Shown here piece after piece: positions 1 to 64,000 of a stretch of 64,000 bases of DNA. The notes beneath the pieces are model-generated. The model saw nothing but the letters and a program-made list of their open reading frames with translations, was not told the origin of the DNA and did not search any database. Within the stretch, counting starts at the first letter, position 1. The number at the start of each line of letters is the position of its first letter. The stretch covers positions 1,337,001 to 1,401,000 of the forward strand of contig NZ_APNH01000001.1 of the NCBI RefSeq assembly GCF_040361275.1, in the 5' to 3' direction. The stretch is from Salinisphaera sp. T31B1. Its GTDB lineage: Bacteria > Pseudomonadota > Gammaproteobacteria > Nevskiales > Salinisphaeraceae. Position numbers and translations under genes: made by a program.

Positions 1-2
1 CC

Positions 3-311
3 CGCGCCGGCGAGCGCTTTCGCGGCGAGTACGAACCGCTCGATCCGGCGGCCGGCCATATTCCGGGCGCACACAACGTGCCCGCCTCGTCGCTGCTGGA
101 TACGCAGTCCCGTCTGCTATCGCCGGACGAGTTGGCCCGGGCGCTGCCCGCCGGCGACGCCGTGATCAGCTACTGCGGTTCCGGGGTGAGCGCCTGCCAG
201 CTGATCCTGGCCTGCGCGGTGCTGGGCCGGCCGTTGCCGCGCCTGTATCCCGGCTCGTGGAGCGCCTGGAGTAGCGACCCGTCGCGACCGGTGGCGACCG
301 GGGCGGCCTAG
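3..311 (+). CDS. Sulfurtransferase (rhodanese/SseA type), C-terminal part
   Basis: This is the last 102 residues of a two-domain sulfurtransferase; the gene begins left of the window. Such enzymes move a sulfane sulfur from thiosulfate or 3-mercaptopyruvate to an acceptor through a cysteine persulfide. The fragment shows the second-domain hallmarks GHIPGAHN and the active-site loop CGSGVSA, whose first Cys is the nucleophile, followed by the usual LYPGSWSAW segment near the end. The loop composition cannot safely separate thiosulfate from mercaptopyruvate preference. No downstream partner on this strand follows closely. Confidence 0.85.
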   Translation, partial: RAGERFRGEYEPLDPAAGHIPGAHNVPASSLLDTQSRLLSPDELARALPAGDAVISYCGSGVSACQLILACAVLGRPLPRLYPGSWSAWSSDPSRPVATGAA

Positions 312-351
312 CGGCTGAACCGCCGGGTCTCCGGAACTGGTTCGCCGGTGT

Positions 352-500
352 TCAGTCGCCCAATATCCCGACCCGGAAGCGGCGTTTCTTGATGCCGGCC
401 GGGCCTTGTTGTGGACCAAGGCAACGTAGGCACGCACGGTCGTGATCTCGATCTTGCCGGCCTCGTCACCGGTCAAGCCGCCTTCGCCGGCGAGACGCCC
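352..500 (-). pseudogene. Remnant of a DbpA-type DEAD-box RNA helicase C-terminus
   Basis: Read on the minus strand, about 30 codons give GGLTGDEAGKIEI followed by RAYVAL. A frame change then leads to GIKKRRFRVGILGD and a TGA at 352-354. Together these match the order of the C-terminal 23S-rRNA-binding domain of DbpA helicases (LTGE...GKIEI...AYVA...GKIKGRRFRVR). No helicase motor domain lies upstream, so this looks like a decayed tail of a lost gene. The assignment rests on short motif similarity read by eye and is moderate. Confidence 0.5.
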
Positions 501-897
501 CGGCGAGCAGCGACTGGCGTAGCACACGACGGGCGGCCGGCTCGAACACGGTGTACGAGCATTTCGCTCGCAGATGTGTAAGCGCTTCACACGCTCGCCG
601 GCGTGGGCCGATCGCAGCGAATGCGGCTACCTACGCTAGCGCATCGAAGCAAGAAAAACGGGCGCAACGATGGGGCCGTCCTATACGGAAACATGCGCAT
701 GATGTTGTGTATAGGCGGCGCGTGTGGGGGGTATAACGCTCAGGCGCGATAGGTACACTTCAGTCAACGAGCGCGGTTGAACGGCACGTGTTATGCCCTG
801 CGCTGACACGCAACCCGTACACCGGCGGCCACAATGGCCCCGGCGTATGCCCGAGCCCGAGCCCGAGCCTTGTAGCCGACGATATACGAGGGCCTTG
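501..897. other. Intergenic, no gene recognised
   Basis: About 400 bases lie between the helicase remnant and the ectoine synthase stop. No reading frame here resembles a known protein. The only structure noticed is three tandem copies of a CCCGAG hexamer near 850-867. The stretch around 640-740 is locally less GC-rich and may be old non-coding or decayed sequence. Confidence 0.6.
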
Positions 898-1299
898 CTA
901 GCGACGCATCACGGTGCCGTCGTCGTCCAGCAGCGGGTAGCTGCCCTGTTCGTCGTGCGATTCAGGCCCGACCAGCGCTGGGGAGAAGGCACAGATCACG
1001 GTCATGCCCTTCTCGCTGGAGAGGATGTGCTGCTGGTTCTTGTCCAGCGCGTACAGCACGCCGGGCTTGAGCTCCCATTCCCCGCCTTCGGTCAGGTCCT
1101 GGATCTTGCCTTCGCCTTCGATGCACAGCACGGTTTCCTTGTGGTTCTTGTACCACATGTGGAGTTCCTTGCCGGGCTTGATGTAGGTCTCGTGCATCGA
1201 GTGGCCCATGCCGTCGGCGCGCAGCGTATAGCGGCGGCTGATCCACTTGTCGTCTTCGACGGCATCGTTTTCGGCATCTTTATGAGTACGGATGAGCAT
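898..1299 (-). CDS. ectC: L-ectoine synthase (EctC-type cupin), solitary
   Basis: This 133-residue single-domain cupin has the normal family length. EctC closes N-gamma-acetyl-diaminobutyrate into the compatible solute ectoine by eliminating water. Aligned to characterised EctC, the iron ligands are present as Glu55, Tyr83 and His91, and the substrate residues as Trp19, Arg23, Thr38, Tyr50, His53, Phe105, Glu113 and His115. The end has the typical YPLLDDD. An AAGGAGA ribosome site sits 8 bases before the ATG. It follows the decarboxylase-like gene by only 37 bases, so it is probably the third gene of one transcript. ectA and ectB are not in the window. It may use imported or cross-fed precursor, or a different amide substrate. 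Confidence 0.88.
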   Translation of the reverse strand: MLIRTHKDAENDAVEDDKWISRRYTLRADGMGHSMHETYIKPGKELHMWYKNHKETVLCIEGEGKIQDLTEGGEWELKPGVLYALDKNQQHILSSEKGMTVICAFSPALVGPESHDEQGSYPLLDDDGTVMRR

Positions 1300-1336
1300 G
1301 GCTCTATCTCCTTCGGGTGGTTAAGAAAAATTCGGG

Positions 1337-2587
1337 CTATGACCGGAGGTCGCAACGGCCGATTTCGGAACCGAACGGCCTGAAGCCGCCTTCGGTATCG
1401 AACTGGGGCGAGACATCGCGCTGGAAGATCAGGATCATGTCCGAGCCGCCGAACAGGAAGTAGCCGAACTCCTCGCCCTTGGCGACGTCGGTGTCTTCCA
1501 CGGCGGTGAGGTTGATCGAGCCGACATGCGACATGCCGACCGGCACCGCGGCCACCAGGCCGATGTCGCCGTCTTCCGATTCGGCGGTATCGAGGATCAC
1601 CACGCCGCGGGTCTGCGAGAACTCGTAGCCGGTGGTGGCATCGTCGTGCGAATTGAAGCCGCCATCGGCGAGGCTTACCTTCAGATAGGCCCGGCCGTCG
1701 ACCGCGAAGCTCTCGCGTACCCGGCCCGACACCGGCACGTGGTAGCGGTGGTAGGCCGAGGGCGGCAGGGCATAGTGCACGAAGGTGCCGCCGGCGAAGG
1801 CCTCGGCGTATTCACTGTCGCCGAGCAGTTCGGAGACGTCGCCGTATTGGTGGGTGCGCTTGACGCGGGTGCCGGGGATCTTGGAATCCTCGCCGATCGT
1901 GAACTGGCGTTGATAGCTGCAGTCGGCCGGGCAGGCGAGCACCCGGTTGTCGGTACGGGATGCGATCGGGCGCAGGCCGGCGTTGAGTTCGCGGGCGAAG
2001 AACTGATTGAAGGTCAGCCAGCCGCTCGGCTGATTCGGCTTGCCGTCGATCAGCGATTCCTCGATCCGGTACTGCGGCGCGTTCTTGATGAACGTTTCCA
2101 GGATCTCTTCGGAGAAGGAATCGGTGGTGTTCAGGAATGTGCCCCAGTCGCGGGCGCATTCGAGCAGCCAATCGCGGAACCAGTCGACGTTCTCGATCAC
2201 GGCGTCCTGCTGGTCGCCGACATCCTGATCGATCAGCCAGAAGAAATGACAGAGGCGGTCGAAGACTTCCTGTTCGTACTGGTCGCGCTCGCCGAGCTTC
2301 TTCCAGGCCTCGTTCTGTCCCTGATAGGGCACCCAGCGCAGAAAGCCGGCGACGTATTCGGTGTAGGCCTCGAAATCCTCGGGCCAGCGCAGCGCGTCGA
2401 ACAGAATATCGTCGAGCGCGTCGGCCGCGCGGCTGCGCGCCTTGCGCAGCGACTCTTCGAGCAGTTCGACGAAGTTCTGATCGTCACGCTCGACGTAGTC
2501 GCGCAGATCGCGAATCACGCGGTCGGTATCCGGCTCGGCCCGGGTCTGGCCGCGATCGGGCGCTTCCGGTTTGTCGTTTGCTGCCAT
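1337..2587 (-). CDS. Phosphatidylserine-decarboxylase-like pyruvoyl enzyme
   Basis: This 416-residue soluble protein has no membrane segment or signal peptide. The C-terminal half carries PSD features: YHRYHVPVSG with the conserved His, VGMSHVGSI, and the self-cleavage motif FGGSDMILIF near residues 379-388, where Ser382 would become the pyruvoyl group. The N-terminal 180 residues are an extension like that of the PSD-related and PsiD-type (tryptophan decarboxylase) branch, so the substrate may be an amino acid rather than a phospholipid. Its ATG overlaps the amidase stop (TGATG), which implies translational coupling, and ectC follows. The reading frame stays open far upstream through the amidase gene, but that part is a shadow. 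Confidence 0.75.
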   Translation of the reverse strand: MAANDKPEAPDRGQTRAEPDTDRVIRDLRDYVERDDQNFVELLEESLRKARSRAADALDDILFDALRWPEDFEAYTEYVAGFLRWVPYQGQNEAWKKLGERDQYEQEVFDRLCHFFWLIDQDVGDQQDAVIENVDWFRDWLLECARDWGTFLNTTDSFSEEILETFIKNAPQYRIEESLIDGKPNQPSGWLTFNQFFARELNAGLRPIASRTDNRVLACPADCSYQRQFTIGEDSKIPGTRVKRTHQYGDVSELLGDSEYAEAFAGGTFVHYALPPSAYHRYHVPVSGRVRESFAVDGRAYLKVSLADGGFNSHDDATTGYEFSQTRGVVILDTAESEDGDIGLVAAVPVGMSHVGSINLTAVEDTDVAKGEEFGYFLFGGSDMILIFQRDVSPQFDTEGGFRPFGSEIGRCDLRS

Positions 2588-4029
2588 CACCGGCCTCCCG
2601 ACGGCGCGCTTTCGTTGGGCACGTCCGGATAGCGCGGCGGGTACGCGTCCATATAGGCCCGGCAGGCGGACATGATGCGCGTGTCCTGATAGCGCTCGGC
2701 GGTGAGCTGGAAGCCGATCGGCAGCCCGTTGTCGGTGAAGCCGCAGGGCACGGAGGCGCCCGGCTGGCCGGTCAGGTTGAACGGGTAGGAGAAGTTGGCC
2801 CACTCCTGCCAGTCGTGCATGTCCGAATCCGGCGGCACCTGATGATTCACCGCGAAGGCTTCCAGCGGCAGCGTCGGCGTCAGCAGCAGGTCGTAGTCCT
2901 GGAAGAAGCGCGCCATATGCGCGCCGAGACGTACGCGGCCGTCCATGGCCTGGAACAGATCGGTGGAGGCCCAGTCCTCGGCGCGCTCGGCGTTCTCCGC
3001 CAGGCCAGGGTCGAGCATCTCGCGCTGGTCCTCGTCGATGTTTTCCCAGATCACGCGGGCGCCGGTGAACCAGATCTTGCGATAGATATCGATCGGCTCC
3101 TCGATGCCGGGATCGGCCTCGACGATCTCGGCGCCCAGGGCTTCCAGGCGCTCGGCGACCTGGTCGACCGCCTTCGCGATCTGCGGGTCGACGTTGGCAA
3201 AGCCCAGCGTGCGCGAATAGGCGATGCGCAGGCCGGCGACGGACGGCTCGATGTCCGCGCCCCAGTCCTCGGGCTGGCCGCCGCGGGCATAGACATCGTC
3301 CGGGTGATAGCGCCCGATCTGATTGAGCATCAGCGCGGCATCGCGCGGGTCGCGCGTCAGCGGGCCGATGCTCGCGAGCATGGCCGACTTGGACGGCGGC
3401 CACTGCGGCGTCCAGCCGAAGGTCGGCTTGAAGCCGAACACGCCGGTGAAGCCGGCCGGAATCCGGATCGAGCCGCCGGAATCGCTGCCCTGATGCAGCA
3501 CGCCCATGTTGAGCGCGGCCGCAGAAGCCGCACCGCCGGACGAGCCGCCGGACGTCTTCGACGTATCCCAGGCGTTGCCGGTGGCGCCGAACACGCGATT
3601 GTCGGTGACGCCTTTCCAGCCGAATTCCGGGGTATTGGTCTTGCCCAGAATCACGGCGCCAGCACGGCGCATGAAATCCGCCGGCGGCGAGTCGTAGTCG
3701 CAGATCTCGTCGCTGGTGGTCAACGAACCGGCACGGGCCGGCATGCCTTTGACTTCGGCCAGATCCTTGATCGAGCAGGGGATGCCGTCGACCGGCGACA
3801 GCGGTTCGCCGCGCGCCCAGCGTTCGGCCGATTCACGGGCCGCGGCGAGCGCGCCTTCGTGATCGACGTGGCAATAGGCGTTGACGGCGTCATTGAAGCG
3901 ATCGATCCGGTCGAGCGCGGCCTGGGTGGCGTCCACCGGGCTGGCCTCGCCGGATTCGTACAGCGTGCGCAGCTCGTGCGCGCTCAGCCGGCCGAGATCC
4001 TCGCTCTTCGGCGCAGTGGTTGCAGACAT
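2587..4029 (-). CDS. Amidase signature family hydrolase
   Basis: This 480-residue amidase has the complete Ser-cisSer-Lys triad: Lys88 in CSIKDL, Ser163 in GGSSGG and Ser187 in GSDSGGSIR, with the usual 24-residue gap between the two serines. It lacks a signal peptide, so it should hydrolyse an amide in the cytoplasm. The chosen ATG has a GAGGAGG site 8 bases upstream; an in-frame extension to 4143 has no such site. It is the first gene of the amidase, decarboxylase, ectC group, and its stop overlaps the next start. Amide or aryl-acylamide substrates are typical of the family; the sequence does not fix one. Confidence 0.85.
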   Translation of the reverse strand: MSATTAPKSEDLGRLSAHELRTLYESGEASPVDATQAALDRIDRFNDAVNAYCHVDHEGALAAARESAERWARGEPLSPVDGIPCSIKDLAEVKGMPARAGSLTTSDEICDYDSPPADFMRRAGAVILGKTNTPEFGWKGVTDNRVFGATGNAWDTSKTSGGSSGGAASAAALNMGVLHQGSDSGGSIRIPAGFTGVFGFKPTFGWTPQWPPSKSAMLASIGPLTRDPRDAALMLNQIGRYHPDDVYARGGQPEDWGADIEPSVAGLRIAYSRTLGFANVDPQIAKAVDQVAERLEALGAEIVEADPGIEEPIDIYRKIWFTGARVIWENIDEDQREMLDPGLAENAERAEDWASTDLFQAMDGRVRLGAHMARFFQDYDLLLTPTLPLEAFAVNHQVPPDSDMHDWQEWANFSYPFNLTGQPGASVPCGFTDNGLPIGFQLTAERYQDTRIMSACRAYMDAYPPRYPDVPNESAPSGGR

Positions 4030-4104
4030 AAGTCGTGCCTCCTCGTTTCGATCGACGCCGTGGCCGGTCCCCGGGGCCACATCAAAACGTTCGGCGGTCG
4101 ATCG

Positions 4105-4122
4105 CATCGGGTCATCCCGATG
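4105..4122. repeat. Inverted repeat upstream of the amidase gene
   Basis: CATCGGG, a four-base TCAT spacer and CCCGATG form a perfect 7-bp inverted repeat about 76-93 bases before the amidase ATG. It could be an operator or a leader hairpin for the minus-strand group. No regulator gene is adjacent to suggest which. Confidence 0.4.
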
Positions 4123-4217
4123 GCAAAACAGTGCAACATGCACATACTGCGTCGCACCATGAGTATCTTCCCTTACGCGTTATCCACAGCCGTGTCGGGT
4201 ACAAGTCGCCTCAAAAA

Positions 4218-4232
4218 CGAAACGACGTTTCG
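4218..4232. promoter_or_regulatory. Perfect palindrome in the divergent promoter, candidate operator
   Basis: CGAAACG-A-CGTTTCG is a perfect 15-base palindrome 46 bases before the GST-like gene start, in the 249-base gap between two divergent genes. Its position and symmetry suit a dimeric repressor controlling one or both directions. The cognate regulator is not visible in the window. Confidence 0.45.
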
Positions 4233-4278
4233 CTGTGGCACAGTAGCGCGGCAGAATAACCGCCCGAGGAGATGCCCG

Positions 4279-5412
4279 ATGTCCGATCCCGTCACCCCCC
4301 TGCTGCTCTACGGGGCGCCCCACTCGCTGTACACGGGCAAGGCCCGCTGTTATCTGCGCAATCAGGGCATTGCCTATGTCGAGCGGCCGACGTCGCACCC
4401 GGATTTCGTGGCGCGTATCGCGCCGAAGCTGGGCCGCGCGATCATCCCCGTGATCGAAACGCCGGACGGCGAGATCATTCAGGACACGATCGATATCATC
4501 GATCATTTCGAACGCGCCGGATCGGCCTGGCCGGTCTATCCGGAAACGCCGTTGCAGCGCGTGCTCGCGATCGTCATCGAGTATTTCGGCGGTCAGGCGA
4601 TGCGCAAGCACGCCATGCACTATCGCTGGTCGTATCTCGAGCAGCAGCGTGATTTTCTCTGGCACGCCTTCGTCAGCGGCTCGGGCGAGGCCATCGCGGA
4701 AAAAGTCATGGGGCGGATGAATTCCTACCTGCCCATGCTCGGGGTCACCGACGAAACGGTGGCCCTGATCGAGCGCTCGTTCGAAACCCTGCTGGATACG
4801 CTCGATGCCCACTTCGCGGTCATGCCGTATCTGCTGGGCGGGCGGCCGTCGATCGCGGACTACGGGCTGATCGCACCGCTGTTTGCACATCTCGGGCGCG
4901 ATCCGGTGCCGGCGAACCTGATGAAGACCCGGGCGCCACGGGTTTTTCGATGGGTGGAGCGCATGACGGCGCCGGGCCTGGATACGGTCGACTATCCGGA
5001 CGTCGAGCCGGCCTTCGTCGCGGACGACGCGATTCCGCCTTCGCTGGAACCGTTCCTGGCGTATATCGCCGAGGACATGTTTCCGGAGCTCGACGACAAG
5101 TTGGCCTTCTTCGACGCCTTGATCGCCGAGCAGCGTCCGGACGACGGCGCACCGGTGGCCGACCGGCCGCATCGGCGTCAGCTCGGCGCGGTGAACACGC
5201 ACTATCGCGGCGTGCCGATCGAGGTCGGCGCCGAGCCGTATCTGTTGTACGTGCTCCAGCGTGCGGTCGATACGGTGCAATCGCTGGACAGCGCCGAAGC
5301 CCGGCGCGTCATGGACGCCCTCGCTCGTGTCGGCCTGGAACGCGCCGTCCCGCTCGGCCGCGATTACCGCGTGGCCCGCGAAAACAATATCGAGGTCTGG
5401 CGCTTCGACTAG
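4279..5412 (+). CDS. Glutathione S-transferase-like protein
   Basis: This 377-residue protein opens with a thioredoxin-like GST N-domain (LLLYGAPHSLYTGKARCYL, then IPVIETPDGEIIQDTIDIIDHFE). A helical C-domain has LLGGRPSIADYGLIAPLFAHL near residues 190-210. It is well over 100 residues longer than ordinary GSTs, with an extra C-terminal segment of unknown role. GAGGAGA precedes the ATG by 7 bases. It is transcribed away from the amidase/decarboxylase/ectC group and toward the M24-fold gene 126 bases downstream. It may act as a glutathione-dependent isomerase or transferase in the same pathway, but nothing in the sequence shows its substrate. Confidence 0.72.
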   Translation: MSDPVTPLLLYGAPHSLYTGKARCYLRNQGIAYVERPTSHPDFVARIAPKLGRAIIPVIETPDGEIIQDTIDIIDHFERAGSAWPVYPETPLQRVLAIVIEYFGGQAMRKHAMHYRWSYLEQQRDFLWHAFVSGSGEAIAEKVMGRMNSYLPMLGVTDETVALIERSFETLLDTLDAHFAVMPYLLGGRPSIADYGLIAPLFAHLGRDPVPANLMKTRAPRVFRWVERMTAPGLDTVDYPDVEPAFVADDAIPPSLEPFLAYIAEDMFPELDDKLAFFDALIAEQRPDDGAPVADRPHRRQLGAVNTHYRGVPIEVGAEPYLLYVLQRAVDTVQSLDSAEARRVMDALARVGLERAVPLGRDYRVARENNIEVWRFD

Positions 5413-5538
5413 GCCGGTGGGTGCAGCGGCGGTTGTTTGCGTTGTCTACAGCCGCCGATCGCTTGGGCGTGCTCGATACCGTTCGCGCTGCGGCGCCGGC
5501 ATCGATACGCTGTCCGCCAGGGGTCAGACGAGGCGGTT

Positions 5539-6738
5539 ATGGATTACGCAGACTATCGGGCGCGGTTGATACAGGCGATCGACCGGCCGGAGCTGGCATT
5601 CGACACGAGCGAATACGACGCGCGTCTGAGCCGGGTTCGTGCGGCAATGGCGAGTGCGCGCCTCGATCTGCTCGTGCTCACCGAGCCCGGCGATCTGTGC
5701 TATCTCACCGGCTATCGGACATTCGAGGTCTCGGTGCAGTGCGCGCTGCTGGTTTCCGACACGGCCACGGTGCTGTTCGTGCCGGCGATCGAAATCGGCC
5801 CGGCGGTCTATCTGAGCCGGGTCGACGAGGTGGTCGGCTACGCATGGGAATCGCCGGTGGCGATGGCACGCAATCTCAGCGCACAGATGCGACGCCTGGG
5901 CGGCCATGCGGACAGTCGCGTCGGGGCCGGGCTGTGGAGCGGCTCGCTGCGCCCCGGGCTGCTGGCCGCTCTGCAGAAAGCCGGGCCCGTGCACGAATTC
6001 ATCGATATCGGTGATCTGGTCGAGAACGTGCGGCTGGTTAAATCGGCCCCGGAACTGGCTTATCTGGACGAGAGCGCGGCGATCACCGCGACCGGCCTTG
6101 ATGCCGCGGCCCGGGTGATCGATGCGGGCGTGATCGATCACGAAATCGCCAGCGCCGGCGCGGCGGCCATGCTCTCGGCAGGCTCGGAATTCATGAGCAT
6201 GCAGCCGATCGTGACGACCGGTCGGCGCAGCGGCATTATTCATACCAACCACGACGGTCATCGCATCGCCCGCGGCGACGTGGTGTTCACCGAATTCGGC
6301 GCCGTCCGACGTCGCTACACGGCGCCGTTGATGCGTACGGCCGTGGTCGGTACGGCCAGCGCCGAGATCCGTCGTTTTCACGAGGTCTGTCTGGCCGTGC
6401 TGGCCGCGGTCATGGATGCTGCGCGTGTCGGTGCCACGTTCGATGCTGCGGCCCGCGCCGGCGAACAGGCACTGGCGCCGATCGCGGCCGATGCCTTCTT
6501 CTCCGGCGTGTACGGCTATCCGGTCGGAATCCAGTTTCCACCCTCCTGGGTGGCGGGGTCGGCGTTCATCGCGCGCGGCAACGAGCGGCTGTTCGAACCG
6601 GATATGGTCTTCCACCTGCCGATCTGCCTGCGCAAGCCCGCGGCGTTCGGCGTCGGTTTCAGCGAAACCGTGCGGATTACCGATCATGGTGCGGTGCCCA
6701 TCACCCGCAACGATCTGACGCTGGCCGAAATCGGGTGA
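5539..6738 (+). CDS. M24-fold hydrolase resembling ectoine hydrolase DoeA
   Basis: This 399-residue protein (the length of Halomonas DoeA) has an N-terminal creatinase-like domain (YDARLSRVRAAMASARLDLL, PGDLCYLTGY) and a C-terminal pita-bread domain. The metal ligands of ordinary M24 peptidases are replaced: the D-D pair reads TEFG and RRRYTAPLMRT, and the GHGIG histidine segment reads YGYPVGIQFPPSW. Ectoine hydrolase has these same replacements (RRYHAPLSRT, GYPIGLSYPPDW). DoeA opens the ectoine ring to N-acetyl-diaminobutyrate. GAGG lies 5 bases before the ATG. It probably opens ectoine or a related cyclic amidine, but the doeB deacetylase partner is absent from the window. Confidence 0.68.
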   Translation: MDYADYRARLIQAIDRPELAFDTSEYDARLSRVRAAMASARLDLLVLTEPGDLCYLTGYRTFEVSVQCALLVSDTATVLFVPAIEIGPAVYLSRVDEVVGYAWESPVAMARNLSAQMRRLGGHADSRVGAGLWSGSLRPGLLAALQKAGPVHEFIDIGDLVENVRLVKSAPELAYLDESAAITATGLDAAARVIDAGVIDHEIASAGAAAMLSAGSEFMSMQPIVTTGRRSGIIHTNHDGHRIARGDVVFTEFGAVRRRYTAPLMRTAVVGTASAEIRRFHEVCLAVLAAVMDAARVGATFDAAARAGEQALAPIAADAFFSGVYGYPVGIQFPPSWVAGSAFIARGNERLFEPDMVFHLPICLRKPAAFGVGFSETVRITDHGAVPITRNDLTLAEIG

Positions 6739-6944
6739 TGGCAGCGGCTCGACGCCGCGCGTACCGAGCCGCTGTCCAATAGCGTTCGACGGGTTCAACG
6801 CGCTTTCGACCGCTGCCCGCGACACGCACCGACAGGCCTGGCTCGATACGCCAAACGCTGCAACTCGCAGGGCATTTGGGCCCGTGCCATCGCCCGCACG
6901 GGCCTCACGAACAGACTCCCGGGCGCGTGGCCGCCCGCTGCGCC

Positions 6945-8216
6945 TCAGCTGGCCGCGGCCAGCGCCTGGTCCAGATCCGCGATCAGGTCGTCGATATGTT
7001 CGATGCCGACCGACAGCCGCACCATGTCCGCGGTGACGCCGGCGCTTTCGAGTTCGGCCTCGTTGAGCTGGCTGTGGGTGGTGGCCGCCGGCATGGCCGC
7101 ACAGCTTTTCGCATCGCCGATATTCACCAGTCGGATGAACAGCTCGAGGGCGTTGTAGAAGCGCACCCCGGCATCCAGCCCGCCTTCGATGCCGAACGAC
7201 AGGATCCCGGAGGCCTGGCCGCCCATGTAGCGCTGTGCCAGATGGTTGTCGCGGTGGCTGGCCAGCCCCGCGTAGTTGACCCAGGTCACACGCGGGTGGG
7301 CCTCCAGGTATTCGGCGATGCGCTGGGTGTTGTCGCAGACGCGCTCCATGCGCAGGGCCAGGGTTTCGAGCCCCTGCAGGAACATCCAGGCGTTGAAGGG
7401 GCTCATCGCACCGCCCATGTTGCGCAGCGGCACCACCCGGGCGCGGGTGATGAACGCCGCCTCGCCCACGTCCTTGGCGTAGTTGATGCCGTGGTAGGAC
7501 GCATCGGGCGTGGTCAGCAGCGGGAAGCGCTCGGCGTGCTCGAGCCAGGGAAAGCGTCCGGCGTCGACGATCAGCCCACCGATGGTGGTGCCATGACCGC
7601 CGATGTACTTGGTGGCCGAATGGACCACGATATCCGCGCCGTGCTCGATTGGGCGCAGCAGCGTGGGCGAGGGCACCGTGTTGTCCACGATCAAGGGCAC
7701 GCCGTGGGCATGGGCGATCTCGGCCAGCCGGGCGATGTCCGCGATATTGCCGGACGGGTTGCCGATCGATTCGCAATAGACTGCCTTGGTGCGCTCGTCG
7801 ATAAGCTGCGCCATGGCGTCCAGATCGTCCTTGTCGGCGAAACGCACGCCCATGCCCTGGCGCGGCAGCGTATGCGCGAACAGGTTGTAGGTGCCGCCGT
7901 AGAGTTCGCTGATCGATACGATATTGTCACCAGCCTCGGCGATCGTCTGAATCGCGGCGGTGATCGCGGCCATGCCCGACGCCATGGCCAGCGCGCCGAC
8001 GCCGCCTTCCAGCGCGTTGACGCGCTGTTCGAGCACGCTGCAGGTCGGGTTCATGATGCGGCTGTAGATATTGCCGGGGACCTTCAGATCGAACAGGTCG
8101 GCGGCGTGCTGGGCATCGTCGAACGCATACGAAGTGGTCTGATGCAGCGGTACGGCCACGGCGTGCTGTTCGTCCGGCGTGTAGCCGCCGTGCAGTGCGA
8201 TGGTTTCGGGTTTCAT
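6945..8216 (-). CDS. metY: O-acetylhomoserine sulfhydrylase
   Basis: This 423-residue PLP enzyme of the Cys/Met metabolism family would convert O-acetylhomoserine and sulfide to homocysteine for methionine synthesis in the cytoplasm. The start ETIALHGGYTPDEQHAVAVP, the PLP lysine at Lys203 in SATKYIGGHGT, and the C-terminal MVRLSVGIEHIDDLIADLDQ are typical. The length also fits MetY better than the shorter cystathionine synthases and lyases. AGGAAG precedes the ATG by 8 bases. It is monocistronic as far as can be seen. I saw no convincing SAM or T-box leader in the 360 bases upstream. Confidence 0.88.
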   Translation of the reverse strand: MKPETIALHGGYTPDEQHAVAVPLHQTTSYAFDDAQHAADLFDLKVPGNIYSRIMNPTCSVLEQRVNALEGGVGALAMASGMAAITAAIQTIAEAGDNIVSISELYGGTYNLFAHTLPRQGMGVRFADKDDLDAMAQLIDERTKAVYCESIGNPSGNIADIARLAEIAHAHGVPLIVDNTVPSPTLLRPIEHGADIVVHSATKYIGGHGTTIGGLIVDAGRFPWLEHAERFPLLTTPDASYHGINYAKDVGEAAFITRARVVPLRNMGGAMSPFNAWMFLQGLETLALRMERVCDNTQRIAEYLEAHPRVTWVNYAGLASHRDNHLAQRYMGGQASGILSFGIEGGLDAGVRFYNALELFIRLVNIGDAKSCAAMPAATTHSQLNEAELESAGVTADMVRLSVGIEHIDDLIADLDQALAAAS

Positions 8217-8580
8217 GCAGAGCTTCCTGAGCGTTGGGAGTCGCGGCGCCCGGCTCTATTCATGACGGTCGATAGGTCGCCGGGCCACCCGAGTTTAGGC
8301 CATTGGCCCCGGCTGCGGGCAATGGGCCGGGCGTGCCGACCGCGATCCACCATTAATCGACCGCACGCGGCGTATGGCCGAGCGGCCCAGGGCTCTTTCG
8401 GATGATGACGCGAAAAAGCGGTGGCTTACACCCGGTGGGTTGCGCCAGCCCGGGCGCAGCGCACGCATACGTCAGTCCCGGCCGGTCGCCGGCTCGGTAT
8501 AGCGGCCGGTGCGGCGATCGATTGCAGTATGGACCGGCCGAGCGCGGCCCTGGCGAGCAGCGCTCGGCCGGTTCATGGCG
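8217..8580. other. Intergenic between carboxylesterase and metY, no gene recognised
   Basis: About 360 bases lie upstream of metY and downstream of the esterase, both on the minus strand. They should hold the metY promoter and the esterase terminator. I see no clear poly-U hairpin and no reading frame with recognisable protein similarity. Confidence 0.6.
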
Positions 8581-10209
8581 TTACATGAAGCCGTCCCAGA
8601 AATCGCACTTGTGCCGCTCGCGGAATGTCGCGGCATCCTCGGTCTGCGGTTGCGGCGGGACGAGGACCTGGATCCGCGGATCGTTGACGTCGTAGGCCGG
8701 CCACGCCGGCGCGGCCGCGGAATTCGGGTCACCCGCGTCGGCGAATGTCGACCAGTAGCTGACCATTGCATCGGAGAGCTGGCTCTGTTCGTCGTCGAGC
8801 GGTCTGGCCTGGCCGGTGGCGCCGCGATATAGCGGGAACAGGTACTGCAGCTCGCCCGTATGGTAGGCGCCGAGCGGATACGAGGTCGGCGGAGAGTAGG
8901 ACGGCGCGTTCTCGTCCGCGAACTCGTATTCGTAGACCGGCACGTACGCAGTAAGCAGCGTCGATACGGTCTCGATCGGGCAGATGAAGCGCGAATCGCC
9001 CTGGATTGCGCTAAGCGCCTCGCTGGGCGAATCGAAATCGCTGAGCGGATATTCGCCGAGCACCTGAGGCGCGTTGGCGCCGTACGTGGTTTCGACCTGT
9101 GTGCTGTATTCATCGGCTGTAAGCGGCGTGCCGCTTGCGAACTCGGTCTGGGCCACGAAGAAACGGCCCTCGTCGCGGTTGGCGCCGTTGATCACCGGCA
9201 CCTGGTTGAAGTCGCCCGAGCCGAGCGCGGCCCGGACGGTCTGGGTCAGGATGGTCCCGTCGACCGTCAGCGTCGAATTGCTGTAACGGTTGCCGCTGCC
9301 CAGCTCCTGAATCTGTTCGACGGAAAGCGCGCGCAAACACTCTGCCGTCTGATCATCGCAACCGACGGACTCGGCGAACGCCTGGCCGTTGGCCTCGGAC
9401 GTCGCCAGGTCGGGCTGGTCCAGGGAATAGGCGCCGCTCTCGACGATGCCGCGGTGGAACAGTCCGGCGGCGGTCGGCGAGGCCATGTTGGCGAGCACGT
9501 CCTGGCCGCCCGCGGATTCGCCAAAGATGGTGACGTTGCCCGGATCGCCGCCGAACGCCGCGATGTTGTTCTTAACCCAGCGCAGCGCGGCCTGCTGGTC
9601 CATGAGGCCGTAGTTGACGATGTCGTGCGCCTCGGCGTCGATCGCCGGATGGGCGAAGAAGCCAAACACGTTCAGCCGATAGGCGATGGTCACCACGATG
9701 ACGTCGCCCTGCTTGACCAGCTTGCTGCCGTCGTAGTCGTTCGTGGCGCCTTCGGAATTGCCGCCGCCATAGATCCATACCATCACCGGTCGCTCATCCG
9801 ATGCGTCGATATCGGCGGGGGCGAACACGTTCAGATAAAGACAGTCCTCGCTCTGGCTTTCGACGGCGAAGTCGACCAGGTTGACCGTCTGTGCGCAGAT
9901 ATCGCCATAGGCGGTCGTGTCGCGCGTGTCCTGCCACGGCGGCGGATCCTGTGGCGGCTGCCAGCGCAGATCGCCGACAGGCGGTGCGGCGAAAGGGATA
10001 CCCAGAAACTGGCTGACATCGTCGCTGAGCTTGCCCTGGACGGGGCCGTCCGCGGTCTGAATCACGGCGGTGCGCGAGGCGCCGCCCGGCTCGCCGTCAT
10101 CGACTCGGGTGTCGTGATCATTGTCGTCGCTGCAGCCGTTGAGCAATAGCGCCACGCCTGCGAGCAGCAGCGCGCCGGTCGAGCCTCGTCGGTTGATTGT
10201 GGTGGTCAT
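8581..10209 (-). CDS. Type-B carboxylesterase, lipoprotein
   Basis: This 542-residue alpha/beta-hydrolase belongs to the carboxylesterase/cholinesterase family. The N-terminus is a lipoprotein signal with lipobox LLNGC (Cys26), so the enzyme should sit anchored in an envelope membrane facing outward. Catalytic features are FGESAGG (nucleophile Ser) and GAYHTGEL near residue 440 (His region); the oxyanion segment YGGGNSEGA precedes them. A GGGGAG site lies 6 bases before the ATG. The natural ester is unknown. It is transcribed away from the Liv-type importer, and import of an esterase product by that system is possible but speculative. Confidence 0.85.
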   Translation of the reverse strand: MTTTINRRGSTGALLLAGVALLLNGCSDDNDHDTRVDDGEPGGASRTAVIQTADGPVQGKLSDDVSQFLGIPFAAPPVGDLRWQPPQDPPPWQDTRDTTAYGDICAQTVNLVDFAVESQSEDCLYLNVFAPADIDASDERPVMVWIYGGGNSEGATNDYDGSKLVKQGDVIVVTIAYRLNVFGFFAHPAIDAEAHDIVNYGLMDQQAALRWVKNNIAAFGGDPGNVTIFGESAGGQDVLANMASPTAAGLFHRGIVESGAYSLDQPDLATSEANGQAFAESVGCDDQTAECLRALSVEQIQELGSGNRYSNSTLTVDGTILTQTVRAALGSGDFNQVPVINGANRDEGRFFVAQTEFASGTPLTADEYSTQVETTYGANAPQVLGEYPLSDFDSPSEALSAIQGDSRFICPIETVSTLLTAYVPVYEYEFADENAPSYSPPTSYPLGAYHTGELQYLFPLYRGATGQARPLDDEQSQLSDAMVSYWSTFADAGDPNSAAAPAWPAYDVNDPRIQVLVPPQPQTEDAATFRERHKCDFWDGFM

Positions 10210-10684
10210 CCCATTCTCCCCTTGGTATTGCGCGGACCGAGTACCCCGTCCATGTCGTTGCACCCGCTGTTCCGGCGTTGTTGTGTGGTCTCGCAGCGGC
10301 CGATCGATGCCGCCAGGATCAATGTGCCCAGTTGGCCCTCGGGCTGTCTTTCGCTTTCGGGCCAACTTTTGTCGCGGATCGGCCGTGCCGGGATGGACTT
10401 GTCGCCGGGCCGGTCTAAAACGTTGGTTGTAGGACCGGGTACAACGCGCTGCGGACACGGAGCCACACGCGGCGGCGTGCCGGGGACGGTGGCTCGCACA
10501 GGGCGTGGGTTCGAGCCTCTGGCCCGCCCGAACCTATTGATATAGCTGTATCACGCAGGCGCGCAGCGCCTTGTTCAAAGGCTTTGCGGTCTTTGATGGA
10601 CGGTGCTAGCGTCCAGTCAGGATGCTGCGAGGACATCCATTACAAGTGGCGCGTACGTCACGATAAAAAATCGGAGGAGACGTG
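10210..10684. other. Divergent promoter region between esterase and Liv operon
   Basis: This 475-base stretch between oppositely transcribed genes must hold both promoters. A short GGTTCGAGCC resembling a tRNA T-loop occurs near 10508, but no cloverleaf can be built around it. A less GC-rich patch at about 10535-10555 (TATTGATATAGC) could contain a -10 element for the importer operon. No gene is recognised. Confidence 0.5.
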
Positions 10685-11953
10685 ATGAATAACTACCCGA
10701 GGCTCGTGCGGCGAGCCGTGGCCGCGCTCGGCCTGCTGACAGCGCTGGCCGTGCCGGCGATCGGCCAGGCTGCCGACGACACCATCAAGATCGGCTATAT
10801 CGACCCGTTGTCCGGCCCGTTCGCGAACGTGGGCGATGCCGGGCTGAAACACTTCAAGTATCTTGCCGAGCGCATCAACGCCAACGGCGGCATTCTCGGC
10901 CAGAACGTCGAGATCATCGGGTACGACAACAAGTCGAGTGCACAGGAGTCGCTGCAGATTCTGCGTGAGGCGGCCGACGAGGGCGTGCACTACATCACTC
11001 AGGGTAACGGTTCGCACGTGGGCGGTGCGCTCGTCGACGGGGTGGAGAAACACAACCGTCGCAACCCCGACGATCGTATCGTCTACCTGAACTATGCCGC
11101 GGTCGACCCGGCGCTGACCGGCGACAAATGCTCGTTCTGGCATTTCCGTTTCGATGCGAACAGCGCGATGAAGCTGCAGGCCATCACCGACTACATGGCC
11201 AAGCAGCAAGACATCAAGAAAGTCTTCCTGATCAACATGGATTACTCCCACGGCCAGGCGATTTCGCGTATCGCCAAGCAAATGCTCAAGGAGAAACGCC
11301 CGGATATCCAGATCGTGGGCGACGTATTGCACCCGGTGGGCAAGGTCAAGGATTTCTCGCCCTACGTGTCCCAGATCAAATCCTCCGGCGCCGACACGGT
11401 CATCTCCGGTAACTGGGGCAATGATCTGTCGCTGCTGGTCAAGGCCGGCTCGCAGGCCGGCCTCGACGTGGACTGGTATACCTACTACGCCGGTGGCCTG
11501 GGCACGCCCACCGCGCTCGGCAAGGCGGGCGCAGAACACGTGAAGATGGTCACCGAGTGGCAGGAGAATCTCGTCGAGCAATACGACGCACCCGAGTTGC
11601 GCGAGATCCTCGAGGAGTTCGAGGATCGTTACGACGGCATCGAGTTCTACTACCTGCGCATCAAGACCGAAATGGACATGCTGAAGAAAGCCATGGAAAA
11701 GGCGGGTTCCACCGATCCGCTGGCCGTGGCGCAGGCCATGGAAGGCATGACGATGGACACCCCGTTCGGCGAGGTCACGATGCGCAAGCAGGACCACCAG
11801 CTGCTGCAGCCGCTGTTCATCTCCACGTTCACCGCCGACTACGCGAAGTACGACTCCGAGGGCACCGGCATCGGCTGGAAGATGGATGCCAAGATCGACG
11901 CCGCGGACACGGCGGTCGACAGCAGCTGCAAGATGCAGCGGCCGTCGAGCTGA
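10685..11953 (+). CDS. Liv-type ABC importer, substrate-binding protein
   Basis: This 422-residue periplasmic binding protein has a signal peptide ending near GQAADDTIKIG. The type-I binding-protein fold begins with IGYIDPLSGPFANVGD and includes the VYLNYAAVDPALTG and FLINMDYSHGQ segments typical of the LivJ/HAAT family. GGAGGAG lies 5 bases before the ATG; a GTG directly in front is the alternative start. It leads a five-gene operon with two permeases and two ATPases. The family binds branched-chain amino acids, amides, urea or aromatic acids, and this sequence does not decide among them. Confidence 0.88.
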   Translation: MNNYPRLVRRAVAALGLLTALAVPAIGQAADDTIKIGYIDPLSGPFANVGDAGLKHFKYLAERINANGGILGQNVEIIGYDNKSSAQESLQILREAADEGVHYITQGNGSHVGGALVDGVEKHNRRNPDDRIVYLNYAAVDPALTGDKCSFWHFRFDANSAMKLQAITDYMAKQQDIKKVFLINMDYSHGQAISRIAKQMLKEKRPDIQIVGDVLHPVGKVKDFSPYVSQIKSSGADTVISGNWGNDLSLLVKAGSQAGLDVDWYTYYAGGLGTPTALGKAGAEHVKMVTEWQENLVEQYDAPELREILEEFEDRYDGIEFYYLRIKTEMDMLKKAMEKAGSTDPLAVAQAMEGMTMDTPFGEVTMRKQDHQLLQPLFISTFTADYAKYDSEGTGIGWKMDAKIDAADTAVDSSCKMQRPSS

Positions 11954-12075
11954 AGCTCGCGTCGACCGGCGGCTGACGCCGGTTCGATCGTCGCAAATGG
12001 CCGGCGCGCGCTCTGCGCGTCGGTCGTTTCGATGAAGCACGCCTTTCCCATTCAGCCATCGCGGGTCGCTCGGTG

Positions 12076-13026
12076 ATGCTCGAATCGATTGTGTTTTCCA
12101 TACTCAACGGTCTGCTGTACGGCATGCTGTTGTTCATGCTGGCCAGCGGCCTGACGCTGATCTTCGGAATGATGGGCGTGCTCAATTTCGCCCACGCCAG
12201 CTTCTATATGCTGGGCGCCTATTGCGCCTATTCCATCAGTTCCGTAGCCGGGTTCTGGGTGGCGCTGATTGTCGCGCCGCTGTTCGTGGGGTTTCTCGGC
12301 GCGCTGACCGAGCGCTTCGGTCTGCGCAACGTCCACCAGCACGGGCATGTGGCCGAACTGCTGCTGACCTTCGGACTCGTCTATGTGATCGACGAACTGG
12401 TGGTACTGATCTGGGGCCAGATCCCGGTGAACTACCAGATTCCCCCCTCGCTGGATTTCACCCTGTTCACGCTGTTCGACACCAGTTTCCCGGCCTATCG
12501 CGGGTTCATCCTGTTCGTGGCCGTTGCCATGTTCGTGGCGATCTATCTGCTGCTGGTGCGAACGCGCGTGGGCATGATCATCCGTGCGGCGTTGTCGCAC
12601 CCGGAAATGGTGGGCGCGCTCGGCCACGACGTGCCGCGCATCTTCACGCTGGTGTTCGCCTTCGGCACCGGGCTTGCGGGCCTGGCCGGCGTGATGGCCG
12701 GCAACTACTACGTCACCGAGCCGGGCATGGCCTTTTCCATGGGCCCGATCGTGTTCGTTGTGGTCGTATTCGGCGGCCTGGGCTCGCTGGGCGGCGCACT
12801 CGCGTCGTCGTTGATCATCGGCCTGGTAACCACGTTCGCGATCAGTCTCAACTATTCCATCGCCGACGTGCTGGCCGGCCTCGGTGTGGTCGTTGGCAAC
12901 GACACCGTCGGCAGCGGGCTTGCGCATATCAACCTGTCGCGAATCGGCCAGATGCTGCCTTATCTGATGATGGTGCTGATCCTCATCTTCCGGCCGCGTG
13001 GATTGATGGGAGCGCGCGAATCATGA
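12076..13026 (+). CDS. livH: Liv-type ABC importer permease (LivH-like)
   Basis: This 316-residue inner-membrane permease has about eight hydrophobic segments and the LivH signature start (NGLLYGMLLFMLASGLTLIFGMMGVLNFAHASFYML). It also carries the GLGSLGGALASSLIIGLV region that contacts the ATPase. A GTG directly before the ATG is an alternative start, and no strong ribosome site is visible. It lies 122 bases after the binding-protein gene, and its stop overlaps the next start by four bases (ATGA). Confidence 0.88.
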   Translation: MLESIVFSILNGLLYGMLLFMLASGLTLIFGMMGVLNFAHASFYMLGAYCAYSISSVAGFWVALIVAPLFVGFLGALTERFGLRNVHQHGHVAELLLTFGLVYVIDELVVLIWGQIPVNYQIPPSLDFTLFTLFDTSFPAYRGFILFVAVAMFVAIYLLLVRTRVGMIIRAALSHPEMVGALGHDVPRIFTLVFAFGTGLAGLAGVMAGNYYVTEPGMAFSMGPIVFVVVVFGGLGSLGGALASSLIIGLVTTFAISLNYSIADVLAGLGVVVGNDTVGSGLAHINLSRIGQMLPYLMMVLILIFRPRGLMGARES

Positions 13027-14303
13027 GCGATAGTCGATCCGCGCGTCGTACATTGTTATGGCCGGTCGCGATGTGGGTGCTGTTCGGCCTGATCATCGCT
13101 GTGCTGCCCTATATCTTCACCTCCAGCAGTTCGATTTCGATGATGAGCCAGATGGGCGTGTTCATCATCTTCGCGCTGTCCTACAACATGCTGCTCGGCG
13201 AAGCCGGCATGCTTTCTTTCGGGCATGCCGTCTACTTCGGTCTCGGCGGCTTTTTCACCCTGCATGCGATCCGGGGAGTCAACGACGGCGTCTGGAGTTT
13301 TCCGCTCGAGCTGATGCCGCTGATCGGCGGTCTGGGCGGGCTGATGTTCGGCATCGTCTTCGGCTCGATATCGACCCGGCGGGCCGGGGTGACGTTCGCC
13401 ATGATCACGCTGGGCATCGGTTCGATGGTCGAGTCGAGCGCGAACATGTTCACCGATTTCTTCGGCGGCGAAAGCGGCATCTCCGGCAACCGCGTGCTGG
13501 ACGTGACCCTGCTGCCGTTCAGCTACGGGCCGTCGATCCAGGTCTACTACCTGATCGGGGCATGGACGGTTGTCGCTGCGCTGCTCATGTATCTGCTGAC
13601 CAGGACACCGCTCGGGCGCATTTCCAACGCCGTGCGCGACAACCCCGAGCGGGCCCAGTTCGTGGGCTACAACACGACCATCGCGCGTTTCATCCAGTTC
13701 TCGCTGTCGGGTTTTTTTGCCGGCATCGCGGGCGGGCTGTTCGCGATCATGTTCGAGATCATGACCGCGCCCAACGTTGGGCTGGTGCAGTCCGGCATGG
13801 TGCTGCTGATGACCTTCATCGGCGGCGTCGGCGCGTTCTTCGGCCCGATTCTGGGCGCGGTGCTCGTGACCTACATGCATACCGCGCTGAGCGGCTTCTC
13901 CGAAGGCTGGATACTCTATTTCGGCCTGCTGTTCGTATTCATGGTGATGTACGCACCCGGCGGTATCGCCGGCATCATCACGGCACACTTCGCGCCTTGG
14001 CGTGCGGGCGTGATGCATCGGCTGCTGCCGATCTATGCCTTGGCGCTCGTGCCGGCCCTGTTGGCCGTCGCCGGTCTGGTGGCCGTGGTGGAGATGGGCT
14101 ACCAGCTGTCGCTGGCCTACGACCCGTCGCGCCCGATCGATCTGTTCTATATGGAGGTCACCGCGACCCACGTAGGCGCATGGGCCGTGGCCGTGCTCGT
14201 GTTCGCCGCCGGCCTGGCCGGCGTGATCGGCGCGCGGCGCCTGGTGCGCTCGCGCTGGGCCGAGGTCAACCGAACCATGAGTGCCACCGGAGACAGCCCA
14301 TGA
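13023..14303 (+). CDS. livM: Liv-type ABC importer permease (LivM-like)
   Basis: This 426-residue inner-membrane permease has the LivM hallmarks LSYNMLLGEAGMLSFGHAVYFGLGGF and the coupling-loop segment VRDNPERAQFVGYNT. After the usual permease core, which ends near residue 320, a further 100 residues add two hydrophobic segments (PIYALALVPALLAVAGLVAVV and WAVAVLVFAAGLAGVIGA) not found in classical LivM. The start and the stop both overlap their neighbours as ATGA, so the operon is tightly coupled. It pairs with the LivH-like permease as a heterodimer. Confidence 0.87.
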   Translation: MSDSRSARRTLLWPVAMWVLFGLIIAVLPYIFTSSSSISMMSQMGVFIIFALSYNMLLGEAGMLSFGHAVYFGLGGFFTLHAIRGVNDGVWSFPLELMPLIGGLGGLMFGIVFGSISTRRAGVTFAMITLGIGSMVESSANMFTDFFGGESGISGNRVLDVTLLPFSYGPSIQVYYLIGAWTVVAALLMYLLTRTPLGRISNAVRDNPERAQFVGYNTTIARFIQFSLSGFFAGIAGGLFAIMFEIMTAPNVGLVQSGMVLLMTFIGGVGAFFGPILGAVLVTYMHTALSGFSEGWILYFGLLFVFMVMYAPGGIAGIITAHFAPWRAGVMHRLLPIYALALVPALLAVAGLVAVVEMGYQLSLAYDPSRPIDLFYMEVTATHVGAWAVAVLVFAAGLAGVIGARRLVRSRWAEVNRTMSATGDSP

Positions 14304-15046
14304 GCGATGCATTGAAGCTGGCGGGCGTGCACAAGCGCTTCGGTCAGACGCCGATCATCCGCGGGGTGGATCTGAACGTCGCTGCAGGCGAACGGCATGC
14401 CATCATCGGGCCCAACGGGGCCGGCAAGTCCACGCTGTTCAATCTGATCAGCGGCCGCTATACCCCGACCGAGGGCCATATCGACCTCCACGGGCGCCGG
14501 ATCAGCGGGCTGGCGCCGCACCAGATCAATCGTCGCGGGCTGAGCCGCAGCTTTCAGATCACCAACCTGTTTCACAACATGACGGTGTTCGAGAATCTGC
14601 GCTGCTCGCTGCTCTGGGCCAAGGGCTACAAGTACTCGTTCTGGCATCTGGTCGGCCGCCAGACCGCGCTCAACGAAGCCGCCGAGCAATGGCTGGAGCG
14701 CTTGGGCCTGACCGCACGGCGCGATGTACCGGCTTCGTTGCTCACCTATGCCGAGCAGCGCACGCTCGAGATCGGCTCCACGATCGCCGGCGGCGCCGAT
14801 GTGATACTGCTCGACGAGCCGACCGCGGGCATGGGGCTGGCCGAGCGCGACCACACCATCGCCATGATCCTGGACGTCACCCGCGACAAGACCCTGCTCA
14901 TCGTTGAACACGACATGGGCGTGGTCTTCGAACTGGCCGACCGGATCAGCGTGCTGGTCTATGGCCAGGTCATCGCCAGCGACACACCGGAGGCGATTCG
15001 AGGCAACGAGGCGGTCCAGGAAGCCTATCTGGGCGAGGCGCACTAG
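14300..15046 (+). CDS. livG: Liv-type ABC importer ATPase (LivG-like)
   Basis: This 248-residue ATPase has Walker A GPNGAGKST and Walker B VILLDEPTAGMG, followed by the H-loop VEHDM. The signature segment reads LLTYAEQRTLEIG, a slight variant of the usual LSYGEQR or LSHGEQR. The QITNLFHNMTVFENL segment is typical of LivG. It would hydrolyse ATP on the cytoplasmic face together with the LivF-like partner encoded 157 bases further on. Its ATG overlaps the permease stop. Confidence 0.9.
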   Translation: MSDALKLAGVHKRFGQTPIIRGVDLNVAAGERHAIIGPNGAGKSTLFNLISGRYTPTEGHIDLHGRRISGLAPHQINRRGLSRSFQITNLFHNMTVFENLRCSLLWAKGYKYSFWHLVGRQTALNEAAEQWLERLGLTARRDVPASLLTYAEQRTLEIGSTIAGGADVILLDEPTAGMGLAERDHTIAMILDVTRDKTLLIVEHDMGVVFELADRISVLVYGQVIASDTPEAIRGNEAVQEAYLGEAH

Positions 15047-15203
15047 CCGCGGCCGACCTGCAGGGCCCAGGTCGTGGTTCGGCGAAAGCGAGACGTATCG
15101 ACCACCAACGTCGGGCGCCCGAATACGCCGCCCGGGCCGGACCGTTCGGCATACAAGAACAAGCCGCGCTCGAACGAGCCGGACGAATAGATCAGAGGGT
15201 GCC

Positions 15204-15902
15204 ATGATGCTGGAAGTACGAGATCTGCATGCCTATTACGGCAAGAGCCATGTCCTGCAGGGGGTGGACTTCGACGTTGGCCGTGGTGAGATCGTGAGCC
15301 TGCTCGGGCGCAACGGCGTGGGCCGTTCGACCACCTGCAAGGCGATCATGGGGCTGGTGGCACCGCACGGGTCGGTGCGGTTCGACGGCGAGCAGCTGGC
15401 CGGCCTGAAAAGTCACCAGGTGGCGCGCAAGGGCATCGGTTACGTACCCGAGGACCGGCTCATCTTCAGCGGGCTGAGTACCAGAGAAAATCTGGAGATG
15501 GGCGTCCAGAAGGTCGGCGCGAAGGCCGACTGGACCATCGACGATGCCTACCGGCTGTTTCCACGCCTGTCGGAGCGCGCGGACGTGCAGGCCGATCGCT
15601 TGTCCGGTGGCGAGCAGCAGATGCTCACCATGTGCCGAACGCTCATGGGCAACCCGAAGCTGATCATGATCGATGAGCCCACCGAGGGCCTCGCGCCGCA
15701 GATCGTGTCGCAGGTGGGCGATTTCCTGCTGGCGATCGCGGACAAGGGGCTGTCGGTGCTGCTGGTCGAACAACGCCTGAGCATCGCCATGCGCGTATCG
15801 CATCGCGTGTATGTGATGGGCCACGGGCGGATCGTGTTCGAAGGCACACCGGACAGCCTCGAGGCGGACGAACGTGTGCGCCGCGAGTGGCTCGAGGTCT
15901 GA
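15204..15902 (+). CDS. livF: Liv-type ABC importer ATPase (LivF-like), Walker A Lys to Arg
   Basis: This 232-residue LivF-type ATPase has signature RLSGGEQQMLTMCRTLMG, Walker B LIMIDEPTEGLAP and a normal C-terminus. The Walker A reads GRNGVGRST, so the usual phosphate-binding lysine is arginine. In most P-loop ATPases this change cripples hydrolysis, and here one site of the ATPase pair may be degenerate or adapted. The start follows an AGAGGG site, with ATG at 15204 or 15207. A 157-base gap separates it from livG, with no terminator seen, so it probably belongs to the same operon. Confidence 0.87.
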   Translation: MMLEVRDLHAYYGKSHVLQGVDFDVGRGEIVSLLGRNGVGRSTTCKAIMGLVAPHGSVRFDGEQLAGLKSHQVARKGIGYVPEDRLIFSGLSTRENLEMGVQKVGAKADWTIDDAYRLFPRLSERADVQADRLSGGEQQMLTMCRTLMGNPKLIMIDEPTEGLAPQIVSQVGDFLLAIADKGLSVLLVEQRLSIAMRVSHRVYVMGHGRIVFEGTPDSLEADERVRREWLEV

Positions 15903-15938
15903 TCAGCGACCTACACGCCGGCACATGACGGCTTTGGG

Positions 15939-16754
15939 TCAGGGATCGATCCGACGATGGATCGCGTTGACCCAGCAATACAGCCCGTAACAGATCAGAC
16001 CGAGAGCCACCACGCCGAGCAGTACGAGGCCGTAGCTCTCGCCGGACAGTGCGTTGAGTGCGCCGTCGAGGCCGGTGGCTTCGTCCGGGTCGGTTTGCCA
16101 GGCGCCCAGCAGCAGAAATGCGCCCATGATCAGAAATACCACACCGCGAGCGCTCAGCCCCCATTGTGCGATGTGGCCTGCCCAGCGCCGTTGCGTCGGG
16201 CCCATCGTGGCCACGGACCAGCGTTTTTCGAAGCCGCGCTTGTAGGCGCGCACGAACTGCATGATGGCGATGCCGACGATGAGCGCGCCGATCGCCGCGA
16301 CCAGCCAGACCCCGCCTTCGTGCGACATGAGCCGGGCGGTCATGCTCTGTTTGGTACTGCCTCCACCGCTGCTGTGGCTACCGATCAGCAAGCGGATGGT
16401 GTAGACCGCCAGTGATGCATAGATTACACCGCTGCCGAGCAGGCCGACGCGCTTGAGCAGCCCGCCCGGGCTGCGGCCGCGATGTTCCGGATCCTTTATC
16501 GCCTGAACGAAGCGCCATATTACGTAGCCGATCAGCCCCGCGGCCATGACGATAAGCAGGATCTGGCCGAAGGGCTGACTGCCGATGGTGCTCATCGCGC
16601 CATGCGTGCTTGTGGTTCGGCCACCGATATGAAAGGCCGACATCGCCGCGAGCACGCCGATGACGACATAGACGACGCCCTTGGCGGCGTAACCGAAACG
16701 GGCCAGCCATTCGACGCCCTTGCTGGGCGCACGCTGAGTTGCGTGTGTGCTCAT
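15939..16754 (-). CDS. DUF1206 membrane protein
   Basis: This 271-residue membrane protein has three repeats of two hydrophobic helices, each beginning with an ARFGYAAKGVVYVVIG-like segment (near residues 18, 100 and 195; LLGSGVIYASLAVYT, GLSARGVVFLIMGAFL). That is the triplicated DUF1206 arrangement. The function of the family is not known. It converges on the Liv operon, ending 36 bases from the livF stop. Confidence 0.8.
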   Translation of the reverse strand: MSTHATQRAPSKGVEWLARFGYAAKGVVYVVIGVLAAMSAFHIGGRTTSTHGAMSTIGSQPFGQILLIVMAAGLIGYVIWRFVQAIKDPEHRGRSPGGLLKRVGLLGSGVIYASLAVYTIRLLIGSHSSGGGSTKQSMTARLMSHEGGVWLVAAIGALIVGIAIMQFVRAYKRGFEKRWSVATMGPTQRRWAGHIAQWGLSARGVVFLIMGAFLLLGAWQTDPDEATGLDGALNALSGESYGLVLLGVVALGLICYGLYCWVNAIHRRIDP

Positions 16755-17062
16755 GAATCATCCATTTGGAAAGGCCGAGATACAGGCCCGGAGAAGGCGT
16801 CGTGCCCAGCTGAAAGAAGCGGTCGACGGCGCGTGAGTTTGCGTCGTATGACGCCAATGCCAACAGCGGCGCGCCCGCACGGCGCAACCAAGTGGCCATT
16901 CGCGAGATTTGGAAAGGCATCGCTGACACGAAAACGGCCTGCCACCACCAACGCCGGCTTGCAGCCCAATCCAGAGCCCCGCAACAACAGGTTTAGAGGC
17001 CAGACTCCGAAAGGGCATATTCGACAGTCGCCGACTATGCCTGGCTCGGGCCGGCCGTGGTC
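16755..17062. other. Intergenic, no gene recognised
   Basis: About 300 bases lie between the DUF1206 gene start and the DUF2795 gene stop, both on the minus strand. No coding similarity and no convincing hairpin with a U-run were seen. Confidence 0.55.
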
Positions 17063-17257
17063 CTAAGACGAACGCTGGCCGAGTGCTTCGATGACTGCGT
17101 TGGCGTTGTCGAAGTGGTCGCCTTCGAAGGCGCGCAGCGCTTCGAGGGTTTCCTCGGGTGCGCCGTTGCTCGCCGCAACGCCCGCCAGCTCGCCGCCCGT
17201 GGCCGGGAATGAGGCGCCTTCCAGGTAAGAAGCCAGGCGTGTCGGATCGTGGGTCAT
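17063..17257 (-). CDS. Small DUF2795 protein
   Basis: This 64-residue protein matches the compact DUF2795 pattern: ASYLEGASFPATGGELAGVAASNGAP, then ETLEALRAFEGDHFDNANAVIEAL. Homologues are small soluble proteins of unknown function, often found with stress genes. GAGAGAA precedes the ATG. The roughly 300 bases upstream (17258-17555), shared with the divergent lipocalin-like gene, contain no other recognisable gene. Confidence 0.75.
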   Translation of the reverse strand: MTHDPTRLASYLEGASFPATGGELAGVAASNGAPEETLEALRAFEGDHFDNANAVIEALGQRSS

Positions 17258-17555
17258 GCAGTTCTCTCGTTTGATTGTCTCCGACCAGTGCAACAGAACC
17301 GGCCTCGGCTGTCTGTCCGCACTAACACCCACGCGTTGACGATCACGCCGTCGTCCGCCGCGCCAGGCCATTCGGGTACCAGTCAGCCGCGACGATAGGC
17401 GGTGCGTGTTTCGACCGGACGAACAGGCGCGCGATTCGCGCGCGCTTGCGACGTGTCAAACCGCCCATGCGCAGTATGACTGATTGCCAACGGGGCGCCG
17501 CCGCGATGAAAGTAGCACGACAATCATTCACGCCGATTCGTGATACAGGCGATCC

Positions 17556-18113
17556 ATGCGTGCACCGGGAGCCGCCGTGGTCTCTTTCATGACTCGATCC
17601 TTTGGTCTGAGCGTCGACAGCATCAGACCGCGCCGGGATTTTCCTCGCGCCAGGCATGTCGATATCGATCGCTACATGCGCGACTGGTATGTCATTGCCC
17701 ACAAGCCGCCGTCGATCACGCGCACCGCGCACAATGCCGTGGAGCGGTATCGGCGGGGGGACGATAACCGTGTCGATGTGCGGTTCACCTTCCGTAAAAA
17801 CGGCTTCGACGGTGACCGAAAAACCCTGCGGCCGACCGGGTTTGTGGTCGCCGATACGGGCAACGCGGTATGGGCCATGCAGTTCGTCCGGCCGATCAAG
17901 ATGCAGTTCGTGATCGCCTATGTTGCCGACGACTACCGACAGACGATCGTGGCCCGCGAGCGGCTCGATTTCGTATGGATCATGGCCAGCGAGCCGCAGA
18001 TCGAAGCCAAGGTCTACGACGATCTGGTCGAACGGGTGAGACAGATCGGCTATGACGTGTCGCAGCTGCGCCAGGTGCCCCAGCAGCCGCTGGGGCCACG
18101 CCGGGCGGATTGA
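17556..18113 (+). CDS. Lipocalin-family protein
   Basis: This protein of up to 185 residues has the bacterial lipocalin pattern: IDRYMRDWYVIAH (the GxW-type opening), NAVERYRRGDDNRVDVRFTF, a central VWAMQFVRPIKMQFVIAYV, and DFVWIMASEPQI near the end. No lipobox is evident, unlike the Blc-type paralogue at 30944-31549. The start is uncertain: GTG at 17577 has a better ribosome site (GGGAG, 5 bases away) than ATG at 17556. Lipocalins bind or carry lipids in the envelope; the ligand here is unknown. Confidence 0.72.
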   Translation: MRAPGAAVVSFMTRSFGLSVDSIRPRRDFPRARHVDIDRYMRDWYVIAHKPPSITRTAHNAVERYRRGDDNRVDVRFTFRKNGFDGDRKTLRPTGFVVADTGNAVWAMQFVRPIKMQFVIAYVADDYRQTIVARERLDFVWIMASEPQIEAKVYDDLVERVRQIGYDVSQLRQVPQQPLGPRRAD

Positions 18114-18784
18114 CGCCGGTGACTGGCGGCCCCGGTGTTGAACCCGTCGGGCCGAGGCGCCGGCCGAGCCGCACGACGACTAGGCCCTCGGTGATGCCTG
18201 CATTCGGCCGTGCGTGGCGACGGGATGGCGCTCAGCCTGGCCGGGCGTCCCACACCGGCCGGTTCGGCCATTTGGCGTTGGGCGTTGATCGACGCGCACG
18301 TGGGCGCCGGTGGAGGTTCGGCTAGACGATGCGGCCGACCACGCCCGGGCTCGGTCCGGGGCGAACCTGGGGTCAGACATGGCACCGCTTCGGGGTCGGG
18401 GGAAATACTGATTGTCGTAATCTGTGTACGACGCGTCTACTAGGCCGGCTGCCCTGGGCTGGGGTGCCCCTCTCCGGATTGGCTCCCCCTGTCATATCCA
18501 ACGGAGAAGCCCGGCCCGGGCTGCACTTGTCACATCGGCCTTTTTACTGATGGCAACAGCGCGGGGTCTGAGGTGTACTGACATCTCTCGCCCGGGCTGT
18601 ACCGTCTCGTGATGGATTCCCTGCGGCTATCGGTCGTTACCGCGGCCCGGGCGAGGCCTTTCATAGGGCCGGCCTGGTCGGTTCGAGACGGTCTATCCGC
18701 TAGTACGGCGACCGCAGCCCGCCTTCGTCTGTGCGTCCATATGACTCGTATCGCTTGTCCGCCGGCATAGGCCGGCCGCTCAAC
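18114..18784. other. Long intergenic stretch, no gene recognised
   Basis: About 670 bases without a supportable gene. Several GCCCGGGCTG-like words recur (for example around 18510, 18590 and 18828), and ACCGTCTCG near 18600 has its complement CGAGACGGT near 18682. All reading frames are short and unlike known proteins. It may be decayed coding sequence. Confidence 0.5.
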
Positions 18785-19126
18785 TCAGTTGCGTTGTGTC
18801 TCGCGACATCGTTCGGCGACATCGCCCGGGCTGCCGTCGTAGCCGCGAGTGACCAGCGTACCCAGGCGGTCGTCGTTGCCCCTGGTGCCCAGCGATTGCA
18901 AACGGAGACCCACATGGCGTGCGCCGATCGGCGTGTCTGCGGCCTGCATGCCCAGCTGGCGTGGCCCTCTCTGAACGATCGCCGTGTCGGCGCTGCGATA
19001 GGTCACCGTGATATGTCGATCACGCCGACAGACGTAGTCGGCCCTCTGCTCGGTCGGGCGGTGGGCGCACCCGGCTACGCCGCCGGCGATCAGAACCAGC
19101 GACGGACAGCAATGCGTGCGGCGCAT
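18785..19126 (-). CDS. Lipoprotein with MliC-like (C-type lysozyme inhibitor) domain
   Basis: This 113-residue lipoprotein has lipobox VAGC with Cys20. The mature part has paired cysteines in YVCRRDRHITVTYRS and VAERCRE, separated by a beta-rich region with LGMQAADTPIGARHVG. This arrangement matches the MliC/PliC fold, which blocks the active site of C-type lysozymes. GGGGAG lies 6 bases before the ATG. The match is by motif pattern rather than high identity. Membrane anchoring is expected, with the domain facing the periplasm. Confidence 0.6.
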   Translation of the reverse strand: MRRTHCCPSLVLIAGGVAGCAHRPTEQRADYVCRRDRHITVTYRSADTAIVQRGPRQLGMQAADTPIGARHVGLRLQSLGTRGNDDRLGTLVTRGYDGSPGDVAERCRETQRN

Positions 19127-19306
19127 GAAGGCTCCCCGGTTGACGGGCCTGTCCGCCGTGTAGTCCGCGATGCGGGGGATGTTCCGTCGAAAAGCGACGC
19201 CCGCGGTGGACTGGTATGGTGACATTTGTATGGCCGCGTCGAGGGCAACCGGCGCGTGCACGGCGAACCTGACCGATGATTCAGCGACCAGGGGGTAAGT
19301 TGTATC

Positions 19307-20281
19307 GTGAGATCGCCCGAGATTCCCGCCAACGAACGCGAGCGGCTACAGACGCTCGTGGCTTTGCGAATACTGGACACCGACGCCGAAGAACGTTTCG
19401 ATCGCATCACGCGTCTGGCCCGGGGTGTGTTCGGGGTGCCGTTCGCGCTGGTGAACCTGATCGCTGACGATCGCCAGTGGACCAAGTCGCAGAACGGTAC
19501 CCAGATCGTCAACCTGCCGCGCGAGCAATCGTTCTGTGCCCACGCGGTCTGCGAAGATGCCACGCTGGTCGTTCCCGACCTGACCGAGGACGAGCGCTTT
19601 GCCGACAATCCCCTGACCCGCAGTGCGCCCCGTATGCGTTTTTATGCCGGGCGCCCGCTACGCGCCGAAAACGGCTGTGCGCTGGGTACGCTGTGCATCC
19701 TCGATGTGCAGCCGCGCGAAATGAGCGAACGCGAACTGGCCATGCTCGACGATCTGGCCGTGATGGTGGAACACGAACTGGCCACCGTGCAGTCTGCGAC
19801 CATCGACGAGCTGACGGGCATCACCAACCGACGCGGCTTCAGCATTCTGGCGCGCCACGTCTATCGCGTCTGCCAGCTCAACGGGCTGCCGGCCTGTCTG
19901 ATCTATTTCGACCTGCGTCAGTTCAAGCAGATCAACGACCGCTATGGGCATGCCGCAGGCGACCGGGCACTGAGACGCTTTGCCGATCTGATGCGGGAAA
20001 CCTTCCGCGAATCGGACGTCTTCGCACGCCTGGGCGGCGACGAATTCGTGCTGTTCGCCGGCAACACCCGCCTGCGCGACGCCGAACGGATGGTCGCTCG
20101 GCTGGCGCAGACCGTCGAGACTCATAACGGCCTATCGGAGCCCGCAGAACGGCTGCTCTTCAACCACGGGATCGAGTCGGTTCCCACCGATATCAACGCT
20201 GACGCGGATGACACGCTGGAATCCGTGTTGGCCAGCGCCGACAAGCGTATGTACGAACAGAAACGAGCCTCGGGCACTTGA
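19307..20281 (+). CDS. GAF-GGDEF diguanylate cyclase
   Basis: This 324-residue soluble protein has a GAF sensor domain (residues about 15-155; ITRLARGVFGVPFALVNLIADDRQW, REQSFCAHAV) fused to a GGDEF domain. The active loop LGGDEF is intact near residue 245, so c-di-GMP synthesis is expected. DLRQFKQINDRYGHAAGD supplies the metal and guanine contacts. No RxxD inhibitory site is seen upstream of the loop. The start is GTG with GGGGGTAAG upstream. A second cyclase lies 2 kb further on. Confidence 0.88.
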   Translation: MRSPEIPANERERLQTLVALRILDTDAEERFDRITRLARGVFGVPFALVNLIADDRQWTKSQNGTQIVNLPREQSFCAHAVCEDATLVVPDLTEDERFADNPLTRSAPRMRFYAGRPLRAENGCALGTLCILDVQPREMSERELAMLDDLAVMVEHELATVQSATIDELTGITNRRGFSILARHVYRVCQLNGLPACLIYFDLRQFKQINDRYGHAAGDRALRRFADLMRETFRESDVFARLGGDEFVLFAGNTRLRDAERMVARLAQTVETHNGLSEPAERLLFNHGIESVPTDINADADDTLESVLASADKRMYEQKRASGT

Positions 20282-20345
20282 CGCGGGGCGACTACGGTCG
20301 TCGCGGGCCAGGTGAGCGAACGGCGCACTCGATGTCCTGTACGGC

Positions 20346-21113
20346 TCAGGCGAACGCGTTATCCAGATCGAGATAGCTGGCGTTGTCTTCGCCGATCGTA
20401 TGGCCCTGTTCCGCGATGGCTTGAGATACAGCCGCGAAATGAGTCCGCCGTGAAATCCTTTTCAGCCATTCGCACACGTTCGGATATCGATCGAAACGGT
20501 ATCCCACGGCGACGAGTTGATAGAGTTCGCATGCCATGGACAGGTCGGCGATGCTCGGGTGATCCGAATCGTTCAGGTAACGCGTTGCACCCGAAGCCGT
20601 GGCCGGCTGGCCCAGACAGGAATCCAGATGAGAGAGGCTCTCGTTCAGCCGTGTCTGGAGCGGCCTCAAGCGGAGCGCCTGAATCTCGGACTTGAGCATC
20701 GGGAGCGTCAAGTGCAGATTCATGATGTCATGAAACATGTCGTACCGGCGCAGGTGACCGTGATGCCATGCCATCCACTGGTCAGTACGAGCCGCACCAA
20801 CGGGGTCCTGCCGATCGGGGTACCAGCGCTGCGCGATGTCCTGCGCCTGACTGGTTCGGCAGAGATACCGCATGATCGCGTGGCTCTCTGCCAGTACGAA
20901 ACCCTTCGACATGTGTCCGTCATCGCCAGGCGGAATCGCCAGCGCGGGCACGGTCTGCTGCCCGGCAACCTGTTCACGGAACCAGCGAGTACGCGTCTCT
21001 CCTTGGGCGAAATCTATCTCGTGCCAACGGTATGCGGCCCCGAGTTCGAGCAACAGGATTTCCACGGCTCGGCATGGCTGCGATAGGCGATGTGCATAAA
21101 GAATCGGCGTCAT
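20346..21113 (-). CDS. Glutathione S-transferase family protein
   Basis: This 255-residue GST has an N-domain starting ILYAHRLSQPCRAVEILLLELGA, the cis-Pro segment VPALAIPP, and SHAIMRYLCR for glutathione contact. The helical C-domain contains HPSIADLSMACELYQL, and theta-class enzymes share this layout. The catalytic residue is probably the Ser of the LSQPCR segment. It is encoded 174 bases after the DUF2267 gene on the same strand, so a shared transcript is possible. The substrate is unknown. Confidence 0.8.
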   Translation of the reverse strand: MTPILYAHRLSQPCRAVEILLLELGAAYRWHEIDFAQGETRTRWFREQVAGQQTVPALAIPPGDDGHMSKGFVLAESHAIMRYLCRTSQAQDIAQRWYPDRQDPVGAARTDQWMAWHHGHLRRYDMFHDIMNLHLTLPMLKSEIQALRLRPLQTRLNESLSHLDSCLGQPATASGATRYLNDSDHPSIADLSMACELYQLVAVGYRFDRYPNVCEWLKRISRRTHFAAVSQAIAEQGHTIGEDNASYLDLDNAFA

Positions 21114-21287
21114 TGGCAAGACTCCCGGAAACATCTGGATTGTCGACGGCTCCTCACAGGATGCAGGCGAGCGAAGCCAGAACGGGTCATCGTCGCAACA
21201 GGCAAGGCGTGAGGCGACCGTGCCGGCCCCGCCGATCGAGCGGTTGGTTACCGATGACACGATCTTTGGCGATTCGTCCGCCGGTCT

Positions 21288-21671
21288 TTACCTGGCCAGC
21301 TGCGAAAGCTCGCCGGGGAGATTGGCTATAGTCTTATCGGCTTCGCCGTCGCTGAGCGCTTGCTCGAGCGTGCGCACGACCGATCGAGCCAGATCGCGTA
21401 CATCCTCCGTGCCCAGTTCGGTACGGAACATCAGCTTGTCGTAGAACTCGTCCAGCGTCATCGGTACGCCGCTGGTATCGGCGCGATTGCCGCCCGCCCG
21501 CACGGCCTCGGCGATCTCGTCGGGCAATTGCCCGGCCATATGCTCTGCCTGCTCCTGGGGCAGCTGTTCGCAGAGGGTGTCGAGCGTTATCAGAGTGTGT
21601 TCGTGGACCGCTTCAACATCCAGCTGCGAGCAGCCCTCGTGCACGCGGGCGATAAACAGATCGGTATTCAT
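21288..21671 (-). CDS. DUF2267 protein
   Basis: This 127-residue acidic soluble protein has the DUF2267 pattern: TLDTLCEQLPQEQAEHMAGQLP, then TLDEFYDKLMFRTELG. A repeat-like second half is LARSVVRTLEQALSDGEADKTIANLPGEL. Members are helical proteins of unknown function found near stress and envelope genes. A GAGGA site precedes the ATG. Confidence 0.78.
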   Translation of the reverse strand: MNTDLFIARVHEGCSQLDVEAVHEHTLITLDTLCEQLPQEQAEHMAGQLPDEIAEAVRAGGNRADTSGVPMTLDEFYDKLMFRTELGTEDVRDLARSVVRTLEQALSDGEADKTIANLPGELSQLAR

Positions 21672-22242
21672 GGTGCGTCCTCTGCCGCGGCCTGGCCGGC
21701 AGCGACTGTATAAGTGAGATCTCGACCCTGCGCGCTGAAACGATCGTGGACCATCCCGACTTATGCGGACACGCGCAAGTCTGCAGGCTGCGTTGGCGTA
21801 GTCGACAGGCGCCGCGACCCGCACTTGAGACAGCGGGCGAATCCGCGGTCGACCGCTGCCCCGGGGCAGGGCCAACGATCTCCCACCGACGTAGCTCTCA
21901 TGTGACGCCGGTAACGCCTGGGTCGAGTGCACGCTCCGGCACCGAGCGACCGAACGGGATTCCGGCGTGCGTGTAGAAGAAGTAAAGCGACAGCCCGGTT
22001 TCGGGCATCGAAGCGGCGGCGTGGCGCCCGGTGCGGTGTATCCCACGCTGCATGCCGACGATCACGGCCGGCGCGACTGGCCGCCGCCGGACGGCGGCCG
22101 CATTTTCGCGGTCGGGTGGGGCGGCTGTTGTATGCTTTTTCGTAGACGGTCGGCTCGACTGCGGCGATCCACAGCGGCAGGTCAGGGCGCGTCGTAATCG
22201 GTGGCGGCTGCGAAAGCGGGCGCGCCAGATGAGGGGGACAAC
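21672..22242. other. Divergent intergenic region, no gene recognised
   Basis: About 570 bases lie between the DUF2267 gene and the second diguanylate cyclase. They must carry both promoters. The segment around 21960-22140 stays open in two plus-strand frames but resembles no family I know; it may be decayed coding sequence. Confidence 0.5.
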
Positions 22243-23394
22243 ATGAACAACGTCAGGCGACCGACGACCGCGCACGCCGCATTCTGGGTGATGACGCGAC
22301 GAGTCACGTTGCTCGCGGCCAGTGTCGACATCGGCTTCTTCGTGTTCTTTCTCTGGGCGGATTCGCCGCTGCTAGCGTGGATGAACGTGCTCAGCGTCGC
22401 TATGTACATCGGCGCGTACCGGCTACTGGTCGCGCGTCGAAATCGCCTGGCACTGGCCCTGATATGGTTCGAGGTGATCGGCCATGCCGTGGTCGGTACG
22501 CTGCTGGTTGGTTGGGATGCCGGCTTCAACTATTACCTGTTGATGTTCATACCCGCGATCATGGTCAGCGGTAGCCGGCGCGCGGTGATCGGGCCGCTGG
22601 TCGTGTTGTTCGGGTTGTATGTGATTCTGCATGCAGTCGCGCGCCACTATGGCCCGCTGGACCCGCTCTTCGAGCCCGCACTCTGGCTTCTAAGCCTGTT
22701 CAACATGTCGATCTTCTTCGCGATGGCGAGCTATACGGCGCGGTACTACTACGGCCTGGTGCAGCGCAGTGAACGCCGGCTACGCGACATGGCCACACGC
22801 GACACGCTGACCGGCCTGTTCAATCGACGCCATCTGTCGGAGGTGGCCGCAACCCAGCTTGCGCTCGGCACCGAGCGCGCCGTCCGAACCTCGCTCGTGA
22901 TTGCCGATATCGATGGCTTCAAGCACATCAACGATCGCTGGGGTCACGATGCCGGGGATCGCGTGCTCAGCGGTGTGTCGGCGCTGTTTCTGGAACACTG
23001 CCCGCCCCCGTATACGGCATCGCGCTGGGGCGGCGAGGAGTTTCTGTTTTTGCTCCCGGATGCCGATACCGCGGCGGCCTGCGGCTTTGCCGAACGCTTG
23101 CGCAAAACGATCGCCGATGCCCGGATTCCACTGCCGGACGGGACGGTCGCCTGTACCATCTCGCTCGGTGTGGCCACCCTGGAGGCGCCAGAAAGTCTGG
23201 AGGCGGCGATCGGACGCGCGGACCGCGCGCTGTATCGCAGCAAGAGTGCCGGTCGCGACCGCGTGACCGTCGCCGGCCCGCCGAAAGACGGTGCCGACTC
23301 TGGCGTAAAGAAGGGGGCGGCCGGGCTAGCCCGGGCCGAGCCTCTCGCGCCGGGCATACCCGCGGTCGTGCAATCGGCGCGCCGCCCGCTCTAG
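22243..23394 (+). CDS. Membrane-bound diguanylate cyclase (GGEEF)
   Basis: This 383-residue protein has about six membrane segments in the first 180 residues, then a GGDEF domain whose active loop is WGGEEF near residue 266. Catalysis is expected from the intact loop and from IADIDGFKHINDRWGHDAGD. The last 40 residues are a low-complexity Ala/Pro tail. The start was chosen from the GAGGGGG site 6 bases before the ATG; an upstream in-frame ATG-like start is weaker. It should make c-di-GMP at the inner membrane in response to an unknown signal. Confidence 0.87.
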   Translation: MNNVRRPTTAHAAFWVMTRRVTLLAASVDIGFFVFFLWADSPLLAWMNVLSVAMYIGAYRLLVARRNRLALALIWFEVIGHAVVGTLLVGWDAGFNYYLLMFIPAIMVSGSRRAVIGPLVVLFGLYVILHAVARHYGPLDPLFEPALWLLSLFNMSIFFAMASYTARYYYGLVQRSERRLRDMATRDTLTGLFNRRHLSEVAATQLALGTERAVRTSLVIADIDGFKHINDRWGHDAGDRVLSGVSALFLEHCPPPYTASRWGGEEFLFLLPDADTAAACGFAERLRKTIADARIPLPDGTVACTISLGVATLEAPESLEAAIGRADRALYRSKSAGRDRVTVAGPPKDGADSGVKKGAAGLARAEPLAPGIPAVVQSARRPL

Positions 23395-23517
23395 AACACG
23401 CCCGAGGACAGGTTCCGGCCAGCTGTTGATCGCCGGGCCGGCTCGCGGCTACGTCGGCTTGATTTTCAGTCCGCGGGCTGCATCATCGGCTGCTCATACG
23501 TTCATTGCGATATCGAC

Positions 23518-23964
23518 ATGGCCAACTATACGAAAGACCCGGAAGCCATCGCCCGGCTCGACCGTGAGCAGTATCGGGTGACCCAGGAAAGCGGTACGGA
23601 AGCACCGGGTACCGGTGAGTACTTGAACAATAAATCGGCCGGAATCTATGTCGATATCGTCTCCGGCGAACCGTTGTTCGCCTCGTCCGACAAGTACGAT
23701 TCCGGCTGTGGCTGGCCCAGCTTCACCAAGCCGATCGAGCCGGCTCACGTCGCCGAGCTTCAGGATCGTTCACACGGGATGACTCGCACCGAGGTTCGCT
23801 CGGCCCACGGCGACAGTCATCTGGGACATGTGTTTCCCGACGGGCCGGCCGATCGCGGCGGTCTGCGTTATTGCATCAATTCGGCATCGCTACGGTTCAT
23901 CCCGCGCGAGCGAATGGACGCCGAAGGCTATGGGGCCTATCTCGATCAGGTGGAGGACGTTTGA
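23518..23964 (+). CDS. msrB: Peptide-methionine (R)-S-oxide reductase, zinc-free form
   Basis: This 148-residue MsrB reduces methionine-R-sulfoxide in proteins. It has DSGCGWPSF, with the resolving Cys, and the catalytic [19 protein letters not shown] supplies the conserved histidines. The two CxxC pairs that bind structural zinc in many MsrB proteins are absent; [11 protein letters not shown] stands where the first would be, as in PilB-type MsrB domains. No strong ribosome site is visible. A UDG-fold gene follows 28 bases later and may be co-transcribed. Confidence 0.9.
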
Positions 23965-23992
23965 GCCATTGGGAAAGCCGGGCGGCGCGGCG

Positions 23993-24688
23993 ATGAGCGC
24001 CTGCGATACGCCGCAGAGGCAGCGCTTTCGCGAGCTGGCTGCCGACATCGAGGGGATCGATCACGACGTCTATCAGCGCTACGACCGCGATCCGCTGGAG
24101 CCGATCATCGGGCTCGGGCGCCCGGACGCCCGAGTCGGTTTTTTCGGGCGTGATCCGGGCCGCGATGAAGTCCGCCACGGCGAGCCGTTCATCGGTGCCG
24201 GCGGGCAGCTGGTTCGTCGCGCGCTCTATCGGCAGCTGTACGGTAGCGAGCTGCCGGATTTCGAATCGTCCCGGACCATCGGGCGCGAGTTTTTCTGGAT
24301 CAACACGGTGCCGTACAAGCCGGTCGGCAACAAGGCGTGGTCGATGCGGGTCAAGCGGCGGTTTCATCCGCTGATGACTGCGTTGCTGGTCGAACAATGG
24401 CAGGGCCGGTCGCTGATCACGCTGGGCCGTGAGGCGTTTCTGTGGTTCGGCATCGGTCAGTCGCGAGTCGAACGCGCCCGGATCGAAGCGTTCTGGCAGC
24501 GCACCGATCGGTTCGACGAAGCGCTGGATGTCACGCTGAACGGGATGGACGGGTCGGCGGCCACGTTCAGTGTGTATCCGCTACCGCATCCGTCGCCGTT
24601 GAACGCGACCTGGTACAAACGTTTTCCATCGTTGCTTGCACACCGGCTCGATCAGCTTGCCGTGCGCAAGGGCAATCTCACCGTCTAG
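23993..24688 (+). CDS. Uracil-DNA glycosylase-family protein
   Basis: This 231-residue protein has a UDG-like fold pattern. Motif A reads VGFFGRDPGRDEVRHGEPFIGAGG, and motif B reads HPSPLNATWYKRFP. The first resembles the GEAPG..E..G.PFVG.AG of family-4/5 enzymes, but with RDPG and no iron-sulfur cysteines. It may remove a damaged base from DNA, or have a different specificity from classical Ung. It sits 28 bases after msrB, suggesting an oxidative-damage pair. Confidence 0.7.
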   Translation: MSACDTPQRQRFRELAADIEGIDHDVYQRYDRDPLEPIIGLGRPDARVGFFGRDPGRDEVRHGEPFIGAGGQLVRRALYRQLYGSELPDFESSRTIGREFFWINTVPYKPVGNKAWSMRVKRRFHPLMTALLVEQWQGRSLITLGREAFLWFGIGQSRVERARIEAFWQRTDRFDEALDVTLNGMDGSAATFSVYPLPHPSPLNATWYKRFPSLLAHRLDQLAVRKGNLTV

Positions 24689-24919
24689 CAAAGCGCGCTC
24701 GGGTGCCGGGCGCGAGCGGCATGCCGGATGGGCCGGTGGCCGCAAGCCAGCCCGCGTGGGCAGGCGTAGTGTGCGCCTACAGGGTTTGGCGCAGCACAGA
24801 GGCGATCGGCACCGGACTGCGGCCTGGCTACGCGCCGGCTGCGCCGTCGGTCCACGAATGGTTGGGCTGTCGAGCTCGACCGGCCGGCCGGACCGTGGTG
24901 CCGGCCGCTCGTAGGGCAA

Positions 24920-25192
24920 TCAGACCGAGGGCGGCGTGCGTCCCAGCGCCTTGCGCCAGGCACCGGTGGCCGCGCCACGCCCGACTACTCGCGCAAACGC
25001 GACACAGAATCCGCTGACCGCGGCCCAGGCTAGTATGGATCGCCAGCTCGCATCCTCGTTGTCGAGATTCAGCGGCGGTTCCTCATGGCGCGCGCGTCGC
25101 CAGGCCGCAGCCGCGCTTTTTCGGGCAATGATGCCCGCGCCAATGGCGGTGCCGGCAGCCAGGGCCGCCCAGATTGCGCTTTCTCGATCCAT
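24920..25192 (-). CDS. DUF4235 membrane protein
   Basis: This 90-residue protein has two hydrophobic helices (IWAALAAGTAIGAGIIA and ILAWAAVSGFCVAFARVVG) separated by a charged loop, and a C-terminal WRKALGRTPP. This matches the small DUF4235 family of unknown function. It is expected in the inner membrane. The 230 bases between the UDG-like gene and this gene hold nothing recognisable. Confidence 0.7.
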   Translation of the reverse strand: MDRESAIWAALAAGTAIGAGIIARKSAAAAWRRARHEEPPLNLDNEDASWRSILAWAAVSGFCVAFARVVGRGAATGAWRKALGRTPPSV

Positions 25193-25450
25193 GCTGTGCT
25201 CGCGTCGGTAGGGCCGCGCGTCTCTTGAACGATTGAACAGGTTCCGATGCTATCGCAGATCGCCTGCCGCCGTGTGGGCAATCGTACGCACGGCATTTCA
25301 CTCACGGTGTCCCGACCGTCGGCGTGGCTCGCGCGACTGCCTGCGGGCAGAGGCGTCATATGAGGATGTGCATGGCTGCACCGGTCTGGAGATTGCGACC
25401 TGCCTGCGGCCCGGCGCCTGCGACGTTAGGGCGTCTGGCTGTCCGCCCTG

Positions 25451-25479
25451 TTGAGCCTGCGCTCGAAGCGGTTTACGCT
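25451..25479 (+). promoter_or_regulatory. Candidate sigma-70 promoter of the aroG leader
   Basis: TTGAGC (25451-25456) and TACGCT (25474-25479) are separated by 17 bases, a good -35 spacing with a weak -10. They place the transcript start near 25486, about 20 bases before the leader peptide ATG. The bases from 25193 to 25450 show nothing else. Confidence 0.45.
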
Positions 25480-25507
25480 ACGGCGAGCTGTTCAACAAGA
25501 CAGGCTC

Positions 25508-25621
25508 ATGCATATAGCCACCGACACGTCCGTTCGACTCGATGACGCCATCTGTGCGCCGTCGTGCGTCGGTGTGTCGTCGATTTATTTCGGGTACTGG
25601 TTTAGCCGCTCAGGCGTCTGA
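25508..25621 (+). CDS. Aromatic-rich leader peptide of the DAHP synthase gene
   Basis: A 37-codon reading frame starts at ATG 25508 and ends at TGA 25619-25621. Codons 27-32 encode Tyr-Phe-Gly-Tyr-Trp-Phe, five aromatic residues in six, which chance would rarely give at this place. The aromatic codons lie inside the first arm of an RNA hairpin, and a strong terminator follows 48 bases after the stop. This is the layout of ribosome-mediated attenuation, in which shortage of charged Tyr, Trp or Phe tRNA would stall the ribosome. The product downstream is the first enzyme of aromatic amino acid synthesis. Confidence 0.8.
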   Translation: MHIATDTSVRLDDAICAPSCVGVSSIYFGYWFSRSGV

Positions 25622-25705
25622 CCGTACCCGGCAGGCGCCCCGCTAGGGTTGCCTGCCGAAGAGTCTTCAAAAACCCCCGGTCGGCATCCCGACCGGGGGT
25701 TTTTT
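25591..25705 (+). promoter_or_regulatory. Transcription attenuator of aroG with alternative hairpins
   Basis: Three competing structures can be drawn. Hairpin 1:2 pairs 25591-25601 (over Gly-Tyr-Trp codons) with 25621-25630 through 10 pairs and one bulge. The antiterminator pairs CTGACCG (25618-25624) with CGGTCGG (25678-25684), and encloses an 8-bp hairpin CGGCAGGC/GCCTGCCG (25629-25636 with 25651-25658). The terminator pairs 25669-25684 with 25689-25704. The antiterminator shares bases with both hairpin 1:2 and the terminator arm, so a ribosome stalled on the aromatic codons would favour read-through into aroG. Confidence 0.75.
25669..25705 (+). terminator. Rho-independent terminator in the aroG leader
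   Basis: A perfect 16-bp stem (AAAAACCCCCGGTCGG with its complement) has a CATC loop and is followed by six T. It is the terminator arm of the attenuator, 164 bases before the aroG start. Confidence 0.9.
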
Positions 25706-25744
25706 GTTTACGCACGCGCGTGAACCGACATGGAGACAGAACCA

Positions 25745-25897
25745 ATGAAAGCCAACGATTTCCGATACCGCAGCCGCGTCCGATTTAGCTGGGGCGATAT
25801 CCCGAATCGCCCCCTGACCGACCGTCGATCATCTGCCCGATCCGGGCTCGTCTGCTCAAGGAAATGCCATGAACACGCGTGTTGCCACTGTCCATAA
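25745..25897 (+). CDS. Possible second small ORF overlapping the aroG start
   Basis: Just past the attenuator a 50-codon frame begins at ATG 25745, with GGAGACAG upstream. It overlaps the aroG ATG out of frame and ends at 25897. Its first 16 residues include Phe, Tyr, Phe and Trp (MKANDFRYRSRVRFSW). A GGGGCGAT/ATCGCCCC hairpin (25791-25798 with 25806-25813) lies inside it. It may be a second translated leader that couples to aroG, or simply an open frame; protein evidence is lacking. Confidence 0.3.
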   Translation: MKANDFRYRSRVRFSWGDIPNRPLTDRRSSARSGLVCSRKCHEHACCHCP

Positions 25898-26951
25898 CGA
25901 TCTTGAAACCGTTCTGTCGCCGCCTGACGTGGCCGCGGGTCAGGCCCGCACCAGTCGATGCTTGCCGAGCCCGGCCGAACTGCGCCGCGAGCTGGCGTTG
26001 CCAGAGCCGGTGATCGCCCAGATCCACGCCCATCGTCAGGCCGTACGCGATGTGATCCACGGTCGCGACGAACGCCTGCTCGTCATCGTCGGCCCCTGCT
26101 CGCTACATGACGCGCATGCCGCACTGGCCTATGGTCGCCGCCTGGCCGCCTTGGCCGATCAATTGGGCGATCGTCTGCTGATCGTCATGCGTGCTTACGT
26201 GGAGAAGCCGCGCACGACCGTGGGCTGGAAAGGTCTCATGCATGATCCGGGCCTGGACGACGGGCAGAACCTGGCCGGCGGACTGCGCGCCGCGCGTGCG
26301 CTGCTCGTCGAATTGGCACAACTGGGACTCCCCGTGGCCAGCGAGATTCTCACGCCGACCGCGGCGAGCTATATCGAGGATACGCTCAGCTGGGCGGCGA
26401 TCGGCGCGCGCACCACCGAATCGCAGACGCATCGAGAGACCGTCAGCGGCCTGGCGATGCCGGTCGGCTTCAAGAACGGCACCGACGGCGACGTGGCCAG
26501 TGCGCGCGATGCCCTGCGGGCCGCGGCGCATGCACATGTTCATATGGGTATCGACGACGCCGGCCGTGCGGCGGCCATTCATACGCCGGGCAATCCAGAC
26601 ACCCATGTGATATTGCGGGGCGGCCGGACAGGGGCCAATTGTGATGCGGTCAGTGTGGCGGGCGCCGTGCGTACCCTACAGGCAGCACGACTCAATCCGC
26701 GTTTGATCATCGACTGCAGCCATGCCAACAGCGGCAAGGATCCGAGCCGTCAGCCGGCGATTCTGGCCGATATCTTCGCCCGGCGTCGGGACGGCGAACA
26801 GGCGATCGCAGGGGTGATGATCGAGAGCCATCTGAATAGCGGCAACCAGCCGATATCGTCGGCGTTGCATTACGGCGTGTCGATCACCGATGCCTGTCTC
26901 GGATGGGCCGAGACTCGCCAGGCCCTGGTGCGGCTGGCCGCCGACCGGTAG
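25869..26951 (+). CDS. aroG: 3-deoxy-7-phosphoheptulonate synthase, class I
   Basis: This 360-residue DAHP synthase of the AroF/G/H type condenses phosphoenolpyruvate with erythrose-4-phosphate, the entry to the shikimate pathway. Family motifs are present in order: LLVIVGPCSLHD, MRAYVEKPRTTVGWKGL, SEILTPTAASYI, WAAIGARTTESQTHRE, GFKNGTDGD, HVILRGG and IDCSHANSGKDP. Metal ligands are expected at the Cys of GPCS and the His of DCSHAN. The isozyme class (Phe-, Tyr- or Trp-sensitive) cannot be read safely. Transcription appears to be controlled by the aromatic attenuator directly upstream. Confidence 0.92.
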   Translation: MNTRVATVHNDLETVLSPPDVAAGQARTSRCLPSPAELRRELALPEPVIAQIHAHRQAVRDVIHGRDERLLVIVGPCSLHDAHAALAYGRRLAALADQLGDRLLIVMRAYVEKPRTTVGWKGLMHDPGLDDGQNLAGGLRAARALLVELAQLGLPVASEILTPTAASYIEDTLSWAAIGARTTESQTHRETVSGLAMPVGFKNGTDGDVASARDALRAAAHAHVHMGIDDAGRAAAIHTPGNPDTHVILRGGRTGANCDAVSVAGAVRTLQAARLNPRLIIDCSHANSGKDPSRQPAILADIFARRRDGEQAIAGVMIESHLNSGNQPISSALHYGVSITDACLGWAETRQALVRLAADR

Positions 26952-26989
26952 CAGCCGGGCATGGCCGGGTCGCCTGCGGCGGCTCGGTT

Positions 26990-27029
26990 GATCGCGGGGC
27001 GCCGGTTCGCTGCCGTGCGCCCCGCGATC
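26990..27029. terminator. Strong hairpin between convergent genes
   Basis: GATCGCGGGGCGC (26990-27002) and its exact complement (27017-27029) form a 13-bp stem with a 14-base loop between the aroG stop and the glycine-zipper gene stop. There is no clear U-run, but its position suits termination in both directions. Confidence 0.6.
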
Positions 27030-27039
27030 GGATCCACGA

Positions 27040-27366
27040 TCACCGGAAGTAGCGGCCGAAGCGTCGATCGTCGCCGCGATGGCCATAATAACGCCGGTCG
27101 TCATAGCGCCGATCATAGCGATCGTAGCGATCGTCGCGGTCATTGCGGTTGGTGATCAGGGTGCCGCCAGCGGCGCCGACGGCACCGCCGATCACCGCGC
27201 CGGTGTTGCCGCCGATCTCGTTGCCGACGGCTGCGCCCAACGCGCCGCCGATACCGCCGCCGAGCGCCGAAGACCAGGTATCGCTGTCGAAGGCCATTGC
27301 CGGGGCGCTGGCGAGCGAGGTGATCAGCGCACCGGCGGCCAGCGTATTGCGAATCGACTTGTTCAT
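27040..27366 (-). CDS. Glycine-zipper envelope protein with Arg/Asp/Tyr-rich tail
   Basis: This 108-residue secreted protein has signal peptide MNKSIRNTLAAGALITSLASAPAMA. A glycine-zipper helix pair follows (ALGGGIGGALGAAVGNEIGG and GAVIGGAVGAAGG). The C-terminal tail is rich in Asp, Arg and Tyr (repeats of DDRYDRYDRR type). Glycine zippers pack in or across membranes, and relatives are annotated as outer-membrane or YMGG-like proteins of unknown role. AGGAGAG precedes the ATG. A paralogue lies at 35459-35767. Confidence 0.75.
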   Translation of the reverse strand: MNKSIRNTLAAGALITSLASAPAMAFDSDTWSSALGGGIGGALGAAVGNEIGGNTGAVIGGAVGAAGGTLITNRNDRDDRYDRYDRRYDDRRYYGHRGDDRRFGRYFR

Positions 27367-27566
27367 GATGCTCTCCTGACGTGTTTGGCACACGTTGTTT
27401 TGTTTGTTCAGTAAATATTTAACGATGCGTGCCCTGAACCGCATCTGAACGCTGATCAATTAACCCGTCGAGACGTCATCGGCATCCTTGCTCTTGAAAC
27501 ACGCGCCGGAATGCCGAATCGTCCGGCGAGTGCCTGCCTGGTCGTACCCAGCGAACGGATCTCGTG

Positions 27567-28316
27567 ATGAAGCTAGGGCCTTACCGTTTCTCGCCGCCGT
27601 GGTGGGGCGTGGCGTTGTTCGTAATCGTTGCGGCGATCCTGTGTTCGCTCGGCGCCTGGCAGATTCAGCGGGCCCACTACAAGGAAGGACTGGTCGCCAT
27701 CGAACAGGCCGCACGCGCGGCCGGCCCTACGGCCATGAAATCGGCTGCTGCACGCGATTCGGCGCGCAGCGACACCGGTGCCCTGACTTATGGCCGTCAC
27801 TATATTGTGAGCGGACAGTACGATAGAGCTCACCAGATCGTGCTCAACGATCAGGTCAACGGTCAGGCACTGGGGTATCGGATCTGGACACCGGTGATAC
27901 TCGACAACGGCGTCCGGGTGATGGTCGATCGTGGCTGGGTGCCACGCCGCGGCGACGGGCATGTGGCGCCGCCCGACCCCCCGGCACCGGACGGACCGGT
28001 TCGCGTGCTCGGGTTCTGGCGCAGCTTTCCGCAACCGGGGCTCAACCTCGGTGCAGGCAATGCGTGCACGCAGCGCGCGTGGCCGCGCGCACTCAATTAT
28101 CCGGATGCGGCGGCGGTGAGCTGCCAGTATGGCGCACCGGTCGCCGACGGGCTGCTGTTGCTGGACCCGGCCGCCGATGGCGGTTTCGTACGCGACTGGG
28201 ACGAAGATCTGGTCGGGCTGTCGCCGGCCGGCCACTATGCTTACGCCTCGCAATGGTTTCTCATGGCCGTGGTGGCGGGCATCATTCTGGTGGTCGTCAA
28301 TACGCGTCGGCGGTAG
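27567..28316 (+). CDS. SURF1-family cytochrome oxidase assembly protein
   Basis: This 249-residue protein has one membrane helix at each end (WGVALFVIVAAILCSLGAWQIQRA and WFLMAVVAGIILVVVNTRRR). A periplasmic domain between them carries YVSGQYD-like, VLNDQVNGQALGYRIWTPV and VMVDRGWVPRRG motifs. SURF1 proteins help insert heme a into cytochrome c oxidase. No cox or cta genes lie in the window, so it is separated from its usual cluster. GTG at 27564 is an alternative start. Confidence 0.85.
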   Translation: MKLGPYRFSPPWWGVALFVIVAAILCSLGAWQIQRAHYKEGLVAIEQAARAAGPTAMKSAAARDSARSDTGALTYGRHYIVSGQYDRAHQIVLNDQVNGQALGYRIWTPVILDNGVRVMVDRGWVPRRGDGHVAPPDPPAPDGPVRVLGFWRSFPQPGLNLGAGNACTQRAWPRALNYPDAAAVSCQYGAPVADGLLLLDPAADGGFVRDWDEDLVGLSPAGHYAYASQWFLMAVVAGIILVVVNTRRR

Positions 28317-28430
28317 CGGTATAGTCTGCAGCCCCGCCGTCGATGTTCAGTTGACCTTAAACCGCATCGTGTTCGACTGCGCGCCAATCTTCCGACACAT
28401 ACTGTGTCTTCTTTCTTCGGGGATCATCTC

Positions 28431-28910
28431 ATGGCCCAGACTCAGACCCAGACCCGTGCTGCCGATATGCCGGTCGGCGCCCAAGGCCCGCTGGGCGCTC
28501 AGCTGCTTGCCCCGGATACCTTTCCGCGATTGGTGAGCGATGCGTGTGCGCTGGTTGAGCGAGAGATCGGCAAGCGCGGCATGACCATGCGTACCGCCTA
28601 CAGCGTAGCGCTCCGGCTCAAGCCGGATCTTGTCACCCGGACCGTGCGCGAACTCATGCCGGGGTTCGTCGCCGAGCTGGAACCGCTGTATGCCGATTGC
28701 CAGACGCGAGACGAGAATTTTCACGACTACCTCATCGCGCATGGGCATACCGTGGCCGATGCGATGCTCAATATGGCCGACGAGCGCGCCGAGCGTATTC
28801 ACAGCCGTGCGATCAGTTCCGGCTACAAGCGCGTACGCGGGCGTGCGCGGCGGGAAATCGTGGATGCCATGCCGCAGATCGCGACCGTGATCTCGAGCCA
28901 TTGCCGTTGA
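28431..28910 (+). CDS. DUF6918-like helical protein
   Basis: This 159-residue soluble protein follows the pattern LVSDACALVEREIGKRGMTM, AYSVALRLKPDLV, ELMPGFVAELEPLYADC, characteristic of DUF6918-type proteins of unknown function. A GGGG site precedes the ATG by 8 bases. It lies between the SURF1 gene and an AI-2E-family transporter on the same strand, without evidence for a shared role. Confidence 0.55.
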   Translation: MAQTQTQTRAADMPVGAQGPLGAQLLAPDTFPRLVSDACALVEREIGKRGMTMRTAYSVALRLKPDLVTRTVRELMPGFVAELEPLYADCQTRDENFHDYLIAHGHTVADAMLNMADERAERIHSRAISSGYKRVRGRARREIVDAMPQIATVISSHCR

Positions 28911-29070
28911 TCTTTCCCGCGCGTCGAATGGTTCGATGCCGTAACCGCCGTCGGCGACTGAAACAGCCCGCGCTGGCACGCGCGGACCAAGGTTAATTCA
29001 TGGGCGACCGATGGTTTCGGGGCGCTCCGCCCGTACCTAGACTGGAGCGCTTTCCCGCCTTTTATATGAG

Positions 29071-30231
29071 TTGTCTGGCTTGGCACTGAACGATTCCGAT
29101 CACGATGCCGAGTCGGCGTCCGCTCCAAGTACGCGCAGGTCCAAGCTACCTGGGTGGGCCGTCCTCGGGCTGTTCATCTACGCCTCGGTCTTCGCCTTGG
29201 GCGCGGCCAAGAATTTTCTCGTCCCCATAGTGCTGGCGTTTCTGCTTGCCATGGTGTTCGGGCCGGTGCGCCGGTTTCTCGAACGCCGGGGGCTGCACAG
29301 CGCCCTGGCGTCTCTGCTGATCGTCATGACCCTGTTGATCGGCTTCACATCGGTGGTAGCAGCGTTGGCGATGCCGGTGTCGCACTGGGTGGACAAGGCG
29401 CCCTCGATCGAACGTCAGGTCGAAGACAAGCTGGCCAAGGTGTCACGATCGCTCAGTGGCGTGTTCGAAGCCCGGGAGAAGATCGAGGAGCTCGCCGAAT
29501 CGCAGACCGAGGAACGCGCGAAGCCGGTCCAGACGGTCAAGATGCAAGACAAGGGTGTGACCGTGAGCCTGGCGATGCTGGCGCCGTCAGTGGTCGCGCA
29601 GTTCGTATTCACGTTTGTGCTGCTGCTGTTCCTGCTCGCTTCGGGCGACATGTTCTATGAAAAGCTCGTGCATGTCATGCCGACGTTCAAGGACAAGCGC
29701 CGGGCGATATCGATCGCTTATACGATCGAGCGCAAGCTTTCGAACTACCTGATGACCATCGTCATCATCAACGCCGGTCTGGGGGTGAGCGTCGGCGTCG
29801 GCATGTGGCTGCTCGGCATGCCGAGCCCGCTGGTGTTCGGCGTGATCGCGTTCACGTTCAACTTCGTGCCCTACCTGGGTGCGCTGGCCGGCATTCTCAT
29901 CAGCGCAGCGGTGGCGATGGTGTCGTTCGAGTGGATCGGCTGGGCCGCAGCGGCCGGCGGTGTGTATTTCCTGTGCAACGCCATCGAGGGGCAGTTCGTC
30001 ACGCCGTATTTCGTCGGACGCAGTCTGCGGCTGAACACGGTCGTGGTGTTCGTGACCATCTCGTTCTGGGCCTGGCTGTGGTCGGCCATCGGCATGATCG
30101 TGGCGCTGCCGTTACTGCTTGCACTCAAGACGTTCTGCGAGCATATCGATGAGCTGCGCGGCGTAGGGGACTTCCTGTCCGAGCGCGGGGCCGAACGCGA
30201 CGATCACCGGATCACCGACCCGGGCGACTGA
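29071..30231 (+). CDS. AI-2E family (TqsA/PerM-type) transporter
   Basis: This inner-membrane protein of about 386 residues has roughly seven hydrophobic segments and the family features NFLVPIVLAFLLAMVFGPVRRFLERRG, the soluble linker near residues 110-165, GVIAFTFNFVPYLGALAG and IEGQFVTPYFVGRSL. Members export signals such as AI-2 or act as Na+/H+ antiporters. The start is unclear: no ATG or GTG fits, and TTG at 29071 is the best candidate. A closely similar paralogue is encoded at 33673-34797, including an almost identical DMFYEKLVHV.PTFKDKRRA segment. Confidence 0.8.
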   Translation: MSGLALNDSDHDAESASAPSTRRSKLPGWAVLGLFIYASVFALGAAKNFLVPIVLAFLLAMVFGPVRRFLERRGLHSALASLLIVMTLLIGFTSVVAALAMPVSHWVDKAPSIERQVEDKLAKVSRSLSGVFEAREKIEELAESQTEERAKPVQTVKMQDKGVTVSLAMLAPSVVAQFVFTFVLLLFLLASGDMFYEKLVHVMPTFKDKRRAISIAYTIERKLSNYLMTIVIINAGLGVSVGVGMWLLGMPSPLVFGVIAFTFNFVPYLGALAGILISAAVAMVSFEWIGWAAAAGGVYFLCNAIEGQFVTPYFVGRSLRLNTVVVFVTISFWAWLWSAIGMIVALPLLLALKTFCEHIDELRGVGDFLSERGAERDDHRITDPGD

Positions 30232-30238
30232 CCTGCCG

Positions 30239-30823
30239 CTAAGAGACTCGGTCGTCGGACGATGACGGTCGCGCGAGGCGCCCGAGCGCCGCATCGTAGG
30301 ACAGCCCGGCGATGCCTGCCGCCGACATCGAGCGCCCGAGCGAATGCGCCACCGCGAACGCGGCAGCGCGGCGGTAGAAAGGCAGATGCGACTCATAGCG
30401 CGGCAATACATCGTCGAGCCGCTCGGCGCCGGCCAGCGCCTGTTCGAACGCGGCCCGCCGGCGCGACAGCCACGCCATGAATCGTTCGTCGGCGGCGACA
30501 TCGTCTGCCAGCGCCAGTGTCCAGGTCAGATCCCGTTGCAATACGCAGGTGCCGATGAAACGCCCGGCAACGGCTTCGCCCAGCATGTCCGGTGGTGTCA
30601 GCCCCAGCCAGTAGCCGCCGTCACGGCGGTACAGATAACAGACCCGCCCAGGCACCGGTTTGAAACGGAACTCGCTGTCCAGCACGAACAGACTGGTGAA
30701 GAGTTCGGTGGTGACCTGATCGATCTGCTTCGGCGGTACCGTCGCCAGTTGGCTGCGCTGGGATTCCAGCGTGGCCAGTACCGGCGAGGTGCCTTTGCCC
30801 TGCGGGTTGGGGTTTTTGCTCAT
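30239..30823 (-). CDS. DUF2452 protein
   Basis: This 194-residue soluble protein starts with SKNPNPQGKG, the recognisable opening of DUF2452, and contains FRFKPVPGRVCYLYRRDGGYWLGL in the middle. The function is unknown. Its stop lies 7 bases from the stop of the convergent AI-2E-family gene. Confidence 0.78.
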   Translation of the reverse strand: MSKNPNPQGKGTSPVLATLESQRSQLATVPPKQIDQVTTELFTSLFVLDSEFRFKPVPGRVCYLYRRDGGYWLGLTPPDMLGEAVAGRFIGTCVLQRDLTWTLALADDVAADERFMAWLSRRRAAFEQALAGAERLDDVLPRYESHLPFYRRAAAFAVAHSLGRSMSAAGIAGLSYDAALGRLARPSSSDDRVS

Positions 30824-30943
30824 GCGGGGGATAGGGTCGTGATTGGGCCGGCGGACGCTCGACGGCTGTCTTGGTCAAGCCAGCGCATGCCATAAGCAGC
30901 GCGTGGCAGAATAGCGTGACACATCCTCTCACGGAGACCGTCG

Positions 30944-31549
30944 GTGCGGCGTCATGTCACCCTTTTGAACCGACTGTTTCGTGGTCTGCTCACTGCTTTG
31001 TTGGGGCTGGCGATGGTCGGCTGTGCCGGTCTGCCCAAGGGCACGTCCGCGGTTCAGGGTTTCGAGCTCGACCGCTATCTGGGCCGCTGGTACGAGATCG
31101 CGCGCCTGGATCACGGCTTCGAACGCGGCTTGGACTGTGTCAGTGCCAGCTATAGTCGGCGCGACGACGGCGGCGTACGCGTGATCAACCGCGGCGTGAA
31201 TCTGGCCAGCGGCGAGATCAGCCAGGCCGAAGGCAAGGCCTATTTCGTCGACGATCCGCAGACGGGGCGTTTCAAGGTCAGCTTCTTCGGCCCGTTCTAT
31301 GGCGGCTACAACATCCTGGCTCTCGACGAGGACTACCGCCACGTACTGATCGCCGGTTCCGACCGCGATTATCTATGGATACTGGCACGCACCCCGATGA
31401 TTGACGAGACCACGCACACTCGTCTGGTAGCGCGTGCGCGAGCGCTGGCGTTTCCGGTCGACGAACTCATCGACGTGGTTCAGGGCTCGGCCTGCCAGCC
31501 GTACCGTATGGAAACGGCGACGGCGGAGCGGGCATCCGGCGGGGGCTGA
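30944..31549 (+). CDS. blc: Outer-membrane lipocalin (Blc type)
   Basis: This 201-residue lipoprotein has lipobox MVGC (Cys27). The mature domain shows the Blc series FELDRYLGRWYEIARLDHGFERGL, ASYSRRDDGGVRVINRG, FKVSFFGPFYGGYNILAL and YLWILARTP. Blc binds lysophospholipids and fatty acids and serves envelope repair under starvation or stress. GTG start with GGAG 7 bases upstream. It converges on another lipoprotein gene 10 bases away. A more divergent lipocalin is at 17556-18113. Confidence 0.9.
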   Translation: MRRHVTLLNRLFRGLLTALLGLAMVGCAGLPKGTSAVQGFELDRYLGRWYEIARLDHGFERGLDCVSASYSRRDDGGVRVINRGVNLASGEISQAEGKAYFVDDPQTGRFKVSFFGPFYGGYNILALDEDYRHVLIAGSDRDYLWILARTPMIDETTHTRLVARARALAFPVDELIDVVQGSACQPYRMETATAERASGGG

Positions 31550-31559
31550 GCAAGCGCGG

Positions 31560-32318
31560 TTACTGCATAGGGCTGCGCAGCGAGGCTGGGAGCTGTGCGG
31601 CCGGGCAGTATTTGTATAGTCGGGTGTCGTGAGTTGCCGAATCGAGTGCGAAGCGCTGGTCGTCGGCCACGGTGACTCGCCGCTGTCCCATCGCCGCCGG
31701 TGGCGTATCGGGCGCGCTGCCACACCGTCGAGCGAGCGAGAAGATCACGCCCTGTTGATCGACCAGTGGCGTCTGGCAGCGTGCCGCCTCGGCCGGCTCC
31801 AGCGCCTGACCGTCGAAATACACCATTGACGCGGCCGGCGGCGCCCAGCAGTCGGCGGTGACCGGCGCATAGGCGCCTGGCGTCAGCGGTAGCGCGTCGG
31901 CCGTACCAGGCGTACGGCAATAGCCCTCCGTGCCGGGTGCGACGATCAGACAGGGAGCGCGGCCGGCCAGTGCCGGCAGACCGGTCTCCTCGCCGCGCCC
32001 GATACGCAACGCCAGGGCTTCACCGCGACGGGTGAAGTACAGGCGATCCATGCTCGCCATGCCGGCCAGCCGGGTCTGAGTGCCGTCGTCGGCGCCGAAT
32101 GTCAGCTGGTACGCGTCGGGCTGTGCGGTCGGCATGATCTGCAGGAAGCGGCCGTCGGGCGCGTGCCAGCGGCCGATCCAGTCGACCGGTCGGTTCGAGG
32201 GTGTAGCGGCGGCGACCGGTACGGTCGAGGCTGTTTGCGGCCGGTTGACGGCCGAGGTGCAGCCGGTCAGTACAAGCAGACAGACCATAGCGAGCCGATG
32301 GATCGAAGACGGATTCAT
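31560..32318 (-). CDS. Lipoprotein of unknown function
   Basis: This 252-residue putative lipoprotein has signal MNPSSIHRLAMVCLLVLTGC (Cys20). The mature part contains WIGRWHAPDGRFLQI, reminiscent of lipocalin-like or META-type small beta domains, and several paired cysteines (CLIVAPGTEGYC, CWAPP...ARCQTP, RRCGSA, YKYC). I do not recognise a family. The start is uncertain: an upstream in-frame start at 32357 would spoil the signal peptide. Confidence 0.65.
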   Translation of the reverse strand: MNPSSIHRLAMVCLLVLTGCTSAVNRPQTASTVPVAAATPSNRPVDWIGRWHAPDGRFLQIMPTAQPDAYQLTFGADDGTQTRLAGMASMDRLYFTRRGEALALRIGRGEETGLPALAGRAPCLIVAPGTEGYCRTPGTADALPLTPGAYAPVTADCWAPPAASMVYFDGQALEPAEAARCQTPLVDQQGVIFSLARRCGSAPDTPPAAMGQRRVTVADDQRFALDSATHDTRLYKYCPAAQLPASLRSPMQ

Positions 32319-32459
32319 GAGGCGGCGGACACGGCCGGGACGGGACAATATCAGCACCGATGATAGCCCACCGCGCGGCTGCGATCTCGGCCAGGCGCGG
32401 TGAATCCGGTATGCCTGTGGCGGCGACGGTGGTAACGTCGGCGCCCGCTTGTACGGTCG

Positions 32460-33182
32460 ATGGCCATGACAGACGTTTTACCGGCCCGGATCAAACGCGA
32501 CGCGGCCGACGGGGCACGTGCGATCCTGCCGTTGCTGATCAGCATCATGCCGTTCGCACTGATCGTGGGGGTGGTCGCGGTACGGCTCGGATACACGCCA
32601 TGGATGGCCAGCGCTTTTTCGCTCTTCATCTTCGCCGGGGCCTCGCAGATCGCGGCGATGCAGCTGCTCGTCGACGGCACGCCGGTGGCGATCATTCTGC
32701 TCACGATCGTGTTCATCAACCTGCGTTTTACCATGTACAGCGCCTCGCTGGCGCCATGGCTGCGAGGGGCTAGTCGTCTGACCAAGATGCTGGTTGGCTA
32801 CACGCTCACCGATCAGCCATACATGCTCAGCCTGTATGCCTTCGAGCACCGCCCCGAGCGCGCCCGCCGAATCGCGTTCTTTCTGGGCGGCGCATTGCCG
32901 CTATGGGCCGCCTGGCAGACCGGTACGATCGTCGGAGCCCTGATGGGCGCGCGCCTGCCGGCCGACTGGGGTCTGGACTTCGCCGTACCGCTGACCTTCA
33001 TCGCATTGCTGGTACCGGCCATCGTCGATCGCGCCATGTTGGCCGCGGCTATAGTCGGTGCCGTGGTCGCCACCGCAGCGCATGGGCTGCCGTGGAATCT
33101 TGGCTTGATGGCGGGCGCGCTGGCCGGCATCGCCACCGGCCTGACCGTCGAGCGCGTACTCGGCCGGGGAGGCCGGCCATGA
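32460..33182 (+). CDS. azlC: AzlC-family branched-chain amino acid exporter, large subunit
   Basis: This 240-residue inner-membrane protein has FALIVGVVAVRLGYTPWMASAFSLFIFAGASQIAAMQLL and TIVFINLRFTMYSASL, both typical of AzlC/YgaZ. With AzlD it exports branched-chain amino acids or related compounds. Two ATGs (32460 and 32466) are possible. Its stop overlaps the azlD start (ATGA), as usual for this pair. Confidence 0.9.
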   Translation: MAMTDVLPARIKRDAADGARAILPLLISIMPFALIVGVVAVRLGYTPWMASAFSLFIFAGASQIAAMQLLVDGTPVAIILLTIVFINLRFTMYSASLAPWLRGASRLTKMLVGYTLTDQPYMLSLYAFEHRPERARRIAFFLGGALPLWAAWQTGTIVGALMGARLPADWGLDFAVPLTFIALLVPAIVDRAMLAAAIVGAVVATAAHGLPWNLGLMAGALAGIATGLTVERVLGRGGRP

Positions 33183-33511
33183 ACGATATCCGGCTGTGGC
33201 TCGTATTGATCGGCGGAGGGCTGATCACATTCGGGTTGCGTTGCTCGTTCATTGCGCTGGTCGATCATCTGACGTTGGGTCCGCGTGTACGCCAGGCCCT
33301 GCGCTATGTGCCGGTAGCCGTTTTCTCGGCGATGGCGTGCCCGCCGGTCGTCGTTCAGGCCGGCGTGTGGGCCGGTCCGGCCAGCCCGCGCGTCTGGGCG
33401 GCCATGGTCGCCGTGCTGGTGGCCTGGCGAAGCCGCAACGTGTTGTATACGGTCGGTGCAGGCATGGCCACACTGGGCGTAGCGGCGTTGATCGCCCATG
33501 CGACGGCCTGA
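33179..33511 (+). CDS. azlD: AzlD-family exporter small subunit
   Basis: This 110-residue protein has about four membrane helices and the AzlD pattern GGGLITFGLRCSFI, LRYVPVAVFSAMACPPVV and WRSRNVLYTVGAGM. It is the small partner of AzlC, translated from an overlapping start. Confidence 0.9.
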   Translation: MNDIRLWLVLIGGGLITFGLRCSFIALVDHLTLGPRVRQALRYVPVAVFSAMACPPVVVQAGVWAGPASPRVWAAMVAVLVAWRSRNVLYTVGAGMATLGVAALIAHATA

Positions 33512-33672
33512 GCGGGACCGCCTCGTTCGATTGGCTGATATCTTGAAATAAATTCCGCACAATTCCGCTGCGATCGTTCAGTTCGTATGATAATGAGCGT
33601 TCGGCGGATTGGCTGTCGTGCCCAGTCCGGCGCCGCCGGGCGACATGGGTGACCGGGACGGGGGGACAACGG

Positions 33673-34797
33673 ATGAGCGAGTCTGGATCGGAGCATCGCC
33701 GGGGCCCGGCGGGGGGATCGGCCCCGCGCTGGGCGGTAATCGGCATCTTCCTGATGCTGCTGCTGGCCGGCATAGCCTATGCACGGGATTTCCTCATGCC
33801 GGTGGTGCTGGCGTTTCTGCTGGCGCTGATCTTCAGCCCGATCCGGCGGTTTCTCGAACGGCGGCATATTCCGGTCGCGGTGTCGGCGTTTCTGATCGTC
33901 GGCGTGCTGGTGGCTGCGCTGGTCGGCGGGCTGTATTCCTTGTCCGGTCCGATTCGGGGATGGGTCGATCGGGCGCCGGAGATCGGCTACCAGGTCGAAC
34001 ATAAACTGCAGAAAGTCATGGGTTCGGCCAAGGCCGTGCTCGACGCGGGCAAGAAAGTCAACGAACTCACGACGCCCGGAGCCGGCGACAACGCCCAGGA
34101 AGTGGTCGTGCGCAAGCCAGGGGTAGTCGAGGGCGCGGCTTATCTCGCCCCGGGTATCGTCGGTCAGGCGCTGTTCACGCTGATCCTGCTGCTGTTTCTG
34201 CTGCTGTCCGGGGACATGTTCTATGAAAAGCTCGTCCACGTCCTGCCGACGTTCAAGGACAAGCGTCGGGCGATGACCATCGTGCACGATATCGAGCGCA
34301 AGCTATCGCATTATCTGTTGACCATCACCACCATCAATCTCGGCCTGGGCGTGGCCATCGGGCTGACGATGTGGGTGATCGGCATGCCCAATCCGCTGCT
34401 GTTCGGCGTCATCGGTTTCGTCTTCAACTACGTGCCGTATGTGGGGGCGGTCTCGGGCATCGTCATCGCCACCATCGTGGGGCTGATCAATTTCGATACC
34501 CTCGGCGCATCCATACTCCCCGGCCTGCTGTTCTTTGCGGCGACTACCATTGAGGGGCAGTTCATCACCCCTTACTTCGTCGGGCGACGCCTGGAGATGA
34601 ATGCGGTGGTGATCTTTCTGGCGGTCGCGCTCTGGGCCTGGTTATGGTCGATCATGGGCATGCTGATCGCGGTTCCGCTGCTGGTGACCATTCGTGTTTT
34701 CTGCGAGCACATTCCGGCGCTGGCCGGGCTCGGCGATTTTCTGTCGGCCCGGGGGTGCGAGAAAGAGCGCGACGACACGCCGGCCGTCAAAACCTGA
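33673..34797 (+). CDS. AI-2E family (TqsA/PerM-type) transporter, paralogue
   Basis: This 374-residue inner-membrane protein has the same architecture as the product of 29071-30231: RDFLMPVVLAFLLALIFSPIRRFLERRH at the start, a shorter soluble linker, GVIGFVFNYVPYVGAVSG, and IEGQFITPYFVGRRL near the end. The segment GDMFYEKLVHVLPTFKDKRR is nearly identical in DNA in both genes. ATG at 33673 is preceded by GGGGG. The transported compound is unknown. Its last bases overlap a dehydrogenase remnant on the other strand. Confidence 0.85.
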   Translation: MSESGSEHRRGPAGGSAPRWAVIGIFLMLLLAGIAYARDFLMPVVLAFLLALIFSPIRRFLERRHIPVAVSAFLIVGVLVAALVGGLYSLSGPIRGWVDRAPEIGYQVEHKLQKVMGSAKAVLDAGKKVNELTTPGAGDNAQEVVVRKPGVVEGAAYLAPGIVGQALFTLILLLFLLLSGDMFYEKLVHVLPTFKDKRRAMTIVHDIERKLSHYLLTITTINLGLGVAIGLTMWVIGMPNPLLFGVIGFVFNYVPYVGAVSGIVIATIVGLINFDTLGASILPGLLFFAATTIEGQFITPYFVGRRLEMNAVVIFLAVALWAWLWSIMGMLIAVPLLVTIRVFCEHIPALAGLGDFLSARGCEKERDDTPAVKT

Positions 34798-35269
34798 CGC
34801 CAGGCGACTCTGATTCCTGTATGACGCGTTCGAACGCCTCGGCATATTCCGGATGCCGGCGCGATCGCGCCGGCCGGTGGTGTATGAGGTCGTCCATTGC
34901 CCAGCGGGCGTGATATCGATCATCTTTGATGATCCCCGCGGCGTCCGGCCACACGATATAGAAGTCGTTCGCCACCAGGCCGGCCAAGAGCTGGTCGACC
35001 ACCGGATCGGCGGTCCACGCTTCGAGCGGGCGCTGTGTGTGGCGTGTACCGGACGGGTCGGTATCGATGCACCCCGGGCACCACCTCCACAACAGAGACA
35101 TCGAGGCCATGGCCGATCACGTCGACCCGCTGCCCGGCGACGGGGCATGGATCTCGACTTCGGCCGCGGTCGGTTCGAGCGCCTCGCTGGGCAGTTCGGC
35201 CCCGATGACGCTCGCTGCGCCGGCAATCACGGCCGTGCGGTCAGCCGACAGGCCGGGGTGTCGATTCAT
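34787..35269 (-). pseudogene. Broken short-chain dehydrogenase gene
   Basis: Read from ATG 35269 on the minus strand, the first frame gives an SDR-like nucleotide-binding start (RTAVIAGAASVIGAEL) and then stops within about 50 codons. A second frame encodes an SDR-like C-terminus (ANDFYIVWPDAAGIIKDDR, then RWAMDDLI and HPEYAEAFERVIQE), ending at 34787. The catalytic middle part (the YxxxK region) is missing, so this is an internally deleted and frameshifted gene. Its tail overlaps the 3' end of the convergent AI-2E-family gene by 11 bases. Confidence 0.6.
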
Positions 35270-35377
35270 GAGCGGTCTTCTGCAAGACGGAACGGGCTGA
35301 TCGCGACGCCACGGACCTATATCGGGTGCTTAATATCTTTGGTGCATCGTGGATCGCGCCGCCGTGAAGCTCACCGA

Positions 35378-35412
35378 CAAAAAAGCCGCCGCCGGATAGG
35401 CCGGCGGCGGCT
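35378..35412 (-). terminator. Rho-independent terminator of the glycine-zipper gene
   Basis: On the minus strand a perfect 12-bp stem (AGCCGCCGCCGG with its complement) and a 5-base loop are followed by six T. It lies about 47 bases after the glycine-zipper gene stop. Confidence 0.85.
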
Positions 35413-35458
35413 TGTCTGATACCGAGCGACCAAGGCGGTCGTTCGGTCGACGCATGGG

Positions 35459-35767
35459 CTAATCGTGGCCGCGGTGCCGGCCGTGATCGTGATGGTCGCG
35501 GTGGCCGTGGCGATGGTCATGATCATCGTAATCACGGCGGTCGCCATCGTTGGTGATATAGGTGCCGCCCGCCGCACCGGCAGCACCGCCCAGTACGGCA
35601 CCGGTCTTGCCGCCGACTTCGTTGCCGATGGCTGCACCGGCCGCGCCGCCCAGGCCGCCGCCGATGGCGGAATCGACGGTGTCGTCGTCCAGTGCCAGGG
35701 CCGGCGCGCTGACCAGTATGCCCAGCAGCGCGACAGCGGCGATCGAGTTACGGAAATTGTTCTTCAT
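35459..35767 (-). CDS. Glycine-zipper envelope protein with His/Asp-rich tail
   Basis: This 102-residue protein is a paralogue of the one at 27040-27366. It has signal peptide MKNNFRNSIAAVALLGILVSAPALA, then the zipper GGGLGGAAGAAIGNEVGGKTG with GGAAGAAGG. The tail DRRDYDDHDHRHGHRDHHDH is strikingly His/Asp-rich and could bind transition metals such as Zn, Ni or Cu; the other copy has Arg/Tyr there instead. GGGAGGA precedes the ATG and a strong terminator follows. Location is probably periplasm or outer membrane. No metal-resistance genes adjoin. Confidence 0.75.
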   Translation of the reverse strand: MKNNFRNSIAAVALLGILVSAPALALDDDTVDSAIGGGLGGAAGAAIGNEVGGKTGAVLGGAAGAAGGTYITNDGDRRDYDDHDHRHGHRDHHDHGRHRGHD

Positions 35768-36150
35768 GGCTGTCCTCCCATCGATACGGCCTACGTACGC
35801 CCGCCGAATCGGCCGGCCTGTACGAAAGTCGTTTGAATTGTTCAATCGTAATTTAACGATTGTCGCTTAATCCTGTCTGAACATGGCGCCACTGCCCTAG
35901 GTGTTGCGTGTACGGCGTCGGGCGGACACGACCGGTCTTCGGCCGTTCAGCCGCGACGGGCGGATATTCGCGGTTGAGCCGACGGTGCCTGTGAGGTACC
36001 GATGAAACACCTGCCGGCCGTCGTAGCCGCGCGGCTCGTTGCGGCCACTCATGCGATGCCAGGACGATCATGGTCAGGTCGCGGCCTGCGCCGACGCGAC
36101 CTGGCCATGACTCGTCATCACCGGAGGTTTCGCGGGCAGGGCGGCACGGG
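35768..36150. other. Intergenic upstream of the zipper gene and downstream of encapsulin
   Basis: About 380 bases. Near the zipper start there is an AT-richer stretch (about 35835-35875) likely to hold its promoter. The main structure is the long hairpin at 36068-36110. No gene is recognised. Confidence 0.6.
36068..36110. repeat. Long intergenic stem-loop
   Basis: TCATGGTCAGGTCGCG (36068-36083) and its near-complement (36095-36110) form a 16-bp stem with a single G-T pair and an 11-base loop. It lies 41 bases after the encapsulin stop. It has no U-run, so it may be an mRNA-stabilising 3' hairpin or a dispersed repeat rather than a simple terminator. Confidence 0.55.
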
Positions 36151-36954
36151 TCAGCCGTGGCGTAGCGCCACCGCTGCCTCGGGCCCGAACACCAGGGCGG
36201 TGAAACTTTCCTGGATATACAGCTGTACGGTCGATTCGTTATGGCTGCTGTAGCCGATCGAAAAATCCTGACCGACGTGCAGTTCGAAGTCGCCGCCGCG
36301 CAGACTGACGATGACGGCGCCGTCGACCGCCGGTGCCCAGACGATCGGGCCCTTGAGCAGACGCTGGACATGGTCCATGACCGGGTAACCGTGTTCGGTG
36401 GTGCGGTTGAGTTCGGTATGACAGCGCGGTCCCAGAGCGATCGCATAGGGCCCGTCGACGCCGGCGCTGCGCAGGCGGTTGGTGGCTTCGGCGACCAGTG
36501 CCGGGTAGCGGGAATAATCGTCCCCGATGGCTAGCGGCTCGTGTTCGGCTGCGCTCATGACGCCCTCGATGCCCGCGGCGGCGTAGCCGTTGAAGATCGC
36601 GCCGTCCTCCATGAGCGCCGCCTTGCGTGCGGCGTCGGTGACCGCCTCCAGGTCGATATCGGAGGCCCCGCGAGCCGCGGCCTCAAGTTCGTCGCGGTCT
36701 ATCTCGAAGGGGACACGCGATTCGATCAGCGGCTGGACCACGCGCTGGCGCAAGCGGGCGCCGGTTACCGGCGCGTCGTTCAGCGCTCGGACACGGCCGA
36801 GGTTGACCGCGGCATGGTCCCAGCCATGCGGGCCGGAGAAATCGAACAACTTGCGTCCAGCGAGCATGCGCTTGAGCGTCTGTCTCGCCTCCTCGTCGAT
36901 CTCGGCCCAGGCGGCGGGGGTGATCGGTGCCAGTTCGCGGTGCAGGTGATTCAT
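36151..36954 (-). CDS. Encapsulin shell protein (family 1)
   Basis: This 267-residue HK97-fold protein belongs to the encapsulin/linocin family. It starts MNHLHRELAPITPAAWAEIDEEARQTLKRMLAG, has FDFSGPHGWDHAAVNLG, a central DGAIFNGYAAAGIEG, and near the C-terminus HVGQDFSIGYSSHNESTVQLYIQESFTALV, all typical of family-1 shells. Such proteins self-assemble into icosahedral nanocompartments. Its start overlaps the cargo gene by four bases (ATGA), so shell and cargo are translationally coupled. Confidence 0.93.
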   Translation of the reverse strand: MNHLHRELAPITPAAWAEIDEEARQTLKRMLAGRKLFDFSGPHGWDHAAVNLGRVRALNDAPVTGARLRQRVVQPLIESRVPFEIDRDELEAAARGASDIDLEAVTDAARKAALMEDGAIFNGYAAAGIEGVMSAAEHEPLAIGDDYSRYPALVAEATNRLRSAGVDGPYAIALGPRCHTELNRTTEHGYPVMDHVQRLLKGPIVWAPAVDGAVIVSLRGGDFELHVGQDFSIGYSSHNESTVQLYIQESFTALVFGPEAAVALRHG

Positions 36955-37334
36955 GACCGACCCCGCAGACTGCCGATGCCCAGTGATCCATCCCCGGCGG
37001 CCGTGCCCGGCGCAGCACCGGTATCGGTCATGGCCGCATCCTCGGCGTCGACAATATCCCCCTCGGCGAACAGATAGGTCCGCATCTGTGCATCGAGCGC
37101 CGGATCACGACGACGCAGCCACTCCAGCGTCATCATGGCGTGTTCCTTCTCCTCGTCCCGATTATGGGCGAGCAACGCCTTGAGCGCGGGGTCGTCTGCC
37201 GCGTCGATACGCTGGCTGTACCAGTCGATGGCCTCCAGCTCTTCCATGAGCGAGACGATGCCGCGGTGGGCCTCCAGCGTCTCGGCGGACAACAGCTCGA
37301 TGGGTTCGTGATAAGTGCCGCTCGATTCAGCCAT
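36951..37334 (-). CDS. Encapsulated ferritin-like protein, cargo of the encapsulin
   Basis: This 127-residue EncFtn oxidises Fe(II) and passes iron into the encapsulin lumen. Residues known from Rhodospirillum rubrum EncFtn are at identical positions: Glu32, Trp38, Tyr39, Glu62 and His65 (within EELEAIDWYSQR and HNRDEEKEHAMM). The two-helix domain ends near residue 95. A flexible linker rich in Ala, Gly and Asp then leads to the targeting tail SLGIGSLRG, which docks inside the shell. GGAG precedes the ATG. With the shell gene this forms a two-gene iron-storage operon. Confidence 0.93.
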   Translation of the reverse strand: MAESSGTYHEPIELLSAETLEAHRGIVSLMEELEAIDWYSQRIDAADDPALKALLAHNRDEEKEHAMMTLEWLRRRDPALDAQMRTYLFAEGDIVDAEDAAMTDTGAAPGTAAGDGSLGIGSLRGRS

Positions 37335-37513
37335 GTCGGTCTCCGATGAAACAACAGGTCCTCATGATTTAAGCAGCCGTCGCGATGTCGTCAAGTTCGG
37401 GGCGCTCGACCGGGGGTAGGTGTGCGACTGGCTGTCCAGCCGGCGCGGTTCGGCTATGGTTAAGTCTTCAATTTGCCAGCCGCCGCTGCCGCTGCGGTTG
37501 CATCGAGCCAAGC

Positions 37514-37990
37514 ATGTCCCGAACGCCCCGTGTACTGAGTCTTTGGCGCACCGCCTCCAGCAAACCTGGCGGGCGGTGGCTGTTCAGCCGAGCGGTGTGC
37601 CTGCGCGCGCCGTACTTCGCCAGCATTCGCCCGCTGGTACACAGGGTCGAGCCGGGGCATGTCGAAGTCTCGATTCGCAAACGGCGTGCGGTCGCCAACC
37701 ATATCGGCACGGTACACGCGATCGCGATGTGCAATATGGCCGAACTCGCCGCGGGCGTGTTGACCGAGGTCACGCTCTCCACCGAACAGCGCTGGATTCC
37801 GCGCGGCATGACGGTCGAGTATCTGAAAAAGGCAGCGACGGATCTGAGCGCCACCGCGTACACCGACGCCACGGTCGGCCTCGCTGAAAGCGCCGCCTAT
37901 CCGGTGACGGTGGATATTCGCGACGCGCGCGGCGAGACGGTCTGCCGTGCCGTGATCGAGATGTGGGTTTCGCCGGCCAGCCGCCGATGA
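37514..37990 (+). CDS. Hotdog-fold DUF4442 protein, thioesterase-like
   Basis: This 158-residue protein has the DUF4442/YiiD-C pattern: NHIGTVHAIAMCNMAELAAGVLTE (hotdog helix), IPRGMTVEYLKKAATDLSATA, then VDIRDARGETVCRAVIEMWVS. Members are thought to act on acyl-CoA or acyl-ACP; the catalytic residue is not certain. Its stop overlaps the start of a lipoprotein gene (ATGA). Transcription diverges from the encapsulin operon. Confidence 0.72.
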   Translation: MSRTPRVLSLWRTASSKPGGRWLFSRAVCLRAPYFASIRPLVHRVEPGHVEVSIRKRRAVANHIGTVHAIAMCNMAELAAGVLTEVTLSTEQRWIPRGMTVEYLKKAATDLSATAYTDATVGLAESAAYPVTVDIRDARGETVCRAVIEMWVSPASRR

Positions 37991-38772
37991 ATACGCCAGG
38001 TTGGCGCCGGCGAGCGGCGCGCCAGACCGTGTTCGGCGTGATCCTGCCCGCGCTCGTTCTGACGGGCTGTGCATTGTTTCGTAGTCCACCGCCGGCAACC
38101 GTTTTTGCCGATGTGGCCGACCGGCCGGTGCGATTTACACAGGGTTTCGATGCCGACGCCGAGCGCGTGAGCGTTGTGTATCGCGATCCGGCCGACTATG
38201 AAGCCTATCTCGCCATCCACGGCGCTACGGCCGAGCAGGCCCGCGCAGAGATGGTCTATCTGGTCGCCAACGGCCGACAGACGGCGCTGGAGTTCGCGCA
38301 CTACGATCTGGCCGGACTGAATATGGGCTGGCGATTCAACGCGCGTCCAGCGGTCCAGACATCTGCCGCGGTGAGCCTGCTCCGGCGCGAGCCCGGGGCG
38401 TTGCGTTATCAGCGTTATCGACACACCGGTGGCGCGGGCGAGCGTGGCTGCGTGAGTTTTGTGGGAACGTGGGACACGGTCGCCGAGGATCCGCTTCACC
38501 GGCCCGGGCGCGCGCTGTTCGGCTATTACTGCAGCGCCATCGGTCAACCGCTCGACGATGCCGCCGCGCGCGACGTCCTCGGCAGTCTGGCGATCACCGA
38601 CGATACCCCGGAGCGCACTTATTTCGGCGACGTGCTGACCCGGGACCCGGCGGCGCTGGCGCGTGCCCGTGGCATCGGACCGGGCGTACCCGGCTCGGCC
38701 GGCCGGGCGGACTTTCCGCTTCACTACAGCCGTTACTACACCGTCGGCGGGACCGGCGATGCCCTGTATTGA
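37987..38772 (+). CDS. Lipoprotein of unknown function
   Basis: This 261-residue protein has lipobox VLTGC (Cys28) after a twin-arginine-containing but otherwise Sec-like signal. It contains two widely spaced cysteines (ERGCVSFVGTW and FGYYCSAIG), which could form a disulfide. No family is recognised. Its overlap with the DUF4442 gene suggests co-expression, perhaps in lipid or envelope metabolism. Confidence 0.68.
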   Translation: MNTPGWRRRAARQTVFGVILPALVLTGCALFRSPPPATVFADVADRPVRFTQGFDADAERVSVVYRDPADYEAYLAIHGATAEQARAEMVYLVANGRQTALEFAHYDLAGLNMGWRFNARPAVQTSAAVSLLRREPGALRYQRYRHTGGAGERGCVSFVGTWDTVAEDPLHRPGRALFGYYCSAIGQPLDDAAARDVLGSLAITDDTPERTYFGDVLTRDPAALARARGIGPGVPGSAGRADFPLHYSRYYTVGGTGDALY

Positions 38773-38975
38773 GCGGGGATCGCCTGGTTGTAGGCCCGCA
38801 ATGGCGCGCGGCGATCTGCATTCATGACATGAATGTCGGATATCACGCGCATTGACTTTTCGTATTCGCAGGCGCCCCCTAGAATGGCGGCATCCGGTGA
38901 TCGTGCCGCCGACCGACGGCTGTCAGACGGCGTATCGCCCGAGCCGGGCCTATCTTTCAAGCGAGAGGATTGACG

Positions 38976-40574
38976 ATGTCACAGTATTCCAAGGACGTGG
39001 ACGCGATTGCGTCGCTGCGTGATAACCAGAACGGCGGCTGGGAGGCAATCAACCCCGAGCACGCCGCGCGTCTGCGCGCCCAGAACCGTTTCCACACCGG
39101 TCTGGATATCGCCAAGTACACCGCCAAGATCATGCGTGAAGACATGGCGGCCTACGACAAGGATTCGTCCAAGTACACGCAATCCCTGGGTTGCTGGCAC
39201 GGGTTCATCGGCCAGCAGAAGGCCATCTCGATCAAGAAGCATTTCGGCACCTTAAAAGGCCGTTATCTGTATCTGTCGGGCTGGATGGTTGCCGCGCTGC
39301 GCTCGGAGTTCGGCCCGCTGCCTGACCAGTCCATGCACGAGAAGACCACCGTGCCGATGCTGATCGAGGAGCTCTACACCTTCCTCAAGCAGGCCGATGC
39401 GTGGGAGCTCAACCATTACTTCCGTGATCTGGAGGCGGCGAAGGAAGCCGGTGACGAGGTCAAGGCGAAGAAGGCGCAGGAACAGATCGACAACTTCGAG
39501 ACCCATGTCATTCCGATCATCGCCGATATCGATGCCGGCTTCGGCAACGAAGAGGCCACCTACCTGCTGGCCAAGAAGATGATCGAGGCCGGTGCCTGCG
39601 CGATCCAGATCGAAAATCAGGTCTCGGACGTCAAACAGTGCGGCCATCAGGATGGCAAGGTCACCGTGCCGCATGCCTCGTTCCTGGCCAAGATCAATGC
39701 CGTGCGCTATGCGTTCCTGGAGCTGGGCGTGGACGACGGCGTCATCGTCGCCCGTACCGATTCGCTGGGTGCCGGCCTGACCCAGCAGATTGCGGTCTCC
39801 AACGAGCCGGGTGACCTGGGTGACCAGTACAACAGCTTCCTCGACGGCAAGGAAATCACCGACGCCGCCGAGATCACGCCGAACGACGTGGTGATCAAGC
39901 AGGGCGACAAGCTGGTCGCGGTCAAGCGTCTGGCCTCCGGCCTGTTCGAGTTCAAGAAGGGCACCGGCGTGGATCGCGTCGTGCTGGACTGCATCACCAG
40001 CCTGCAGAACGGTGCGGACCTGCTGTGGATCGAGACCGAGAAGCCGCACGTGAAGCAGATCGCCTCCATGGTCGATCGTATTCGCGAGGTGGTTCCGGAT
40101 GCCAAGCTCGTCTACAACAACAGCCCGTCGTTCAACTGGACGCTGAACTTCCGCCAGCAGGTGTACGACGCCTGGGCCGAACAGGGCAAGGATGTGTCGG
40201 GCTACGACCGCGATCAGCTCATGAACGTGAAGTACGACGACACCGAGCTGGGCAAGCTCGCCGACGAATGGACGCGGGATTTCCAGGCGGAAGGCTCGGC
40301 CAAGGCCGGCATCTTCCATCACCTGATCACGCTGCCCACCTACCACACGGCGGCCCTGTCGACCGATCAGCTCGCCAAGGGCTACTTCGGCGATCTCGGC
40401 ATGCTGGCTTACGTGGAGGGCGTCCAGCGCGTCGAGATCCGCGAAGGCATTGCCACGGTCAAGCATCAGGACATGGCCGGTTCCAACATCGGCGATGACC
40501 ACAAGGAGTTCTTCTCGCGCGAAGGCGCGCTGAAGGCCGGCGGCAAGGACAACACCATGAACCAGTTCGGCTAG
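38976..40574 (+). CDS. aceA: Isocitrate lyase
   Basis: This 532-residue isocitrate lyase of the long Pseudomonas-type class splits isocitrate to glyoxylate and succinate, allowing growth on acetate or fatty acids. The catalytic loop is VKQCGHQDGKV with Cys222 (KQCGH rather than the enterobacterial KKCGH). PIIADIDAGFGN and the C-terminal IFHHLITLPTYHTAALS are as expected. A GAGAGG site precedes the ATG by 7 bases. Malate synthase is not in the window. A strong terminator follows, so it is a single-gene transcript. Confidence 0.95.
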   Translation: MSQYSKDVDAIASLRDNQNGGWEAINPEHAARLRAQNRFHTGLDIAKYTAKIMREDMAAYDKDSSKYTQSLGCWHGFIGQQKAISIKKHFGTLKGRYLYLSGWMVAALRSEFGPLPDQSMHEKTTVPMLIEELYTFLKQADAWELNHYFRDLEAAKEAGDEVKAKKAQEQIDNFETHVIPIIADIDAGFGNEEATYLLAKKMIEAGACAIQIENQVSDVKQCGHQDGKVTVPHASFLAKINAVRYAFLELGVDDGVIVARTDSLGAGLTQQIAVSNEPGDLGDQYNSFLDGKEITDAAEITPNDVVIKQGDKLVAVKRLASGLFEFKKGTGVDRVVLDCITSLQNGADLLWIETEKPHVKQIASMVDRIREVVPDAKLVYNNSPSFNWTLNFRQQVYDAWAEQGKDVSGYDRDQLMNVKYDDTELGKLADEWTRDFQAEGSAKAGIFHHLITLPTYHTAALSTDQLAKGYFGDLGMLAYVEGVQRVEIREGIATVKHQDMAGSNIGDDHKEFFSREGALKAGGKDNTMNQFG

Positions 40575-40622
40575 GAGCCAACTCATGGTGGCGTAGCGAC
40601 GGTTCGGCCGTTGTCGTCCAAG

Positions 40623-40653
40623 AAAAAGGCGGGGCCTCGGCCCCGCCTTTTTT
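40623..40653 (+). terminator. Rho-independent terminator of isocitrate lyase
   Basis: AAAAAGGCGGGGCC with its complement forms a long GC-rich stem with a two-base gap at the centre, followed by six T. The A-run on the other side makes it usable for the convergent gene as well. Confidence 0.9.
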
Positions 40654-40693
40654 GTGCATCTTTCGCGGGCAGCCCGCGGGCGCGACCCGTGGA

Positions 40694-41233
40694 TCAGCCC
40701 TGTTCGGACACCGATACGCGGCGGGCATGACGGTTGCGGACCAGCGCATGGAACACGACCGCGCCCACGACCATGCCCAGTGCCGCGCCGATGGCACCGG
40801 CCATGGCCAGGGTGATCAGCGAAATCAGGAGTACCAGCCCGGCCACGATCTGCCAGGCGGCAAGGCCCGCCGGCTGCCAGGCCCCGATATAGAATGCGCG
40901 CAGGGCCGCCGCGCTCAAGCCGGCCACGAAGGCCACTCCGAAAACGCCGGCGCCGTCCATGGCGTGATCGCCGGACCAGTTGAGCGTCGCCAGAATCGCG
41001 AACACCGCGAGCGACCACCCCAGACACACGAGGAAGAAATCGATCTCTCGCTGCATGCCGGAACGTTGGCGGCCGTTTCCCGCCAGGCCGGCGCCGGCTT
41101 CATGTCGCTGCTCGGCATTGCCGAGCATATCGGCAAGCAACTCTCGCTCGCGCTCGTCGAAGGTCGTGTCCCCGTTGTCTTTCATGGCGGCCAGCTTGCG
41201 GCGGATCGCCTGCAGGTCTTCGTCGAGCGTCAT
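40694..41233 (-). CDS. Membrane protein of unknown function
   Basis: This 179-residue protein has a charged N-terminal 60 residues (DLQAIRRKLAAMKDNGDTTFDERERELLADML), then four hydrophobic segments. The family is not recognised. It converges on aceA and shares its terminator. The 299 bases upstream (41234-41532) hold no other gene that I can support. Confidence 0.6.
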   Translation of the reverse strand: MTLDEDLQAIRRKLAAMKDNGDTTFDERERELLADMLGNAEQRHEAGAGLAGNGRQRSGMQREIDFFLVCLGWSLAVFAILATLNWSGDHAMDGAGVFGVAFVAGLSAAALRAFYIGAWQPAGLAAWQIVAGLVLLISLITLAMAGAIGAALGMVVGAVVFHALVRNRHARRVSVSEQG

Positions 41234-41532
41234 GCCTGTCTCCTTGTCGGTATGCCTTCACAATCGGCCTTGCATTCTGGCACGCCACGTGGGCCGAATT
41301 CCTTTCGCGTTGTTGTATGAAGCGATCGGCGCGGTGACTGAGCCGCGGTTTTTTGGTCCGGTTTTCTCCGATGTTCGCTGCTGAAACCACGCTTTTAGCG
41401 GCAATCACGCCGGACGTGCCACGACGAGGGGGCGACGAACGTCCGCCCGGGTTGTCGTCGACAGTGCGCGATGGCGATATTTCCATGCCCTGGGCTGGCC
41501 GCCAGCCGCCGTGCGCGCGATACTGGGTGACC

Positions 41533-42258
41533 ATGACTGATCCAGCCCAGCCTGCCAGACCCTCGCTTTTGCCCAACGGCATTACTCGCGAGGTGCTGGA
41601 ACGCGACGGTATTCGACATGCCATGTCGCAACGCCACCCGGAAGTGGCATTGAACAGCGACGACGCCATTCGCGCGTCCATGCAGCGCATGCTCGCCACT
41701 AGGCCCGCCCCCGTGGATCCGACAGACGGCGTCTGGCTTTTCGCTTACGGTTCGTTGCTTTGGAACCCGTGTGTGCCGGTGGCCGAACGGCGCATGGCGC
41801 GGCTATACGGCTTTCATCGCGATTTCCAGCTGAAGCTGACTTATGCCCGGGGTTCCCCCGAAGCGCCGGGCATGATGCTCGGCATCGTGCCCGGCGGCTC
41901 CTGCCGCGGCGTGGCGCTGCGCGTAATCGGCGACGACCTGGAACACGAGCTGCTGATGGTCTGGCGGCGCGAGATGCTCACCGGCGTCTACAAGCCGCGA
42001 TGGGTGGAACTTCGACCGGACGACGGCGGCCCGCGATTGTGGTCCATCGCGTTTGTCGTCGACCCGGCGCATCCGTGCTACTGCGGCCGGCTCGATGACG
42101 ATGATGTGGTCGCATTGCTGGCCACCGGCCACGGCATGATCGGGGCGAGCGCGGAGTATCTGCACAATACCGTCGGCCATCTCGACGAGCAGGGCATTGT
42201 CGATCGTCGGCTGCGCGCGTTGCAGCAACGGGTATGCGACTGGCCGGGCGCGCGTTGA
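41533..42258 (+). CDS. chaC: ChaC-type gamma-glutamylcyclotransferase
   Basis: This 241-residue protein has the ChaC fold opening VWLFAYGSLLWNPC (YGSL substrate loop), then YGFHRDFQLKLTYARGSPEAPG and the catalytic Glu in LLMVWRREMLTGVY. It should degrade glutathione to 5-oxoproline and Cys-Gly in the cytoplasm. The start is uncertain: an upstream in-frame ATG at 41485 would add 16 residues. It is convergent with the DUF4186 gene. Confidence 0.87.
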   Translation: MTDPAQPARPSLLPNGITREVLERDGIRHAMSQRHPEVALNSDDAIRASMQRMLATRPAPVDPTDGVWLFAYGSLLWNPCVPVAERRMARLYGFHRDFQLKLTYARGSPEAPGMMLGIVPGGSCRGVALRVIGDDLEHELLMVWRREMLTGVYKPRWVELRPDDGGPRLWSIAFVVDPAHPCYCGRLDDDDVVALLATGHGMIGASAEYLHNTVGHLDEQGIVDRRLRALQQRVCDWPGAR

Positions 42259-42314
42259 CCACCGGCGTCGAAAGCGTTGTCAACGCAAGCGTGGCGAACG
42301 TCGGCCAGAACCGC

Positions 42315-42707
42315 TCAGAACAGTTCGTGCTGGCGTGTCGAACGCCCAGGACGCCGTCGCGGGGCATCGCCCAACCAGCGGCGCAGCGAGGCGAGCACGT
42401 GCGCGCGCTCCTCCACGGTCAGCGCGCGGCCGACAGGAATCTCGTGCCAGCGGGCCAGGCAGCTGCGGCAGCAGGCCGCAGTGGCGTGCTGGGCGACGAA
42501 TACCGGGTGCCCGCGCATCGGTGTCTGGCGGCCATCGTTGACTGGTGCCGCCGGTGCCAGCCGCTCATCGATAAACCGCTCGGCATGGGCCATGACCTCA
42601 TCGAGTCCGCGAGCCTGGAGATAGCCGGCATCACGCGCAGACAGGGCGAAGCGGCGACGGAAGTCCGAGCGGGCCAGTGCCGCGAACAGCGCGTCGCGAT
42701 CACGCAT
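42315..42707 (-). CDS. DUF4186 protein
   Basis: This 130-residue protein has the DUF4186 pattern RFALSARDAGYLQARGLDEVMAHAERFI, QTPMRGHPVFVAQHATAACCRSCLARWH and GRALTVEERAHVLASLRRWL. The Cys-Cys-x-x-Cys and His residues suggest a metal site. Function is unknown. A GTG directly upstream is an alternative start. Confidence 0.78.
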   Translation of the reverse strand: MRDRDALFAALARSDFRRRFALSARDAGYLQARGLDEVMAHAERFIDERLAPAAPVNDGRQTPMRGHPVFVAQHATAACCRSCLARWHEIPVGRALTVEERAHVLASLRRWLGDAPRRRPGRSTRQHELF

Positions 42708-42827
42708 CACGCCGGCCACTGCCGGTCGTGATCGGCCGTGCATCGCAGCCTGCGCGTTTGCGGTCGCAGCGACGATTGCCAATACTCCCAATCATCACTT
42801 TTCTGGCTATCCTGCCAAGGTCTCTGC

Positions 42828-43715
42828 ATGCCTCATTCCCGTTTTCTGGCCGTCTGCATGGTACTGGCCGCACTCGCGGGCGCATTGTTGCCGGCCGGCG
42901 GCGCGCTTGCCAAGGACGCGCCGATCACCATCTATGTCGACGAATACGCCGAAGGCCAGGTCATGAGCCGGGTGGCGCGCGACGTGATCGAGTCCGAATA
43001 CGATGTGCCCGTCGAGCTCAAGACCGTGTCCGTCGGCCCGGCTTTTCTCGGGGTCGCCAACGACGACCGTTCGTTGTTTCTGGTCGCCTGGTTGCCACGT
43101 ACGCATGCCGCCTACATGGAACGCGTCGGCGATCAGGTCGACAATCTCGGCGAATTGTTCGACGGCGCACGGATCGGTTGGGCGGTACCGGCCTACGTGC
43201 CCGAAGATCAACTCGCCAGCATCGCCGATCTGGACAAGCCGGCGGTCGCCGACAAGCTCGGCGGCACAATCCAGGGCATCAGCGCCGGTGCCGGCGAGAT
43301 GGCGTTGTCCGCCGAGGCGCTTGAAACCTACGGCCTGGACGACTATCGACTGATCACCGCGAGCAGCGCGGCGATGACGGCCGCCTTGGCCAGCGCGATC
43401 GACAGCCATGAATGGATCGTGGTGACCGCGTGGAGCCCGCACTGGATGTGGCAACGCTTCGATCTGCGCTACCTGGACGATCCCAAGGGCGTGCTCGGCG
43501 GCAAGGAGCATGTCGATGCCATTGCCAGCCAGGGCCTGGCCAAGAGTGAGCCCGATGTGCATGCCATGCTCAAACGCATGCACTACAGTCTCGAGCAGAT
43601 CAACACCATGCTGGTGAATGCCGAGCAGACCTCCTATGACGAGGCGGCCGCGACGTTTATCAGCGAGCACCCGGAGGTGATCGCCGAGTGGACCGGCCAC
43701 GCGGATACACGTTAA
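42828..43715 (+). CDS. Glycine betaine/choline-type substrate-binding protein, solitary
   Basis: This 295-residue periplasmic protein has a signal peptide ending near GGALAKDAP and the OpuAC-type fold: ITIYVDEYAEGQVMSRVARDVIE, LFLVAWLPRTHAAYM, and VVTAWSPHWMWQRFDLRYLDDPKGVLGG. The two Trp-bearing loops (WLPRTH and WSPHWMW) would form the aromatic cage for a quaternary ammonium group. No permease or ATPase gene adjoins, so it must serve a transporter encoded elsewhere. Its last four bases overlap the convergent PanE-like gene. Confidence 0.85.
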   Translation: MPHSRFLAVCMVLAALAGALLPAGGALAKDAPITIYVDEYAEGQVMSRVARDVIESEYDVPVELKTVSVGPAFLGVANDDRSLFLVAWLPRTHAAYMERVGDQVDNLGELFDGARIGWAVPAYVPEDQLASIADLDKPAVADKLGGTIQGISAGAGEMALSAEALETYGLDDYRLITASSAAMTAALASAIDSHEWIVVTAWSPHWMWQRFDLRYLDDPKGVLGGKEHVDAIASQGLAKSEPDVHAMLKRMHYSLEQINTMLVNAEQTSYDEAAATFISEHPEVIAEWTGHADTR

Positions 43716-44584
43716 TCCGCGGCCCGGCCGGCCAACGCGTGGACCACCGCGCGATTGGCCGGCAGGTCCAGGCCGAGTTCGGCGGCTCGGGCCAGTAACC
43801 AGCCGTTGATTGCCGCGATCTCCGTGATCGCGCCTTTCTGGACATCGGCCCGCATGGACGAGGTATTGGCCGCCGTCGCTCGGGCGACCGCGTCCACGTG
43901 GGCCTGCGAACGACCCGGCCAGGTCGGATCCAGTCGGGCAAGCAGCTGATCGGCTTCGGCCGTGATCAGACACAGCCGTTCGTAGAGCGTCGGATCGTCA
44001 AGCAGGCGGCCGTTGTCGACGTCGTACAGCGCGGTGAGCGGATTGATCGCGGCGTTGGCGACCAGCTTGGCCCACTGATGCGATCGGATGTCGGTCGTCC
44101 ATGCCAGGCCGGGCCAATGATCGGCCAGCGACGCAAACCAGCCCGGTCGCGGACCGCCGTCGCCCATCCAGGTCTGGTTCTCTGCCATGATCCGGTGGAC
44201 CGGGTCGTGGCCCTTGACCGCGTTCGTGGTGATAGTCTCGATCAGACGAGCGCTTTCGGGAAGCCAGGCGCGGAGGTCACCGATACCGTTTTGCAGTCGC
44301 AGTACGCATACGTCGTCGGCCAGTGGGAGCGCGTCGAGCACGGCAGCGTTCCAGGGCGTCTTGCAGGCAAGCACCAGGTGACGGATCGGTTCGCCGTCGT
44401 CTGCCGGCGGTTCGAGCACGAGTGATCGGGCGGCCTCATCCGTGCTCAGGAAAAGCGTCTTGTGCCGTCGTGCCGCGCCGGGCCGCGCCAGGCGCACGCC
44501 ATGTCCTGCCCGGCCCAAGTACCAGGCCGCCATGGTGCCGATATTGCCGGCCCCGGCCAGACGCCAACAGGGTCGGCGGGTCAT
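43712..44584 (-). CDS. panE: 2-dehydropantoate 2-reductase family protein (PanE/ApbA)
   Basis: This 290-residue NADPH-dependent reductase has a Rossmann start LAGAGNIGTMAAWYLGRAGHGV (GxGxxG), the mid motif LRLQNGIGDL, and the catalytic-lysine region SHQWAKLVANAAINPLTAL. The C-terminal helix has STSSM-like NTSSMRADVQKG, a PanE hallmark. It would reduce ketopantoate to pantoate for coenzyme A synthesis, though family members with other ketoacids exist. Confidence 0.85.
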   Translation of the reverse strand: MTRRPCWRLAGAGNIGTMAAWYLGRAGHGVRLARPGAARRHKTLFLSTDEAARSLVLEPPADDGEPIRHLVLACKTPWNAAVLDALPLADDVCVLRLQNGIGDLRAWLPESARLIETITTNAVKGHDPVHRIMAENQTWMGDGGPRPGWFASLADHWPGLAWTTDIRSHQWAKLVANAAINPLTALYDVDNGRLLDDPTLYERLCLITAEADQLLARLDPTWPGRSQAHVDAVARATAANTSSMRADVQKGAITEIAAINGWLLARAAELGLDLPANRAVVHALAGRAAD

Positions 44585-45029
44585 GCCTGTCTTCTGCTTG
44601 GGTTATCGGACATCAGCGACGGCCTGAGAGCGTGTCGACGTGTCATATGCATACCTTGGCCAGCGCTGTCTGATCGCAAGTCGCCCTTGATCGGCAACCG
44701 CTCGTACTGTCACGGGCAGGCGCGAGCGTGCCGGCGTGTCGCAGCATCGTGCCATCGGTCTCCGGGGCGGGCGCACGTCCGCTCCGCTGGCCCATACGCC
44801 GAGGCCAACGCGACCCGAAAACGTACAGGATGTAATCGGTGATCGGGGGCAGCTGCGCCAAGCCCATATGATCCATCGCGAAGGCTCGACGAGCGGACGG
44901 GGTCGCCGGCCCGCGCCAGTCGATGCCCACCGTGTCGAGGGTTCGCCGGGAAAAAGCCGTGACCGGCGACCGCACGTACCGGTCGATGGGCGCATGAATG
45001 ACGATCACCGGGGACGGGGCCAGGCGGGA
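44585..45029. other. Intergenic or decayed region between panE and arfB
   Basis: About 445 bases. A minus-strand frame of about 120 codons (GTG 45008 to 44643) reads MIVIHAPIDRYVRSPV and later LPPITDYILYVFG. It has no ribosome site, matches no family known to me, and loses composition typical of genes toward its end. It may be a fragment of a lost gene. No other feature is seen. Confidence 0.45.
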
Positions 45030-45449
45030 TCAGTCGTCGCGCGCCGGTGTGCCGCGCAGCGATTTGGTCCGGCCATGGCGGGTCTTGCGATCCATGCGTT
45101 TGTTGCGCGCCGCGCGCGATGGGCGGGTGGCCTTGCGTTTCTTGCGCTCGCGCACGGCGCTGCGAATCAGCGTCTGCAGGCGTGCCAGCGCGTCTTCGCG
45201 GTTCTTGTCCTGCGAGCGAAACCGCTGTGCCTTGATCACGATCACGCCGTCGGCGTTGATCCGCTGATCGTGCAGTGCCATCAGTCGTTGCTTGTAGATC
45301 TGCGGTAGCGAGGAGCCCGCGATATCGAAGCGCAGATGAATGGCCGAGGCGACCTTGTTGACGTTCTGACCCCCGGCGCCCTGGGCGCGTATGGCCTGCA
45401 GGTCGATCTCGTGATCTGGGAGGGCGACGGTATTGGATATGGGCAGCAT
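45030..45449 (-). CDS. arfB: Alternative ribosome-rescue factor ArfB
   Basis: This 139-residue protein has the catalytic GGQ loop in IRAQGAGGQNVNKVASAIHLRFDI near residue 27, as in release factors. A basic C-terminal tail (RERKKRKATRPSRAARNKRMDRKTRHGR) would enter the empty mRNA channel. ArfB (YaeJ) hydrolyses peptidyl-tRNA on stalled ribosomes. Length and layout match E. coli ArfB. Confidence 0.92.
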   Translation of the reverse strand: MLPISNTVALPDHEIDLQAIRAQGAGGQNVNKVASAIHLRFDIAGSSLPQIYKQRLMALHDQRINADGVIVIKAQRFRSQDKNREDALARLQTLIRSAVRERKKRKATRPSRAARNKRMDRKTRHGRTKSLRGTPARDD

Positions 45450-45600
45450 CGAAAGGGATCGGCATCGGCCGTCGGCGGCGTTCGGGCCTTCGAGTGTAGT
45501 ATCTGGCTCGCGCTCGCACGAGCGCGCGTGTGGCTATCGACGGACGCCCACACGCCGGGCCGGTTCGGGCCCGGCGCGTGGGCGCTACCGATCGTCGGGT

Positions 45601-46584
45601 TCAGATTGGCTCGTAGGCGGCCTGGCGTCGACGCTGGCCGGCGGTGCCGCCGGCATAGGCGATCAGTCCGCCGACGATCAGTATCGCCAGGGTGACCCAG
45701 GCGGCTTTGGATACCGCAGCGGCTGTCTTGGCCGCCGCCTGCTTGGCCTGGGCTTCGGCCTGCTGCTTGAGCTGGGCATATTTCGCCATCGCCTGGTTGT
45801 AGGTCTTTTCATAGCGATCGGCGATCTGGCGGGCTTCGGCCTGCGACTTGCCGGTACGCGCCTGGATGATATTGACCAGCGCCTGCTTGTCCGCCGCATC
45901 GAGTGCCTGCGCGCCCTGTTCGCGAACCCGCTTGAACCATTGGCCGAGGGTCTCATCGGCCTGTTGCGGATTGGCCGCGGTTTGGCGCGTATCGTCGGCC
46001 GCGGCCTTGGCACTGTTCCGGGCCTGGTCGTTCAGCCGTTCCGGGTCGAGTTCGGATTTGCCCGTCTGTCTGAGCAGCGTGTCGAGCTGTCCGCTCAGAT
46101 CGTTCCAGTCGAGCTTGACGCCATTATCGTCGAGCGCCTGCTTTGCTTTCCCGGCGACTGCCGGTGCGGCGGCGGCTACGCCCTGGCCGGCCGCGGACAA
46201 TCCGCTGCCCAGCAGGTTGAAAGCGGTGCCGGTGATACCGGTGACCACCGAGGCCAGCAGGAAGGTAGTGACCAGCGTGGTCACCGCCCAGCTGATTACC
46301 CCGTGCAAGCCCCCGAGTGCCGGTGCCGCACGTCCGGCCACGAATGCACCCAGGCCGATGGCCACCACGCTGGCCACGCCAAAGACCGCGGCGGCACCGA
46401 TCGAGAAACCGGCGAGGCTGTCGTCCCCGGTGCCCGGGTCGAGCGAACTGGTACCCAGAGCGGTACCGAAGACGCTGAACAGCAGATAGGCGATCAGAGA
46501 CAGGGCGCAACCACACAGGATGGCGCCCCAGGAAATCTGAGTCGGTAGCGTGGCGCCGTGCAGGGAACGGGTAGCGGTGACCAT
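45601..46584 (-). CDS. Membrane protein with coiled central region
   Basis: This 327-residue protein has about four hydrophobic segments in the first 140 residues (WGAILCGCALSLIAYLLFSVFGTALG and others). A long hydrophilic, Gln/Ala-rich helical middle follows (residues about 150-295), then one C-terminal membrane helix (AWVTLAILIVGGLIAYAGG). Similar proteins are annotated as PhnA-like or hypothetical; I assign no function. ATG at 46584 has GGAG 8 bases upstream. It lies downstream of csbD but beyond that gene's terminator. Confidence 0.65.
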   Translation of the reverse strand: MVTATRSLHGATLPTQISWGAILCGCALSLIAYLLFSVFGTALGTSSLDPGTGDDSLAGFSIGAAAVFGVASVVAIGLGAFVAGRAAPALGGLHGVISWAVTTLVTTFLLASVVTGITGTAFNLLGSGLSAAGQGVAAAAPAVAGKAKQALDDNGVKLDWNDLSGQLDTLLRQTGKSELDPERLNDQARNSAKAAADDTRQTAANPQQADETLGQWFKRVREQGAQALDAADKQALVNIIQARTGKSQAEARQIADRYEKTYNQAMAKYAQLKQQAEAQAKQAAAKTAAAVSKAAWVTLAILIVGGLIAYAGGTAGQRRRQAAYEPI

Positions 46585-46644
46585 GGCATTCATCTCCAGT
46601 GGCAGATCGTCGTTAAAAGACGCTGCAATAGATTGTGCGAGGCG

Positions 46645-46676
46645 AAAAAAAGGCGCGCCGGTCGCCCGACGCGCCT
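46645..46676 (-). terminator. Rho-independent terminator of csbD
   Basis: On the minus strand an 11-bp stem (AGGCGCGTCGG with CCGGCGCGCCT, one G-T pair) and a GCGA loop are followed by seven T, 25 bases past the csbD stop. Confidence 0.85.
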
Positions 46677-46701
46677 CGTCAATCAACAGGGGCGTGAAGG
46701 G

Positions 46702-46884
46702 CTATTTCACGACGTCGCGTGCGGTGTCCTTGACCTTGCCGACCTTGTCGCGCGTCTTGCCCTTGTTTTTTTCGGCCCGACCCTCGGCTTCGGTTTCGCG
46801 GTTGCCGGTCACCTTGCCGACCTGCTCCTTGATCGAACCCTTGACCTGTTCGGCCTTGCCCTTGATGCGTTCCTTGTCAACCAT
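46702..46884 (-). CDS. CsbD-family stress protein
   Basis: This 60-residue highly charged protein has the CsbD pattern VDKERIKGKAEQVKGSIKEQ, GKVTGN and AEKNKGKTRDKVGKVKD. CsbD-like proteins accumulate in general stress responses; their molecular role is unknown. AGGAG precedes the ATG by 8 bases. An in-frame upstream ATG lacks such a site. Confidence 0.88.
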   Translation of the reverse strand: MVDKERIKGKAEQVKGSIKEQVGKVTGNRETEAEGRAEKNKGKTRDKVGKVKDTARDVVK

Positions 46885-47035
46885 GGTCTTACTCCTAGAA
46901 AAGTAGATGACAGTCACCGGGGATGCCCGGGCGAACCGTCCGGTTCACGATTGAAACTTTACGGTTGCCGTGGCCGGCGCAACAGACGGAAATGCACCAG
47001 TCGAACTAGTATGTTTGCACCGGCGTATAGGCCGT

Positions 47036-48523
47036 TCAGGCCGGGTCGTCGCCGGGAAAGCCGCGTTCGCGGGCCCAGACGATGACCGCGCCCCGCTTGT
47101 GCAGGCCGACCTTCGAATAGACGTTGGCCACGTGGTTGCGCACCGTGTGTAGCGAGACCGACAGGGTCCGGGCGATCTGCTTGTCGGCCTGGCCGCGACA
47201 GATCAGCGCCAGCACTTCCTGTTCGCGCGCGGTCAGGTCGGACAGGCTGGGGCCTTCGTCGGGCACCGTGTGCTTGGCGGTGCGGATGTTGGCCAGCTTC
47301 TCGATCACGGTATGGCTGAACCAGGAGGTATCGCGCATCACCGCTTCGATCGCGCCCAGCAATTCGGCCTCGGAGCGCTTGCGTTCGCTGATGTCCTGGA
47401 GCACCACCAGCACGCAGTCCTGACCGTGAATGGTTACGCCATCGGCAGCCAGCAGGCAGTCGATCGGCGTGTCGTCGGCGGCCCGGGCCTGTAGTTCGAT
47501 CCCGTGTGCGCCGTCGGTCGAATCCAGTCGGGCGGCCAGGTCCAGATCGCCCAGCAGGCCGAGCGCAATCGCCGAACGCCCGATGGCGTCGTCCGAGCTG
47601 TAGCCAAACACGCTACCGAAGGAATCGTTGACGTCGAGGATATCGGCGCTGGCCCGATCGAGCACCAGCGTAGGCACGGGCGACAGCCGGAACGCGGTGG
47701 CAAAACGCTCCTCGCTCTGACGCAGGGCCGCCTCGGCTGTACGGCGCGGCTCCAGGTCCATGAACGTGAACAGCATGCAGGCCTCGTCGCCGATATCGAT
47801 CGGCTGGCCGGCGACCACTACCAGCTTGGTCGTGCCGTCCGGCAACGACAGGGTCGCCTCCATCTGCGGAATGGTGCGGCCTTCACCGAGACGTTCGATG
47901 GCCAGATCGCGCCCGGTCGAGGCGGCGAACACATCGATGGCGTACACGGACTGGTCGATGACGTCCTCGCGCACGTAGCCGGTCATGTCCATGAAACCCT
48001 GGTTGACCCTCAGATAGCGCAGGTTCGACAACCGACAGATCAGCGCCGGCGCCGGGTTGGCATTGAAGGTGCGCTCGAAACGTTCCTCTGCGGTGAAACG
48101 CTCGGTGACATCGTCGATCATCAGGGCCAGACAGTCTGTCTCCCCGTGGGCATCGGTGAGGATGCGTCCCCGCATCCTGTGGGTGCGCTCGGAGTCGGGA
48201 TCGCCACGACGTTGTACGCGCACGACGACATCTTCGAAGACCTCACCGGCCAGCAGCCGGTCGATCGGATACTGCGCCGGGGCGAGTGCGTGGTTGTTGC
48301 GATAGGTCAGCGTATAGCGCCGGCGGTAGCCGGCGGCAGTCTTGCCGAGCTCATCAACGCCTTCGACGTCGTGCAGGGCCAGCGCCGATTCGTTCGCCCA
48401 CAGGATATGGCGATCGCAGTCGATGAGGATGATGCCTTCCGACAGACCGGCAATGAGTTGCTGGAGCTGACGGCGGTCGGTGCGGCGGGGCGTTGGTGTG
48501 GTCACGGCGGGCGCGGTGGGCAC
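47036..48523 (-). CDS. PAS-domain LuxR-type transcriptional regulator
   Basis: This regulator of about 495 residues has three PAS-like sensor domains (residues about 30-150, 155-280 and 280-405; RFERTFNANPAPALICRL and RFATAFRLSPVPTLVLDR mark two domain starts). A C-terminal LuxR helix-turn-helix follows (LTAREQEVLALICRGQADKQIARTLSVSLHTVRNHVANVY). No kinase or receiver domain is present, so it is a one-component sensor-regulator. The start is uncertain; GTG 48523 was chosen because upstream sequence is Cys/Arg-rich and unlike protein. Targets may include the channel gene just upstream. Confidence 0.8.
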   Translation of the reverse strand: MPTAPAVTTPTPRRTDRRQLQQLIAGLSEGIILIDCDRHILWANESALALHDVEGVDELGKTAAGYRRRYTLTYRNNHALAPAQYPIDRLLAGEVFEDVVVRVQRRGDPDSERTHRMRGRILTDAHGETDCLALMIDDVTERFTAEERFERTFNANPAPALICRLSNLRYLRVNQGFMDMTGYVREDVIDQSVYAIDVFAASTGRDLAIERLGEGRTIPQMEATLSLPDGTTKLVVVAGQPIDIGDEACMLFTFMDLEPRRTAEAALRQSEERFATAFRLSPVPTLVLDRASADILDVNDSFGSVFGYSSDDAIGRSAIALGLLGDLDLAARLDSTDGAHGIELQARAADDTPIDCLLAADGVTIHGQDCVLVVLQDISERKRSEAELLGAIEAVMRDTSWFSHTVIEKLANIRTAKHTVPDEGPSLSDLTAREQEVLALICRGQADKQIARTLSVSLHTVRNHVANVYSKVGLHKRGAVIVWARERGFPGDDPA

Positions 48524-48611
48524 GGGTGGGAGGCGGCCCGCGACGCTAGTGTTGCGGCAAACGCCGCGCAATACCAGCCCCCGCTGTTCCGATCTGCTGC
48601 GCGCCTGGCGG

Positions 48612-49409
48612 TCAGTCGATCTCTTGACGTACCTGACCGTAGGCCAGCAGCGAAAACAGCACCGTGCCGCCCAGCACGTTGCCGATGAACATCGGCAGCA
48701 GCATGTCGACCAGCCCCGAGAACACGCTGACCTGGCCATCGAGTACGAGCAGAAAGACCTCCATCGACCCGACGACCACGTGGGCGAAACCGCCGAGTGC
48801 GATTACATAGGTCGGAATCACCACGATCCAGACCTCCGAGCCGCGTGCGTTGGGCAGCATCCAGACCAGCGCGGCCACGAAGAAGCCCGCCGGGATCGCG
48901 TGCAGCAGCATCTCCATCCAGCTCTTGTCGAGCAGGGCCTGGGCCACGTGCTGGAAGGCGGCGAGCTGGTCGGCGGTGGCGAAGCCGATGATATCGGTGA
49001 ACGTGGCGGCCACGAATGTGCCGACCATATTCGCCGCGAACACCACGCTCCATAGCCGAAGAATGCACCAGAGCTTGTCGCGGCTGGGTGCGGCCATGAG
49101 CGGCAGCACCGCCGTGATGGTGTTCTCGGTGAACAGCTGCATGCGGCCGAACACCACGATGATGAACCCCACGCAATAGCCAAGATTCTCGACAACCGAG
49201 CGCCATTCGCTGTCCGGCAGGTGGAGATGGAGCAGCCCCTTGGCCACCACCGAGGTGGATATCGCAATACCCGCGGCCACCCCGGACCACCACAGTGAAC
49301 CGACCGGGCGCGCCAGTTCCTGTTCGCCGTCCTGACGGATGCTCTGATAGATAGCGCGGGCTGAAACGCGCGCGTTCGGCGTGGGATTCTGCTGGGCCAT
49401 GACCGCCAT
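48612..49409 (-). CDS. Formate/nitrite transporter family channel
   Basis: This 265-residue inner-membrane protein has six membrane helices and FNT motifs: WWSGVAAGIAISTSVVAKG, LGYCVGFIIVVFGRMQLFTENTITAVLPL and GGFAHVVVGSMEVFLLVLDG. It is closest in style to the YfdC branch, whose substrate is unknown. The conserved channel His lies in GFAHVVVGS. A second ATG at 49400 is possible. It precedes the PAS-LuxR regulator gene on the same strand with an 88-base gap. Confidence 0.82.
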   Translation of the reverse strand: MAVMAQQNPTPNARVSARAIYQSIRQDGEQELARPVGSLWWSGVAAGIAISTSVVAKGLLHLHLPDSEWRSVVENLGYCVGFIIVVFGRMQLFTENTITAVLPLMAAPSRDKLWCILRLWSVVFAANMVGTFVAATFTDIIGFATADQLAAFQHVAQALLDKSWMEMLLHAIPAGFFVAALVWMLPNARGSEVWIVVIPTYVIALGGFAHVVVGSMEVFLLVLDGQVSVFSGLVDMLLPMFIGNVLGGTVLFSLLAYGQVRQEID

Positions 49410-49499
49410 CGTAAATCTCGGGGCGGCACAGATTACACGAGCGCTCGTGCGGAGCGGGTAAGGTTGTAATCGTGGTTGTCATTCGGCGAGGATCGAGCC

Positions 49500-50075
49500 A
49501 TGAATCATGCCCGTATCGCGATCGGCCTCTGTCTGGGTGTCCTGTGGCTAATGGTCGCCGGCACGCCCGCGCTGGCGGCCGATGACACGGCCCTGTGGCA
49601 TCGCCTGGCAAGCGGCGAGGCCATTGCACTCATGCGCCATGCCAGCGCGCCGGGCACGGGCGATCCGGCCGGGTTCGTGCTCGACGACTGTGCCACTCAG
49701 CGCACTCTGTCGGCGGCGGGTCGCACCGAGGCACGTGCCATCGGCCAGCGTTTTCGGGAACATGGCATCGCCCGGGCCAGCGTTTATTCCAGCCAGTGGT
49801 GCCGGTGTCTGGAAACGGCCCGGCTGCTGGGGCTCGGCCCGGTGCGTCCGCTGCCGGCGTTGAACTCCTTCTTCGAGGATCGTGACAAAGGCCGGGCGCG
49901 TACCGCCGCAATCGAACAGCGACTGGCCGAGGCCGACACCGGCGTGCAGATACTGGTCACCCATCAGGTCAACATCACGGCGTTGACAGGTGTTTTCCCG
50001 GCGTCCGGGGAAATCGTCGTGGTCAGGCCGGACTCGCACGGGCTGGCGGTGATCGGCCGTATCGCGCCGCCGTGA
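49500..50075 (+). CDS. Exported histidine phosphatase family protein
   Basis: This 191-residue protein has a signal peptide (ending GTPALAADD) and the phosphoglycerate-mutase-like motif IALMRHASAPG with the catalytic Arg-His. The second catalytic His lies in VQILVTHQVNITAL. A periplasmic phosphatase acting on small phosphoesters is expected. A GAGG site precedes the ATG. The roughly 300 bases after it (50076-50373) contain no gene that I recognise. Confidence 0.82.
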   Translation: MNHARIAIGLCLGVLWLMVAGTPALAADDTALWHRLASGEAIALMRHASAPGTGDPAGFVLDDCATQRTLSAAGRTEARAIGQRFREHGIARASVYSSQWCRCLETARLLGLGPVRPLPALNSFFEDRDKGRARTAAIEQRLAEADTGVQILVTHQVNITALTGVFPASGEIVVVRPDSHGLAVIGRIAPP

Positions 50076-50373
50076 CCACAGAGCGCGCCGGTCCTGCCCG
50101 GAATGAGCCGCACCAAGTGCGCGTCGTGTGCATCACGTGTTGAACGCATGCCCGACACCGCCACCGGTGGTCGGCAACAGCGGCTGCACCTGTGTCGGAT
50201 CGGCGGCCGGGTTCGACTTTGCAGCGTGCTGGCGGGCAGATCAGTGTCGTCTCCAGCGAGCTGCCGACGGCACGGGCGATCGATCAGCTCGGCATCGAAG
50301 CCGCCGGCGGCGGTTGTCTCGGCGGACCGTCGTCGCCATATCTTCCAGCAGGTACGAACAGAGGAGGCATTCC

Positions 50374-51207
50374 ATGGCATTTGTCGAAGTCGCACGAGAA
50401 AACGACACGCCGGTCGAGCTGTATTACGAAGACTATGGCAGCGGCAAGCCGGTCGTGCTCATCCACGGCTGGCCCCTGTCCGGTCGTTCGTGGGAGAAAC
50501 AGGTGCCGGCACTGGTGGCGGCGGGTCATCGGGTGATCACTTACGATCGCCGTGGTTTCGGCAAATCGTCGCAACCATGGGGCGGCTACGACTACGACAC
50601 CCTGGCTGCCGATCTGAACACGCTCATGACGCATCTGGATCTGCGCGGCGCCACGCTGGTCGGCTTTTCCATGGGCGGCGGTGAAGTCGCGCGCTATATC
50701 GGGACTTATGGCACCGAACGTCTGGCCGGTGCGGTGCTGGCCGCCGCGGTGCCGCCGTATCTGTACAAGGCAGACGACAATCCCGACGGTGGTCTGGACG
50801 ATGCCACCATCGAGCAGTTCGAACACGGCGTGACCGACGACCGGCTGGCCTTCTTCGAGGACTTCGCCACGAGCTTCTTCTCTACCGAGCAGGGCGGCCT
50901 GTTGGTCAGCGAAGCGAGTCGTCAGTATCACCGCGATATTGCCTGGTTCGCATCGCCCAAGGGCACGCTGGACTGTATCGCGGCGTTCGGCCGCACCGAT
51001 TTCCGTGCCGATCTGGAACGCTTCGATCTGCCCACGCTCGTCATTCACGGCGATGCCGATAGCATCGTGCCGTTCGAGGTCAGCGGCAAGCGATCGGTGG
51101 ATTCGATCGCCGATTGCTCGCTGACGCTCATCGAGGGTGGCCCTCACGGCATCAACGCCACGCACGCCGAGCAGTTCAACCGAGCGTTGATCGACTTCCT
51201 CGGTTAG
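50374..51207 (+). CDS. Alpha/beta hydrolase (cofactor-free haloperoxidase-like)
   Basis: This 277-residue hydrolase has oxyanion motif LIHGWPLSGRSWE, nucleophile elbow GFSMGGGE (Ser near residue 99), acid region LVIHGDADSIVPFE and catalytic His in GGPHGINATH. This is the series seen in non-heme chloroperoxidase/arylesterase-like enzymes. The natural substrate is probably an ester. GAGGAGG lies 6 bases before the ATG. A terminator follows. Confidence 0.87.
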   Translation: MAFVEVARENDTPVELYYEDYGSGKPVVLIHGWPLSGRSWEKQVPALVAAGHRVITYDRRGFGKSSQPWGGYDYDTLAADLNTLMTHLDLRGATLVGFSMGGGEVARYIGTYGTERLAGAVLAAAVPPYLYKADDNPDGGLDDATIEQFEHGVTDDRLAFFEDFATSFFSTEQGGLLVSEASRQYHRDIAWFASPKGTLDCIAAFGRTDFRADLERFDLPTLVIHGDADSIVPFEVSGKRSVDSIADCSLTLIEGGPHGINATHAEQFNRALIDFLG

Positions 51208-51237
51208 CCAGCTCGATCGGCACCGCCGATGATCTCG

Positions 51238-51265
51238 GGCCGCGGTCGACGACCGCGGCCTTTTT
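51238..51265 (+). terminator. Rho-independent terminator of the hydrolase gene
   Basis: GGCCGCGGT and ACCGCGGCC form a 9-bp stem around a five-base loop and are followed by five T, 31 bases after the hydrolase stop. Confidence 0.8.
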
Positions 51266-51429
51266 CTTGATCGGTGCTTTCGTTCGCTCGTGGGGCACGC
51301 TTGTTGCGCACGCCGACCGATGGCGGTGCAGGCCGGCACCGCTGTTCCGGTTAAGGCCGTTGTCGTGCGCCGGGCGCCGCTGGCCTACCTCTTGCATCGG
51401 AGGTGGCAAATCGGCGTTCAGGGGCAACG

Positions 51430-52641
51430 ATGACAGTCAGTCTTTTCTATCGGATTTCACGTCGGGCGGTCGCGGTCGGGGCCATCTGTGCGCTGTCACT
51501 GGCCGGCGCCGCACACGCGGCTGGCAACGCAGCGGCGCCTGCCACCGGCAAGGCGTTCGAGCCGGAGACGTTCACCGTCAAGCCATCGACCGACGGCGGT
51601 GCGCTCGTGCTGGTCAACCAGGCCAGCTGGGACGGGGCCAGCCGCATTCATGTCTATGCCCAGGACGGGCTGACCTACCAGGGACTGCTTTCGCTCGGGC
51701 TGACATCGCAGTTCATCGTCAGCCATGACCACAGCAAGGTCTATGGTCTGTCCGACTACATGAAGCGTTATACCTACGGGCCCATCGACAGCGTAGTGCA
51801 GGTCTTCGACCTGAAGACACTCGAGCCGATCGCCGAAGTGAGCGTGCCCAACAAGGCGGTCAAGTCCATCGGCATGGAGCATCTGCTGGAGATCAGCGCC
51901 GACGAGAAATACCTGTACGTGCAGAACGCCACGCCGGGTACTTCGGTGACCGTGGTCGACCTGGAGGCGATGAAGGTCGTCGGCGAGATTCCCACGCCGG
52001 GCTGCTACGGCATTTTCCCCAGCGTCGAAGGCCATCGTTTCACGACGCTATGCGGGCCGGGCACGCTCAACGCCTATGATGTCGACGCCGACGAACCGAT
52101 GGCCACGCCGTCCGAGCCCTTCTTCGATGTGGAGCACGACGCACTCTACCTGCACTCGGTACGAACGACCGACGGTCATCTGGTGTTCACCTCGTTCAAC
52201 GGCAATCTGTATGTGGTCGACGACAGCGCCGACAAGCCGACGCTGGTTCGGAAAATGGCAGTGACCGACGGCGTCGAAGGGCATTGGGCCCCCGGTGGCT
52301 ATGGGGTCAGCGCCTATAACGCAGCCAACGACATGATCTTTCTGATCGTGCACGACGCTGCCTATGAAGGCAGTCACAAGGATATGTCTGACGAGATCTG
52401 GGCCTACAGCCTGGCGGACGAGAAGCTCGTCGGCCGTTCGAAGGCACCGCATCTGGTCTCGCTCGCGGTCAGCCAGGGGCAAACGCCCACGCTGTACGGT
52501 GCCAACGAGGACGATGAAAGCGTGGATGTGTATACGCTCGAGGCCGACCGCGATTTTCACTTCGAGAAGACGGCCTCGGACGATCGCGTGGGCTGGACGA
52601 CCTCGCTGATGACCGCACCCGCGGTCCGGGACAACCCATGA
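51430..52641 (+). CDS. aauB: Aromatic amine/methylamine dehydrogenase large subunit
   Basis: This 403-residue periplasmic beta-propeller protein has a signal peptide ending AGAAHAAGN. It has the family segments RIHVYAQDGLTYQGLLSLGLTSQFIVS, YTYGPIDSVVQVFDLKTLEPIAEVSVPNK, CYGIFPSVEGHRFTTLCGPGTLNAYD and DEIWAYSLADEKLVGRS. With the small subunit it forms a heterotetramer that oxidises primary amines to aldehydes. GGGG lies just before the ATG. It heads an operon with E, D and A genes whose ends overlap or nearly touch. The aromatic class is preferred from the small subunit numbering. Confidence 0.88.
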   Translation: MTVSLFYRISRRAVAVGAICALSLAGAAHAAGNAAAPATGKAFEPETFTVKPSTDGGALVLVNQASWDGASRIHVYAQDGLTYQGLLSLGLTSQFIVSHDHSKVYGLSDYMKRYTYGPIDSVVQVFDLKTLEPIAEVSVPNKAVKSIGMEHLLEISADEKYLYVQNATPGTSVTVVDLEAMKVVGEIPTPGCYGIFPSVEGHRFTTLCGPGTLNAYDVDADEPMATPSEPFFDVEHDALYLHSVRTTDGHLVFTSFNGNLYVVDDSADKPTLVRKMAVTDGVEGHWAPGGYGVSAYNAANDMIFLIVHDAAYEGSHKDMSDEIWAYSLADEKLVGRSKAPHLVSLAVSQGQTPTLYGANEDDESVDVYTLEADRDFHFEKTASDDRVGWTTSLMTAPAVRDNP

Positions 52642-53168
52642 GTCCGATGTTCGCTCTGGCCGCGGGCACCGCCGGCGTGCTGGTGCTGCTGATCATGCTG
52701 CGCGCGGCGGTGCACAAGAGCCTCGATTTCACGGAGTTTCAGGGTTTCGTGGCCGACTATCGGATCGTGCCGGCGCGCCATGCCGCCCAGACCGCGGCGG
52801 TCGTGGTGATCGCGGAATGGTTGCTGGTCGGCTTGATCGTGTGGCCGGCAACCCGTTCGGCCGGTCTGACCGGTGCAGCGTGTCTGCTGGCCGCCTATGG
52901 CGCGATCATCGCGCGCAATCTGAGGCGCGGACATACCCATATCGAATGCGGGTGCGGTGGCGCGCCGCAGGTGCTCAGCGCATCGCTTGTGGTTCGCAAC
53001 GTCATGCTGGCCGGCCTGGCGTTGTTCGCCGCGGCATGCGCGCCGAGTGCGCTGACGCTGGCAGCGGCGCTGGCCGTCGTTGCGACCGGCGCATTCTCCC
53101 TGGCGCTCTATGCACTGTTCGAACAGCTCAATGCCAACCGCATGTATCTGACATCTCGAGGATTGTGA
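52638..53168 (+). CDS. mauE: MauE-type maturation membrane protein
   Basis: This 176-residue protein has about four membrane helices. Typical MauE features are LRAAVHKSLDFTEFQGFVADYRIVP, ARNLRRGHTHIECGCGG (with a CxC pair) and the C-terminal ALFEQLNANRMYL. MauE acts with MauD in moving or oxidising the cysteine-rich small subunit. The start overlaps the large-subunit stop (ATGA). Confidence 0.9.
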   Translation: MSPMFALAAGTAGVLVLLIMLRAAVHKSLDFTEFQGFVADYRIVPARHAAQTAAVVVIAEWLLVGLIVWPATRSAGLTGAACLLAAYGAIIARNLRRGHTHIECGCGGAPQVLSASLVVRNVMLAGLALFAAACAPSALTLAAALAVVATGAFSLALYALFEQLNANRMYLTSRGL

Positions 53169-53785
53169 TGACCGCTCTGACTTTTGCCGTGGTGTTCCTG
53201 GGGCTGGCGTTCCTGGTCCTGTGTTTCGGTTTCATCGTGCTTGCCCGCCAGATCGGCGTGCTCTACGAGCGCATCGCGCCGATGGGCGCGCTGATGAACG
53301 ACTCGGGGCCGAAGGTCGGCGAGGCCTCGCCCGTGTTCGATCTGGTCAGCCTGAATGGCGGCGCGGTGCCGATCGGCAGGCCGGACGAGCGGGCCACGCT
53401 GGTGTTTTTCGTCTCACCGACCTGTCCGATCTGCAAGAAGCTGATTCCAGTGCTGCGTTCGGTCCGTGCCAGCGAGAGCGATTGGCTGTCAGTGGTGCTG
53501 GCCAGCGACGGCGACGAGTCCCGTCAGCGTCGTTTCATCGATACCGCCACTCTCAACGACTTCGACTATGTCCTGTCCACCGAGCTGGGTCTGGGCTATC
53601 GCGTGGCCCGCCTGCCTTATGCCGTGGTCATCGACCGCCAGGGCGTGGTGCGGGCCAAGGGGCTGGTCAACACACGCGAGCAACTGGAAAGCCTGTTCAA
53701 CGCACACGACATGGGCGTGGCCTCCATTCAGGGTTATCTCGAGGCGCCGACCGAAGCCGGCTATGCGCCCAGCGCTCAGTCCTGA
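53168..53785 (+). CDS. mauD: MauD-type thioredoxin-fold maturation protein
   Basis: This 205-residue protein has an N-terminal membrane anchor (LTFAVVFLGLAFLVLCFGFIVLA) and a periplasmic thioredoxin-like domain with CPIC (Cys86 and Cys89). It is expected to form the six disulfides of the small subunit. The ATG overlaps the mauE stop by one base (TGATG). The cis-Pro region is LPYAVVIDRQGVVRAKG. Confidence 0.92.
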   Translation: MTALTFAVVFLGLAFLVLCFGFIVLARQIGVLYERIAPMGALMNDSGPKVGEASPVFDLVSLNGGAVPIGRPDERATLVFFVSPTCPICKKLIPVLRSVRASESDWLSVVLASDGDESRQRRFIDTATLNDFDYVLSTELGLGYRVARLPYAVVIDRQGVVRAKGLVNTREQLESLFNAHDMGVASIQGYLEAPTEAGYAPSAQS

Positions 53786-53816
53786 ATACGGACCTATCAC
53801 CGGGGAATAGACAGCC

Positions 53817-54377
53817 ATGAAACGACTTCTTGATACGCTCCTGGCCCGCACCGATGCCGGTGCAGAGCAGATGGCACGTCTGGCGGCCCAGCGCTATAGC
53901 CGGCGGGGGTTCGTCGGCCGTGCCGCGCTGTTCGTGGCAGGCACTGGGCTGCTACCGGTCCTGCCGTTCGATCAAGGCGGACGGGCCCTGGCGGCCACGC
54001 CTAACGGCGGCACGCTGCAGGACGACGATCCGACGGCCTGTGACTACTGGCGCTACTGTGCGATCGACGGGAACTTGTGCAACGACTGTGGGGGCACGCT
54101 CACCAGCTGTCCCCCGGGCGCCGAGGCATCCAAGGTGTCCTGGGTGGGTACCTGTCGCAACCCGACCGATGGCAAGGACTACGTCGTGTCCTACAACGAC
54201 TGCTGCGGCAAGGCCAGCTGTACCGGCACCGAATGCGTGAACAGCGAACGCGAGCGGCCCGGCTATCAGATGGCCCTTCACAACGATATCAATTGGTGCA
54301 TGGCCAACTCATCCATGGGCTATCACTGCACGGTCGCCGTGCTCGTCGGCCAGGTCGACGACGCATCGAGCGGATAG
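53817..54377 (+). CDS. aauA: Aromatic amine dehydrogenase small subunit (TTQ-bearing)
   Basis: This 186-residue precursor has a twin-arginine signal (SRRGFVGRAALFVAG). The residues that make tryptophan tryptophylquinone are Trp109 (SWVGTC) and Trp160 (NDINWCMA). The catalytic Asp128 (YNDCC) and Thr172 (HCTVA) fall on the same numbers as in Alcaligenes faecalis aromatic amine dehydrogenase. That favours aromatic amines such as tyramine, tryptamine or phenethylamine over methylamine. More than a dozen cysteines are spaced as in the family, beginning CDYWRYCAIDGNLC. It is the fourth gene of the B-E-D-A operon. Confidence 0.92.
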   Translation: MKRLLDTLLARTDAGAEQMARLAAQRYSRRGFVGRAALFVAGTGLLPVLPFDQGGRALAATPNGGTLQDDDPTACDYWRYCAIDGNLCNDCGGTLTSCPPGAEASKVSWVGTCRNPTDGKDYVVSYNDCCGKASCTGTECVNSERERPGYQMALHNDINWCMANSSMGYHCTVAVLVGQVDDASSG

Positions 54378-54400
54378 GCCTCGGTCTGAGGATACGATCC

Positions 54401-54853
54401 GTGCTGGGAGGGCTAGCGCTCGTCGTACTGGCCGCGGCCGGTCTGTGGCCGGCGGTGTCCGTCGAGGCCGCGCCCGCGGCGCATACCCGTTATCTGATCC
54501 ATTGCAGCGGCTGTCATCGCGCCGACGGCTCAGGCAGTCGACGCGGCGGCATCCCCGATCTGCGTGGCTTCGTGGGTTCGTTCGGGCGCGTCCATGACGG
54601 CCGGGTCTATCTCATGCACGTACCGGGGATTACAGCCTCCGGCCTGGACGATGCCGGTATCGCCGAGGTCATGAACTACATCTTCACTCGATGGGCCGAG
54701 GCGCCGCCGAACGATCCCGTGCCGCCGTTCAGCGCTGACGAGGTCGCCCGGTTGCGGGCCCTGTCCGTGCCCGACGTGGTGCAGGCCCGGCGCGCGGTCG
54801 TTCACGAACTCGAAGCGCGGGGGCTGCCTGTGGCGGCCTATCCCTGGCAGTGA
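54401..54853 (+). CDS. Exported monoheme cytochrome c
   Basis: This 150-residue protein has a signal peptide (GGLALVVLAAAGLWPAVSVEAAPA) and one heme site CSGCH. The segment VYLMHVPGITASGLDDAGIAEVMNYIFTRW may supply the axial Met. GTG start with GAGG 9 bases upstream. Its place directly after the small subunit suggests it takes electrons from the amine dehydrogenase, as a small cytochrome does downstream of aauA in Alcaligenes faecalis. It is not the diheme MauG that completes TTQ in methylotrophs. Confidence 0.82.
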   Translation: MLGGLALVVLAAAGLWPAVSVEAAPAAHTRYLIHCSGCHRADGSGSRRGGIPDLRGFVGSFGRVHDGRVYLMHVPGITASGLDDAGIAEVMNYIFTRWAEAPPNDPVPPFSADEVARLRALSVPDVVQARRAVVHELEARGLPVAAYPWQ

Positions 54854-54938
54854 CACCGACCCGACCGGAATGAAGCGGATTCGAATTGGCCTGGATATTG
54901 CTCGGTATTCGATATCCTTTCGCCGTCATCGAGCCGCC

Positions 54939-56495
54939 ATGCGTTCTGTTTCGTTCCGAACCTGTCTGATTCTTGCCACCGTGGTCGCGGGGAGCGCGCA
55001 TGCCGCCGCCGTGCCCGCGAATGTCACCATCGGCGAGCTGCGGGCGGGGTTTGCCGATGGATCGCTCAGCTGTGCTCAGGTCACTCGCCATTATCTCGAC
55101 CGGATCGCGGCCTACGACAAGCAGGGTCCGGCGATCAACGCCATGATCACCGTCAACCCTGCGGCGATGGCACAGGCCCGGGCACTGGATGCCGCCCGCG
55201 ACGGGGCCGCCGTCGCCACGCCGTTATGGTGTGTGCCGGTGGTGCTCAAGGACAATTACGATACGGCCGACATGCCCACCACCGCCGCGTCCCGCTCGCT
55301 GGCCGGCGCTCAACCGGAGCACGATGCCTTCTCGGTCGCCCGTCTGCGCGATCAGGGCGCGTTGATAATCGGCAAGACCAATCTGTCCGAGTTTGCGCTG
55401 ACCGGCATCAGCCTGAGTTCGCTTGGCGGCCAGACCCGGAACCCCTACGACCTGACGCGCACCCCGGGCGGCTCGTCGGGCGGCACCGGGGCGGCCCTGG
55501 CGGCCGACTTCGCGGTGGCCGGTACCGGCTCGGATACCGTCAACTCGGTGCGCTCGCCGGCGTCGGCCAACGGCGTGGTGGGCCTGCGGCCGACTGCGGG
55601 GTTGATCAGCCGTGACGGTATCGTGCCGGTGTCCTATACCCAGGACGCGGCCGGTCCGCTGGCGCGCACCGTCACCGATGTGGCGATCATGCTCGATGCG
55701 ATGGCTGGCTACGATCCGAACGACCCCGTCAGCGCGTTTTCGGTGGGCCATATTCCAGACTCCTACGTCAAAGCTGTCACCCCGGGCGGATTGAACGGCC
55801 TGCGGGTGGGCGTGCTGCGCACGCTGTTCGGCAATGGCGCGGAGAATGCGCCGGTCAACCAGGTGATGGACACCGCGCTGGAGACGTTGTCGAGTCAAGG
55901 GGCGACATTGGTAGAGATCGATGATTCGCGGCTGTTCACCGATGACCTCAGCCGCGCCTACGACGTACAGAAATACGAGTACAAGCAGATGATCAACGCC
56001 TATTTGGCCGATCATGGCGATCATGTGCCGGTGCATTCGTTGGCCCAGATCCTGGACTCGGGACAATACAACCGGGCTACGCTGGGTAAATTCCTGACCG
56101 CCGCTGCCGCCGTGGACGATGGCATGACCCAGCCCGACTATTATGAACGACTGGCCGGCATCGACCGGCTCAAGACGACCCTGGCAGGCGTCATGGCCGC
56201 TCACGATGTGGATATCCTGGTCTATCCCGAACAGCGCCAGCTGGTGGCGCCCATCAGCGAACAGGCGCAACCACAACGCAACGGAATCCTGGCGGCGCTG
56301 ACCGGTGTGCCCGTGGTCACGCTGTCGGCCGGCCGTTCCGCAGCCACTGACAACGCGCCGCTGGGTGTGCCGGTCGGCCTGTCCATGCTCGGGCGGCCGT
56401 GGAGCGAGCCCTTGCTGCTACGCGCCGCGTATGCCTTCGAGCAGGCCATGCCGGCGCGTCGTGCGCCGCAATCGACGCCCCCGCTGAACGAGTGA
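54939..56495 (+). CDS. Exported amidase signature family hydrolase
   Basis: This 518-residue amidase has a signal peptide (MRSVSFRTCLILATVVAGSAHA), so it should work in the periplasm. The triad is Lys104 (VVLKDNY), Ser179 (GGSSGG) and Ser203. The nucleophile context reads GSDTVNSVR instead of the common GSDTGGSIR, so the oxyanion loop is altered; a GNSIR variant is known in some aryl-amidases. An upstream ATG at 54870 would hide the signal peptide. It lies 85 bases after the cytochrome gene on the same strand and could be the last gene of the amine operon, for instance releasing amines from amides. Confidence 0.82.
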   Translation: MRSVSFRTCLILATVVAGSAHAAAVPANVTIGELRAGFADGSLSCAQVTRHYLDRIAAYDKQGPAINAMITVNPAAMAQARALDAARDGAAVATPLWCVPVVLKDNYDTADMPTTAASRSLAGAQPEHDAFSVARLRDQGALIIGKTNLSEFALTGISLSSLGGQTRNPYDLTRTPGGSSGGTGAALAADFAVAGTGSDTVNSVRSPASANGVVGLRPTAGLISRDGIVPVSYTQDAAGPLARTVTDVAIMLDAMAGYDPNDPVSAFSVGHIPDSYVKAVTPGGLNGLRVGVLRTLFGNGAENAPVNQVMDTALETLSSQGATLVEIDDSRLFTDDLSRAYDVQKYEYKQMINAYLADHGDHVPVHSLAQILDSGQYNRATLGKFLTAAAAVDDGMTQPDYYERLAGIDRLKTTLAGVMAAHDVDILVYPEQRQLVAPISEQAQPQRNGILAALTGVPVVTLSAGRSAATDNAPLGVPVGLSMLGRPWSEPLLLRAAYAFEQAMPARRAPQSTPPLNE

Positions 56496-56632
56496 GCATC
56501 CTCTGGGTGCGTGCAAGCCTACGCTGCACTCCGAAACGCCGCGGAATTGGAGCTGCATCGCTTGCGCAGGCGTGGTTAACGGTCGGTAGCGGTTTGCGCG
56601 GGTCGATGTCGACCCTGCGCCGGTGCCCCGGG

Positions 56633-57793
56633 TCAGAGCATCTCGCGCAAGAAACGCCATAGCTCGGATTTGAGTTCCAGCCCGACCCCCGGTGCGTCGG
56701 GTAGCCGTACCCGGCCGGATTCGACGCGGATACCGTCGGCAAAGCCGCCCAGCGGCTGGAAGACGCCCGGATAGGATTCGTTGCCGCCCAGGCCCAGGCC
56801 GGCGGCAAGGTTCAGAGACATCTGATGCCCGCCGTGCGGGTGGACCGCCCGCGCCGACCAGCCATGGGTGGTCAACAGGTCCAGCGTCTTCAGGTAGTCC
56901 GGCAGCCCATAGGACAGGCCGCAGTCGAACTGCAGCACATCGCGATCCGGCCGCATGCCCGCATAGCGCAGCAGGTTGCGCGCGTCGGCCGACGAGAACA
57001 GGTTTTCGCCGGTGGCCAGTGGCAGGCTGAGTGTTTCGGCGAGCACGGCCTGTAGACGAAAATCCAGCGGGTCGCCCGGCTCTTCGTACCAGCGCAGGTC
57101 GTACTGGGACAGCGCGCGTCCGTAGGCGAGCGCGGTGTCCAGATCGAAACGGCCATTGGCGTCCACGGCCAGTGCGTCGGCCGACCCGAGTACGTCGATG
57201 GCGGCCTCGACACGCTTGATATCGGTCGCCAGCGGCGCGGCCCCGATCTTGATCTTGGCTGCGGTATAACCGAGATCCATATAGCCACGTATCTCGTCGG
57301 CGAGGCTTTTCACGGTGTCGTCGCCGCGGTAATAGCCGCCGGCGGCGTAGACAGCCACGCTCTCGTCGGCTTCGCCGTGGCGGTAACGCTCGGCCAGCAG
57401 CTGCCACAATGGCAGCCCCTCGGCCTTGGCCCGTAGATCCCACAACGCCATGTCCAGTGTGCCCAGCGCAACGGCACGCTCGCCATGGCCGCCGGGCTTC
57501 TCGTTGGCCATGGCGATATGCCAGCAGGCAAACGGATCGATCAGGCCCTGCTCGTCGAGCAGCGTCTCGGCAGGCGCGGCGGTAAGCCGGGGCAGAAAGC
57601 GCTCGCGGAGCAGACCGCCCACCGACCAGCGTCCGATCGAGCCAAAGCCATAGCCGACTATCGGCCGGCCGTTGCGTACCAGATCGGACTCGATGGCCAG
57701 CACGCTCGTGGTCAGCCCGGCAAAGTCGACGACGGCGTTGGCGCCGGGCGAACTGATCGGCAGGTCCTTCTCGACGATGCGTTTGATCTTCAT
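56633..57793 (-). CDS. tarD: D-tartrate dehydratase-like enolase-superfamily protein
   Basis: This 386-residue protein closely follows Bradyrhizobium D-tartrate dehydratase: VVGYGFGSIGRW, NEKPGGHGERAVALGTLDMALWD, VYAAGGYYRGDD, AAKIKIGAAP (KxK), AVDANGRFD, WYEEPGDPLD, TGENLFSSADARNLLRYAGMRPDRD and HPHGGHQMSLNLAAGLGLGGNESYP. It would dehydrate D-tartrate to oxaloacetate using Mg. It is the last gene of an operon with a TRAP importer and a lyase, so the physiological substrate may be tartrate or a tartrate derivative. Confidence 0.88.
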   Translation of the reverse strand: MKIKRIVEKDLPISSPGANAVVDFAGLTTSVLAIESDLVRNGRPIVGYGFGSIGRWSVGGLLRERFLPRLTAAPAETLLDEQGLIDPFACWHIAMANEKPGGHGERAVALGTLDMALWDLRAKAEGLPLWQLLAERYRHGEADESVAVYAAGGYYRGDDTVKSLADEIRGYMDLGYTAAKIKIGAAPLATDIKRVEAAIDVLGSADALAVDANGRFDLDTALAYGRALSQYDLRWYEEPGDPLDFRLQAVLAETLSLPLATGENLFSSADARNLLRYAGMRPDRDVLQFDCGLSYGLPDYLKTLDLLTTHGWSARAVHPHGGHQMSLNLAAGLGLGGNESYPGVFQPLGGFADGIRVESGRVRLPDAPGVGLELKSELWRFLREML

Positions 57794-57815
57794 GACGGTT
57801 TCAACCGGATTCGAA

Positions 57816-58928
57816 TCAGGGCTGTGCGTCGGCCGTGGCGGGTTGGTCCGGGGCGTCATCGGGGGCGGCAGCACGAATTTCGGCGCCCAGGCCCTTGGTG
57901 GCAGGCCAGATCGCTTCCAGTTCGTCGATATCGTCGGCCACCTGTTCGCTGAAGGCCGCGTGCTGCGCCGGACTGATGTGCACGATTTCCATGCCGTGAT
58001 CCGACAGCTGGCGGGCGTACTTGGCCTCCAGCGTGCGGTCGAGCTCGTTGTTGAAGCGTCCGGCGTCGGCTACCGCCTGTTCGATGATGTCGCGGTAGGC
58101 GTCCGGCAGATTGTCGTAGACACGCCGGTTCATGGCCACGAACTGGGTGCCGTAGGTGTGGTTGATGACGTCCATGTACGGACAGACCTCGTACAGGCTC
58201 AGGTTGTAGAGATAGTCGGCCGGCAGGTCGACGGCACTGACCACGTTGTTCTGTAATGCCAGGTACAGCTCGTTGAGTGGTATCGAGCTGGGCTTGGCGC
58301 CGAGCAGCTTGAAGGTCTGGGTCGCGCCCTTGGAGCCGGTCCGGATGAGCACGTTGGCCATGTCGGCGGGGCTGCGGATCGGTTGCTTGGAGCACAGCTG
58401 CCGCGGCAGCCGATCCCAGGTCTGGCTGAGCAGCTTGATATTGCGATTTTCCAGAATGCTGGCCGCCAGACGCTGGCCGATCGGCCCGTCCAGCACCTTG
58501 TGGATATGCGCCTGGCTGTCGAACAGAAACGGTACCTGCAGCAGGTTGTAGACCGGCTCGACATAGCCGAGGATGCCCAGACCCTCCATGGCCATGTCCA
58601 GCCCGCCGAGTGCGGTCTGCTCGACCATATCGCGGTTGCTGCCGAGCTGGTTGGCCGGATAGATCCGGACCGTGATCTGGCCCTGGCTGCGCTCGTGCAC
58701 CAGTGCGGCGAACTTCTCCACCGCACGACCGCTGGGCGACTTGACCGGGGCATTGGTGCCGAAATGCAGCGTCAGCGGGTCGAGCTCGGCCAGCGGCCGG
58801 GCCTCGGCGTCGGCAGCCAGCGCAGGGGCTACCATCATGGCCATCAGCGCAAGCCCCAGGCATGCGAGAAGGCCGAGTCGGCGCGGGCGATGCGCGACGT
58901 GCAGGGGTCGGATCCTGACAGACGACAT
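57816..58928 (-). CDS. dctP: TRAP transporter substrate-binding protein
   Basis: This 370-residue periplasmic DctP-type protein has a signal peptide (ending MMVAPALAADA). Family features include LHFGTNAPVKSPSGRAVEKFAALVHERSQGQITVRIYPANQLG and the conserved Arg in PIRSPADMANVLIRTG, which usually holds a substrate carboxylate. An acidic/Pro tail ends the protein. It lies 22 bases before the dehydratase gene and 5 bases after dctM, so it is co-transcribed with both. A carboxylic acid ligand is expected. Confidence 0.9.
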   Translation of the reverse strand: MSSVRIRPLHVAHRPRRLGLLACLGLALMAMMVAPALAADAEARPLAELDPLTLHFGTNAPVKSPSGRAVEKFAALVHERSQGQITVRIYPANQLGSNRDMVEQTALGGLDMAMEGLGILGYVEPVYNLLQVPFLFDSQAHIHKVLDGPIGQRLAASILENRNIKLLSQTWDRLPRQLCSKQPIRSPADMANVLIRTGSKGATQTFKLLGAKPSSIPLNELYLALQNNVVSAVDLPADYLYNLSLYEVCPYMDVINHTYGTQFVAMNRRVYDNLPDAYRDIIEQAVADAGRFNNELDRTLEAKYARQLSDHGMEIVHISPAQHAAFSEQVADDIDELEAIWPATKGLGAEIRAAAPDDAPDQPATADAQP

Positions 58929-58933
58929 GGCGA

Positions 58934-60211
58934 TCAGCTCCCGTAGACGAGATGCGGCAGCGCCAGAACCAGCGACGGCATGAAGATGCCGAGCACGATG
59001 ATCGCCAGCAACAGCAGCAGATAGGGCAGTGCGCGCAGGAACACGCGCTGGGGCGGCGCCTCGGCGATAGAGGCGGCCAGATACAGGTTGATACCCACCG
59101 GCGGGGTCAACGTGCCGATACATAGCGCAATGGTGACCAGCACGTAGAAATGGATCGGGTTCAGCCCCGAGGCATCCACCAGGGGCGCGAGCAACGGCAC
59201 CATCAGCAGCAGCCCCGCGGTGGTCGAAAGAATCGCGCCGATCAGCAGCGCGATCAGGATAATGACCATGAACAGCAGGTGGGGCGAGCTGATGAACACG
59301 TCCAGACTCTGGGTGAGCACGTGCGCAATCTGCTCACGGGTCAGCGCATAGGTATAGACCTTGGCCGCCGCCAGGATGAACATGATCGCTCCGCTGAGCG
59401 CAGCGGTGTACCACAGCTCGCTCACCACCTGGCGCAGGTCGATCTCGCGATAGACGAATTGGCCGATGATGAATACATACAGCACGGCGATCACCGCCGC
59501 CTCGGTGACCGTGACCACGCCCGTGACCAGGCCGCCCACGATGATCACAGGCGCCATCAACGCCCAGAATGCATCGAAGAAGGCATGCCGAAGCTCCGAC
59601 CAGTCGGATTTCTCACCGCGTGGGAAGCCGGCGCGGTCGGCGATGAGATAGGTGAAGAGCATGGCCAGCGCGATGAATAGCAGGCCGGGAAGCGCGCCGC
59701 CGAGAAACATCTGCCCGACCGATACCTGGGCCAGCGAGGCACAGATGATCATGGGAATGCTCGGCGGGATGATCGGTCCGGCCACCGAGGCGGCCGCGGT
59801 AATCGCGCCCGCGTCTTCGGCGGAATAGCCATGTTTCTTCATCGCCGGGATCAGCACGCCGCCGAGCCCCGCGGTGTCCGCCACCGCTTCGCCGGAGATG
59901 CCGGCGAAGATCATGCTGGACAGAATGTTTACTTGCGCCAGGCCGCCCTTGGCGCGCCCGAGCAGGGCGTTGCAGAAGCGTACGATGCGCCGGGTGATGC
60001 CGCCATTGTTCATGAGCTGGCCGGCCAGGATGAACAACGGAATGGCGACCAGCACGAACGACGACGCGCCGGTCATCATCTGCTGGACGATCAGCATGCC
60101 TGGCACATCCTGCATGAAGAAATAGAAGATGCTCGATACGAGCAGGGCGATCGCGATCGGAAAGCCGAGTGCGATCAGAGCTACCAGCATCAGCAGCACG
60201 ATGACGATCAT
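58934..60211 (-). CDS. dctM: TRAP transporter large permease subunit
   Basis: This 425-residue inner-membrane protein has about twelve helices. DctM features are LIALGFPIAIALLVSSIFYFF, AIPLFILAGQLMNNGGITRRIVRFCNALLGRAKGGLAQVNILSSMIFAGISGEAVADTAGLG and IPPSIPMIICA. It uses the sodium or proton gradient to drive uptake with DctQ and DctP. It lies between dctQ and dctP in the operon. Confidence 0.93.
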   Translation of the reverse strand: MIVIVLLMLVALIALGFPIAIALLVSSIFYFFMQDVPGMLIVQQMMTGASSFVLVAIPLFILAGQLMNNGGITRRIVRFCNALLGRAKGGLAQVNILSSMIFAGISGEAVADTAGLGGVLIPAMKKHGYSAEDAGAITAAASVAGPIIPPSIPMIICASLAQVSVGQMFLGGALPGLLFIALAMLFTYLIADRAGFPRGEKSDWSELRHAFFDAFWALMAPVIIVGGLVTGVVTVTEAAVIAVLYVFIIGQFVYREIDLRQVVSELWYTAALSGAIMFILAAAKVYTYALTREQIAHVLTQSLDVFISSPHLLFMVIILIALLIGAILSTTAGLLLMVPLLAPLVDASGLNPIHFYVLVTIALCIGTLTPPVGINLYLAASIAEAPPQRVFLRALPYLLLLLAIIVLGIFMPSLVLALPHLVYGS

Positions 60212-60250
60212 GATCTCCTCCTGTCGTTAGGGTTTGAGCGCGGCCGCGTT

Positions 60251-60736
60251 TCAGCTGGGGCCGGCTGTCACCGGCGCGCCCCCGCGCCGGCCGGATACGA
60301 GGCCGATCAGATGCTGTGCCTCGAAAAGGGCGTAGCAGGCGAAGCCGACCGGGATCGCGCCGTAGAACCAGGCATAGGAGATCTGCAGCTGCTCGCTGTA
60401 CAGCGACTGGTTGAACAGCGCCAGACGGATGCCGCTGTAGACGATGTACACACACGTCGCCAGTACCACGAGACTGATCACGATCGATAATCCGCGCGCC
60501 GGACGTACCGGCAGCAGGGTGTCGACCAGATCCATGGCCATGTGCCGGCGTTCGGCCGCGGCCACCGCCAGCCCGATGAAGCTCAGCCACACCATCAGCA
60601 GATGCGAGATCTCGGCGGTGGAGAACAGCGGCGAGCCGAGCGCGTAGCGCATGAACACGTTGGTGCCCAGCAGTGCGATCAGGCACACGATCAGCAGCAC
60701 ACAGAACTGTTTGAGAACCAGGAGCAATACATGCAT
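60251..60736 (-). CDS. dctQ: TRAP transporter small permease subunit
   Basis: This 161-residue protein has four membrane helices and the DctQ pattern NVFMRYALGSPLFSTAEISHLLMVWLSFIGLAVAAAERRHMAMDLV. It completes the TRAP importer with the DctM and DctP proteins. It lies 32 bases after the lyase gene. Confidence 0.9.
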   Translation of the reverse strand: MHVLLLVLKQFCVLLIVCLIALLGTNVFMRYALGSPLFSTAEISHLLMVWLSFIGLAVAAAERRHMAMDLVDTLLPVRPARGLSIVISLVVLATCVYIVYSGIRLALFNQSLYSEQLQISYAWFYGAIPVGFACYALFEAQHLIGLVSGRRGGAPVTAGPS

Positions 60737-60768
60737 GACGATGACCTCGAACGTCGGCCCAGCAGCGA

Positions 60769-62100
60769 TCAGCGGGTGCCCGCTAGCACGCGATCGACCA
60801 TGGCCGGGGCCTGGCCGAGATAGTTGGCCGGGTCGGTCAGCGCCTGGATCCGGGCACGATCCAGATGGGCGGTGACGCGTTCATCGGCCGCCAGCGCATC
60901 GGCCAGCGGCAATGCCTGGTCGCTGGCGATGCGACAGGCGCGATAGACGATGTCGTGAGCGGCCTGGCGACCGGTATGGTCGGCCAGTGCCATCATCACG
61001 GCTTCGGCGACGATCAGGCCGTGAGTCATGTCCAGGTTGGCAGCCATGCGCGCACCGTCGACCTCCAGACCGGCGAGCGCGAAGTTGGCCTGTGCCAAAG
61101 CCCCGGAAGTGAGCGCGAAGCTCTCGGGAATGGCGATCCATTCCGCCTGCCACGGGCCGGTCGCACGTTCGAAATCCTGGATGGAGGCATCGAGCATGGT
61201 CGCGGCCTGTTGGCGCACGCTCTTGGCCGCCGCACAGATGATTTCACAGGAGATCGGGTTGCGCTTCTGCGGCATCGTGCTACTGGCGCCGCGCCCGGGC
61301 ACGAACGGTTCGAAGACTTCTCCGAACTCGGTGGCCATCATCAGCATCACATCCTGTGCGATCTTGCCCAGCGAGGCGGTGACCAGACCCAGCCAGTGGA
61401 CAGCTTCAGTCAGGCTGTCGCGTGCGGTATGCCAGCTGATCGACGCCTGGCCAAGCCCGAGTTCGGCGGCGAGTTCAGCCTGTACCTCCAGACCACGATT
61501 GCCAAGCGAAGCCAGGGTACCGGCCGCGCCCGAGAATGCGACCACCTCGAGACGCGGTCGCAGCTGGGCCAGGCGTTCGTCGTGGCGGTCGAACATCGAC
61601 AGCCAGACGGCCGCCTTGTAGCCGAAGGTGATCGGCAGCGCATGCTGCAGATGGGTCCGGCCGGCCATGGGGGTGTCCCGATGCCGGCGGGCCAGTTCGG
61701 CGAGTGTGGCGCGAAGCGTCTGCAGATCGGTCGCGACCAGATCCAGTGCTTCGCGCATCTGCAGTACGAGTGCGGTGTCCATGACGTCCTGCGTGGTCGC
61801 GCCCCAGTGCAGGTAGCCGCCGTGATCGCCGCAGTGTTCGCCCAGCTGCTCGACCAACGGCAGTATCGGATAGCCGACGTTCTCGGTGTCGTGTTTCAGC
61901 CGTTCCAAGTCGAGCCGGTCGTAGTCGGCAACCTCGGCAATGGTTTGTGCGGCGTCGGCGGGGATGATCCCCAGGCGTGCCTGAGCACGGGCCAACGCAA
62001 CCTCGACGCGAATCTGGCATTCCAGCTGATGCCGGTCGGCGAATATGGCCCGCATGGCCGGCGTACTGAAACTGTCCTGATAGAGATACGAGTCGCGCAC
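60769..62100 (-). CDS. PurB/PcaB-type lyase of the fumarase/aspartase superfamily
   Basis: This protein of about 443 residues has the superfamily signature ASSTMPQKRNPISCE and the conserved regions YLHWGATTQDVMDTALV and GRTHLQHALPITFGYK. The MPQKRNP form is like 3-carboxymuconate cycloisomerase and adenylosuccinate lyase. It should add to or split a C-N or C-O bond next to a carboxylate by beta-elimination. As first gene of the TRAP/dehydratase operon it probably releases the dehydratase substrate, or fumarate, from an imported compound. GTG 62100 is the likeliest start; longer frames run through the operator. Confidence 0.78.
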   Translation of the reverse strand: MRDSYLYQDSFSTPAMRAIFADRHQLECQIRVEVALARAQARLGIIPADAAQTIAEVADYDRLDLERLKHDTENVGYPILPLVEQLGEHCGDHGGYLHWGATTQDVMDTALVLQMREALDLVATDLQTLRATLAELARRHRDTPMAGRTHLQHALPITFGYKAAVWLSMFDRHDERLAQLRPRLEVVAFSGAAGTLASLGNRGLEVQAELAAELGLGQASISWHTARDSLTEAVHWLGLVTASLGKIAQDVMLMMATEFGEVFEPFVPGRGASSTMPQKRNPISCEIICAAAKSVRQQAATMLDASIQDFERATGPWQAEWIAIPESFALTSGALAQANFALAGLEVDGARMAANLDMTHGLIVAEAVMMALADHTGRQAAHDIVYRACRIASDQALPLADALAADERVTAHLDRARIQALTDPANYLGQAPAMVDRVLAGTR

Positions 62101-62109
62101 GGCGTCACC

Positions 62110-62143
62110 AAATGTACTTACTAAATAAAATGTACGTACATTT
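62110..62143. promoter_or_regulatory. Two operator sites for the GntR/HutC regulator
   Basis: AAATGTACGTACATTT (62128-62143) is a perfect 16-base palindrome. A second imperfect copy begins AAATGTACTTAC at 62110, 18 bases away, nearly two helical turns. The TGTAnnTACA core is the type bound by HutC-subfamily GntR regulators. They sit just before the lyase start and 112 bases before the divergent regulator gene, so both directions are probably repressed. Confidence 0.75.
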
Positions 62144-62255
62144 GTAGACGAGCGGGTATGAGGTGTCAACCGGGTATCGCAGCGATTGGGCGTTGCGTGA
62201 CGAGGGCCAAACAGGGATCGTTGCGGCATGAAAACTCTCGTCGACCGGGTCGCGT

Positions 62256-63002
62256 ATGCCCGAACCTAGGTATCAGCGGGTCGCCCGCGCGCTGTTCGGC
62301 GCGATCCGCGAGCAGCATTACCCGGTGGGCTCGCTACTGCCGCCGGAAGTCGAGCTGGCTCGACGGCACGGGGTCAGCCGACAGACCGTGCGCAAGGCGA
62401 TCGAACAGCTCGAGCGCCAGCAGCTGGTGACCCGTCGCGCGGGCATCGGTACCCGCGTACAGGCGCCGGCGCAGGCAACCGGCTATCGCCAGCAACTGTC
62501 GTCGATCGACGATCTGGTGCAGTTCGGCGAAACCCATCAGCGTCGCGTCGAGCATATCCAGACCTGCGTCATCGATATCGACACCGCCGATGTACTGGAA
62601 TGCGCGGCCGGCTCGCGTTGGCTGCGTATCGCCACCCAGCGTCTGGACAGCGGCCATCAGCCGCCGACGCCGGTGTGCTGGACGGACAACTTCATCGATA
62701 TCGCACATGCCGCGATCGGCGAGCAGGTCACCCGGGAGCCCGATACTCTGATCAGCGCGCTGATCGAGCGCCGCTACGGCCGCCGAACACTGACCATCAA
62801 TCAGAACGCCAGCGCCACCACCATGCCGGCCGAGGCGGCGGCCGTACTTGCGGTCCCGACCGGCTCACCGGCGCTGCGGGTGATCCGGCATTATCTCGAC
62901 GAGCTCGACGACGTATTCATGATCACGCGTACTTTCCATATCGGCGAGCGCTACAGGCTGCGCTCGACGCTGTGCCACACCGCTGCTCCACTGGGCGACT
63001 GA
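62256..63002 (+). CDS. GntR-family regulator, HutC/UTRA type
   Basis: This 248-residue regulator has an N-terminal winged helix (YQRVARALFGAIREQHYPVGSLLPPEVELARRHGVSRQTVRKAIEQLERQQLVTRRAGIGTRV). A C-terminal UTRA ligand domain follows (residues about 90-240; ending PALRVIRHYLDELDDVFMITRTFHI). It is transcribed away from the lyase/TRAP/dehydratase operon and probably represses it until the imported compound or an intermediate binds. The matching operators lie between the two. Confidence 0.9.
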   Translation: MPEPRYQRVARALFGAIREQHYPVGSLLPPEVELARRHGVSRQTVRKAIEQLERQQLVTRRAGIGTRVQAPAQATGYRQQLSSIDDLVQFGETHQRRVEHIQTCVIDIDTADVLECAAGSRWLRIATQRLDSGHQPPTPVCWTDNFIDIAHAAIGEQVTREPDTLISALIERRYGRRTLTINQNASATTMPAEAAAVLAVPTGSPALRVIRHYLDELDDVFMITRTFHIGERYRLRSTLCHTAAPLGD

Positions 63003-63081
63003 GTCGGCGGGACATCGCGCCCGCGCTATCGCGGCATCGGTCGAAACACGGATTGAATCCAAACCCGGCGCCGCTGTATAT

Positions 63082-64000
63082 ATGCACAGTATGGAGCTGC
63101 TCAAAAAACTCGAGATCCTTGCCGATGCTGCCAAGTACGACGCATCGTGCTCGTCCAGCGGCACAAGCCGACGCTCGTCGGTGGGTGGGCAGGGCGTGGG
63201 CTCGTCGGAAGGTTCGGGCATTTGTCACGCGTACGCGCCCGACGGGCGATGCATCTCGCTGCTCAAGATTCTGCTGACCAATTTCTGTATCTACGAGTGC
63301 AGCTATTGCATCAATCGCAATTCGTCGAATGTGCAGCGGGCGCGCTTTACCACCCGGGAAGTGGTCGATCTGACCCTGGATTTCTACAAGCGCAATTATA
63401 TCGAGGGGCTGTTTTTGTCCTCGGGCGTGATCCAGTCGCCGGACTACACGATGAGCCAGCTGGTAGAGGTCGCCCGCAGCCTGCGTATGGATCACGACTT
63501 TCGCGGCTATATCCATCTCAAGACCATTCCCGATGCCGACGGCCAACTGCTGGCCGATGCCGGGCGTTTTGCCGATCGGCTCAGCATCAACGTGGAACTG
63601 CCCACCCGGATTGCGCTTGCCGATCTGGCGCCGGAAAAGGACCATCGCACCATCAGGTTGTCGATGGCACGTATTCGCGCTCGCCAGGATGAATACGCCG
63701 AAGCCTCGCGTGGCGCACGAAAGATCAGCAATGCCACGCCGCGGCCGGCCAGGCCGCCGCGCTTCGCGCCGGCCGGCCAGTCCACCCAGATGATCGTCGG
63801 CGCGGAGCCGTCGACCGATGCCCAGATCCTGTCCACCACTGCGAACCTGTATTCGGCGTACAAGCTCAAGCGGGTTTATTTCTCGGCGTTTTCGCCGATC
63901 ACGGATGCCAGCGCCAAGCTGCCGGCGCAGCGAACCTCGCTGGTACGCGAGCATCGGTTGTACCAATCCGACTGGCTGATTCGTTTCTATGGCTACGGTC
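63082..64000 (+). CDS. Radical SAM protein, putative DNA modification/repair type (3' end missing)
   Basis: The first 306 codons of a gene that runs off the window. The radical SAM cluster motif is CIYECSYC (CxxxCxxC), followed by NRNSSNVQRARFTTREVVDL, GLFLSSGVIQSPDYTM and INVELPT. This is the family annotated as putative DNA modification/repair radical SAM protein, commonly next to a UdgX-type gene. ATG at 63082 or 63091. An N-terminal Ser/Gly-rich stretch (residues about 23-45) precedes the core. Confidence 0.85.
   Translation, partial: MHSMELLKKLEILADAAKYDASCSSSGTSRRSSVGGQGVGSSEGSGICHAYAPDGRCISLLKILLTNFCIYECSYCINRNSSNVQRARFTTREVVDLTLDFYKRNYIEGLFLSSGVIQSPDYTMSQLVEVARSLRMDHDFRGYIHLKTIPDADGQLLADAGRFADRLSINVELPTRIALADLAPEKDHRTIRLSMARIRARQDEYAEASRGARKISNATPRPARPPRFAPAGQSTQMIVGAEPSTDAQILSTTANLYSAYKLKRVYFSAFSPITDASAKLPAQRTSLVREHRLYQSDWLIRFYGYG

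Follow-up and report, generated by a model that had tools for sequence, protein, structure and literature searches.

An ectoine-synthase-family cupin encoded away from ectAB, here called EctC2, recurrently lies downstream of an amidase gene, an association conserved well beyond the genus Salinisphaera (19/29 loci from seven named genera of Gamma- and Alphaproteobacteria). We tentatively read the amidase and EctC2 as partners, one opening the ring of ectoine or of a close analogue and the other removing the acyl group, which would be an alternative to DoeA/DoeB; this seems to us quite possible, if short of probable.

In the window, the whole 64,000-nucleotide stretch of Salinisphaera sp. T31B1 DNA that was analysed, ectC2 belongs to a tight three-gene unit with an amidase and a phosphatidylserine decarboxylase (PSD)-like gene (Table 1). 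Profile searches assigned the families, and the five genes and their strands are as an earlier sequence-only reading had described them: the amidase stop and PSD start share one base (TGATG), 37 bases separate the PSD-like gene from ectC2, and the divergent gap between the amidase and GST genes measures 249 bases. This gap presumably contains the trio promoter, although a scan of its 249 bases revealed no sigma-70-like promoter, and the palindromes said to lie in it came down to one imperfect 13-nt inverted repeat.

Table 1 Features of the EctC2 locus (positions in the window)
Feature	Position	Strand	Basis or remark
EctC2, ectoine-synthase-family iron cupin, 133 aa	898..1299	-	PF06339, NF009806
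PSD-like pyruvoyl decarboxylase, 416 aa	1337..2587	-	PF02666
Amidase-signature hydrolase of the PRK06169 subfamily, 480 aa, leading the trio	2587..4029	-	PF01425, NF004815
Intergenic region upstream of the trio, common to the trio and the unrelated divergent GST gene	4030..4278	.	gene coordinates
GST	4279-5412	+	divergent from the trio
M24 protein	5539-6738	+	divergent from the trio

The sequence-only reading had assigned all five genes to a single pathway centred on a novel cyclic amidine, and in favour of this they are adjacent in this one genome. The five-gene neighbourhood was seen in no other genome, however. GST matches (E 1e-25) occurred in 8/17 Salinisphaeraceae genomes (seven at 78–100% identity and G007 at 44%) and M24 matches in 4/17, and in the three other genomes having both, the two genes were ~10–19 kb apart; the stretches retrieved there (L153, L154 and L156) were free of EctC, PSD and trio-type amidase genes. 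Conversely, the trio loci of G005 and G013 lack GST and M24, and G004 has GST, MetY-type and rhodanese-family genes that match the window within one region devoid of the trio. Because relatives carry GST and M24 elsewhere without the trio, we delimit the unit to the trio; judged by these neighbourhoods, GST and M24 are unrelated neighbours, and the five-gene pathway is largely refuted already and highly improbable. The lack of conservation that was to count against the earlier idea thus applies to the five genes and not to the trio, which is present in 3/14 genus genomes, or to the more widespread amidase–EctC pair.

The genome of this salt-loving strain (4.36 Mb, 9 contigs) contains three ectC genes: the window copy, a lone copy on contig C1 and a canonical one in an ectA-ectB-ectC cluster for the protectant ectoine on contig C4 (L004 7809-10137), where all three products exceeded NCBIfam cut-offs. 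The statement that ectA and ectB are absent therefore holds for the locus only, since a complete ectABC lies on another contig. The lone C1 EctC is 98% identical to the window copy and sits behind a glutamate-synthase-like gene; the coding sequences of these two ectC alone match, and their flanks do not. Overall, an ectB-linked ectC was present in 14/14 genus genomes, and 10/14 also had a window-type EctC (79–100% identity). The M24 protein had been called DoeA-like, which is overstated: DoeA models are its closest, but its scores are far under their cut-offs (162.5 bits versus 575 for NF038259 and 124.8 versus 613 for TIGR02993). No DoeA was detected elsewhere in the genome, where the sole further matches were a decayed copy (50%) and a partial M24 match (30%). 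The proposed check for ectAB and doeB outside the locus accordingly recovered ectAB and not doeB, for which the best match reached 89 bits against a cut-off of 402.7 (TIGR02994). DoeB exceeded its cut-off in 12/37 genomes examined, including 0/17 Salinisphaeraceae and 12/20 non-Salinisphaera EctC2 genomes; the MAG with L161 had two partial matches below cut-off.

We scanned 84,980 species genomes, among which the strain's own may be left out, with eight window-type EctC as queries, revealing 29 loci at 73–98% identity (EctC2) and 10 near 50%, for a total of 39. EctC2 hosts were Salinisphaera, Halomonas, Modicisalibacter, Alloalcanivorax, Marinimicrobium, Roseivivax, Tranquillimonas, Henriciella and one Halomonadaceae bacterium, and records labelled Lysobacterales and Endozoicomonas (two) matched Salinisphaera genus mates. 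In a tree whose bootstrap was not fully settled, 29 distinct EctC2 sequences (27 from the scan and two from the strain's own genome) formed one clade (100/99) that was sister to the EctC of G015 (100/98), a long branch flagged by the program. The G015 ectC overlaps an amidase gene whose product is 58% identical to the window amidase.

At the 19 amidase-EctC2 loci of the scan, a PSD gene lay between the two genes in two cases, and the other neighbours differed between genera. A glutamate-synthase-like gene, whose product exceeded no curated cut-off, was upstream of EctC2 in another 7/29 loci, and in three of these a TPP enzyme gene (PRK08273) separated the two; TPP enzymes occurred at 4/29 loci in all. 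The amidase and the glutamate-synthase-like gene were never found together (0/29), and three loci had neither, one of which retained a glutamate-synthase-like remnant. Gaps between EctC2 and the upstream gene ranged from -4 to 171 bases, except for 449 bases at the locus with the remnant, and two loci had no called upstream gene. None of the 29 loci had ectA or ectB within ~1.7 kb. An amidase lay within 1.7 kb of 19/29 EctC2 and of 0/65 ectAB-linked ectC, a biased control since the upstream position is usually occupied by ectB in the latter. We saw no importer next to EctC2 itself. In every genome checked, EctC2 accompanied a separate ectABC-type locus, and the 20/20 EctC2 genomes searched outside the Salinisphaera set had a second ectC beside ectB (19) or ectA (1). 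Around the Salinisphaera EctC2 of the glutamate-synthase locus there are also genes for a glutaminyl cyclase, an amidoligase and a C26 peptidase, which we set aside because their recurrence is confined to Salinisphaera-type loci.

The window EctC scored above both family cut-offs (PF06339, 154.7 bits versus 27; NF009806, 149.4 versus 128) and is 42% identical to the canonical EctC of the same genome. With numbering from P. lautus EctC, as used in passages of PMC6344544, Glu-57, Tyr-84, His-92, Arg-25, Thr-40, Tyr-52, Ser-23 and Phe-106 were kept in 29/29 EctC2, and position 38 was His in 29/29, likewise in 57/63 canonical rows. By alignment, then, EctC2 retains the residues with which known EctC bind iron and substrate, which suggests that its substrate is an amide-bearing alpha-amino acid or the corresponding ring. 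Position 21 was Phe in 22/29 EctC2 and Trp in 7/29, including the window copy, compared to Phe in 3/63 canonical rows, and clade-specific changes occurred at positions 26, 27, 35, 78, 90, 95, 96 and 111. EctC is by far the most constrained gene of the trio, having the lowest dN between the window and G005 (0.006 at a dS of 0.71, versus 0.19 at 0.62 for PSD and 0.13 at 0.70 for the amidase).

The window amidase (PF01425, 323.9 bits) passed the PRK06169 family cut-off (NF004815, 616.1 versus 506), a family whose name carries no substrate, and genus mates have a paralogue (62–66%) away from EctC. The PSD-like protein exceeded the cut-off of PF02666 (124.1 bits) and stayed below all NCBIfam phosphatidylserine decarboxylase cut-offs (best model, 101.4 versus 371 bits). 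A second PSD match on contig C2, 34% identical, is the likelier housekeeping PSD. The nearest solved relatives of the window protein in the PDB are PsiD-type L-tryptophan decarboxylases of the same PSD fold family, with which it aligns through the GGS processing-site serine, but at only 51–56 bits and with an N-terminal stretch of its own; an AlphaFold model from three sequences had a pLDDT of 31.8. The gene (69–74% identical) was present in 3/61 genomes including the strain's own, all three among the 14 genus genomes. Family searches at E 1e-40 returned 3/369 class genomes (own, G013 and G226) and 3/398 phylum genomes (own, G453 and G572), and neither EctC nor amidase lay beside the G226 gene (L039). 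The gene caller, trained on the GC-rich genome of the strain, did not call the PSD gene in L040 and L041. As far as gene content tells, the decarboxylase is a local addition to the amidase-EctC2 module in three Salinisphaera genomes. G010 lacks the stretch that in G013 spans the first amidase bases to the last PSD codons, and it retains an intact EctC2 behind the same upstream sequence as G013. The idea that the decarboxylase feeds EctC2 is disfavoured because the residues holding the alpha-amino acid are kept in EctC2.

A parallel arrangement was found on plasmids. Using tblastn, we located EctC relatives on 119 plasmid records, of which 17 were inspected (two without annotation in the stretch), and one further record was added because its DNA matched an amidase-EctC pair. 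Among these 18 plasmid-type records, an amidase gene lay directly upstream of an orphan ectC in four, a count that is not a rate because record H24 was chosen for the amidase in its listing. Rhizobium sp. WYJ-E13 and R. bangladeshense share the order ehuB-ehuC-ehuD-ehuA-amidase-ectC with a divergent MocR-type gene, resembling ehu-eut clusters; the pair follows amino-acid ABC transporter genes in Burkholderia multivorans (by our gene calls) and an ABC substrate-binding protein in Caballeronia zhejiangensis. EhuB, EhuC and EhuD of R. bangladeshense exceeded equivalog cut-offs, with EhuA and an EhuR-like regulator below theirs, as did EhuB of WYJ-E13, the only protein scanned there. Neither Rhizobium stretch contained an M24/DoeA-like match. 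Pararhizobium A13 had a weak amidase match downstream of ectC, and in the remaining plasmid records ectC lay in ectAB-linked clusters or in surroundings such as NRPS, acyl carrier and ATP-grasp genes. These importer-amidase-EctC operons favour catabolism in rhizobia. The Rhizobium amidases belong to another subfamily (26–27% identical to the window amidase), and the analogy is indirect because these plasmid EctC, including one orphan without an amidase, form a clade (99/98) different from EctC2.

EctC condenses the carbonyl of an amide with an amine, releasing water and forming a cyclic amidine, and the reverse reaction opens the ring to an amide that an amidase can cut. In the scheme we propose, amidase and EctC2 make up a widespread two-gene module, of which the trio would be an accessory form. 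EctC2 would be mainly hydrolytic, its iron-cupin site adding water to ectoine, or to a cyclic amidine very like it, to yield an N-acyl-2,4-diamino acid (for ectoine, N-gamma-acetyl-DABA), from which the amidase would then take off the acyl group. In the window, the PSD-like enzyme, encoded between the two, might remove the carboxyl group of the released diamino acid (converting DABA to 1,3-diaminopropane), which is the weakest step. Sequence establishes the families, the retained active site, the conserved gene order and the presence of ectABC in the same genomes, and from these we infer the direction, the substrate and the decarboxylation. The full scheme, a DoeA/DoeB-independent route that would break down or turn over ectoine, or an analogue close to it, through an N-gamma-acyl diamino acid that the Salinisphaera decarboxylase would extend to a diamine, is conceivable but rather doubtful.

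Ring opening is the direction we prefer for EctC2 because, by analogy, the rhizobial operons favour catabolism. An amidase–EctC2 pair is further supported by the amidase upstream in 19/29 EctC2 loci and beside the G015 EctC, by the other-subfamily amidase that precedes an orphan EctC in four plasmid-type records, by the strain's genome having no DoeA and no DoeB over cut-off, and by the retained residues predicted to hold an alpha-amino acid with an amide. Minor hydrolytic activity of EctC on ectoine and derivatives is reported in passages of PMC4795551. According to parts of PMC3187862, DoeB does not act on N-gamma-acetyl-DABA, so a gamma-isomer amidase would fill this gap and could complement DoeA/DoeB where both exist. 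Counting against the pair, the same parts report that purified H. elongata EctC was unable to reverse its reaction, although Halorhodospira crude extracts showed it. An EctC2 hydrolase would also run a cycle against EctABC, because EctC2 genomes make ectoine too, and 12/20 of those outside Salinisphaera already have DoeB. Nor does the pair account for the glutamate-synthase-like (7/29) and TPP (4/29) partners. EctC2 itself has no importer in view beside it, and G010 EctC2 is intact after loss of amidase and PSD.

The last point also bears on whether EctC2 is instead a second ectoine synthase, perhaps with another salt or temperature optimum, whose amidase neighbours serve otherwise. Such an isozyme would explain its persistence without the amidase in G010 and other Salinisphaera, its kept active site and family scores, and the supply of substrate through ectAB in each EctC2 genome checked. 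We nevertheless consider it unlikely, as the amidase link recurs across many genera and with two amidase subfamilies, EctC2 lies beside ectAB in 0/29 loci, and it branches as a clade of its own in which several positions carry fixed differences. Similarly improbable, yet worth retaining because the glutamate-synthase-like and TPP partners are unexplained by ring opening of ectoine, is that EctC2 forms or opens a different amidine ring derived from an alpha-amino acid with an amide, such as glutamine/ADPC, with its partner handling the amide nitrogen. The amidase (19/29) and glutamate-synthase-like (7/29) partners replace each other and never co-occur, glutamine is converted to ADPC in a side reaction of known EctC (passages of PMC4795551), and Trp-21 is replaced by Phe in 22/29 EctC2. 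The window EctC2 retains Trp-21, however, the TPP enzyme and decarboxylase find no place in this reading, the glutamate-synthase-like protein exceeds no curated cut-off, and such a solute is without direct support. The sequence-only reading had invoked a pathway for a different cyclic amidine: a ring-making or ring-breaking job outside ectABC remains a good reading, but a very different ring is not required because EctC2 retains the iron and substrate residues of known EctC. Its observations were thus partly confirmed and its interpretation partly supported, the tight unit being real for amidase, PSD-like protein and EctC and not extending to GST and M24.

Orphan (solitary) EctC are already known: passages of PMC5924519 and PMC6344544 describe them, like EctC2, as lying outside ectABC with the catalytic core kept and a function not yet clear, and parts of PMC5924519 count 11 ectoine-producer genomes with a single orphan EctC. 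EctC2 differs in occurring in ectoine producers, forming its own clade and having a recurrent amidase or glutamate-synthase-like partner, of which those passages make no mention. It shares family, iron ligands and substrate residues with ectABC EctC, but is 42% identical to it within its own genome, unlinked to ectAB and marked by clade-specific changes. Compared to DoeA/DoeB (EutD/EutE), the proposed pair would perform the same two steps, ring opening then deacylation, through unrelated proteins (a cupin and an amidase in place of M24 and AstE-type enzymes), in a predicted role and with the gamma rather than the alpha acetyl isomer expected. We found no description of the amidase-EctC pairing, the EctC2 clade in ectoine producers or the three-gene form in open-licence PMC papers, and no such paper on EctC together with phosphatidylserine decarboxylase; relative to the literature searched, the recurrent amidase partner, clade and three-gene form are new. 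For example, the available portions of PMC3187862 and PMC8719888 do not describe the pair, PMC5924519 contains no "amidase", and neither "amidase" nor "ectC" appears in the main text of PMC5320631, which deals with MocR-type regulons, among them that of ectoine utilisation.

Together, the recurrent amidase partner and the rhizobial importer-amidase-EctC operons turn the orphan-EctC question into a concrete, assayable two-enzyme hypothesis. If it is true, some of the unexplained orphan EctC would gain a catabolic job and ectC would be a weaker marker of ectoine producers. For industrial ectoine strains the pair would matter as an additional route of turnover, and it would offer enzymes for cyclic amidines.

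In two Halomonas records, EctC2, a distinct clade of EctC-type proteins outside ectABC, is partnered by a glutamate-synthase-like gene in place of the amidase, with a 4-base overlap in both between this gene and the start of EctC2 (L160:5307-7402 and L161:5307-7402; L-numbers denote fetched stretches of DNA, with coordinates within each). In Marinimicrobium agarilyticum (L178:3455-8619), a gene of the same type stands in one row with a TPP enzyme and EctC2, whose end is overlapped by an aminotransferase-like ORF that completes the row. Two further EctC2 loci, recorded under the titles 'Endozoicomonas sp. G2_2' (L167) and 'Lysobacterales bacterium SP48' (L158), match those of genomes G008 and G010, respectively, both placed in the genus Salinisphaera, and both titles look wrong.

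The Salinisphaera sp. T31B1 genome also carries a second, decayed copy of the window's M24 gene (L033; G000:C1:1072312-1073450), with 50% identity and five in-frame stops.

Elsewhere, an orphan EctC (one outside any ectABC cluster) in genome G248 adjoins phosphotransferase-like and aminotransferase-like ORFs (L111:7767-10413), surroundings of a different kind. Four fetched Salinisphaeraceae genomes encode EctC and ATP-grasp fused in one protein, 534-561 aa as called, which in three of the four adjoins a second ATP-grasp gene, an S15-type hydrolase and an M20-like gene.

EctC/ATP-grasp fusions in fetched Salinisphaeraceae DNA
Feature	Location	Strand	Basis
EctC/ATP-grasp fusion	L106:7053-8735	-	gene call
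EctC/ATP-grasp fusion	L107:7032-8636	-	gene call
EctC/ATP-grasp fusion	L114:6639-8318	-	gene call
EctC/ATP-grasp fusion	L115:8428-10113	+	gene call

On a Rhizobium etli plasmid (L247:7001-8678), the gene that comes after an unfused EctC is annotated as encoding a biotin-carboxylase-family (ATP-grasp) protein, and the pair resembles the Salinisphaera fusion in split form. In the fusion, a single protein could form an amide and then close that amide into a ring.
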